Shown: positions 1 through 31,820 of the stretch, one piece after another
Layout: each line of letters begins with the position of its first letter
How positions within the stretch are numbered: position 1 is the stretch's first letter
DNA from: a virus
IMG/VR virus record: IMGVR_UViG_3300050015_000074
Coordinates: 1 to 31,820 of that record
Length of the DNA: 31,820 nucleotides
Reading direction: 5' to 3' (one strand)
The notes under the pieces: generated by a model
Seen by the model: only the letters and a program-made list of their open reading frames with translations
The model's database searches: none
Told to the model about the DNA's origin: nothing
Translations under genes and position numbers: made by a program

Positions 1-31
1 TAGATAATAATAAGGTTGTGAAACTACTTTT

Positions 32-50
32 TATCCCTAAGGATATTTTT
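32..50 (+). terminator. weak terminator-like hairpin
   Basis: A 5-bp inverted repeat (TATCC, loop CTAA, GGATA) is followed by five T. It is short and AT-rich, so it may be chance. It would fit the end of a transcript arriving from outside the window. Bases 1-125 hold no convincing gene. Confidence 0.25.
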
Positions 51-125
51 GGAAAGGGTTGCTATATTTCTTCTATGAAAAGCAAATACGATAAATATAT
101 TATAGTTATTTAAAAATCTTTAATT

Positions 126-132
126 GGAGGTG
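126..132 (+). promoter_or_regulatory. strong Shine-Dalgarno sequence
   Basis: GGAGGTG lies 5 nt before a TTG codon at 138 and decides that start. It is the only strong Shine-Dalgarno sequence I see in the window. Most other starts have an A/T-rich leader instead. Confidence 0.6.
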
Positions 133-137
133 AGTGA

Positions 138-257
138 TTGCCAACGTACCAACAGATTAAGGACGAATACGAAGAGATCGGCAGACAGAAAGAATGTAAG
201 AAAAAAAGTAAAGTAGTTGAAGGACTGATAGGCGAAGAAGTTCTGGGAGGAGCCTGA
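138..257 (+). CDS. small charged protein, unknown function
   Basis: A 39-residue frame begins at TTG behind a GGAGGTG ribosome-binding site and ends at TGA 255-257. The product is rich in Glu and Lys (LPTYQQIKDEYEEIG start) with no membrane segment or recognisable domain. The next gene starts 1 nt after its stop, so the two are probably co-translated. It is too short to identify by eye. The strong ribosome-binding site and operon spacing are the main support for it being real. Confidence 0.5.
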   Translation: MPTYQQIKDEYEEIGRQKECKKKSKVVEGLIGEEVLGGA

Positions 258-258
258 A

Positions 259-378
259 ATGACAAAGTATTTTTGCAAAAGCAATCAAATTAGGTTCGAC
301 AAATACATTGAGCTTCCCGAATGGATAGGCAAAGAGTGCTTTAAGAAAAATTGTCGCTGGATATTGAAAGAGGAATAA
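259..378 (+). CDS. small unknown protein with two Cys near the C-terminus
   Basis: This 39-residue frame (starts MTKYFCKSNQIRF) sits 1 nt after the previous stop, and its TAA abuts the next ATG at 379. Cys residues at 6, 27 and 32 could bind metal, but the spacing matches no zinc finger I know. The back-to-back packing with its neighbours supports it as part of a run of four tiny early-type genes. No function can be assigned. Confidence 0.45.
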   Translation: MTKYFCKSNQIRFDKYIELPEWIGKECFKKNCRWILKEE

Positions 379-501
379 ATGGTCAAAGTACAATGCGCCT
401 TAGGCCATCAGATCGACGAAGAAAAGCTGAAACACCGCTATACTGTGCGGAGCGCGCGCAGAACTAAAGACTGTTTTTTTCTTCGCAAGAAGGATAAATG
501 A
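379..501 (+). CDS. small basic protein, related in pattern to the next gene
   Basis: A 40-residue basic protein (MVKVQCALGHQIDEEKL start) begins directly after the previous stop and ends in an ATGA overlap with the gene at 498. Its N-terminal Cys-x4-His pattern (C6, H10) resembles the Cys-x4-His of the following protein, so the pair may be diverged paralogues. Function is unknown. The overlap with the next start is the strongest evidence that it is translated. Confidence 0.45.
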   Translation: MVKVQCALGHQIDEEKLKHRYTVRSARRTKDCFFLRKKDK

Positions 502-602
502 AAATCCGCTGGTTTTGCAAAAAGAAAGGTCATATAATTGACCGCAAAACTGCCGCAAATTGCAGGAAATACAAATGCCACGCACTTACAGTGGCAATGT
601 AG
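498..602 (+). CDS. small zinc-finger-like protein ended by an amber codon
   Basis: A 34-residue basic protein (MKIRWFCKKKGHIIDRK start) carries Cys7, His12, Cys22, Cys27 and His28, compatible with one zinc-binding site. Its start overlaps the previous stop as ATGA. The frame ends at TAG (600-602), but the same frame stays open for 27 more codons to TAA 684-686. That extension encodes a hydrophobic, membrane-like tail (FPAFFLWLFAPAVEVAQAI). The TAG may be a TGG-to-TAG mutation, a read-through site, or the true end. Confidence 0.5.
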   Translation: MKIRWFCKKKGHIIDRKTAANCRKYKCHALTVAM

Positions 603-749
603 TTTCCCGCCTTTTTTCTCTGGTTGTTTGCGCCTGCAGTTGAGGTGGCACAAGCAATCAGAGAAAAGCGGCCCGGCGTTGTTTAACAAGTGATAATATG
701 TTTTTTCTTATTATTAGTTAATCACCAAAATGCGATTTGGTTTAAAAAA

Positions 750-983
750 ATGGATTTATCAAAAATTAATGGTGTACGTTTAACGCTGTTCACGGTCATC
801 TTTTTGACTGCCGGACTGAAGGCAATCGAGCCGATGTTTTCGTCGCAGGTTGCCACGGCTATTGAAGGAATACTGGCGATCCTGGGCGCGATCTGGAGCT
901 TTTTAAAAATGCAATCGGGAACGCCCGCCAGCGGTTCGATTGATACCACCGTCCCGCCCGTTTCCGACTTGGGGAAATCTTAA
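750..983 (+). CDS. small membrane protein, holin-like
   Basis: A 77-residue protein starting at ATG 750 (MDLSKINGVRL). Two hydrophobic segments, about residues 10-24 and 34-53, are joined by a short loop and followed by a polar tail. Size and topology fit a phage holin that permeabilises the inner membrane. It lies 2 nt before a secreted lysozyme-like gene, the usual holin-endolysin order. The same frame is open back to GTG 690, but ATG 750 precedes a more typical N-terminus. Holin families are too diverse to name one. The function rests on topology and context. Confidence 0.55.
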   Translation: MDLSKINGVRLTLFTVIFLTAGLKAIEPMFSSQVATAIEGILAILGAIWSFLKMQSGTPASGSIDTTVPPVSDLGKS

Positions 984-985
984 CC

Positions 986-1420
986 TTGGCGATATTTTGC
1001 GGGGTCACTCTGGTCTTTGGCCAGACCGCAACCGTACAAGGTTTTCAGTACGCAGGAACATCGAAAATAAGCCCGATTGCGCCCCTTTGCACTTCGAGCC
1101 GAACAAATGCCCTACTTTGGGCGGCAAGCCCTGATTTGAGCCTATTAAAGCCCGTAAGTGAGGCACAGGAGGGGGTAGGGGATAGCGGGGAACTGGACGC
1201 AATCATTGATTGTATGTGGGATAAGGAAACAACGCGCGGAACCGACCTAAGACGGGGCGATTCCGGGCTGGCATACGGACACTTTCAAATACACTTGGAT
1301 GTACACCCGGACGTGACTTACGATTGCGCTATGGATTATGAATGTTCAAGAGATTGGACAAAAAAACAAATTGAGGCCGGTTACTATTGGTGGTGGCCGA
1401 GTTATTATAGATGTATATGA
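986..1420 (+). CDS. secreted lysozyme/transglycosylase-like protein
   Basis: A 144-residue protein with a TTG start 2 nt after the holin-like gene. The first 20 residues (LAIFCGVTLVFGQTATVQGF) look like a signal or signal-arrest sequence. Residues 70-144 resemble a lysozyme-like/SLT fold: a Cys-Met-Trp helix, Glu81 as the likely catalytic acid, then a Gly-rich segment ending SGLAYGHFQIH that matches the SxGLxQF-type motif of transglycosylases. Six Cys could form disulfides outside the membrane. Expected role is peptidoglycan cleavage during lysis. The fold assignment is by motif only. Confidence 0.55.
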   Translation: MAIFCGVTLVFGQTATVQGFQYAGTSKISPIAPLCTSSRTNALLWAASPDLSLLKPVSEAQEGVGDSGELDAIIDCMWDKETTRGTDLRRGDSGLAYGHFQIHLDVHPDVTYDCAMDYECSRDWTKKQIEAGYYWWWPSYYRCI

Positions 1421-1602
1421 CAACAAAAAGAAAATTTGCAATTTACGCCCTCCGCTGGCAACTATCCGGCATAATTCTTTGGCCGTGCATTATGCTTTCT
1501 TTGCATTTTGGTTTTTCTTCCTTATGGGCGACTATTGCAAGTAACGCCGTGGGTGCTTGCTGTTTCTGGTTTTTTGATAATTGGTTGATAAAAAAGAAAT
1601 GA
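1417..1602 (+). CDS. small two-segment membrane protein in lysis cluster
   Basis: A 61-residue protein starting at ATG 1417, overlapping the previous stop as ATGA; an in-frame ATG at 1411 is an alternative. After a basic start (MTTKRKF) it has two hydrophobic segments, about residues 13-32 and 36-55, and ends in lysines (WLIKKK). The topology fits a second holin, a pinholin or an antiholin-like partner of the neighbouring genes. Function is inferred from position alone. Confidence 0.5.
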   Translation: MTTKRKFAIYALRWQLSGIILWPCIMLSLHFGFSSLWATIASNAVGACCFWFFDNWLIKKK

Positions 1603-1922
1603 CACAAAAAGAATTCATTGACTTTAGCGCGTGGTTCCACGCCGCCGCCCACGACATTACCAAAGTAAAAAATACCGACTATTCGCCCGGCGATAATCCG
1701 TTTTCAAACTTTGAGAAACTTGCGCCAATATTCGGTGAGGATTGGCCGAAAAAAATGTTATTGGCTAGGCTTCACGAGAAACTTGACCGGATCACCAACT
1801 ACGCCTTGACCGGGAAGAACCCGGCCAACAGCGAGGACGAGGCCAACGACTTCATCGACCTTGCCAATTACAGCGCGATTTTACTGGCGTATCTTAAATC
1901 AAAAAAAGATGAAAACCGATAA
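1599..1922 (+). CDS. DUF1599-like (nucleotide-modification-associated) NTP pyrophosphohydrolase-type protein
   Basis: A 107-residue all-helical protein starting at ATG 1599 (ATGA overlap with the previous stop). Residues 23-40 carry KNTDYSPGDNPFSNFE, and residues 58-100 carry a charged helix (LHEKLDRITNYAL) followed by the acidic EDEANDFIDLANYSAIL pattern. These match the DUF1599/Nmad1 and MazG-like all-alpha NTP-pyrophosphatase superfamily, where Glu and Asp residues hold Mg2+. Such phage proteins are thought to act on nucleotide pools or base modification. Substrate is unknown. The family match is from memory of the pattern. Confidence 0.55.
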   Translation: MTQKEFIDFSAWFHAAAHDITKVKNTDYSPGDNPFSNFEKLAPIFGEDWPKKMLLARLHEKLDRITNYALTGKNPANSEDEANDFIDLANYSAILLAYLKSKKDENR

Positions 1923-2331
1923 AATCGAAATCTATCTTTCTATTTATCGGCGAAGCATCATTGTCGTTTTCGGGTGGGATTTGCAAAAAATAATCAATCT
2001 TGCACACAAAAAAAATATTAAGACAGCAAAGTTTTCTGAACGAATGAAAGACGAATTTTATGGCGCCGGACTTTGTTGTAAGTTTGGCGATCACAATACC
2101 GATATACTTATATGGATAAAAGATTTTCCCGACAGAGCGAGCAAGTACGGCATACTGTATCACGAGCTGTATCACGCGGTTGATGTGATCGCCGAAGACA
2201 TTGATCCAGAATTTAAACTTTATTGCGAGGACGGAGTAAGCGAAGCGCGCGCCTATCTTTACGAGTACATCGTAACCGAGTGCAACAAAGTTTTGTGGGC
2301 TGTAAAAACTAAAAATAAGAAAAAGAAATGA
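1909..2331 (+). CDS. HExxH metallopeptidase-like phage protein
   Basis: A 140-residue protein starting at ATG 1909, overlapping the previous gene by 14 nt. Residues 84-91 read YHELYHAV, giving a zincin HExxH motif (His85, Glu86, His89). A downstream SEARAY (Glu112) can supply the third zinc ligand, the arrangement of small gluzincin/ImmA-like proteases. No signal peptide, so it acts in the cytoplasm. Small HExxH proteins are common in phage accessory regions, with targets such as repressors or host factors, but nothing here shows the substrate. Confidence 0.55.
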   Translation: MKTDKIEIYLSIYRRSIIVVFGWDLQKIINLAHKKNIKTAKFSERMKDEFYGAGLCCKFGDHNTDILIWIKDFPDRASKYGILYHELYHAVDVIAEDIDPEFKLYCEDGVSEARAYLYEYIVTECNKVLWAVKTKNKKKK

Positions 2332-2489
2332 CAAAGAAAATCTGCCCTAAATGTAAAAAGACGAAATTTATTTTTGATCCAACGGGAATTTGCGATGATT
2401 GTTTGGGCCGTATTTTCTTTGAACAGTATGCCCGGATGGAAAAAGAAAAATTGGAACGAATCAAAGGTCAAAATAATGTAAAAAACTAA
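2328..2489 (+). CDS. small zinc-ribbon protein
   Basis: A 53-residue protein whose ATG overlaps the upstream TGA (ATGA). Two CxxC knuckles (ICPKCKK at 5-11 and ICDDCLG at 21-27) form a complete four-Cys zinc ribbon, followed by a charged helix. This is one of about ten small Cys-rich proteins in the window. Possible roles are nucleic-acid binding or protein adaptor work. No specific family is recognised. Confidence 0.6.
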   Translation: MTKKICPKCKKTKFIFDPTGICDDCLGRIFFEQYARMEKEKLERIKGQNNVKN

Positions 2490-2490
2490 C

Positions 2491-2523
2491 ATGGCATCAA
2501 AAAAAGGAGGAAAGTGCAAGTAA
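2491..2523 (+). CDS. 10-residue mini-ORF MASKKGGKCK
   Basis: ATG 2491 lies 1 nt after the previous stop and encodes only MASKKGGKCK. The Lys-Gly-Gly motif resembles the KGG motif of the protein at 2638. It may be a remnant or a translated spacer before the terminator at 2560. It cannot be distinguished from chance on length alone. Confidence 0.15.
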   Translation: MASKKGGKCK

Positions 2524-2559
2524 AATAAAATAGAGAAACCTTTGCGAATAATACAAAAG

Positions 2560-2587
2560 ACCGCCACTGCGCCCGGCGGTTTTTTTG
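2560..2587 (+). terminator. rho-independent terminator
   Basis: Perfect 6-bp GC-rich stem ACCGCC/GGCGGT around a 9-nt loop, directly followed by seven T. It closes the 138-2523 operon just before a promoter at 2589. Confidence 0.8.
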
Positions 2588-2588
2588 T

Positions 2589-2617
2589 TTGACAAAATAA
2601 AGCAAAACCGCTATGCT
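2589..2617 (+). promoter_or_regulatory. sigma-70 promoter
   Basis: TTGACA at 2589-2594, a 17-nt spacer, and TATGCT at 2612-2617. It starts 2 nt after the T-run of the terminator and about 20 nt upstream of the ATG at 2638, giving a short leader of about 14 nt without a Shine-Dalgarno sequence. Confidence 0.65.
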
Positions 2618-2637
2618 TAATTTATAAACGATTTATT

Positions 2638-2814
2638 ATGAATAAAGAAAAAATTATTAAGCAATTTTTGTCAGAAAACGGTAAAAAGGGAGGGCTAATT
2701 GGAGGTGCAAAAACTGCCGAAAAAGGCTTTGATTATTATTCTTCAATTGGAAAAAAGGGGGCTGAAGCCAAGAGAGTTAAACGGGGCTTGACAAGCAAAG
2801 CAGGTTTGCTATAA
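2638..2814 (+). CDS. KGG-motif small protein
   Basis: A 58-residue Gly/Lys-rich protein. It contains two copies of a Gly-Lys-Lys-Gly motif (NGKKGG at 14-19 and IGKKGAEAK at 37-45) with TAEKGFDYY between them, the pattern of KGG-repeat (stress-induced GsiB-like) proteins. It is the only gene between the promoter at 2589 and the next promoter, which lies inside its 3' end. Its TAA (2812-2814) forms part of that promoter's TATAAT box. The biochemical role of KGG proteins is unclear; nucleic-acid binding or desiccation-type protection has been suggested. Confidence 0.55.
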   Translation: MNKEKIIKQFLSENGKKGGLIGGAKTAEKGFDYYSSIGKKGAEAKRVKRGLTSKAGLL

Positions 2815-2815
2815 T
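2788..2815 (+). promoter_or_regulatory. consensus sigma-70 promoter overlapping the end of the KGG gene
   Basis: TTGACA at 2788-2793, a 16-nt spacer, and a perfect TATAAT at 2810-2815. It is the best consensus promoter in the window. The -10 box contains the stop codon of the upstream gene. Transcription should begin near 2822 and drive the run of genes from 2909. Confidence 0.8.
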
Positions 2816-2820
2816 GGCAA

Positions 2821-2877
2821 TATAAGACGATAACTGATAACCGCGGTCTACCCGGAAAACAAAATTATTATCTTATA
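2821..2877 (+). promoter_or_regulatory. structured 5' leader starting at the predicted transcript start
   Basis: TATAAGA (2821-2827) pairs perfectly with TCTTATA (2871-2877), and after one mismatch GATAA (2829-2833) pairs with TTATT (2865-2869, one GU). The 31-nt loop holds a GC-rich core (CCGCGG, CCCGG). The stem lies right at the expected 5' end, so it could protect the mRNA or form a switch. It matches no riboswitch class I recognise. Confidence 0.4.
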
Positions 2878-2908
2878 AAAGGCCGAAGTAACCTAAACAT
2901 CCAAACCA

Positions 2909-3166
2909 ATGACACAAGTCAAATTCAGCACTAAAGATTTGCCGGTTCACATTTGCCACTTATGCAAGCGGCCGATTAGAACAGTCGAGATGATAAGGAT
3001 CGGAAGTTTATATTTTCACTGCGGCGAATTGAAAGCCCGCTTCAAAAAGGAAGCACCGAGCCGGAAGATCGTAAAAAGTAAAAAGCGCAACGGCAACAAA
3101 ATTTTGATGGTGTTCGCGGTAATGGCAATAATTTATGTTCCGATCATTTTATTTGCGGCGCGGTAA
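2909..3166 (+). CDS. zinc-knuckle protein with C-terminal membrane anchor
   Basis: An 85-residue protein. HICHLCKR (residues 15-22) gives one CxxC knuckle, with His37 and Cys38 as possible further ligands. A basic stretch (residues 44-62) precedes a hydrophobic C-terminal segment (about 64-83) that would anchor it in the membrane with the zinc domain in the cytoplasm. It is the first gene after the strong promoter at 2788. The next gene starts only a few bases after its stop. Function unknown. Confidence 0.55.
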   Translation: MTQVKFSTKDLPVHICHLCKRPIRTVEMIRIGSLYFHCGELKARFKKEAPSRKIVKSKKRNGNKILMVFAVMAIIYVPIILFAAR

Positions 3167-3176
3167 ACGAGTGAAG

Positions 3177-3623
3177 ATGAGGATTTTCCTGACAGCCAAG
3201 CTGGTTCTAATTCTAGCCATCACGGCAAGTTTTATCGAACCGATATTCGCCGCGCAAGCCGACACCACATTCCGGCACCACGTCAAAACCGAACAAGAGA
3301 TCGCACAAGAAAAAAAGGAAAGAGAGCAAAACTTGATCGCCAGATTGAAAGAAGAAGACCCGCTGATCTACTGCATGGCTAGAAACGAAAGCACATTCAA
3401 TCCTAAAGCAATCAATCCAAACGATAGCGGATCGCCAAGTTATGGACTGCTCCAGTTTAAGAAAAAAACGTATATCGGCGAATGCGTTTACAAGTACGGA
3501 TTTGATTACGACGGATTGATGGACGTTAATAACCAGATCGAATGCGCTAAAAAAATGGTCGATGACGGATTATTTATACGCTGGGGAAAGAGAACCCGCG
3601 TTAATTGTAGCCAATTTATATGA
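3177..3623 (+). CDS. secreted lytic transglycosylase-like (SLT) protein
   Basis: A 148-residue protein with a clear signal peptide (residues 1-27, cleavage likely near FAAQA). A charged helix (36-60) precedes a compact SLT-like domain: DPLIYCMARNES with Glu71 as likely catalytic acid, then NPNDSGSPSYGLLQF (80-94), the GLxQF motif of family-23-type transglycosylases. Paired Cys suggest an extracytoplasmic location. GTG 3171 is an alternative start. It would cleave glycan strands during lysis or genome entry. It is the second such enzyme in the window but differs in sequence from the one at 986. Confidence 0.65.
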   Translation: MRIFLTAKLVLILAITASFIEPIFAAQADTTFRHHVKTEQEIAQEKKEREQNLIARLKEEDPLIYCMARNESTFNPKAINPNDSGSPSYGLLQFKKKTYIGECVYKYGFDYDGLMDVNNQIECAKKMVDDGLFIRWGKRTRVNCSQFI

Positions 3624-3772
3624 CAGGAGAAAAATTAAACACTTATCAATTTGCAACAAGAGTCCGAATGTACAAAGCGCAACAACTCCGGGCATTCCGC
3701 TATCACATTGCCGAGGCCGTAGGGTGTATCTTAATCTTCGCCTTGGGTATCTTGGCGATGGTAATTATATGA
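3620..3772 (+). CDS. small membrane protein
   Basis: A 50-residue protein linked by ATGA overlaps on both sides (start with the SLT stop, stop with the ATG at 3769). A basic amphipathic N-terminal half (MTGEKLNTYQFATRVRMYK) leads into one hydrophobic segment (about residues 30-50, ending ILIFALGILAMVII). Next to a secreted transglycosylase, a lysis-accessory or membrane-regulator role is possible but not shown. Confidence 0.5.
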   Translation: MTGEKLNTYQFATRVRMYKAQQLRAFRYHIAEAVGCILIFALGILAMVII

Positions 3773-3969
3773 CCAAAAAACAAGAGCGCGAAGTTATCAG
3801 GGTTTGTGGTGAGAATTACAACAGATGGGATATCCCTCCCGCAATGCGCAACAACATCGAAAACGAAGTTTATTTTGATAAAAAGAAAAAGCAGATAGTT
3901 GGGAAAGTATATCAAGTAGAATCAAAAACGTTAGAATATTTTAGAAATCTTATAATCTATGGAAAATAA
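3769..3969 (+). CDS. small protein, unknown function
   Basis: A 66-residue soluble protein starting at ATG 3769, overlapping the previous stop as ATGA. The frame is open further upstream, but the overlap with the membrane-protein gene makes this start more likely. It is rich in charged residues (MTKKQEREVIRVCGEN start). No motif is recognised. Its last 11 nt overlap the next gene. Confidence 0.5.
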   Translation: MTKKQEREVIRVCGENYNRWDIPPAMRNNIENEVYFDKKKKQIVGKVYQVESKTLEYFRNLIIYGK

Positions 3970-4141
3970 ACTTGAAGAATATAAAATCGAAGCCTTAAAA
4001 GAAGAGTTTGACGGCGAGAGAACGGCAGTCCATACAAAGTATGTTTATTCAAGGCCGGAATCAATCGGACTTGTAGCCAAGGAGTTTGTTAAAAGCGAAG
4101 GAGCCGAAAGGTTTAATGTTTGGATGAAAATTAAAATATAA
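3959..4141 (+). CDS. small protein, unknown function
   Basis: A 60-residue protein (MENKLEEYKIEALKEEFDGE start), overlapping the previous gene by 11 nt. It has an acidic helical N-terminus and a C-terminal half (KYVYSRPESIGLVAKEF) that looks like mixed alpha/beta. Its ATG lies in the CT-ATGG context common in this genome. No domain recognised. Confidence 0.5.
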   Translation: MENKLEEYKIEALKEEFDGERTAVHTKYVYSRPESIGLVAKEFVKSEGAERFNVWMKIKI

Positions 4142-4145
4142 TCCT

Positions 4146-4514
4146 ATGGAAACACCAACCCCCCAACAATGGCAAAACTGGCAAAATCATCAATCCAACA
4201 AAGAAAAGTGGATTGATGAAAAGGAACGACAGGACGAAACTTGTGAAGATGGAACGTGCGACGTTGCCCCCAGCGAGGCGGAATTTGAGGCGATGACTGA
4301 TTGTGTGGAACTTAACGCAATCATCGCCAGAAGGGGCTTAAAATGGCTGTGGAGTGCCATTGGCGAGACGGCTAAGTGTGCCGATTGTGGAATAGAGTTG
4401 CAAATTAAGAAATTTATCAAGAAAAAGCAGTACGCGGGGACAGATTTCAAAGAGGACAGCCCAATCAATTACCCAACTGCTCTATTTTGCCCAAAATGCT
4501 ATGGAAAAAATTGA
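4146..4514 (+). CDS. C-terminal zinc-ribbon protein
   Basis: A 122-residue protein starting 4 nt after the previous stop. The N-terminal third is Gln/Trp/Asn-rich (METPTPQQWQNWQNHQ). An acidic linker with CEDGTC follows. The C-terminal 50 residues form a zinc ribbon: CADCG (about 77-81) and CPKCYG at the C-terminus. The middle segment (ELNAIIARRGLKWLW) is helical. It is probably a nucleic-acid or protein-binding accessory factor; no family is recognised. Its end overlaps the gene at 4501. Confidence 0.5.
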   Translation: METPTPQQWQNWQNHQSNKEKWIDEKERQDETCEDGTCDVAPSEAEFEAMTDCVELNAIIARRGLKWLWSAIGETAKCADCGIELQIKKFIKKKQYAGTDFKEDSPINYPTALFCPKCYGKN

Positions 4515-4668
4515 AACCACAAAAAAAGACTTTTGGAATTTATTGCGGGAAATCGCTTTAAAGGTCGGCAACCAAAAATGTGTTGAGCAAGCAGATGAAA
4601 ATATAGACGACTTACAAAAACAAGCAGAAAAAATCGCAAGACAAAGAGAATTATTAAACAATTTATAA
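4501..4668 (+). CDS. small helical protein
   Basis: A 55-residue protein too short for default ORF cut-offs. It starts at ATG 4501 in a CT-ATGG context, overlapping the previous gene by 14 nt. It is almost entirely charged helix (starts MEKIETTKKDFWNLL, ends QRELLNNL) with heptad-like spacing, so a short coiled coil is likely. Function unknown. Confidence 0.5.
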   Translation: MEKIETTKKDFWNLLREIALKVGNQKCVEQADENIDDLQKQAEKIARQRELLNNL

Positions 4669-4739
4669 ATAATTTTCTATAAGTCATTTTGGACACGGGA
4701 TTATCCCATTACCAACAGGACAAAGAAAATTTAAACTAT

Positions 4740-5312
4740 ATGTTTGGAGATATTGAAAAGATAAGCAAAGAGTACGGTGTCGGCGGCGGTGGCTGGTTTA
4801 AGCCCGAAGTAGGCGACAATCGTGTGAGAATTATAAGCGAGTTTGTCGATTACGGAAACCATTTTGACGCCAGCGCCAAGAAAAGCATTATATGCACAGG
4901 GTCAGACACTTGCCCGATATGCTTAGCGGCGATTAAGGCCGGAACCTATCAAGACAACAAGCCGGGAGTTCAGTTTCTCGGTTATGTGATCGACCGCAAA
5001 GACAAAGCAATCAAACTTTATCGGATGGGTTGGGGAGTATTCAACGAAATCAACGAATTGTCAGTCAAAGCTGATTACGCTTTCGACAAAATACCGCCCT
5101 ACGACATCATCATCAACCGGGTTGGCACAGGTAAGAATGATACTCGTTATAAGGTTATTGCCGCAAGACAGAATACTGCTTTGACCGAAGACGAACAAGT
5201 TGAGATCGAAGGGTTAAAACCGATCCAAGAAGTGCTTGACGATATGGTTGCAAAGCAAGGCGAACCGGAAAAATATGAAGAATCAGTCGACGATATTAAC
5301 GCAAAAATATAA
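4740..5312 (+). CDS. probable phage ssDNA-binding protein (OB-fold with Cys/His zinc site)
   Basis: A 190-residue protein. I place the start at ATG 4740, which has the TAAACTAT-ATG leader typical here; TTG 4689 would add 17 residues. Residues 18-41 (GGGWFKPEVGDNRVRIISE, then YGNHF) and a Cys52/Cys58/Cys61 cluster (ICTGSDTCPIC) match phage single-strand-binding proteins, where an RIL-type beta strand and a His/Cys zinc site are embedded in the OB fold. The C-terminus is acidic, as in SSB and gp32 tails. It would coat replication intermediates. The family match is by pattern, not by search. Confidence 0.55.
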   Translation: MFGDIEKISKEYGVGGGGWFKPEVGDNRVRIISEFVDYGNHFDASAKKSIICTGSDTCPICLAAIKAGTYQDNKPGVQFLGYVIDRKDKAIKLYRMGWGVFNEINELSVKADYAFDKIPPYDIIINRVGTGKNDTRYKVIAARQNTALTEDEQVEIEGLKPIQEVLDDMVAKQGEPEKYEESVDDINAKI

Positions 5313-5315
5313 ACT

Positions 5316-5516
5316 ATGGACTTAAAAATCAAGCAAAGAGAAATCCATCTAACCAAAACAAAGTTAGAAATATCTCCTGAAACCTTTATTGAGAACGGGA
5401 GTGAAGTAACCTTGTTGGTTAAGGGAAGCGTGGTAAAGATCGAAGAAAAGAATAATCAAGATGGAACAAGGGATTTGAATTTTATAGTCAAAGCAGAGAT
5501 TACAGAATTGAAGTAA
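5316..5516 (+). CDS. small beta-rich protein, unknown function
   Basis: A 66-residue protein (MDLKIKQREIHLTKTKLEIS start) that alternates hydrophobic and charged residues, as in a small beta barrel. It follows the ssDNA-binding candidate by 3 nt with a CT-ATGG start. It could be a partner or inhibitor of replication proteins, but this is context only. No family is recognised. Confidence 0.5.
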   Translation: MDLKIKQREIHLTKTKLEISPETFIENGSEVTLLVKGSVVKIEEKNNQDGTRDLNFIVKAEITELK

Positions 5517-5522
5517 TAAAAC

Positions 5523-5562
5523 GCCGCCCTTCTTGCGCTGGAGGAAACGCCGGAAGGGCGGC
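5523..5562 (+). promoter_or_regulatory. strong GC-rich hairpin without U-tract
   Basis: GCCGCCCTTC (5523-5532) pairs perfectly with GAAGGGCGGC (5553-5562). An inner GCG/CGC pair closes a loop containing GGAGGAAA. No T-run follows, so it is unlikely to be a terminator. It may stabilise the upstream mRNA or tune translation of the gene at 5579. Confidence 0.5.
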
Positions 5563-5578
5563 AAAGAAGCTAAAAAAT

Positions 5579-5809
5579 ATGACTTTAAAAGAAATCCGCA
5601 AAGAATTGTACGAACTTTTGCAAGGCTACGGCGTATTTATTGACGAGGATAAGCGCAAGGAAATTAAGGCTATCCTCAAAAAGTACCAAGAGGCCATCGA
5701 AGCCAACCGCCCGGCGATTAAGACAGTATCGAGCGTTAAATCCCCGGCAATCCCGGCAGTTAAAAAAGAAAACACAAAGCCGGCAGGTTGGAAGCCGTAC
5801 TGTGGATAA
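5579..5809 (+). CDS. small protein, unknown function
   Basis: A 76-residue protein with a helical N-terminal half (MTLKEIRKELYELLQGYG) and a Lys/Pro/Ala-rich flexible tail. It starts 16 nt after the 5523-5562 hairpin in an AT-ATG context and is the last gene before the replication control region. The stop is TAA. No motif is recognised. Confidence 0.5.
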   Translation: MTLKEIRKELYELLQGYGVFIDEDKRKEIKAILKKYQEAIEANRPAIKTVSSVKSPAIPAVKKENTKPAGWKPYCG

Positions 5810-5866
5810 CTTTTGATTTTAAGGCCTTGACTTTACAAATTGAATAGGGGAAAATATAGATACAAT

Positions 5867-5983
5867 ATGAAAACTTCTCGGTTATCAATTAAATTTAATT
5901 CACAGCAAGCCGTAGCTGATAACCCATACTTTTACCGAGAAGTTAAAGTGTGTGATTGTCGGATACGGCTTTTTGTGCGGTAA
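5867..5983 (+). CDS. possible 38-residue leader peptide
   Basis: ATG 5867 opens a 38-codon frame ending 4 nt before the replisome organizer start. The frame runs through both arms of the 5872-5944 inverted repeat. A TACAAT box directly abuts its ATG. It may be a leader peptide whose translation affects the structure, or chance coding across a regulatory element. Confidence 0.25.
   Translation: MKTSRLSIKFNSQQAVADNPYFYREVKVCDCRIRLFVR
5872..5944 (+). promoter_or_regulatory. nested inverted repeats upstream of the replication gene
   Basis: AACTTCTC (5872-5879) pairs with GAGAAGTT (5937-5944), and the adjoining GGTTATCA (5880-5887) pairs with TGATAACC (5917-5924), giving 16 bp broken by a 12-nt bulge on the 3' side. 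The loop contains the palindrome ATTAAATTTAAT. A sharing alternative also exists: AACTTCTCGGT with ACCGAGAAGTT. It may act as an mRNA switch or as an operator/origin structure. A possible weak promoter (TTGAAT 5840-5845, TACAAT 5861-5866, 15-nt spacer) lies just upstream. Confidence 0.45.
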
Positions 5984-5987
5984 ATCT

Positions 5988-6821
5988 ATGAGTCAAAGAC
6001 GAATGTTTAATCCAGAAATTGTTGAAAGCGACGCATTTCTTGAAATGCCGATTTCGACGCAAGCGTTATATTTTCATCTCGGGATGTACGCTGATGATGA
6101 CGGGTTTGTAAGCCCGAAAAAGATAATGAGGTTAATAAATGCGGCGGACGATGATTTAAAAGTTCTCAAAACAAAAAGATTTGTTTTGCCTTTTGAAAGT
6201 GGCGTGGTGGTTATAAAGCATTGGTTGATCCATAATTTGATCCGGGCTGATATGTACAAGGAAACTTTGTACAAGATTGAAAAAGCAAAACTTGGGTTAA
6301 ATGACAGCGGTGCGTATACCGAATTAAGGGAAGGAGTAGGCGAATTAAGGAAGATTGAAGCTCCTAAATGGCTTAAAGAAAGAAGAAAAGAGGGTTTGTG
6401 TACCGTAAACGTACCGCAAACGGTACCTAGGTTAGGTAAGGTTAGGTTAGGTAAGGTTAGGTTAGGTAAGGTAAGTAAAGGAAAGAATATAAATACAGCA
6501 ACGCCAAGCGTTGCGGGGATACCGGAAGTAATCAAATCTTTTGAAAGTGTGAATCCATCCATTAAAAGCGGGAAGCTGTATGGCAATACAACTCAACGCG
6601 CCGCCGCCGAAAGTTTAATAAATCTGTTTGGCTTAGAGGCTGTCTTGTTAAATGCAAAAAAAGCCGTTGAAATTTTGGCTAAACAATATGCCCCGAAAGT
6701 TACCACGCCTTACGAGCTTGAAAAGAATTGGGCAAGAGTGATGGCGTATAGCGAACAAAAAGGGAAACAGCCGGATATTTTAAAATCAAATGACCCAACT
6801 AAATATGACAAATTTAACTGA
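5988..6821 (+). CDS. phage replisome organizer / replication initiation protein (DnaD-like)
   Basis: A 278-residue protein. The start at ATG 5988 (MSQRRMFNPEIVESDAF) matches the family N-terminus better than GTG 5952. Residues 1-95 (QALYFHLGMYADDDGFV, then a VVIKHWLIHNLIR helix) form the winged-helix domain typical of phage replisome organizers. A linker holds three LGKVR-type repeats (residues 147-163). A helical C-terminal part follows, as in DnaD-like proteins that contact helicase or loader. It should bind the origin and recruit the ATPase encoded next (32-nt overlap). The linker DNA carries iterons. Confidence 0.75.
   Translation: MSQRRMFNPEIVESDAFLEMPISTQALYFHLGMYADDDGFVSPKKIMRLINAADDDLKVLKTKRFVLPFESGVVVIKHWLIHNLIRADMYKETLYKIEKAKLGLNDSGAYTELREGVGELRKIEAPKWLKERRKEGLCTVNVPQTVPRLGKVRLGKVRLGKVSKGKNINTATPSVAGIPEVIKSFESVNPSIKSGKLYGNTTQRAAAESLINLFGLEAVLLNAKKAVEILAKQYAPKVTTPYELEKNWARVMAYSEQKGKQPDILKSNDPTKYDKFN
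6401..6475 (+). repeat. iteron-like repeats and palindrome inside the replication gene (candidate origin)
   Basis: Three 15-bp direct repeats (GTTAGGTAAGGTTAG at 6431 and 6446, a variant at 6461) follow two 11-bp repeats (TACCGTAAACG at 6401, TACCGCAAACG at 6412) and a palindrome (GTACCG-CAAA-CGGTAC, 6411-6426). The arrangement inside the linker of a replisome organizer matches phage origins located within the initiator gene. Confidence 0.6.
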
Positions 6822-7542
6822 AAAACAACTTGCTAAGGATGAAGAAAATATCAAAGAGGCAAAACAAAAATTATCCCGCTCTCTTGATTCAGTATTAGAT
6901 GAAATACCGAGCCGGTATTGTGGAGTAGAGGAAAAAGATGTCCCGAGTGATGTTTGGGATAAGTTTAGCGACAATGGGAAAGAAATAAATGGTGAATTTG
7001 TTGATGGAAAACACGGATTATATATACACGGCGATGTTGGGGTTGGTAAAACTTATTTAGGATATGCAATTTTAAAAAAAGATTTATCCGCTTATTACAG
7101 ATGGAGGTTAAAGATGATCGATGAAAATTATAAAAAATATCAAGAAAAATATATTCCGCCTGAAAATCATTTTTCTTCTTATTACAGTGGGTTTCAACCA
7201 GATTGTTTTTTTAATCATAAAACTGATTTAGTTAATTTTCCTCGTTTGTTACAAAAAATTAAAAATACTTTTGGAACGAAAGAAAGTTCCGACATAGAAG
7301 AGTATTTTATTGGAAGTATTTTAATTCTTGACGATATAGGTGCGGAAAAATTTACTGATTGGTCAATAGAAAATTTATATCGTTTAGTTGATTGCCGTTA
7401 TGAGAACGAACTTCAAACAGTTTTTATCAGCAATTTATCTTTAAAAGAATTGTCTGAAAAAGTAGGAGATAGGGTCGCGTCGCGGATAACGGAGATGTGC
7501 CATATTATAAAAATGAAAGGCAAGGATCGCCGAGTAAATTAA
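6790..7542 (+). CDS. DnaC/IstB-type helicase-loader ATPase
   Basis: A 250-residue AAA+ protein. Walker A is GDVGVGKT (81-88), Walker B is ILILDDIGAEK (177-187), sensor 1 is SNLS (214-217), and DRVASRI (227-233) carries the likely arginine finger. This order is diagnostic of DnaC-type helicase loaders. It overlaps the replisome organizer by 32 nt; ATG 6805 is an alternative start. A long insertion between Walker A and B (about residues 100-160, Tyr-rich) is larger than in DnaC. It should load a host or phage replicative helicase; no helicase gene is in the window. Confidence 0.8.
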   Translation: MTQLNMTNLTEKQLAKDEENIKEAKQKLSRSLDSVLDEIPSRYCGVEEKDVPSDVWDKFSDNGKEINGEFVDGKHGLYIHGDVGVGKTYLGYAILKKDLSAYYRWRLKMIDENYKKYQEKYIPPENHFSSYYSGFQPDCFFNHKTDLVNFPRLLQKIKNTFGTKESSDIEEYFIGSILILDDIGAEKFTDWSIENLYRLVDCRYENELQTVFISNLSLKELSEKVGDRVASRITEMCHIIKMKGKDRRVN

Positions 7543-7546
7543 ATTT

Positions 7547-7777
7547 ATGTTTCACCAGTTAGAATTTGAGAAAACTTGGAACTTATTAAAAGCAAAAGGA
7601 TTGTTTTCTAACTTTCAAAGTTATGCCGAATATAAGGCGGCGCAAAAATCAAACGGAATTGTTAATCTCAAAGACCAGCCAAAGGTTGGAATGATGAACC
7701 CCGTCGCCGCCGCCGCCAAAAAGTTCGATGAGGAGTACGGCGATGGCGGGATAGACGTATCTAAAATACCTTTCTAA
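7547..7777 (+). CDS. small protein, unknown function, replication module
   Basis: A 76-residue protein starting 4 nt after the helicase-loader gene, so probably co-transcribed with it. It has an aromatic helical N-terminus (FHQLEFEKTWNLLKAKGLF), a central Ala-rich stretch (PVAAAAKKFDEEYG) and the C-terminus DVSKIPF. The short conserved-looking C-terminal tail could be a protein-docking peptide. No domain is recognised. Confidence 0.5.
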   Translation: MFHQLEFEKTWNLLKAKGLFSNFQSYAEYKAAQKSNGIVNLKDQPKVGMMNPVAAAAKKFDEEYGDGGIDVSKIPF

Positions 7778-7796
7778 TAATAAATAACAAAAAAAT

Positions 7797-8432
7797 ATGT
7801 CAATCACAAAAGCACAAGTTATCTCGAATCTTGAGGAAATTAAAAAGTATGTTTCCGAAATTGAAACCGAGAAAAAAGAAACAAAGAAAATAAACATTCA
7901 GATCAAGAATCATTTTACTGGTTCGATAATTTTCGAAAGCGAAAAAACGACTTACAAAGAAGCTGTAGTTGAGGCAAAAACTAACGGAGTGTCTATGCGC
8001 GGTGCCGACCTGAGCAGTGCCGACCTGAGCGGTGCCGACCTGAGCGGTGCCGACCTGAGCGGTGCCGACCTGAGCGGTGCCTACCTGAGCGGTGCCGACC
8101 TGCGCGGTGCCGACCTGAGCGGTGCCGACCTGAGCGGTGCCTACCTGAGCGGTGCCGACCTGCGCGGTGCCGACCTGAGCGGTGCCCACCTGAGCAGTGC
8201 CGACCTGAGCGGTGCCGACCTGCGCGGTGCCGACCTGAGCGGTGCCGACCTGCGCGGTGCCGACCTGAGCGGTGCCCACCTGAGCGGTGCCGACCTGAGC
8301 GGTGCCGACCTGCGCGATGCCGAATTAAATTACGCGAAGTTTTATGGGCGGGGTGGAACCAAACCACTTAAAAGATCACAATTACCTGATTTTTTGGCGG
8401 CGCTTGGATTTGTGATTGTTGATGAGGAATAA
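7797..8432 (+). CDS. pentapeptide-repeat protein
   Basis: A 211-residue protein. The first 65 residues form a coiled-coil-like helix and a small beta unit ([19 protein letters not shown]) seen before the repeats in other phage pentapeptide proteins. From residue 70 to about 180 there are about 23 repeats of A(D/Y/H)L(S/R)(G/S), expected to fold as a right-handed quadrilateral beta helix. The C-terminus ([16 protein letters not shown]) caps it. Some members mimic DNA and shield gyrase (MfpA/Qnr type), but the near-perfect repeats here give no specific clue. Confidence 0.8.
8004..8318 (+). repeat. 15-bp tandem repeat array encoding the pentapeptides
   Basis: About 21 head-to-tail copies of a 15-bp unit (GGTGCCGACCTGAGC and one- or two-base variants). 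Codon choice is almost identical in every copy, and the GC-rich composition contrasts with the AT-rich flanks. This points to recent expansion by slippage or unequal recombination rather than long divergence. Confidence 0.85.
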
Positions 8433-8435
8433 CCT

Positions 8436-8612
8436 ATGAAACCCCAATGTAAAAACTGTATCTATTACAAGCCCAAGTCCTGTTTAGAAGGCGAATGTTC
8501 TAAGTTTCGCCAGGCAATACTTCGGGCCACTAGCCATTGCGGCTACTTCAAAATAAGCGACGGCGGGACGGGATTGCTGGAAGGGTTTAAAAAACAAAAC
8601 TATGGAAAATAA
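8436..8612 (+). CDS. small Cys-rich zinc-binding protein
   Basis: A 58-residue protein in a CT-ATG context, 3 nt after the pentapeptide gene. Cys5, Cys8, Cys16, Cys21 and the later His34/Cys35 (QCKNCIYYKPKSCLEGEC) suggest a metal-binding module of the type found in many small phage proteins. The C-terminal part is Gly-rich. Its end overlaps the next gene by 11 nt. Role unknown. Confidence 0.55.
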   Translation: MKPQCKNCIYYKPKSCLEGECSKFRQAILRATSHCGYFKISDGGTGLLEGFKKQNYGK

Positions 8613-8907
8613 ATTAAATCAAGAGTGGATTAAAGATTTAAAAGATGAATTTGATAATAAGCAAAGATTATTTTTGAATGGTAAATATCATTCAACTGAA
8701 TTTAATAAATGGTTTGACGATAAAATCTCCCAACTCCAACAATCCACCTACAATCAGGCGATTGAGGAAGCGAAAAGGGCGGTGGGAGAGATTAGATTCA
8801 AAAGACAGGGGGATAGGAATACGGAAATCCATTTTAATTCTGGTTGGAATTCTGCTAAAGCCGAATCCCGCGCCAACATAGAAAAACTAAAGATAAAGGA
8901 CATTTAA
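8602..8907 (+). CDS. small helical protein, unknown function
   Basis: A 101-residue, mostly charged helical protein (MENKLNQEWIKDLKDEFD start). It overlaps the previous gene by 11 nt and has a CT-ATGG start. The N-terminal MENKL..FD pattern recalls the protein at 3959, which may be convergent. The middle (LQQSTYNQAIEEAKRAVGE) looks amphipathic. No domain recognised. The 89 nt after it (8908-8996) hold nothing I can identify. Confidence 0.5.
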   Translation: MENKLNQEWIKDLKDEFDNKQRLFLNGKYHSTEFNKWFDDKISQLQQSTYNQAIEEAKRAVGEIRFKRQGDRNTEIHFNSGWNSAKAESRANIEKLKIKDI

Positions 8908-8996
8908 AACGTCGCTACAGCCACAGGAAGCCACCCAGCACCGTTTTAAACCCAATAGACGTTCAGACCAGCAAGTAAAAACCGACAATCGAAAAA

Positions 8997-9521
8997 ATGC
9001 TAATCCTAAAACAAAAAACCTGTAAGTGTGGCAAAAAAGCCCTACCCAACCGTAGAATATGCTGGACTTGCCACTTAGAAGCCCAAAGCAAAAAGCGGGA
9101 AGATAAGCTGGCAAAGCAAGCGATGAGCAAGGAAAAGAAAAAAGCCCGCTTTGAGCAAGGTGAAACCTACCGCAAAAGATTGTTTAAGAAAGCGTGGAAA
9201 TCGTTTAGCGAGGCAATACGCTGGGTTAATCACGATGACGGGTCGTTTAAACTAATTTGCTATACCTGTGGCAAAATGTTGGAACCAAAAGAAACTCACG
9301 CTGGACACTTTATTCATAACAAACTTGATTTTGATGAAAGGAATATTCATCCGCAATGCCCTAAATGTAATACGTTTTTACACGGAAATCTTGGAGCTTA
9401 CGCCGAACATTTGATTGAAGACGGAATTAATTTAAAAGTTTTACGCCGAGACGCAGAAATTAAAGGCAACGGATATTCTATTGCGGAACTCCACGAAATA
9501 ATCTCTAAATTTAGCAAATAA
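8997..9521 (+). CDS. NinG/Rap-like recombination protein (HNH-type fold)
   Basis: A 174-residue protein. A small N-terminal zinc knuckle (Cys9, Cys11, CWTC at 22-25) precedes a Lys-rich coiled helix (30-60). The core holds CYTC (88-91), AGHFI (102-106) and NIHPQCPKCN (116-125), the signature of lambda NinG (Rap) proteins, which act on branched DNA in recombination. It probably processes Holliday or D-loop intermediates during phage recombination. Length is close to the lambda protein (about 200 residues). Confidence 0.75.
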   Translation: MLILKQKTCKCGKKALPNRRICWTCHLEAQSKKREDKLAKQAMSKEKKKARFEQGETYRKRLFKKAWKSFSEAIRWVNHDDGSFKLICYTCGKMLEPKETHAGHFIHNKLDFDERNIHPQCPKCNTFLHGNLGAYAEHLIEDGINLKVLRRDAEIKGNGYSIAELHEIISKFSK

Positions 9522-9522
9522 A

Positions 9523-9723
9523 ATGACAACCCTATCCATCATCATCCCAATATTCTTAATCCTAATTACCGCCCGCCTAATCTCCTGGGCACTCACTTAC
9601 TACCGCCCAAAATACTTATGTCCGAAGTGCAAGCATAGGATGAAATATGTTACTTGGCATTACGGCAATAAACAATGGTGGTGTCCAAGTTGTCGAGAAA
9701 TTAATATCCCTGTCGGGAAATAA
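9523..9723 (+). CDS. membrane-anchored zinc-ribbon protein
   Basis: A 66-residue protein 1 nt after the NinG-like stop. One N-terminal transmembrane segment (residues 4-26, TLSIIIPIFLILITARLI) is followed by a zinc ribbon: LCPKCKH (about 32-38) and WCPSCRE (about 53-59). The arrangement mirrors the zinc-plus-anchor protein at 2909 with the order reversed. Function unknown; perhaps a membrane sensor or adaptor. Confidence 0.55.
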   Translation: MTTLSIIIPIFLILITARLISWALTYYRPKYLCPKCKHRMKYVTWHYGNKQWWCPSCREINIPVGK

Positions 9724-9728
9724 AAAAT

Positions 9729-10403
9729 ATGAAATTAAAACAAAGTATGAAAAAATTGGAATGGAAAGAAAAATTGGGCGATCAATTTCCGTTTGAAGAA
9801 CCCAACAGTAAAAAAATAATTCTTCATTTGTGCGCCTCAAAATATGGCAGCGACACAAGAGATTATCGGGAGAATGGTTATGATGTCCGATTGATTAATA
9901 AAGATGTTGGTGTCGAAAATTATCATCCGCCGAAAAAAGTTTATGGAATTATTGCCAATCCTCCTTGCACAATGTTTTCAATAGCAAGGGCGTGCGCCAA
10001 AACACCAAGAGATTTGAAAGAAGGTATGAGGTTAGTAAAAGAATGTTTGAGGATTATTTGGGAAGCGTCTTACGATTTGGAAAATCCAAATGACAGACAC
10101 ACTTCATTAAAATTTTGGGTGATTGAAAATCCTTTTACTGGAATGTTGAAAGAATTTTTGGGAAAGCCGGCATTTGTTTATTCGCCCGATGAGTTTGGGG
10201 AAAATTGGACAAAAAGGACTGCTTTATGGGGTAAATTTAACGAACCCAAAAGATTGCCATTGAGATGCCAGATAGCAAGTGGTCAAAGTGTTAAAGATAG
10301 ATTTACTCCGATGACCCACAAAAGAGATTGGGAAGCAATAACCGACGAAAGAAGTATAGCCTCACCATTTTTCACCCAAGCATTTTTTAAAGCAAACCAA
10401 TAG
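9729..10403 (+). CDS. DNA cytosine methyltransferase-like protein
   Basis: A 224-residue protein. ANPPCTMFS (76-84) corresponds to motif IV, whose Cys attacks cytosine C6, and VIENP (131-135) to the ENV motif VI. The N-terminal motif I region (ILHLCASKYGSD, 30-42) is unusual and lacks the classical FxGxGG, as in a phage-specific branch of these enzymes. At 224 residues it is shorter than cellular Dcm-type enzymes, with a reduced target-recognition region. It probably modifies phage DNA to evade restriction. No partner restriction enzyme is near. Ends at TAG. Confidence 0.65.
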   Translation: MKLKQSMKKLEWKEKLGDQFPFEEPNSKKIILHLCASKYGSDTRDYRENGYDVRLINKDVGVENYHPPKKVYGIIANPPCTMFSIARACAKTPRDLKEGMRLVKECLRIIWEASYDLENPNDRHTSLKFWVIENPFTGMLKEFLGKPAFVYSPDEFGENWTKRTALWGKFNEPKRLPLRCQIASGQSVKDRFTPMTHKRDWEAITDERSIASPFFTQAFFKANQ

Positions 10404-10428
10404 TCAATAAATATATCTAAATAAACTT

Positions 10429-10563
10429 ATGGAAGAAGAAATAAATACTTTAATCGGTTTCTGGACGAGTATATTAATAGCCAATATTTATATTGCTTCA
10501 AATAAAAATCTAATTGGTATTGACTGGTTAATAGCGGCAGTAATAATTATTTTAATTCACTAA
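10429..10563 (+). CDS. small membrane protein
   Basis: A 44-residue protein below usual ORF cut-offs (MEEEINTLIGFWTSIL start). Two hydrophobic segments, about residues 8-22 and 28-43, are separated by the polar NKNLIG loop. It starts in a TT-ATGG context 25 nt after the methyltransferase gene. It could be holin-like or a host-interaction peptide; no family is recognised. Confidence 0.45.
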   Translation: MEEEINTLIGFWTSILIANIYIASNKNLIGIDWLIAAVIIILIH

Positions 10564-10564
10564 T

Positions 10565-10621
10565 ATGCCAACTAACAACCAAACTGGCGGGCGGCGGCCG
10601 CGGGGTATCACTAACCCATAG
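10565..10621 (+). CDS. possible 18-residue Arg/Gly peptide
   Basis: ATG 10565 lies 1 nt after the previous stop and encodes MPTNNQTGGRRPRGITNP, ending at TAG. The AT-ATG context fits, but the length is too small to be sure. The rest of the gap (10622-10716) contains a 6-bp hairpin (GGGAAG 10643-10648 with CTTCCC 10654-10659) and a C-rich stretch, with no clear gene. Confidence 0.2.
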   Translation: MPTNNQTGGRRPRGITNP

Positions 10622-10716
10622 TGTCGGCGAACACGAAATGAAGGGAAGTAGTCCTTCCCCTCGCCCCTCGCCCACCAGCATTATTAACCGCGCTATCCCA
10701 AAAGGAAGCGAAAAAA

Positions 10717-11073
10717 ATGGAAAAAGAGAAGATCGTGAAACTTATGTGCGGACTTTTATCGGAAGAAGAAAATAAAGATAAAGTTTGCGAATGTGCAGAA
10801 GAAAAATCCAACTTGGGAAGTGAAATCAAAATTGCTGTTCTTGGCCGGGGATGGATTTGTATTGGAAGATACCACGAAGAAGGCGACAAGGGAATTTTAG
10901 AAGATGCTTATGTAATTCGCCGCTGGGGAACTTCCGAAGGGTTGGGACAGTTGGCAAGAGATGGCAAGCAAGGAGATACGGTTTTAGAAAAAACGGGAGT
11001 TGTGCGTTTCGAAAGGTTGACTTCCATCATGTTGATTGATGTAGATCGAAAAAAATGGAAAAACGAATTTTAA
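10717..11073 (+). CDS. DUF6948-like protein
   Basis: A 118-residue protein. The C-terminal part has the order IKIAVLGRGWICIGRY, AYVIRRWGTSEGLGQLARDG and a Glu-Arg-Leu-Thr beta strand near the end. This resembles the DUF6948 pattern: a short beta sheet with an RRWW/YRRW-type strand and a LxxLAxxG helix, seen in many tailed phages. Members often sit next to Gly-Tyr-Gly-rich repeats, as here. The first 35 residues are an acidic Cys-containing extension (VCECAEE). Biochemical role unknown. It overlaps the next gene by 19 nt. Confidence 0.5.
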   Translation: MEKEKIVKLMCGLLSEEENKDKVCECAEEKSNLGSEIKIAVLGRGWICIGRYHEEGDKGILEDAYVIRRWGTSEGLGQLARDGKQGDTVLEKTGVVRFERLTSIMLIDVDRKKWKNEF

Positions 11074-11348
11074 TCGACGAATATTCTCATAGTTTCTTGA
11101 ACGGCAACGGCTACGGCAACGGCGACGGCTACGGCGACGGCAGCGGCGACGGCAACGGCTACGGCAACGGCTACGGCAACGGCTACGGCAACGGCTACGG
11201 CAACGGCGACGGCTACGGCGACGGCAACGGCTACGGCAACTGCAACGGCTACGGCAACGGCAGCGGCGACGGCAACGGCTACGGCAGCGGCGACGGCAAC
11301 GGCTACGGCAACGGCAGCGGCGACGGCAACGGCTACGGCTACGGCTAA
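11055..11348 (+). CDS. Gly/Asn/Tyr/Asp repeat protein
   Basis: A 97-residue protein. After a short unique start (MEKRILIDEYSHSFL) it is a pure run of GNGYG, GDGYG and GSGDG dipeptide-type units. No hydrophobic core is possible, so it is likely disordered or a Gly-rich surface or adhesive peptide. Comparable tails occur on or beside DUF6948-type phage proteins. Here the two are separate overlapping genes, so it may be a detached domain. Function unknown. Confidence 0.55.
   Translation: MEKRILIDEYSHSFLNGNGYGNGDGYGDGSGDGNGYGNGYGNGYGNGYGNGDGYGDGNGYGNCNGYGNGSGDGNGYGSGDGNGYGNGSGDGNGYGYG
11101..11346 (+). repeat. 6-bp/12-bp tandem repeat array (GGCNAC units)
   Basis: About 41 consecutive 6-bp units of GGC followed by AAC, TAC, GAC or AGC, with two TAC-rich ends. 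Codons are almost invariant (GGC for every Gly). Like the 8004-8318 array, it is GC-rich in AT-rich flanks and looks recently expanded. Confidence 0.85.
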
Positions 11349-11362
11349 AAAGATTTAAACCT

Positions 11363-11524
11363 ATGACAGATTCACCTAAACCAACCGTAAAAATCTATTG
11401 TAATAGAAACAACAGTTTCTGGAATTGCCCGCAATGTTTTTACTGTAACAAATTGGAGAGACGCGATGATTGGATAGCAGGCAAGTGCCAGAAGTGCCAG
11501 AAGGAGTTTTTACTTAAAAAATAA
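11363..11524 (+). CDS. small zinc-ribbon protein
   Basis: A 53-residue protein below usual ORF cut-offs, starting in a CT-ATG context. It contains CPQCFYC (residues 22-28) and KCQKCQK (41-47), a complete zinc ribbon, with an extra Cys13. Trp residues flank the knuckles. It ends 1 nt before the M23 peptidase gene. Probable nucleic-acid or protein-binding accessory factor. Confidence 0.55.
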   Translation: MTDSPKPTVKIYCNRNNSFWNCPQCFYCNKLERRDDWIAGKCQKCQKEFLLKK

Positions 11525-11525
11525 A

Positions 11526-12074
11526 ATGAACATCACACTATATCGAGCCGTAAAATCAGGAAAAATCAACCAGCTTTTCGGGCAGAACTTAAACAATTTT
11601 TACGCCCAGTTAGGCCTAAAAGGCCATAATGGGATTGACTACCGAGCTGATACCGGCGAGAATGTTTATTTCAATTACAGCAAAGGTTCAGTCTGTTCCA
11701 CCTGCAAAAGCCCGACGCAAGGGAATGGCGTGACAGTTCTGATTAACGACGGCGCCGGTAATTATTACAAGATACTTTACTGGCATTTATTGGATTTTAT
11801 GGTCAAGGAAGGCGACACCGTGACTTTAGGGCAGCTTTTAGGACGCGCGGATAACACCGGGATGTATACCACTGGTTCCCATCTTCATTTCGGGATGTAT
11901 TACTCTAACAAGTTCGGCAATACACTGATGACGACCAACGGCTACGGCGGCGCATTGGACCCGTTGCCTTACACCAAGGACGTGTTCGCCCTGGATGCCA
12001 AAGATATTATTAATCAAGAGATCGGGATTGTGCAATCGCTAATTAATATTTTTAAAAAATTAATTGGCAAATGA
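11526..12074 (+). CDS. M23 (LytM) family peptidoglycan endopeptidase
   Basis: A 182-residue protein. The zinc ligands of M23 peptidases are visible: HNGID (His34, Asp38), the catalytic His87 in WHL, and the HxH of SHLHFG (His119, His121). Residues 20-125 span the LytM domain, with KEGDTVTLGQLLGRADNTG as the usual GDxVxxGQxIGxxGxTG strand. No signal peptide, so export needs a holin, or it is a virion enzyme. It would cut peptide cross-links and likely serves as the endolysin. The C-terminal helix (160-182) may bind cell wall or membrane. Confidence 0.8.
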   Translation: MNITLYRAVKSGKINQLFGQNLNNFYAQLGLKGHNGIDYRADTGENVYFNYSKGSVCSTCKSPTQGNGVTVLINDGAGNYYKILYWHLLDFMVKEGDTVTLGQLLGRADNTGMYTTGSHLHFGMYYSNKFGNTLMTTNGYGGALDPLPYTKDVFALDAKDIINQEIGIVQSLINIFKKLIGK

Positions 12075-12178
12075 GCAATTACCTGATCTATTTTTTTCTT
12101 TTTGCCCTGGCCCTAGTCTTTTGTCTGGCGATAGTGGAATTTTTCGATAAAAATAACCCGAAGGGGAATAAAAAATAA
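12071..12178 (+). CDS. 35-residue single-span membrane peptide
   Basis: Starts with an ATGA overlap on the M23 stop. Nearly the whole peptide is one hydrophobic segment (residues 4-23, LIYFFLFALALVFCLAIVEF), followed by a basic tail ending GNKK. Coupling to an endolysin-like gene suggests a small holin or release factor for the M23 enzyme. It is below the length used by standard gene finders. Confidence 0.5.
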   Translation: MSNYLIYFFLFALALVFCLAIVEFFDKNNPKGNKK

Positions 12179-12182
12179 CACG

Positions 12183-12371
12183 ATGGAGGAGGAGGTTTTT
12201 AAGACATTAAAAGAATTATCGCCAGCCGATTATGAGATTTGGCGGTGGTTGCGGCAATCTCGCGATGTTTTAATAGTCTTGAAAGAAGTTCGCCGGACAA
12301 AAGTAAGTTTCTATATTCGTGAAGACGGGACTATTGATCGCAGAAGTTTGGAGATAATAAAAAAAATATGA
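12183..12371 (+). CDS. small protein, unknown function
   Basis: A 62-residue protein (MEEEVFKTLKELSPADYEIW start) made of an acidic helix, an aromatic turn and a short beta unit (KVSFYIREDGTIDRR). It starts 4 nt after the membrane peptide and ends in an ATGA overlap with the broken gene at 12368. No family recognised. Confidence 0.5.
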   Translation: MEEEVFKTLKELSPADYEIWRWLRQSRDVLIVLKEVRRTKVSFYIREDGTIDRRSLEIIKKI

Positions 12372-12534
12372 TTAAAAATTGCAATCAATGCGGTGGATAT
12401 TTTAAAATTGTACCATCTCAAATAAAAGTGGGGAATATAAGCGAGAGTTAACAGACTGGTTAAGGTTATGCGTTTCTTGCCATAAGAAATATTATTCAAA
12501 AATCAAGCCTAAAAAAATTAATATAATTTTTTGA
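12368..12534 (+). pseudogene. broken HNH-like / zinc-ribbon gene
   Basis: ATG 12368 (ATGA overlap) encodes MIKNCNQCGGYFKIVPSQIK, then runs to TAA 12449-12451. Another frame continues the protein pattern as GEYKRELTDWLRLCVSCHKK up to TGA 12532-12534. Together they read like one small protein with CxxC and CxxCH knuckles, typical of phage HNH-type zinc proteins. The middle appears shortened and frame-shifted. HNH genes often neighbour terminase genes, as here. A sequencing error is possible, but the missing middle favours real decay. Confidence 0.5.
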
Positions 12535-12537
12535 TTG

Positions 12538-12566
12538 TTGCATTGGTTTTAATATTTTGTTATAAT
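12538..12566 (+). promoter_or_regulatory. sigma-70 promoter of the morphogenesis operon
   Basis: TTGCAT (12538-12543), a 17-nt spacer and TATAAT (12561-12566). Transcription would start near 12573 and run into the attenuator-like RNA and then the small-terminase gene. The layout matches the promoter at 29461. Confidence 0.75.
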
Positions 12567-12572
12567 ATAGTT

Positions 12573-12646
12573 ACAAATTTAATATTTGACGCTTCAAGCG
12601 ATTATTCGCCAAGCCAGTTACCCATTTTATGGGGGCTGGTTTTTTG
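12573..12646 (+). ncRNA. attenuator-like leader RNA, copy A
   Basis: After the start the RNA carries TTAATATTTGACGCT (12580-12594), identical in copy B. A hairpin GCGA-UUAU-UCGC (12598-12609) follows, enclosed by GCUU (12591-12594) pairing with AAGC (12611-12614). That AAGC overlaps the 5' arm of the terminator (12612), so the outer helix and the full terminator cannot coexist. Copy B at 29494 has the same loop and layout with compensating stem changes. Confidence 0.6.
12612..12645 (+). terminator. rho-independent terminator in the late-operon leader
   Basis: AGCCAG (12612-12617) pairs with CTGGTT (12636-12641), with an inner CCCAT/ATGGG stem (12621-12625 with 12629-12633) and a run of six T (12640-12645). 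It lies between the promoter and the terminase genes, so it must be read through for late expression. Confidence 0.75.
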
Positions 12647-12651
12647 TTTAT

Positions 12652-12704
12652 AACTTGCGGCTCTTATCCCTCACCTTTCTCGCAAGTTGGGTGCGGGATA
12701 GGAG
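12652..12704 (+). promoter_or_regulatory. interleaved inverted repeats (pseudoknot-like), upstream of terminase
   Basis: AACTTGCG (12652-12659) pairs with CGCAAGTT (12681-12688). CTCTTATCCC-T-CACC (12661-12675) pairs with GGTG-C-GGGATAGGAG (12690-12704, one mismatch, one GU). The two helices interleave as A-B-A'-B', so they form an H-type pseudoknot or two alternative hairpins. It lies 43 nt before the small-terminase ATG and could act in RNA regulation or as a packaging-site DNA structure. Confidence 0.5.
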
Positions 12705-12746
12705 TTGCCATAGGAAATTTGATTATTTGAATAATAACAAAAAGGT

Positions 12747-13124
12747 ATGTCAGTAAAACAGAAAAACAGCGATAAAATCACCGATAAAAGATTAAAAAAT
12801 CTCAAACCAGCTTGGAAAGAGGGTGAAAGCGGAAATCCTAACGGCAGACCGCTGGGAACTAAAAATTTTAATACTGATTTTGATGAAGCGGTTAAAGAAA
12901 TAGCGGAAGAAAAAAAGATTACCACGAGCGAGGCGCGGAAGATATTAATTAAAAAAGCGTTTACCGAAGCCGAGAAAGGTAATTTTCCTTTTTACAAGGA
13001 TATTTGCGACAGATATTACGGCAAAGCGCAAGAAAATTTGGACTTAACAAGCGGAGGCGAAAAACTTTCTATAAATTTTGATCCGATATTTGAATGCAAC
13101 TCCACGAAAAACAACGAGAAATAA
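12747..13124 (+). CDS. small terminase subunit-like protein (DUF5681-type N-terminus)
   Basis: A 125-residue basic protein. Residues 24-37 (AWKEGESGNPNGRP) carry the W-x-x-GxSGNPxGRP motif of DUF5681-type phage proteins found immediately upstream of large terminases. A helical middle (VKEIAEEKKITTSEARK) and a C-terminal region for contacts with the large subunit follow. It should recognise phage DNA for packaging. It overlaps the terminase large-subunit gene by 31 nt, which supports the pairing. Confidence 0.6.
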   Translation: MSVKQKNSDKITDKRLKNLKPAWKEGESGNPNGRPLGTKNFNTDFDEAVKEIAEEKKITTSEARKILIKKAFTEAEKGNFPFYKDICDRYYGKAQENLDLTSGGEKLSINFDPIFECNSTKNNEK

Positions 13125-14452
13125 TTGCGAATAAGGCAAGGTTTAAAGTTATTCGCGCCGGTAGGAAAGGAGGGAAAACAACGATGGAAGTGGAGGATAT
13201 GAGTTTTGCGGCGGTTAGCGGGAAAGACAGAAATATTTTCTATATCGCGCCAACCCAGATTCAGGCAAGGGATATTGTTTGGGAAACATTTAAAAGAAAA
13301 TTATTTAAAATTGCAGATTTTAACGAGCAAAGGCTGGAAATAAAAGTACCAACGCAAGAGGGAGGATATTCAATCATAAAATTATCAGGCTGGGAAAATA
13401 GAGAAAATTTTAGAGGAAAATCGGCTTATAAATTGGTATTTGATGAAGTAGACACAATGGTAGAGTTTTTTTTAGGATGGCAAGACATTTTCAGACCGAC
13501 ATTGCTTGATACTGGAGGGGAGGCGACATTTATCGGAACTCCTAAAAAAGAAAATCCCAATTTGCGAAGATTGGAAAAAGCGGCTCTAACGGACACAACA
13601 TTCGCGACATTTCATTTTACTTCGTTAGATAATCCTTATTTGTCGCAGGTTGAATTGGAGAGTATTAAAAATGAATACAAAGATAATCCAGAATCATACC
13701 GGCAAGAGATTTTAGCGGAACATATTGATAATTCCGGAGCCTTATTCAAGTATGAGGCTTTAGTGGATATTTTCAGCAATACGATTGTCAAAAAACCAGA
13801 GAAGTATTTGACAGTAGATATTGCAGATGACGGTAGCGACAAAACAATATTCAGCTTTTGGGAAAGTTTAGAAGAATACCGCCGGGAAGAATTTGAGCGT
13901 TTGAACACCGAAGGGATTATCCAAAAAATCAGGGAATATGCGCAAACCGAGCGGATACCGTACAGCCAAATTGCCGTTGACGCGATCGGAGTAGGTGCAG
14001 GAGTGGCGAGTAATAGTCTACTGGACGGGATAATCGGGTTTAAGAGTAGTTACGCGGCAATAAAGACCGACACAAACATAGTTTTATTGCCTTACGCGAC
14101 ATTTATTGATCCGCCGAAGACCAGCGATTACAAGAATTTGCGAAGCCAGTGCGTTTTCACCCTTGCGGATAAAGTAAACAATCACCAGATCGCTTCTAAA
14201 GTAACAGGGAAACAGAAAGAAGAAATAATCGAGGAATTGTCCAACTATCAGGACGCAAGCGCCGGAGATGGCAAAAGAATGGCAACGGTGAAAGAGAAAG
14301 TTAAGGAGATTATTGGCAGATCACCGGACTCAAGCGATTGTTTCATTATGAGAATGTATTTTGAGGTTATGGCAAAAGTGTCCCCGGTTCAAAGCGATAT
14401 AAAACCAAGAATATGGCAACACCAAGAACAACGAAAAAACGTAGCAATATAA
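13094..14452 (+). CDS. terminase large subunit
   Basis: A 452-residue packaging motor. The ATPase domain has a Walker A-like RAGRKGGKTT (21-30), Walker B KLVFDEVD (113-120) with catalytic Glu, and the coupling motif IGTP (147-150). The C-terminal RNase H-like nuclease has TVDIADDGSDKT (240-251, Asp242), IAVDAIG (293-299, Asp296) and SPDSSDC (410-416), the three acidic metal sites. Length is normal for the family. It cuts concatemers and pumps DNA into the prohead through the portal encoded downstream. The 3' end overlaps the next gene by 40 nt. Confidence 0.9.
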   Translation: MQLHEKQREIIANKARFKVIRAGRKGGKTTMEVEDMSFAAVSGKDRNIFYIAPTQIQARDIVWETFKRKLFKIADFNEQRLEIKVPTQEGGYSIIKLSGWENRENFRGKSAYKLVFDEVDTMVEFFLGWQDIFRPTLLDTGGEATFIGTPKKENPNLRRLEKAALTDTTFATFHFTSLDNPYLSQVELESIKNEYKDNPESYRQEILAEHIDNSGALFKYEALVDIFSNTIVKKPEKYLTVDIADDGSDKTIFSFWESLEEYRREEFERLNTEGIIQKIREYAQTERIPYSQIAVDAIGVGAGVASNSLLDGIIGFKSSYAAIKTDTNIVLLPYATFIDPPKTSDYKNLRSQCVFTLADKVNNHQIASKVTGKQKEEIIEELSNYQDASAGDGKRMATVKEKVKEIIGRSPDSSDCFIMRMYFEVMAKVSPVQSDIKPRIWQHQEQRKNVAI

Positions 14453-14760
14453 AACCGACAGAGAAACAGTTGGAGGCGCGCGCTAAGTTTGCGTTATTGG
14501 CAAAGAAACGCGCGCAAAAAGGCGAATATAGTTTATCGGTTACTTTGGGCGGTATTATTTTTAACGCCAAAACCGACGATATTAAAACCGCTTTGTTGGA
14601 TTTGAAACCGGAAAAGATAACTAACACAGTAACGGTGGCCGTTACAAAAGGAGCTAAAACAATTGAAAAGAAATTGACGGCTCTAAAAGCGCGACAGATA
14701 TTTTTTAACGGTTTGGCTTGTCAGTATTTTACTAAAAATTTAACCGCTTTATTAAATTAA
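14413..14760 (+). CDS. small protein between terminase and portal
   Basis: A 115-residue basic protein whose start lies 40 nt inside the terminase gene. The N-terminal 25 residues are highly basic (ATPRTTKKRSNIKPTEK). The middle is beta-rich (YSLSVTLGGIIFNAKTD), and the C-terminus is helical (FFNGLACQYFTKNLTALL). Its stop overlaps the portal start by one base (TAATG). A head-assembly or DNA-binding role is plausible by position only. Confidence 0.5.
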   Translation: MATPRTTKKRSNIKPTEKQLEARAKFALLAKKRAQKGEYSLSVTLGGIIFNAKTDDIKTALLDLKPEKITNTVTVAVTKGAKTIEKKLTALKARQIFFNGLACQYFTKNLTALLN

Positions 14761-16595
14761 TGGACGCAAAATCCCCCGCACAAACAAAAACAGAGAATGT
14801 TTATTCTTTTATAACGAGAGAGGAAACCGCGTACCAGACGCTGGGTGTTCCGGTTATCGACGGTTGGGAGTGGCATATGTTTGACCACATTAAAAAGAGC
14901 ACACTTTATAAAAATTCCAAGTTTTTCGATGGTAAAGATGATGGCAACCGTCCGTTTAAGAACATAATCCGGCCAATTCTTAATGTCGCTTATCGTTCCG
15001 AGGGTTTTGATGTGAAAGATATAAATCCCTTTGTTGATGATGCGGATAATTATTACAAATCATTTTTGGTTAAGAAGTTTCACGTTAAATGGGCGCGGAA
15101 TAACGATATTGATACTTTTATCGACGATGTCGTTGAATCATACGTTGATTACGGTGGCGTGTTGGTTAAGGAAGTCAATGAGGTGAGGCCTGAAGTTGTG
15201 CCGTTGCAACGGTTGGCGTTTTGCGATCAGACCGATATTCTTTCCGGACCGATATGCGAAAAGCATATGTACGCCCCTGATCAGTTACTTGAAATGACCA
15301 AGTGGGACGCGGATAAGATTGATGAGGCGATCACGATGGCGCGAGAAGAAAAAAGTAATTCACAATCAAACAACGTTAAGGCGAAAACGCCTGGAAAATA
15401 TATTGAGGTTTACGAATTGCACGGTATGTTCCCCGAAACGTGGCTTGACGATAGTGGCAATCCTGATAAATATACCCGCCAATTCCACGTTATTACTTTT
15501 TACAAAGACACTAATTCAAACAAAAACGGCATTACTCTTTATAAGGGCAAAGAGAAAAATCCTTATAAATTCTTAGCGAGGGATAAGATTTACGGCCGGG
15601 CCTTGGGTTTTGGCGGGATTGAAGAACTGTTTGAAGCGCAAATTTGGACGAATTACAGCGAGATACAGATCAAGGAAATGTTGGACGTGGCGGCGATGAT
15701 GATTGTTCAGACTTATGACAAGACTTTCGTCGGACGGCATAGTCTAACCGATATGAAGAAGGGAGAGATCGTGACTACCGAACCAAACGCGCCATTAAAC
15801 TTTTTACAAATACCCGCGGCGAATATAAATTTGTTCGAGCAGAAACTTAGAAGCTGGGATTTGCAGGGGAAGACCACAGGAAGCGCGAACGACGCGCAGA
15901 TGGGTATCAATCCATCAAGCGGTACCCCATTTGCCTTAGAGAACTTAATAACGGCAACCGGTCAAGGTTTGCACGAATATCGCCGCGGCAAGATTGCCAC
16001 GTTTGTCGGCGAAATGTATCGTGATTGGTTCTTGGATGATTTAGCGGCCGAAATGAACAAGGGCGATAAGTGGCTTGTCGAATTGGACTTGGATGAAATG
16101 CAGTTTGTCGCTGAAGCGATCAGTACCAAACAGGCCAATAATGAGGCGGTAAAGATGGTAATTAATTATTTTGACGGCAAGGGCGAAGCACCATCCCAAG
16201 AAGAAATTGACGCTTTTAAGGAAGTAGCGAAGCAGGATTTTATTAAAGGGGGAAAGAAAAGATTTTTGGAGATCGTGAAAGATGAACTTAAAAGTATTCC
16301 GATTGATGTCGATGTTAATGTGGCTGGAAAGCAAGCCTATAACGATAAAGTAACCGACAAACTGACTAATATTTTCCGGCAGATCATTGCTAATCCGATG
16401 GCGTTCCAACAGACAATGCAACTGCCTGGAATGGGCAAAGTATTCAATGAAATACTTGAATACGCCGGATTAAGTCCCGTTGATTTTGTTGGGATGACCG
16501 TGGCGCAACCGGCGCAACAAATGCAACAACCACAACAACCACAACAACAAATTAATCAACCGCAACAGGCACAGCCTCAAGCGGTTACACAATAA
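14760..16595 (+). CDS. portal protein
   Basis: A 611-residue protein in the canonical place after the large terminase. The mixed alpha/beta body with a wing region (about residues 60-330), a long helical stem/clip region (about 340-470) and a long Gln/Pro-rich C-terminus (about 580-611) fit portal proteins of short-tailed phages, including the coiled C-terminal 'barrel' extension. It forms the 12-subunit ring at the head vertex through which DNA enters and leaves. No single motif is diagnostic. Size and gene order carry the assignment. Confidence 0.75.
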   Translation: MDAKSPAQTKTENVYSFITREETAYQTLGVPVIDGWEWHMFDHIKKSTLYKNSKFFDGKDDGNRPFKNIIRPILNVAYRSEGFDVKDINPFVDDADNYYKSFLVKKFHVKWARNNDIDTFIDDVVESYVDYGGVLVKEVNEVRPEVVPLQRLAFCDQTDILSGPICEKHMYAPDQLLEMTKWDADKIDEAITMAREEKSNSQSNNVKAKTPGKYIEVYELHGMFPETWLDDSGNPDKYTRQFHVITFYKDTNSNKNGITLYKGKEKNPYKFLARDKIYGRALGFGGIEELFEAQIWTNYSEIQIKEMLDVAAMMIVQTYDKTFVGRHSLTDMKKGEIVTTEPNAPLNFLQIPAANINLFEQKLRSWDLQGKTTGSANDAQMGINPSSGTPFALENLITATGQGLHEYRRGKIATFVGEMYRDWFLDDLAAEMNKGDKWLVELDLDEMQFVAEAISTKQANNEAVKMVINYFDGKGEAPSQEEIDAFKEVAKQDFIKGGKKRFLEIVKDELKSIPIDVDVNVAGKQAYNDKVTDKLTNIFRQIIANPMAFQQTMQLPGMGKVFNEILEYAGLSPVDFVGMTVAQPAQQMQQPQQPQQQINQPQQAQPQAVTQ

Positions 16596-16597
16596 AT

Positions 16598-16924
16598 ATG
16601 GAAGACGATATTTTAACCGAAGCGGAGCAAAATTTAATTATTTCTTTCAACTCCAATACGGAAATGAAAGAATCGGTGAAGAAAGTTTTGCTAAGGGGAA
16701 TTTATGAGAATGGAGTAATTAAGAAAGGAAAGAAAGTTGACGCTACAAAAAACTGGGCATTATCGTTAGGGCTTAATCAGCCCGTGAGCGTCAGCAATGA
16801 GGCGATCGGGGCAAAACTTGTAGCTTTATCAGAGGCGATCCAATTTCTTGAAAATGCGTTTTCTCAATTAAGCGTATATAAAAAAGCCGAACCAGCAGAA
16901 CCTCAAACTAATAAAGCAATATAA
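16598..16924 (+). CDS. small head-module protein, unknown function
   Basis: A 108-residue protein 2 nt after the portal gene, in an AT-ATGG context. It is mostly helical (DDILTEAEQNLIISFNS start, then KESVKKVLLRGIYENG), with a C-terminal Glu/Pro-rich tail. It could be a portal or head-completion helper, but nothing in the sequence names it. Confidence 0.5.
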   Translation: MEDDILTEAEQNLIISFNSNTEMKESVKKVLLRGIYENGVIKKGKKVDATKNWALSLGLNQPVSVSNEAIGAKLVALSEAIQFLENAFSQLSVYKKAEPAEPQTNKAI

Positions 16925-16926
16925 AT

Positions 16927-18738
16927 ATGGCAGAATTTAAAAATGTTTCAGAATCGGGATTAATTAAATCCAAAGGAGGAAAATTAAACAAAATCATTAT
17001 CAATTCCCATTCATCGGGAACCGTGGCGTTGGTTGACGGCACTGGTCCGAGCGTGGCTGGTTCGCAGGTGCTTACCAGCGCGGGAGCCAGCGCGCCGGCG
17101 GTATACGCGACACAGACAATCACCCAAAGCGTGGGTGCGGGAACGCCCGCCGATTACGCTACTCAAACTTTGACCAGTTCGGGCGCAGGCGCACCGGCGG
17201 CACACGCTTTGCAGACACTTACGAGTAACGGGAAAAATGTATCCGATGGCGATACGATCACCGTTGCGTCAACCGTTTACACGTTTAAAAAGGTTTTAGC
17301 TTCCGCCTACGATGTGAAAATTGGCGATACCGCCCACGAAAGTTTGGTGAATCTATACAAAGCTGTAAACGCGACCGGCGTGGCTCTTACTAATTATTTT
17401 ACAGGAACCTTGGTTCATCCGACCGCGATCGCCTACAATTTGACCGATACCACGTTTGTAGTGGTTGCGCGAACAATCGGGACGGGCGGAAATTCGATTG
17501 CGACAACTTCAACCGCCACTAATTTCACTTTTGGCGATACCACAATGGCGGGAGGCGTGGCGACAACTTCCGCAACGATCACGGTGAACACCACGGTTTA
17601 TACCGCGGTTAAAGTATTGAGCGAAACTTACGGTTTAACCGCCGCGGCCAACCAAGTTAAATGGACAACCAGCGAAGCGGTATTCCTGGATAATTTGAAG
17701 CTTGCTATTAACGGAACGGGAACCGCGGGAACGCATTATGGGACTGGCACGGTGGCGCATACAACCGTGATCGCAACCGCCAACACCGATACTACGCAAG
17801 TAGTTTACGCAAGAACAATTGGAACTGCCGCTAATTCTTATCCGTCAACCGCGACAATGAGCAATTACGCTTGGGGAAATACCACCTTGCTTGGAGGTGT
17901 GGCGGTTAGCGCGGCGACAATCACGATCGGAACCACGGTTTATACCGCGGTGAAAACTTTGGCCGAAACTATCGGGCTTACCGCTGTTGCTTATCAGGTT
18001 TTATGGGTTACTTCGGAAGCGGTATTCTTGGATAACTTAAAATCAGCGATTAACGCGATCGGAACCGCAGGAACGGACTATGGCACCGGAACCGCGGCTC
18101 ATCCCGATGTTATCGCTTATACGAATACAAACACTACGCAAGTGGTGGTCGCCAGGGTGATCGGAACCGCGGCAAACAGTATTGCCACCACTGCTACCAT
18201 GACACATTACGCTTGGGGTAATACGACTCTTTTAGGGGGCGTGGCGACAACTGTCGCAACAGTAACCATTGGAACGAGAGTATATACGGCGGTAACCGGA
18301 TTAGCGGAAACCTATGGTTTGACCGCAGTCAAAGACCAGATATTGTGGGTTACTTCGGAGGAAGTATTTTTGGATAACCTTAAATCGGCGATCAATGGAT
18401 CGGGGACGGTTGGAACCGATTATTCGACAGGTACAACTCCAAATTACGATGTTTACGCGACAACAAATACCGCAACCCAGCAAACCATTGTTAGCAAACT
18501 TTTGGGAGTGGCGCAAAACTTGATTGCGACAACGACAACGCTCGGCAATTATTCGTGGGGAGCGGCGACTTTAGCAAGTGGTGCGGGCCCGGTAGGCAAG
18601 GTGATGCATCCGACAATGACGCTATCCGTAGTAGCAACAACAGGGGAAAGAGTTTTGGATTTTGGCGATGAGGAATTTATCAACGGTTTGTATATAACGG
18701 TCGGCGGAACAGCGAATTTAACTTTAGTACTAAATTAA
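16927..18738 (+). CDS. repeat-domain virion surface protein (decoration/fibre-like)
   Basis: A 603-residue Thr/Ala/Gly-rich protein with almost no charge. Three short repeats (about 47-100, each ending near ATQT) precede four copies of a domain of about 110 residues starting near residues 111, 218, 332 and 446. The last three are spaced exactly 114 residues. Each runs from a VYTA-type strand through VFLDNLKSAIN and YGTGT to a WGNTTLLGG end. Such beta domains occur in phage head-fibre or decoration proteins. It lies between portal and scaffold, unusual for a fibre. It probably decorates the capsid. Confidence 0.6.
   Translation: MAEFKNVSESGLIKSKGGKLNKIIINSHSSGTVALVDGTGPSVAGSQVLTSAGASAPAVYATQTITQSVGAGTPADYATQTLTSSGAGAPAAHALQTLTSNGKNVSDGDTITVASTVYTFKKVLASAYDVKIGDTAHESLVNLYKAVNATGVALTNYFTGTLVHPTAIAYNLTDTTFVVVARTIGTGGNSIATTSTATNFTFGDTTMAGGVATTSATITVNTTVYTAVKVLSETYGLTAAANQVKWTTSEAVFLDNLKLAINGTGTAGTHYGTGTVAHTTVIATANTDTTQVVYARTIGTAANSYPSTATMSNYAWGNTTLLGGVAVSAATITIGTTVYTAVKTLAETIGLTAVAYQVLWVTSEAVFLDNLKSAINAIGTAGTDYGTGTAAHPDVIAYTNTNTTQVVVARVIGTAANSIATTATMTHYAWGNTTLLGGVATTVATVTIGTRVYTAVTGLAETYGLTAVKDQILWVTSEEVFLDNLKSAINGSGTVGTDYSTGTTPNYDVYATTNTATQQTIVSKLLGVAQNLIATTTTLGNYSWGAATLASGAGPVGKVMHPTMTLSVVATTGERVLDFGDEEFINGLYITVGGTANLTLVLN
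17257..18582 (+). repeat. four tandem protein-domain repeats (342-bp period)
   Basis: The four domain copies of the surface protein. Copies 2-4 repeat at exactly 342 bp and share near-identical segments such as SEAVFLDNLK. Copy 1 is more diverged and 107 residues long, and copy 4 has diverged at its end. This indicates stepwise duplication. Confidence 0.75.
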
Positions 18739-18747
18739 AAAAAATAT

Positions 18748-19197
18748 ATGGCTTTAACTACGAATCGTTCAAGTTTATCAGCGAAGTTGATAGCGAAAAA
18801 CTATAAAGCAGGTTTAGGCAGTTTGCAAATGGCGCGGGTTATCTATGACTTTACGGTGGATGGTGGCGGCGCGGCCGCTTACACGCCTAAAAAGAACGTG
18901 GAATTGCCGGATAATACAGTTATCGTGGGAGGCACAATTAACTCTACCACCGCGGTAACATCCACCAACGCTTGTAACGTAACCATCGGAACAAGCGCGG
19001 GATCGGCGGCTAACTCAATCCTTACCGCGACCGCCAAAGGTTCTTTCTCGACCGATGCGGTGATTAACTCAGTAGCGACATTCGCCACTCCAGTGAAGTT
19101 GACCGCTAAAGGAAAAGTAACAATCAGCTTTACTGACTCAGCGGTTTTAGGTGGTGTAGTCGAAATCACCTTGTATTATTTTGTAGCAAGAAACTAA
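18748..19197 (+). CDS. small virion structural protein, paralogue 1
   Basis: A 149-residue beta-rich protein. Shared segments with the next gene include GLGSLQMARVIYDF, an LPDNTVIV strand, INSTTAVTS, TIGTSAGS and a C-terminal EITLYYF strand. The pattern (aliphatic N-terminal helix, then jelly-roll-like strands) is common in phage capsid-associated proteins. No Cys and no signal. Likely a decoration or minor head protein, by context next to the surface protein and scaffold. Confidence 0.55.
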   Translation: MALTTNRSSLSAKLIAKNYKAGLGSLQMARVIYDFTVDGGGAAAYTPKKNVELPDNTVIVGGTINSTTAVTSTNACNVTIGTSAGSAANSILTATAKGSFSTDAVINSVATFATPVKLTAKGKVTISFTDSAVLGGVVEITLYYFVARN

Positions 19198-19209
19198 CAA
19201 GAAACTAAT

Positions 19210-19659
19210 ATGTCTGGAAATGCACACAGAAACATTTATTTGCAAAGAAAAATACTTTCCAAGAATACCAATTATGGGCTTGGAACTTTGCAGATGGCAA
19301 GAGCGATTTATGATTTTGGTGTCGATGGCGGAGCAATCTCTACCATTACGCCAAAACATAATGCGTGGCTTCCCGATAACGCCATCATCGTTGCCGGAGT
19401 GATTAATTCCACAACCGCGGTAACATCCGCCGGCGCGCCGAGTATTACGATTGGAACAAGTGCAGGTTCGAGTGTGTCGGCGATTTTGGGAGCAAAAGTC
19501 AAAGGTGATTATACGCTGGACGCGATCATCGCGGCGGTTCCTACTTTTGCTGTGCCGGTAAAGTTATCGAACAAAGGGCAGATCACAATCACTACCGACG
19601 TGGCTTTAACCGCGGGGGTGATCGAAGTTACATTGTTTTATTTTGCGGAGAGGAATTAA
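19210..19659 (+). CDS. small virion structural protein, paralogue 2
   Basis: A 149-residue protein of exactly the same length as its upstream neighbour and clearly homologous throughout (GLGTLQMARAIYDFGVDGG, LPDNAIIVAG, VIEVTLFYFAERN). The two arose by tandem duplication and have since diverged, mainly in the N-terminal 15 residues (MSGNAHRNIYLQRK here). Two copies may form hetero-oligomers or sit at different capsid positions. Confidence 0.55.
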   Translation: MSGNAHRNIYLQRKILSKNTNYGLGTLQMARAIYDFGVDGGAISTITPKHNAWLPDNAIIVAGVINSTTAVTSAGAPSITIGTSAGSSVSAILGAKVKGDYTLDAIIAAVPTFAVPVKLSNKGQITITTDVALTAGVIEVTLFYFAERN

Positions 19660-19713
19660 AGTTTTTGTAGGTCTTAGCGGTTAATTCCAAGAAGAGATCA
19701 CGGATAATAAAAT

Positions 19714-19806
19714 TTGAGTTCTCAATCTCGTAAAAAATTGTTAAAAGTTATCACTCTTTTAAAAAGTGAATTAAATCGAGTTATGATTCTCGCGCAAAAT
19801 CAATAA
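19714..19806 (+). CDS. possible 30-residue helical peptide
   Basis: A TTG-started frame (LSSQSRKKLLKVITLLKSEL start) encodes one amphipathic basic helix and ends 13 nt before the scaffold ATG. The stop directly before the TTG excludes a longer form. The rest of the 160-nt gap (19660-19819) shows only weak hairpins. It might be chance. Confidence 0.3.
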   Translation: MSSQSRKKLLKVITLLKSELNRVMILAQNQ

Positions 19807-19819
19807 CATATATCATTTT

Positions 19820-20383
19820 ATGGCAAATCAAAATGACGTTAACGAGGAAGAGGTAATCGATGTACCCGAAATCAAGGAAGAGAAAGACGAAAACGGGGCG
19901 GACGTTACCGACTGGAAGGCTAAGGCTTTGGAAGCGCAGGGAATAGCAAAACGCTATCAGACTAAACTTTCAAAGATGAAAGAGGCCAAACCAGCACCCG
20001 CAGTTGAGAAGCAAGAAGCAAAACAAGAAACTTTGGACCGAATTGATCGCGCTGTTTTACGGGTTGAAAAGATAACTGAACCCGATGAAATCGCGCTGGT
20101 TGAATCGACGATGAAAGAAAGCGGTAAATCTCTTGAGGCAGTATTGGCAATGAAATATTTCCAATCAGAACTCAAGGAAATGCGAGAATTTCGTGCGTCA
20201 AAGGAGGCTATACCAAGCAGTACCAGACGCTCAAGCCAATCATCTCGCGATACTGTTGATTATTGGATTGCTAAAGGTGAATTACCGCCCGCGGATCAGG
20301 TAAAATTGAGGCGCGACGTGGTAAATGCCAGAATGGCAACCGCAAAACAGAAAAGCAAATTTACCGATAATCCCGTCGTGTAG
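19820..20383 (+). CDS. capsid scaffolding protein
   Basis: A 187-residue, highly charged, helical protein immediately upstream of the coat gene. An acidic N-terminus (NEEEVIDVPEIKEEKDENG), a coiled-coil-like centre (about 35-125) and a basic C-terminus (VKLRRDVVNARMATAKQKSK) that would contact coat protein match phage scaffolding proteins in length, composition and place. It would direct prohead assembly and then leave. It ends at TAG, one of the few amber stops used here. Confidence 0.7.
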   Translation: MANQNDVNEEEVIDVPEIKEEKDENGADVTDWKAKALEAQGIAKRYQTKLSKMKEAKPAPAVEKQEAKQETLDRIDRAVLRVEKITEPDEIALVESTMKESGKSLEAVLAMKYFQSELKEMREFRASKEAIPSSTRRSSQSSRDTVDYWIAKGELPPADQVKLRRDVVNARMATAKQKSKFTDNPVV

Positions 20384-20452
20384 TCTGATATTTCTTGTTG
20401 CATAATTTAACAATTTTGTAACAAGCGAAAGCGAAAACTACAAAATACCAAT

Positions 20453-21292
20453 TTGGCAATTATCTATGGAGAAGAGTGGGCAATCAAAGCGCAAGAACGC
20501 TTGGACGAACCCACAAAAGTGAAGGACATCTTTAAGATGACCTACACCAACGAAAGAGTTCTGCATAATCCTTATAGAACCGACGCAAGCGTGGCCGCTT
20601 TGACCCCTTACTCGGCCTATACTCCCGCCGCTGTCGCTTTGACCGATGATTATGTGACTATCGACGCTCACCGCGTGGTGTCGCAGATCATTGACCGGGC
20701 AGACTTGGCTCAGTCAACCTATCTTAATCAGATGGACTTGGCCGACGCGCAGGGTGTTCTTTTGAACGAGGATTTGGAAAGTTTGGCATTCGCTCAATAC
20801 GCGCAATTTACCAGTTTTGATAATACCGAGATCGGCGGAGCCGCGGGGAACATTATTGTTTCTTCGAGCAACATCGACGATATTATCCGGGCGATAGATC
20901 AAAAAATCGCGGTTGCGAAAGGCGATAAACTGAAAGAAAGAAACGGCGGATTCATTGTTTGGAGACCGGCGGATTTCAATCTGTTGACCGCTTTTATGCA
21001 GGCTAATGGTTTTAGCACCGCGGATAGCGCGTTGAGCAACGGCGTTAAAGGAGGCGTGGAATATATGGGTTTCACCCACTATCGTTCCAACTCTTTGACT
21101 GCTGGGCATTTGCTTGCCGGCGTGAAACAGTTAGCGGAGATCGGTATCGTTAAAGATACTTATGGCCAGGTGATGATTAACGAAAAAGATCCGGGCAATG
21201 TGTCTGGTATCTCGGTTGTTATGCGTCTTGACTATAAGGTTAAAGTTTGGACAAAGACCTTGCCCGTACTTTACAACGTGACGGTCGCCTAA
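20453..21292 (+). CDS. major capsid protein (HK97/P22-like fold)
   Basis: A 279-residue protein directly after the scaffold. The start is TTG 20453 (then AIIYGEEWAIKAQERLDEPT); the following segment DEPTKVKDIFKMTYTNERVL matches the N-terminal arm of a phage coat family. DAHRVVSQIIDRADLAQ and a beta-rich C-terminus (SVVMRLDYKVKVWTKTLPV) fit the HK97 fold core. A TTG start without Shine-Dalgarno for the most abundant virion protein is notable. A weak hairpin (CTTGTT 20394-20399 with AACAAG 20420-20425) lies in its leader. The gene is followed by a hairpin. Confidence 0.75.
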   Translation: MAIIYGEEWAIKAQERLDEPTKVKDIFKMTYTNERVLHNPYRTDASVAALTPYSAYTPAAVALTDDYVTIDAHRVVSQIIDRADLAQSTYLNQMDLADAQGVLLNEDLESLAFAQYAQFTSFDNTEIGGAAGNIIVSSSNIDDIIRAIDQKIAVAKGDKLKERNGGFIVWRPADFNLLTAFMQANGFSTADSALSNGVKGGVEYMGFTHYRSNSLTAGHLLAGVKQLAEIGIVKDTYGQVMINEKDPGNVSGISVVMRLDYKVKVWTKTLPVLYNVTVA

Positions 21293-21297
21293 CGTTA

Positions 21298-21323
21298 AAA
21301 CAGCCTCATTTGTGGGGCTGTTT
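21298..21323 (+). terminator. hairpin after the capsid gene (partial terminator)
   Basis: AAACAGCC (21298-21305) pairs with GGCTGTTT (21316-21323) around a 10-nt loop. Only three T follow before CGGG, so termination is probably partial. This would give more coat mRNA than downstream neck/tail mRNA. Confidence 0.55.
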
Positions 21324-21401
21324 CGGGAATTGTAAATTAAACCTTACGATTCCCGCCCTCTATCTTTTTACTCGTAAGGTTTAGAGATGGAGGGCGGGAA
21401 T
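21324..21401 (+). promoter_or_regulatory. interleaved inverted repeats covering the next start codon
   Basis: AAACCTTACG (21339-21348) pairs perfectly with CGTAAGGTTT (21373-21382). ATTCCCGCCCTCTATCT (21349-21365) pairs with AGATGGAGGGCGGGAAT (21385-21401, one GU), which contains the ATG at 21387. The helices interleave. A third option pairs CGGGAAT (21324-21330) with ATTCCCG (21349-21355). These three exclusive pairings make a switch or pseudoknot plausible. The topology equals that of 12652-12704. Confidence 0.55.
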
Positions 21402-21527
21402 AAAAACAATAAACAAAGGAAAGATGAAAAATTAGGTTTAAGAAAACATAATGGTGCTCAATTGCGCCAGGCTTATAAAGCTAAAGAGAAACGGCTGACT
21501 CAAGGGTTAGCGACAGTATCAAATTAA
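21387..21527 (+). CDS. small basic protein in the head-tail junction region
   Basis: A 46-residue basic protein (MEGGNKNNKQRKDEKLGLRK start) whose ATG lies inside the 3' arm of the upstream repeat, so its translation may depend on RNA folding. It ends TCA-AAT-TAA right where the next gene, in the -1 frame, must begin. It may be an independent peptide or the N-terminal part of a frameshift product with the next gene. Confidence 0.4.
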   Translation: MEGGNKNNKQRKDEKLGLRKHNGAQLRQAYKAKEKRLTQGLATVSN

Positions 21528-21532
21528 ATGCC

Positions 21533-22231
21533 ATTACATTTTCCGAAATAGTAGCCAAAATTGACCGCGCCTGTAACACCAATTCGGCCAATTACACACT
21601 GGCGAATAAAGCGATAGATGTAAACCTTGCCTTGCGCGACCTTATTGCGATTGCTTTGCGCAACAAAAAGGTAAATTACGACGATCCGAACCAAACGGAA
21701 AATCCTTTTTTGACGACCACCCTGGTATCCGGACAGCGGGATTATTATTTTCCACTGGACGAACAGTCAAATATTATTCTTGCGTTCAATAAAATTATGG
21801 TTGCCGACTCTTCCGGCGTGTTTCACGCGCTTGACCGAGTAAATCAGGAGCTGGACAGCAATATGGAGAGTTTCTTTGATGGCCAGAACTTCACAGGAAC
21901 GCCTACACGCTTCGACCAGACAGGAATGTGTGCATTTCTCGATCCGATACCTAATTACTCCAAGACGGCCGGGATTAAGGCATTTATTGACCGGACGCCC
22001 AGCTTTTTTATATCTTCGGATACCACAAAGACCGCGGGAACCGACGAACTGGTGCAATCTTATCTTTATTTGAGGCCGAGTTATGAATATTGCCGCGATC
22101 ATTCAAGGGCAAACACCGAACAGCTTTTTCGGGATATGAACATCGCCTTGAGAGCCGCTGAAGATCGATTGTCGGCAACGCCTAAAGATTTACCGAATCG
22201 GATTGTTCCGGATCGTATTAATTTCAGATAA
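21533..22231 (+). CDS. head-closure / tail-adaptor protein (gp4-like), start unclear
   Basis: The frame is open from 21485 to 22231. Its natural N-terminus, ITFSEIVAKIDRACN, is the helical start typical of phage head-tail adaptor proteins, but it has no ATG, GTG or TTG before TTG 21632, which would remove 33 residues of that helix. I place the start at ATT 21533. Alternatives are a -1 frameshift from the 46-residue gene or a sequencing error. The rest (LVSGQRDYYFPLDEQS, then a C-terminal helix NIALRAAEDRLSA) fits neck proteins such as P22 gp4. It would seal the portal after packaging. Confidence 0.55.
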   Translation: MTFSEIVAKIDRACNTNSANYTLANKAIDVNLALRDLIAIALRNKKVNYDDPNQTENPFLTTTLVSGQRDYYFPLDEQSNIILAFNKIMVADSSGVFHALDRVNQELDSNMESFFDGQNFTGTPTRFDQTGMCAFLDPIPNYSKTAGIKAFIDRTPSFFISSDTTKTAGTDELVQSYLYLRPSYEYCRDHSRANTEQLFRDMNIALRAAEDRLSATPKDLPNRIVPDRINFR

Positions 22232-22234
22232 AAT

Positions 22235-22501
22235 ATGCCCGCAACAGTAACCAATTTACCAAAGACAACGACCATCATAGATAACTTGGCTAAAAAGACC
22301 GGGGCTAGTGTTGGCAATCAATCAAAAAACACGACCATCAAAGATAACCAATCCAAACAAAACAATGTTTCGTTAACTAATTTTGGCCGGGATATTTTAT
22401 TGATTTGCGAAGACAGCGCGAAATTAATGACCGAAGACAGCCGTTATATCATTGTTGAAAAAACATCATCGCCCGCGATAGATAACCAACCCAAAAACTA
22501 A
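22235..22501 (+). CDS. small Asn/Lys/Thr-rich structural-module protein
   Basis: An 88-residue protein 3 nt after the adaptor gene. The N-terminal half repeats a short unit (TTTIIDNLAKK and TTIKDNQSK, about 20 residues apart). The second half (NFGRDILLICEDSAKLM, then ITVEK-like strand) resembles short beta units of neck proteins. Its stop overlaps the next ATG by one base (TAATG). Function unknown. Confidence 0.45.
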   Translation: MPATVTNLPKTTTIIDNLAKKTGASVGNQSKNTTIKDNQSKQNNVSLTNFGRDILLICEDSAKLMTEDSRYIIVEKTSSPAIDNQPKN

Positions 22502-23619
22502 TGGCAGATCCAATTAAAATATCAGATTTAACCGTAGCAATCCCCGCCGCAACCGATGTTTTGCCGTTTTCGCCCGTAGGAGGGGCTACGAGCAAGAAAT
22601 GCACAGTATTGGCTCTACGGGGCAATCTGACGCCAACGGTGCTGGCTACAGGGTTTACACTGGCCGGCGGGACTATCCCCAAGACTTTGACTGTGGATGT
22701 TGATTTGGTGGCCAGTACGTTAGCAACGATTGGCAATGTGGCAACGGCTCTTGGAACAGCTGAAGGTTATACCGACAGCGTGGCGGGCGGTAAAGTGAAT
22801 AATTCCGGCAACGAAACAATCGCAGGAATTAAAACATTTTCATCTTTTCCAATTTCTCCTTCAAGCGACCCGACAACCGATTACCAAGTAGCCAACAAAA
22901 AGTATGTTGATACCGTTGGTTCAGCTGGTACGCCCGACGCCACCGAGGCGACAAAAGGCAAGATGGTTTTAGCTTCTCAGGCGAAGACCGACGCCGGAAC
23001 AGACGATGCCAGTGCGCTCACGCCGTTGAAATACGCAACCACGACAAAGATACCCGCAGTAGTAGCCACGGCATTGAGCGGAAAAATGGCGGCTTCAGCG
23101 TTGAGCACCGATGGCACGATGGCTGATAACAGCGACGCCGAGGTTCCAAGCCAGAAGGCGGTGAAGACTTATGCGGCAACTTTTACCACGATAGTCTCCG
23201 AAAATTTACGCAATAGCGATGACGCACAAGTTACAATCGTCGCAGGGGCTGGAACTTTCCCTGTTTCGTATTCAAAAGTTAAAGAAATATTGCTTAACGA
23301 AGCACTGCCTGCGACGACAGTTAAATTTGATTTAACTGGGACTAATTATGCCATGTACGCCAAAATCTATGTTAATGGTTCCGCAGTCGGAACTGAACGA
23401 TTAATATATTCTGGATCAACAACGTATAGCGAGAACTTGACCGGGTTGGCTTCGGGCGCGCTTATTCAAATATATTGGCGTTCCGACTATAACATGTGCG
23501 GTGGAAATATTAAAAATTTACGCCTATATTACGACCACGTAGTTACCGCGATCGGTGGGAAAACTTTAGCAACGCCTTTACTCGATACTTACGCAATTTC
23601 CACAACAAATAATTCATAA
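22501..23619 (+). CDS. tail-fibre / receptor-binding-type protein
   Basis: A 372-residue protein. Residues about 97-140 carry the classic fibre shaft motif NETIAGIKTFSSFPISPSSD followed by YQVANKKYVDTV, present in many phage fibres. The next segment (TPDATEATKGKMVLASQAKT, DASALTPLKYA) is a repeat used in trimeric fibres. The C-terminal ~150 residues form a beta-rich tip (YDHVVTAIGGK). It would trimerise and contact the host surface. Its place between neck genes differs from many phages where fibres are last. A second fibre candidate is at 29576. Confidence 0.7.
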   Translation: MADPIKISDLTVAIPAATDVLPFSPVGGATSKKCTVLALRGNLTPTVLATGFTLAGGTIPKTLTVDVDLVASTLATIGNVATALGTAEGYTDSVAGGKVNNSGNETIAGIKTFSSFPISPSSDPTTDYQVANKKYVDTVGSAGTPDATEATKGKMVLASQAKTDAGTDDASALTPLKYATTTKIPAVVATALSGKMAASALSTDGTMADNSDAEVPSQKAVKTYAATFTTIVSENLRNSDDAQVTIVAGAGTFPVSYSKVKEILLNEALPATTVKFDLTGTNYAMYAKIYVNGSAVGTERLIYSGSTTYSENLTGLASGALIQIYWRSDYNMCGGNIKNLRLYYDHVVTAIGGKTLATPLLDTYAISTTNNS

Positions 23620-23621
23620 CT

Positions 23622-25187
23622 ATGGCAATCCGCGAAATAAAACAAAATAATTTTCTTGCTGGTATTGTCAACGATCCGCGGGCAAATAATCCCGCCGCCC
23701 TTTGGTATGCGGAAAATATGGAGGTTGGGAAAAATAAATCTATATTTTCAGTGGTGAACAATCAGGCGGAAAACGCATTATCTTTTTTAAATATAAATTG
23801 CATCACGAAGATGATTGACACGGGAGCTAATATCTACGGCGTTGGAAATTATGCCAGCGGGATTAATTTATATTCCAAACCAACCGATTTGAGTTCAGCC
23901 TGGGCTAGTTGTACCGGGGCGACAATTGCCGGGGGTACTTTTTACAAAGACAATGGGTTCTTTGCTATTATTTGGCCGTATGTCTATTTTTACGATATTT
24001 ATCACGCCAACATTGCCCGTTGGTATGTGTTTTCGCCTTTTACTTTAACGGCAAATTATATTTATTGCGGCGGGACTTTATTGAATAGTTATGGATATTT
24101 TCAGGGAGGAGTTCCGTGGCAAGGAAAACTATATGGATGGGTTGCAAATATTGTCTTTATGGTCGATTATTCAGGAGCAAACAATGGAACGATAACACAA
24201 ATGATAAATGTCGACGCGGAGCAGACGATCGTTGATATTGTCCCATACCAAGACAATCTGAAAATTGTTTGCTCTTCCGGTTCGAGCGCAATCAAATCCC
24301 TGGCTTATCTATGGAATGGAGACAAGGATTCAACATTTATAGGGATTTATGAAATCGGAGCCGGGACGGTCTTTGGCGCGACTGAATATGAAGGAAAACT
24401 TATTGTGGCAATTGCGGCAGCGAATAAGAAATATTTCTCTTTAAAATATTTTAACGGAGTCAATTATAAAATTCTCTTCAATTATTCGCCGCGGGCAAAT
24501 CTTGCGGGAACTTACGCCTATATTTCCCCGGCTTCAAAATTGAAGGTTTTCGGAAATTATATTTATTTCCTTGTTACCGGGACAAAACCGAATGATTCCT
24601 ACGCCGGATATTACCAGTACGCTTTGGCGCGATATGGACATGATGACCCGTCAAACCCGTTGGCGTTTTCAATCTTCAAAACATTTGATTTTGCGAACGT
24701 AACGCGCGGATTGGACGGCCAGGTGGTTAACAATGATTTTCTAATACTTGAAGGAGTTGCGGGGGGGGCAAGTTCCCCGGAGAGATATGTGGCCGCGGTG
24801 ATCTACTCGGATACCAATAAAACGACTTTCTTTTTGAGCGCGGCAAGCACGTACTCTGGACAATCGGGGATTGTAGAAACATTGAAGTTTGACGGCGGCG
24901 ATCCGTCCATCCCGAAGCAATTAAAATCAGTTTCCCTTTCATACGGGGCAATCCCGGCCAGCGGAAGCGTGACTTTAAAGTATCGGCTTAATTCGGATAC
25001 GGCTTGGACGACCATTTTCACCGATTCAACCGCGGGAAGTTGCACGCACGCGGCAGTTAATATCGAAAGTTCGGGAGTTAATTTTGATTCTTTCTATGAA
25101 GTCCAGTTCAGGATAGAAATTTTAGGATCGATAGAATTGAAGTCATTTAAGGCAAAATACGAAACGACGGACCAACCTAGCTATTAA
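23622..25187 (+). CDS. beta-propeller-like tail hub / tail tube protein
   Basis: A 521-residue protein, mostly short beta strands with Gly-rich turns and many aromatic residues. N-terminal FLAGIVNDPRANNPAALWYAENM matches the opening of short-tailed-phage tail proteins that form a propeller (P22 gp10 or T7 tubular-B type). C-terminal residues (about 410-521) look like a separate beta sandwich (SYGAIPASGSVTLKYRL). It starts 2 nt after the fibre gene in a CT-ATGG context. It probably forms the tail hub below the adaptor. The assignment is structural inference. Confidence 0.5.
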   Translation: MAIREIKQNNFLAGIVNDPRANNPAALWYAENMEVGKNKSIFSVVNNQAENALSFLNINCITKMIDTGANIYGVGNYASGINLYSKPTDLSSAWASCTGATIAGGTFYKDNGFFAIIWPYVYFYDIYHANIARWYVFSPFTLTANYIYCGGTLLNSYGYFQGGVPWQGKLYGWVANIVFMVDYSGANNGTITQMINVDAEQTIVDIVPYQDNLKIVCSSGSSAIKSLAYLWNGDKDSTFIGIYEIGAGTVFGATEYEGKLIVAIAAANKKYFSLKYFNGVNYKILFNYSPRANLAGTYAYISPASKLKVFGNYIYFLVTGTKPNDSYAGYYQYALARYGHDDPSNPLAFSIFKTFDFANVTRGLDGQVVNNDFLILEGVAGGASSPERYVAAVIYSDTNKTTFFLSAASTYSGQSGIVETLKFDGGDPSIPKQLKSVSLSYGAIPASGSVTLKYRLNSDTAWTTIFTDSTAGSCTHAAVNIESSGVNFDSFYEVQFRIEILGSIELKSFKAKYETTDQPSY

Positions 25188-25190
25188 TCT

Positions 25191-25328
25191 ATGGCAAACC
25201 TAACACAACAAGATATTGATGACGCAGTGGCGGTTTGCCAGCAACAGTTAGAGCAAGAGATCGCCGGATTGCGTCAGCAATTACAAGACATGTCCGATAT
25301 GCTCAATAAATTATGGTCGCAACAGTAA
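25191..25328 (+). CDS. short coiled-coil peptide
   Basis: A 45-residue protein below usual cut-offs (MANLTQQDIDDAVAVCQQQL start), Gln-rich with heptad spacing of Leu and Ile, predicted to be one coiled-coil helix. It sits 3 nt after the tail-hub gene in a CT-ATGG context and 12 nt before the next gene. It may be a small virion or assembly factor. Confidence 0.5.
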   Translation: MANLTQQDIDDAVAVCQQQLEQEIAGLRQQLQDMSDMLNKLWSQQ

Positions 25329-25340
25329 AATCAAAACAAT

Positions 25341-27032
25341 ATGGCAGATTTAAACGCAATACAAAATCAAGTAAATCAAATCAAGGCTAAAACAGCCACT
25401 TTGGTCCCGCAGGTGGCGCAAGTATCGGGTACTCCTCAAACTACGTCCACAACTCAACCTGGCACTCCTACGGCGATCAGTGCGGACAGTTTGCGCCCGG
25501 TTGCGCCGATTGTTTTACCAAATCAAAAACCCGATACGACCAACTATTCGGCAATGATTAATGGAGGAAATGCCGCGATTGATTCGCTTACAAAGGCCAA
25601 CGCCGCTAATGTTACCCCCGCGTCCACGCCAGATACTTCGACGGCGGATTTATTTACGGATTTATTTAAACAATATCTGGGAGGAGAAACCGCCCCGACT
25701 AACCGGGCAGATGAGTATAATTCAATGGAAAACAGCACGGGAATCGATGACAAAACAAAACAAATCAACGATGTCAATGCCCAAATTGCGGACATCAACG
25801 CTAAAGTTCAGGCTTCAAATCTTGCCTTGGAAAGAAGCGCGGCTAAATCGGGCGATGTGACTACTTCATTTTTAGGCAGGGAACAGGCCGAACAGAACCG
25901 CCAGGCGGCGATCCAAGTTTTGCCTTTGCAGGCGCAAGCGTTAGCTTTGCAAGGCTCATTAAAGGCGGCGCAGGATAAATTGGACACAACCTTTAAACTT
26001 CAATCTGATTACGAAGACAAACTTTATAATTACAACAAGGATTTGCGCGATAAAGTTTACCAGTTTTCGACTGACGAACAAAAAAGAAAACAGGCCGCGC
26101 AACAGAAAAAAGACGACCAGGATTTCCAGTTGTTTCGGGATAATTTGAAGAACGCGCAGTCATTGGAAAAGACCGCAATGGACAACGGAGCACCTGCGAT
26201 TGCGGCTAAGATCACCGCTTTGGACCCGAAGTCAACTACCTACAAGGCGGATTTGGCTGATTTGGAGGCAAGCATACCGCCCGACCCGACCAAAATGCAA
26301 GATCGTATTTTAAAGTCGTTGCAAATACAAAATCAACAGTTAGACAATCAGAAGCTCATCAGAGAAGCAAAGGAAAATGGAGGCGATACCATCAATTTAA
26401 CAAAAGATGATGGTTCTAGTATAAGCGTTCCCGTTGATGTCGCTCCATATTTTAACACTGCAAGTAATGGGGTTGATTATATCGACGCTTCGAGTATCCA
26501 AGGAACAGCGGCAGAAAAGAAGGCAGTCATAGATGAAGCGCAGAAATCAGGATTTAAAATTATTACGAATAAAAATACAGCCGCCGATTTGGTTAATATC
26601 AAAGATGCTAACGCTAAACTTGATACGGTATCGACAATAATGGCCGGTATCGCTCAACCTGGATGGCTTTCAAGGACTTTGTATGGTCTTGGAATGACGA
26701 AACTTGCAACTACGACTCAGAGTGATCCACAGAAGGCCGCCGCAGGAGCATTAGAGAGCGTAGGATTGGATGTTTTGAAAGCAATTTCCGGTGTGCAAGG
26801 GTTTAGAGGTAACTCTTCGGTTGTCCAGCAAATCACAGACCATTTGCCTAAAGTAACCGATACTGTTGATACAGTAAATCAAAAAGTGTCCTATATCAAA
26901 CAACTCATTTCCGATAGAGAAGACGCGGCAGTTGGTAAGGCGCAAACAGTTGACACTAATCATCCAGACCAAACAGTTGGGGGCGTTACTTATTCTTATA
27001 GTGCAAGCGACGGTCTTTATCATTCTAAATAA
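25341..27032 (+). CDS. large helical virion protein, ejection/internal protein candidate
   Basis: A 563-residue protein: a low-complexity Thr/Pro/Ala N-terminus (about 30-110), a long Gln/Lys/Asp coiled coil (about 130-340), and a C-terminal alpha/beta part with LYGLGMTKLATTTQSD. No signal or transmembrane segment. In short-tailed phages such helical proteins are carried in the head and ejected to span the envelope. It is followed 6 nt later by another protein of almost the same size, forming a pair. No sequence family recognised. Confidence 0.5.
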   Translation: MADLNAIQNQVNQIKAKTATLVPQVAQVSGTPQTTSTTQPGTPTAISADSLRPVAPIVLPNQKPDTTNYSAMINGGNAAIDSLTKANAANVTPASTPDTSTADLFTDLFKQYLGGETAPTNRADEYNSMENSTGIDDKTKQINDVNAQIADINAKVQASNLALERSAAKSGDVTTSFLGREQAEQNRQAAIQVLPLQAQALALQGSLKAAQDKLDTTFKLQSDYEDKLYNYNKDLRDKVYQFSTDEQKRKQAAQQKKDDQDFQLFRDNLKNAQSLEKTAMDNGAPAIAAKITALDPKSTTYKADLADLEASIPPDPTKMQDRILKSLQIQNQQLDNQKLIREAKENGGDTINLTKDDGSSISVPVDVAPYFNTASNGVDYIDASSIQGTAAEKKAVIDEAQKSGFKIITNKNTAADLVNIKDANAKLDTVSTIMAGIAQPGWLSRTLYGLGMTKLATTTQSDPQKAAAGALESVGLDVLKAISGVQGFRGNSSVVQQITDHLPKVTDTVDTVNQKVSYIKQLISDREDAAVGKAQTVDTNHPDQTVGGVTYSYSASDGLYHSK

Positions 27033-27038
27033 AAAACT

Positions 27039-28733
27039 ATGGCACAAGGATTTACATTAGAACAATTGCAGGGAATGGGAGCAAAACCCGTTACAAATCC
27101 AACCCCATCGTCTGGTGGATTGACTTTGCAACAGATAATTGCGAAACAACAGGCAACGCCCGCGCCGGTGCAACAGACGGGGCTTTTGCAAAATGTGGGA
27201 CAGGGAATAAATGATGTTGTAAATAAAGTTGGTAATACTGCCGGCGAACTTGGCATTGGAATAATCAGGGGCGTGGGTTCAACACTTAATGGAATTTCAC
27301 AAAATGGGCAAAATATAGCCAACGCAACAATCAACAAAATCCCTGGACTTGGAGGGCAACAGCCAATCGCGCAACTCCCCGGTATGGAAACTCAAGGGAC
27401 GGCGCAGGCAATAGGAAAAGGCGCAGAACAAATCGGTGAATTTTTCATTCCCTCAAGTTTAGTTACAAAAACAACAAAAGCGTTGGAAGCCACCAGTGTT
27501 GTAAAAGCGGCTAGTGCTTTAGGTAAAGTTGGTAAAATCGCGGGAACAGCAATAAGCCACGGAATACCAGAAGCTTTGAATACGGCAGGAGTAACAATGG
27601 CGCAAACTGGTGGCGATATTGGTGATTCTATTCGTAATGGGATTATTGCCGGGATTGTGCCGGTAGTCGGTAAAGCGTTAAGCGTGTTAAAACCAGTTAC
27701 AGGTACAATTAGATCAATAGCGACTGGAGTTCCAAAAGAGGTATTTCAGGGAATTAAAGAAAATCCCGACGCTTACGCCGTGGCATTGCAACACGTTACG
27801 GAAAATCCCAAACAACCATTTTTACAATTAGCTGATACCATTAAAAACAGAATGGTTGATACGATGGGTAAGGCACAACAAGCTTATAAACAAGGGGCTG
27901 ACGCTTTAGCGCAAAAATTTACAGGTAAAACATTTAATTTAAATCCCGGATTAAAAAGCTTGTTCAATACTCTTAACAACGATTTCCATATTGCAGTTAA
28001 GCCTTCTACCAGTGGAAATTATGCGTATGAAGCTGTCAAAACGGCGCAAACTCCTTTATCGAATAAAGATTTAGGGGTGATTGATGATTTGATACACTCA
28101 GTTGCTCAGTCTAAAAAGGTTGATTTAAAAACCGCTGTTGATCTACGACAGAAATTCGATGAGGTATATAATAATTTACCATTATCCGCTTCTGGCGAAA
28201 AAACCAAACTTCACGCCGTTGTCCAGTCAATGAGTAATAAGGTTGATGAAATAGTCAACAAAGCAATCCCCGAATTAAAACCTATCAATCAAAACTTTTC
28301 CCAAGTGAAAAATATTTTTGATACATTTAAAACAAAATTTGTAGATAGCAACGGGCAATTAAAGCAAGGAGCTGAACAGTTTTTGTCTAATTTGCAAAAC
28401 CTTAATAAGGGAGCGCAACAACAAAGCATTGCAACCTTGGAAAGATTAACCGGCGTGCCTATTTTAGACAATATAGAACTTCTTAAAAATGCTCAAAAAC
28501 TGCAAGGGTTGATCGCGCCTACCGGTAACAGGACAAGAGATATTTTAAACGCTTTGCTGATAGGAAGTGGTGTATGGATGCACAATCCTGTCGCAGCAGG
28601 TGCGGGTTTTCTTGCGACTTCTCCAAGAATGGTCGGGGAAGCATCTATTAAAGCTGAAAAAGCAGTTGAGGCAATAGAAAAAAACGCCCCTCAAGTTTTG
28701 AAGGGTTTAGTTAATCGAGTAACGGGAAAATAA
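27039..28733 (+). CDS. large virion protein with amphipathic Gly/Ala segments, ejection candidate
   Basis: A 564-residue protein. The N-terminal 200 residues are rich in Gly, Ala, Gln and Ile (GIIRGVGSTLNGISQNGQNI, then GIPEALNTAGVTMAQTGG, IIAGIVPVVGKAL), the sort of membrane-active region seen in ejection proteins. The rest is helical (about 230-480) with a short hydrophobic stretch near 520-545 (LLIGSGVWMHNPVAAGAGF). It is the last + strand gene of the operon. Most likely an internal virion protein that helps DNA cross the envelope. Confidence 0.5.
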   Translation: MAQGFTLEQLQGMGAKPVTNPTPSSGGLTLQQIIAKQQATPAPVQQTGLLQNVGQGINDVVNKVGNTAGELGIGIIRGVGSTLNGISQNGQNIANATINKIPGLGGQQPIAQLPGMETQGTAQAIGKGAEQIGEFFIPSSLVTKTTKALEATSVVKAASALGKVGKIAGTAISHGIPEALNTAGVTMAQTGGDIGDSIRNGIIAGIVPVVGKALSVLKPVTGTIRSIATGVPKEVFQGIKENPDAYAVALQHVTENPKQPFLQLADTIKNRMVDTMGKAQQAYKQGADALAQKFTGKTFNLNPGLKSLFNTLNNDFHIAVKPSTSGNYAYEAVKTAQTPLSNKDLGVIDDLIHSVAQSKKVDLKTAVDLRQKFDEVYNNLPLSASGEKTKLHAVVQSMSNKVDEIVNKAIPELKPINQNFSQVKNIFDTFKTKFVDSNGQLKQGAEQFLSNLQNLNKGAQQQSIATLERLTGVPILDNIELLKNAQKLQGLIAPTGNRTRDILNALLIGSGVWMHNPVAAGAGFLATSPRMVGEASIKAEKAVEAIEKNAPQVLKGLVNRVTGK

Positions 28734-28737
28734 CTCA

Positions 28738-28803
28738 TCAATCTTTGTGAGATAATCTTAAAGCAATATAGATTATTAAAACTAGAGATATAAATTCAAT
28801 CAT
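28738..28803 (-). CDS. 21-residue hydrophobic peptide, minus strand
   Basis: On the minus strand, ATG at 28803 (context TAT-ATG, as elsewhere in this genome) encodes MIEFISLVLIIYIALRLSHKD. Nearly all of it is one membrane-spanning helix with a charged C-terminus. It lies 14 nt downstream of the minus-strand zinc-ribbon gene, so both could share one mRNA. Size and composition resemble small hydrophobic toxin or regulator peptides, but chance cannot be excluded. Confidence 0.35.
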   Translation of the reverse strand: MIEFISLVLIIYIALRLSHKD

Positions 28804-28817
28804 ATATTTTTTTTTAG

Positions 28818-29012
28818 TTAGAAAAGTAATTTTTGCTCGCCGCTATTTTTTATCAATCCCTTTTCTTGCATTTCAAGATATTCATAATGATTGACTATAC
28901 TACGGCAAGCAGAACACGAAAGATATTCGGGAAACACACATTGAGGATTAAACCTTAAAACCAGTTTACCGCTGCATTTCCTACATTTTGAGTTTGTCGT
29001 TGTGATGTTCAT
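28818..29012 (-). CDS. zinc-ribbon protein on the minus strand
   Basis: A 64-residue protein (MNITTTNSKCRKCSGKLVL start). CRKC (10-13) and a second CSAC (about 32-35) give a full four-Cys zinc ribbon. The rest is a helix with YEYLEMQEKGLI. It is one of only two minus-strand genes in the window and is preceded by its own promoter (29385-29414) and a ~370-nt non-coding leader. A DNA- or RNA-binding regulator is the simplest guess. Start support: ATG after AGGATT, the only weak Shine-Dalgarno on this strand. Confidence 0.55.
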   Translation of the reverse strand: MNITTTNSKCRKCSGKLVLRFNPQCVFPEYLSCSACRSIVNHYEYLEMQEKGLIKNSGEQKLLF

Positions 29013-29378
29013 AATCCTGATGAGGTAAGTAAGAAAGGGGTAAAGCCAGGGAATTAGATTCCGACTTGTTTCATCAGTAGGCCGTTCTATCCGGGCTGAA
29101 TAATATAGATGTTTTTATGCGGGTTTAATGGTTTACCCGTTTAACGATCATTGCAAGGGTACTATATCCGTTGCAGGAAAGAAAACCAGATGAGTATAAG
29201 GCACGGAATGCTGTCCGGCACATCAGAGGTTTTAATGGATGATTACTTGGCAACCAGCGGGGGAACACCCAATTCGCCAGACCTTATCCGCCAGAATATA
29301 ACAAAAGTGGATTGACTCTGGCGCGTCAATCCACTTCTACAAAGAATTCTTTAAATTGGGTAATACGCCAGTATCACA
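29013..29378 (-). ncRNA. long structured non-coding leader on the minus strand
   Basis: No credible ORF exists here in six frames. Hairpins include GGAAT-TAG-ATTCC, CGGGT/ACCCG, a TGCAA/TTGCA stem with an inner GG/TCC, and CTGATGA pairing with TCATCAG across about 40 nt. Four CGCCAG-type words occur (near 29274, 29289, 29365, and inverted at 29317). Expected transcription is from the minus promoter at 29385-29414 toward the zinc-ribbon gene. It may be a regulatory leader, an operator region, or a stand-alone RNA. I match it to no known family. Confidence 0.4.
29305..29336. repeat. 12-bp inverted repeat with CGCCAG-loop complement
   Basis: AAGTGGATTGAC (29305-29316) and GTCAATCCACTT (29325-29336) form a perfect 12-bp stem with an 8-nt loop TCTGGCGC. 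The loop is complementary to CGCCAGA at 29289-29295. Read on the minus strand, the stem ends in CACTTTTG, so it can also act as an attenuator about 45-75 nt after the minus-strand start. Confidence 0.6.
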
Positions 29379-29384
29379 ATTTAC

Positions 29385-29414
29385 ATTATACACCCAATCC
29401 CTATTTTTTGTCAA
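29385..29414 (-). promoter_or_regulatory. sigma-70 promoter, minus strand
   Basis: On the minus strand TTGACA (29414-29409), an 18-nt spacer and TATAAT (29390-29385), both boxes perfect. It would start RNA near 29378 toward the zinc-ribbon gene. It lies 45 nt from the plus-strand promoter at 29461, so the two diverge from one intergenic region. Confidence 0.7.
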
Positions 29415-29460
29415 ATGTTCACCACGCCACAAACAAACTTAAAACATTGTCAAGGGTCTG

Positions 29461-29487
29461 TTGCTTTCCATTATTTTTTGCTATAAT
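29461..29487 (+). promoter_or_regulatory. sigma-70 promoter of the tail-fibre operon
   Basis: TATAAT at 29482-29487 with TTGCTT (29461-29466, 15-nt spacer) or TGTTGC (29459-29464, 17-nt spacer) as -35. The -35 is weaker than in copy A, but the surrounding sequence aligns with the promoter at 12538. Confidence 0.6.
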
Positions 29488-29493
29488 ACAACC

Positions 29494-29569
29494 ATAAATT
29501 AATATTTGACGCTCTATCTGTTATCAGACGAGCCAGCGATTCCCTTAAATGGGACGTTGGCTTTTTTTC
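29494..29569 (+). ncRNA. attenuator-like leader RNA, copy B
   Basis: The RNA carries the same TTAATATTTGACGCT (29499-29513). A hairpin TCUG-UUAU-CAGA (29517-29528) has the same UUAU loop as copy A but a different four-base-pair stem. Outer GCUC (29511-29514) pairs with GAGC (29530-29533). Where copy A has GCUU/AAGC, copy B has GCUC/GAGC, a compensating change. The GAGC overlaps the terminator 5' arm starting at 29531. Confidence 0.6.
29531..29568 (+). terminator. strong rho-independent terminator at the fibre-gene start
   Basis: AGCCAGCG (29531-29538) pairs with CGTTGGCT (29555-29562) over eight base pairs, with an inner TCCC/GGGA stem (29541-29544 with 29551-29554), then seven T (29562-29568). 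The fibre ATG follows at 29576, so translation needs read-through. Confidence 0.75.
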
Positions 29570-29575
29570 TTTTAT

Positions 29576-30256
29576 ATGGACGACCAACTTAAAAAATTGC
29601 AAGTATTGTTAAGTTCAATGGATCAAGACTTTTTGTCAAAGTCTGATTTTATCAAAGAGTTTGAGCGCGTGCTTTCTTTTGTTAAAGCTTTGAAAGAAGG
29701 TAATACCACGGCTTTCGCTAAGATCAATGGTCAAATCGGGGGTATCGTGTCGAGATTAAAGGAAAACAATGAAGTTGAAATTACGCAAGCCAAAAACGAA
29801 GTGCTTGCGCTGGTTTCCGATTATATCAAGCAGATTGACAAAACGACCGCGCAAAAAATGAAAGCGGTTGATTCGAGGTTGGCAGAATTGAAGAGTGGGA
29901 TGGACGGCAAGGATGCTGACGAACAAGCTATTACTAAAACCGTCGCAGAGGCCATACAAGCCCCACTGTTGGACAAAATCGAGAAAGACCTACCTACGCT
30001 CGGTACAGCAATCAGAGATGGCTTAGAGGTTTTAAATGGCAAGGAACGATTGGATAAAAGCGCGATCAAGGGATTAGACGATTATGACGAAGTTGCAAGG
30101 TTGGCCAAACAACCGAAAGCGGGAGGATTTGGCGGGGGATTGAGTAGGGGTGTAGCCGATGGCCTTTACATAACCGGCGTAGGAACCCATAAAATGACCG
30201 TCGGCGCGGTTGAACCAACCAACCCCGCCGAAGGTGATATTTGGATTCAAATTTAA
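29576..30256 (+). CDS. tail-fibre/needle-like coiled-coil protein
   Basis: A 226-residue protein (ATG 29576; the frame is open to 29549, but that part is terminator). Residues 1-125 form a helical coiled coil (DDQLKKLQVLLSSMDQ start). A Gly-rich hinge (KAGGFGGGLSRGVADG) and a short C-terminal beta motif (GAVEPTNPAEGDIWIQI) follow, as at the ends of many tail-fibre proteins. It sits 7 nt after the terminator and is the first gene of the last operon. Likely trimeric; partner of the downstream fibre genes. Confidence 0.6.
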   Translation: MDDQLKKLQVLLSSMDQDFLSKSDFIKEFERVLSFVKALKEGNTTAFAKINGQIGGIVSRLKENNEVEITQAKNEVLALVSDYIKQIDKTTAQKMKAVDSRLAELKSGMDGKDADEQAITKTVAEAIQAPLLDKIEKDLPTLGTAIRDGLEVLNGKERLDKSAIKGLDDYDEVARLAKQPKAGGFGGGLSRGVADGLYITGVGTHKMTVGAVEPTNPAEGDIWIQI

Positions 30257-30275
30257 AAAATAAATAAACAAAAAT

Positions 30276-30758
30276 ATGTATTTAGACAAAGTTATTTTGA
30301 AACCGGACGGGCATATCGCTTTAATAGGCTACCCGACGCAAAAAGAAATTGATACGTTGCCCCGCAAAAAAGACGGATCTCCCGATATTACCAAGCTTCC
30401 AAACGAAACTTGCCGGACGTTAATTCTTCAATGCCTTAATTTTTCCAAAACATTCGGTTTTGATGAAAGTATGGCGGTAATGGCAATCGGGAAGAAAGTA
30501 AGGGAAGAAGGAAATATCAGATTTAACGATTACGAATTGGATTTATTGAAAAAGATTGTGCGCGATCAGATTTATGAAGAAAAAAACACCTTCGAGGGAA
30601 AGGTCGAGAAGAAAGGAATTTACCGAGGATGGGCAATCGCCCAGGTATTGCAAGAACTCGGTGAGCAGACAAATGTTTCTCTCTATACGCAGGGAATTAA
30701 AAAACAAGAAGCTGTAATTTTCCCCGTAACCGTGAGAACCGATGAAGATAAAAAATAA
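30276..30758 (+). CDS. tail-operon protein, unknown function
   Basis: A 160-residue protein (MYLDKVILKPDGHIALIGYP start), 19 nt after the fibre-like gene in an AT-ATG context. It has a beta-rich N-terminus and a helical middle (CLNFSKTFGFDESMAVMAIG, then RGWAIAQVLQELG). In many phages a small fibre-assembly or chaperone gene sits here. No family is recognised from sequence, so that role is only positional. Confidence 0.45.
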   Translation: MYLDKVILKPDGHIALIGYPTQKEIDTLPRKKDGSPDITKLPNETCRTLILQCLNFSKTFGFDESMAVMAIGKKVREEGNIRFNDYELDLLKKIVRDQIYEEKNTFEGKVEKKGIYRGWAIAQVLQELGEQTNVSLYTQGIKKQEAVIFPVTVRTDEDKK

Positions 30759-30773
30759 ATAAAATAAAAAACT

Positions 30774-31202
30774 ATGGCAGATGTTATATTTACTGGTTTT
30801 AAAAACCAATTATTGCAAGCCGGTATCAATTTAAACACAACCGATACCATTAAGTTAGCTCTTTGCACATCGTCTTACACGCCTAATCAAGATACCCATT
30901 TGACTTTTAACCAAGTTACCAATGAAGTGTCTAACGCCAACTATACCGCGGGCGGGGCGACGTTAAGCACTCATTCAGTGGCGCCCGACAACACAAACCA
31001 CCGTTCTATTTTTAATTGTTCGGTCAATGTTACCTGGCCCAACGTAACCCTAACCGCCAGATATGGCGTGCTTTACAAGTCTAGTGGCAACAACAACACC
31101 AGTCCGCTAATTTGTGCGTTTGATTTTGGGGCCGATAAAACGGCTTCAGGCGGTACGTTTGAAGTTGACTGGAATGCGGTAGGAATTTGCGCTTTAACAT
31201 AA
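30774..31202 (+). CDS. small phage structural protein (beta-sandwich type)
   Basis: A 142-residue protein in a CT-ATGG context. The pattern IKLALCTSSYTPNQDTH, then NYTAGGATLSTHSV, TARYGVLYKSS and C-terminal FEVDWNAVGI is one I recall from many tailed phages, usually near tail-fibre genes. It is beta-rich with few charged residues and fits a virion structural or head-fibre protein. The function in those phages is not known to me. Confidence 0.55.
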   Translation: MADVIFTGFKNQLLQAGINLNTTDTIKLALCTSSYTPNQDTHLTFNQVTNEVSNANYTAGGATLSTHSVAPDNTNHRSIFNCSVNVTWPNVTLTARYGVLYKSSGNNNTSPLICAFDFGADKTASGGTFEVDWNAVGICALT

Positions 31203-31209
31203 ATTTAAA

Positions 31210-31820
31210 ATGGATAAAAAAATCGCTACGCCAAAAAAGCCTTCAGTTAATATTGTTGTGCCGTCTTCGCGATATTCGATGCACCCGGAATGTGCGATGT
31301 CATTATTTGAGAACTTTATGGATCTGATCGCGCACGGTTATGGCGTGGTGTTTAAGTTTATGGCTTCATCGTCGTTTATTTCCGCAACGCGCAATATGTG
31401 CGCCGTGGATTTAAAACAAGACTATTTGATGTTTGTTGACGATGATGAGAAATTTCCGCCTTACGCTATCCGGCAGCTGCTTGAAGCCAACAAGGATATT
31501 ATCGGCGGCCTTTATTACAAGAAAGGCGACGATTTTAACCCGATGGCGGTAGTTATCAGCCAGGAGAAAATGAATATCGATTACGTCAAAGATATTCCGA
31601 CCAAACCCTTTTTGTGTGATGGGGTAAACACCGGATTTTTACTTATTAAGAAAAAGGTGTTTGAAGCTTTTACGCCGGATAAAGTCAAGGAGATGGGAAT
31701 GCCGTTTAACTTTTGGACACGTCCGTCCGACGGCCGGGAAATATCCGAAGATTGGGCATTCTGTATGCGCGCGTCAAAACTGGGGTTCAAAATATGGTGC
31801 GACCCGACGTTTCCTATCGG
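31210..31820 (+). CDS. glycosyltransferase-like protein, truncated by the window end
   Basis: The frame starts at ATG 31210 and runs to the last base (203 codons seen). After a Lys-rich start it has VNIVVPSSRYSMHPEC and a helical MSLFENFMDLIAHGYG. LMFVDDDEKF (the DxD-type metal/nucleotide-sugar site, near residues 76-85) precedes IIGGLYYKKG. ISEDWAFCMRASKLGFKIWC matches the acidic ED motif of GT2-like transferases. Such phage enzymes may glycosylate virion proteins or modify host surface sugars. The substrate is unknown and the C-terminus is outside the window. Confidence 0.65.
   Translation, partial: MDKKIATPKKPSVNIVVPSSRYSMHPECAMSLFENFMDLIAHGYGVVFKFMASSSFISATRNMCAVDLKQDYLMFVDDDEKFPPYAIRQLLEANKDIIGGLYYKKGDDFNPMAVVISQEKMNIDYVKDIPTKPFLCDGVNTGFLLIKKKVFEAFTPDKVKEMGMPFNFWTRPSDGREISEDWAFCMRASKLGFKIWCDPTFPI

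Follow-up and report, generated by a model that had tools for sequence, protein, structure and literature searches.

In phage lambda, a nut site consists of boxA followed by the boxB hairpin, which has a 5-nt loop, and acts with the N protein. The pR'-tR' region of lambdoid phages comprises a promoter, a −10-like sequence in the initial transcribed region and, ahead of the late genes, an intrinsic terminator (PMC6606751). In the AlpA-dependent PalpB-tB unit of Pseudomonas aeruginosa, a promoter element and a terminator just downstream precede lysis or late-type genes (PMC9371919). A single phage, HK022, carries near its promoters two similar but non-identical structured RNAs of about 70 nt, putL and putR (PMC9378689).

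We examined a viral record of 31,820 bases (linear class), whose whole length is referred to as the window, and in which two related leaders, copies A and B, stand in front of two operons. The closest record, IMGVR_UViG_3300050014_000094, is more than 99.9% identical over the compared parts and represents the same virus; both copies are unchanged in it. With the exception of this record, the 57 IMG/VR relatives that make up the terminase group share 57–72% identity. Since one terminase relative (63% identity) sits in a Parcubacteria genome bin, a Parcubacteria-like host, that is, an ultrasmall bacterium, is suggested; of the other two terminase matches in genomes, one fell in an archaeal bin, the other in an unclassified bacterial bin. 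To our knowledge, little is known about gene timing in viruses of Parcubacteria-like bacteria, and a literature search on terminators in phages of such bacteria gave no result.

Copy A is located where the early gene block meets the late one, both on one strand. Its promoter (12558-12566, + strand) has an extended −10 element, TGTTATAAT, and a weak −35 region. The first-pass annotation had called a sigma-70 promoter here; the promoter itself stands, but not a full consensus, as the −35 of A is poor and a consensus scan lists neither A nor B. The RNA would start near 12573, about 7 nt past the −10 element, and the predicted leader extends through the end of the U-tract (12573-12646, +; fold −22.3 kcal/mol, z −4.2). 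Within it lies a 15-nt box, TTAATATTTGACGCT (12579-12593, +), which contains a −10-like TAATAT and thereby places such a sequence in the initial transcribed region. It is followed by an outer stem, GCUU/AAGC (12591-12594 / 12611-12614, +), around an inner hairpin with a UUAU loop, GCGA-UUAU-UCGC (12598-12609, +). For the leader as it stands prior to synthesis of the terminator, the pairs of both stems have probabilities of 0.94–1.0. Intrinsic terminator A (12611-12645, +) consists of a hairpin of −15.6 kcal/mol and a U-tract, and its first 4 nt are common to the outer stem. The copy has further features: TTTAATATTT is repeated 30 nt apart around the −10 element, a CAAAT-N5-ATTTG dyad is present, and a weak 5' hairpin is predicted in the leader of A only. 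The direct repeat is absent in copy B.

The first gene behind A is the small terminase (DUF5681; 12747-13124, +), followed by the large terminase (13094-14452, +) and further genes. Terminator A is separated from the small terminase by 100 nt, in which neither the consensus scan nor a promoter search found a promoter-like site. This 5' UTR contains a strong 52-nt hairpin (12657-12708, +; −34.5 kcal/mol, z −4.8) that the earlier annotation did not mention, and an alternative pseudoknot can be drawn between 12652-12659 and 12681-12688 (AACTTGCG with CGCAAGTT). Just upstream of promoter A, a small CxxC...CxxCH ORF (12368-12531) is apparently split across two frames.

Copy B has the same layout. 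Promoter B (29479-29487, +) has the extended −10 element TGCTATAAT, and its predicted leader runs through the U-tract end (29494-29568, +; fold −22.9 kcal/mol, z −4.6). The box recurs at 29499-29513 (+), confirming that the two copies have this segment in common; it occurs exactly twice in the record. Outer stem B, GCUC/GAGC (29511-29514 / 29530-29533, +), surrounds the inner hairpin UCUG-UUAU-CAGA (29517-29528, +), again with a UUAU loop, and intrinsic terminator B (29530-29568, +) has a hairpin of −19.6 kcal/mol and a U-tract. About 8 nt separate its end from the next start codon, at 29576. Because terminator B stands between its promoter and this start codon, and the gap is too short for a further promoter, the gene at 29576 needs read-through to be expressed. 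That gene (29576-30256, +) encodes a coiled-coil, tail-like protein, and is followed by ORFs at 30276-30758 and 30774-31202 (phrog_644; both +) and by one at 31210-31820 (+), glycosyltransferase-like by eye. The last ORF is unfinished at the end of the record, so operon B continues past the window, and sequence outside the window could hold more copies of the element. Judged by their sequences, the genes behind A and B look like packaging or virion genes.

The two copies have in common the promoter class, the spacing, the box, the hairpin loop and the terminator, with the terminator U-tract 75 nt (A) and 77 nt (B) past the −10 element. Their alignment over about 90 nt scored 43; the best of 2000 dinucleotide shuffles reached 30, and the next best place in the window 25. 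The whole alignment is thus beyond chance. By contrast, the 15-mer by itself was rejected as evidence, since by simple counting a sequence of 31.8 kb would contain about 0.5 such pairs. For neither leader did any of 200 shuffles fold as well. The UUAU hairpins with terminators directly downstream, and the outer pairs overlapping the terminator arm, were found in both copies as previously described. The inner stem had been reported as fully changed; in fact three of its four pairs differ, the second (C-G) being kept between GCGA/UCGC and UCUG/CAGA. Over both helices, four of the eight leader pairs are compensated, four are unchanged and none is broken. The chance that four random 3' letters would all pair is 0.5% for Watson-Crick pairs and 3% when G-U is allowed, and a shuffle control on pairing reached the observed level in 24 of 500 trials, a weak control with two sequences only. 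The proposal of covariation under selection on structure therefore keeps its compensated pairs but gains no wider support: as the element is private to one virus, the covariation rests on two paralogous copies. A leader peptide was considered and rejected; TTG codons at 12586 and 29506 open frames, but these have neither an ATG nor a Shine-Dalgarno sequence, and an indel sets the copies apart. Taken as a whole, the analysis shows a genuine feature with a non-random arrangement.

In both leaders the outer stem and the full terminator are mutually exclusive folds. The end states were calculated at −22.3 versus −19.9 kcal/mol for A and −22.9 versus −20.1 kcal/mol for B, with the full terminator the more stable by 2.4 and 2.8 kcal/mol, respectively. 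Fold prediction on the growing RNA has the outer stem forming first (probability about 0.99) and being displaced only once the last terminator bases are made. As in attenuators, alternative folds of comparable energy share a segment, and the small gap between them makes a conditional terminator feasible. When the outer stem is formed, a hairpin of 9–10 bp is still left, 1–2 nt from the U-tract; as no more than the terminator base is lost to the stem, the stem may not prevent termination alone. A further contribution, from a bound factor or by steric action on the polymerase, is probably needed.

A third promoter-terminator unit, overlooked in the first-pass annotation, lies divergent from B on the minus strand (unit C, 29414-29301, −). 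Its promoter is TTGACA-18-TATAAT (29414-29385, −), a 12/12 match in the consensus scan, and its terminator hairpin of 15–16 bp (29340-29301, −) contains TTGACGC in the stem-loop. The leader of about 78 nt has three predicted hairpins and a z of −5.6, and at the sequence level it does not duplicate A or B. Downstream of it is a zinc-ribbon-like ORF of 64 aa with CxxC...CxxC (28818-29012, −); such small ORFs recur in the window, at 4146-4514, 8436-8612, 9523-9723 and 11363-11524. The stretch 28685-29378 (−) was considered as a large noncoding RNA and rejected, its fold having a z of only −2.3 and a small ORF lying inside. Elsewhere, a perfect early-type promoter, TTGACA-16-TGcTATAAT (2788-2815, +), lies downstream of a terminator at 2566-2583; in contrast to A and B, its −35 is complete and it is not followed by a leader terminator. 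In-frame 15-nt tandem repeats occur in a pentapeptide-repeat protein at 7921-8398, and GGC-rich 12-nt tandem repeats at 11053-11388 (ORF 11055-11348).

Whether such pairing is usual among relatives was assessed with one terminator definition applied everywhere, counting a terminator 25–170 nt downstream of a strong promoter. In the window, three of five promoters had one, namely A (75 nt), B (77 nt) and C (78 nt, minus strand), while the 61 related contigs gave 2 of 128 (Fisher P = 2.5e-4); measured against the window's own terminator density, the pairing gave P = 6e-4. Twelve relatives carry an extended −10 site of the same kind in the 260 nt preceding the small terminase, where promoter density predicts about 1–2, so that promoter A occupies a recurrent late-promoter position. 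The −10 element of these relatives often lies only 12–17 nt before the small-terminase start codon. L005, L007, L010 and L032 are of this kind, a spacing that suggests leaderless or nearly leaderless terminase mRNAs. As relatives often have the promoter and rarely the terminator, the gate appears to have been added here to an existing late promoter.

The homologue search called for by the first-pass annotation, which had named a lack of homologues in related phages as refuting, spoke largely against a conserved RNA family. Apart from the same-virus record, the leader was not found among the 57 terminase relatives. Three scans of IMG/VR, for patterns that constrained the hairpin, promoter and box, gave, among the matches listed, no full context of promoter, hairpin and terminator; most of these matches read as coding sequence, with the same-virus record the exception. 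The leader was likewise not found in 384 sampled genomes from the class to which the Parcubacteria bin belongs, where one match arose by chance in AT-rich sequence, nor in 380 from the phylum, about 760 genomes together. Since the genome searches had no positive control and the IMG/VR result holds among the matches listed, this absence is not absolute. A covariance model (R1) gave a high score for the two copies only, and its best other match (L127) was discarded as an AT-rich chance match. Rfam, at gathering and at relaxed thresholds, returned nothing credible, and no family exceeded its gathering threshold. A signal conserved across genomes, as riboswitches and attenuators have, was not seen here, no homologues having been found.

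We give about an even chance to the view that A and B are conditional terminators, serving as twin gates on late (virion) operons. A gating or attenuation switch had been put forward for copy A; a gate on two operons fits the anatomy and a switch is plausible, but the conserved family did not materialise and no antiterminator gene was recognised. Each extended −10 promoter would start a leader RNA of about 75 nt that ends at an intrinsic terminator, and as a result the default product would be a short terminated RNA; late mRNA would arise when RNA polymerase passes the terminator. The outer stem around the UUAU hairpin would form first and take the first 4 nt of the terminator 5' arm. The box at +4 to +20 and the UUAU hairpin would together be the likely recognition signal for a factor that overrides the terminator, which may be phage-encoded or may be RNA polymerase itself. 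We infer that both sites are active, and that such a factor exists and acts late. A more specific statement, that a phage-specific RNA element serves twice as an RNA-based switch of late operons, unlike lambda Q, its UUAU hairpin and outer stem holding off the terminator either through a bound phage factor or by direct action on RNA polymerase, strikes us as rather doubtful. The main rival reading, which we consider unlikely, takes A and B as genes for two related small RNAs acting on other transcripts, with their position before operons due to chance or convenience. A promoter, about 75 nt and a terminator are the standard layout of a small RNA gene, which unit C has likewise, and the best-conserved part of A and B is mostly single-stranded and seed-like. 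Against this, the complement of the box extends to no more than 11 nt anywhere in the window, in a match that lies inside a coding region, and terminator B, 8 nt before a start codon with no promoter between, would leave that gene silent unless it leaks.

It is also conceivable, and in our judgement distinctly improbable, that the box works as DNA, either as an operator or as the place where a Q/AlpA-type protein loads; the protein, bound at the promoter or in the initial transcribed region, would make polymerase terminator-resistant, and the RNA hairpin would be of minor importance. The promoter, TAATAT in the initial transcribed region, the close terminator and the late genes all resemble those systems (PMC6606751, PMC9371919), and copy A has the TTTAATATTT repeat around its −10 element as well as the dyad. 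However, the absence of the repeat from B speaks against a common operator, the compensated hairpin changes would then be a coincidence (0.5–3%), and no Q-like protein was found among the ORFs scanned. Very improbable, finally, is the absence of any regulated switch, with terminator A a separator of early and late genes and B and C ordinary leaders with leaky terminators. The junction position of A on a single strand would suit such a role, as would the lack of conservation of the structure in relatives, but an insulator normally stands upstream of a late promoter rather than downstream, and one would not expect two copies that agree in fold energy and have compensated stems.

Among the known systems, those closest in function are the lambdoid Q systems of lambda and phage 21 and AlpA with tB, and HK022 put is the nearest case of paired structured RNAs in a single phage. 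As in the Q systems, a terminator lies between the late promoter and the late genes. The locus differs from them in having two gates instead of one, a leader of about 75 nt and a compensated hairpin adjoining the terminator, and in that neither a Q homologue nor a TGAGCA-type direct repeat present in both A and B was found; a Q binding element is common to the promoters of regulated sites, whereas the repeat here is in A only. Sigma-dependent pausing at a −10-like sequence is another trait of the Q systems, for which the TAATAT in the 15-mer would be a candidate site. Searches of the early ORFs scanned (Pfam, PHROGs) gave no match to a Q- or N-like protein, an absence of little weight as Q-type proteins diverge strongly. 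The AlpA element lies between −35 and −10, whereas the box lies downstream of the start site, and no AlpA homologue was found. The put RNAs of HK022 have two long stem-loops over about 70 nt that bind the zinc-binding domain of RNA polymerase, with distant terminators in early operons; here one 8-pair stem-loop precedes and overlaps the terminator, in late operons. The small hairpin comes after a CGCU(C) segment, an order reminiscent of boxA-boxB, but CGCTTCAA in A is not boxA-like, the loop is UUAU rather than the 5-nt loop of boxB, and no N was found; the set of boxA and boxB at each site with an N protein is thus absent. Membership in the lambdoid Q, AlpA or HK022 put class in each case fails or lacks support on at least one defining feature. 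If the gating is real, it would be a compact late switch with built-in replication in its two copies, added within one lineage to a late promoter that relatives often have, rarely with such a terminator, and conditional termination of late operons would reach beyond the lambdoid phages.
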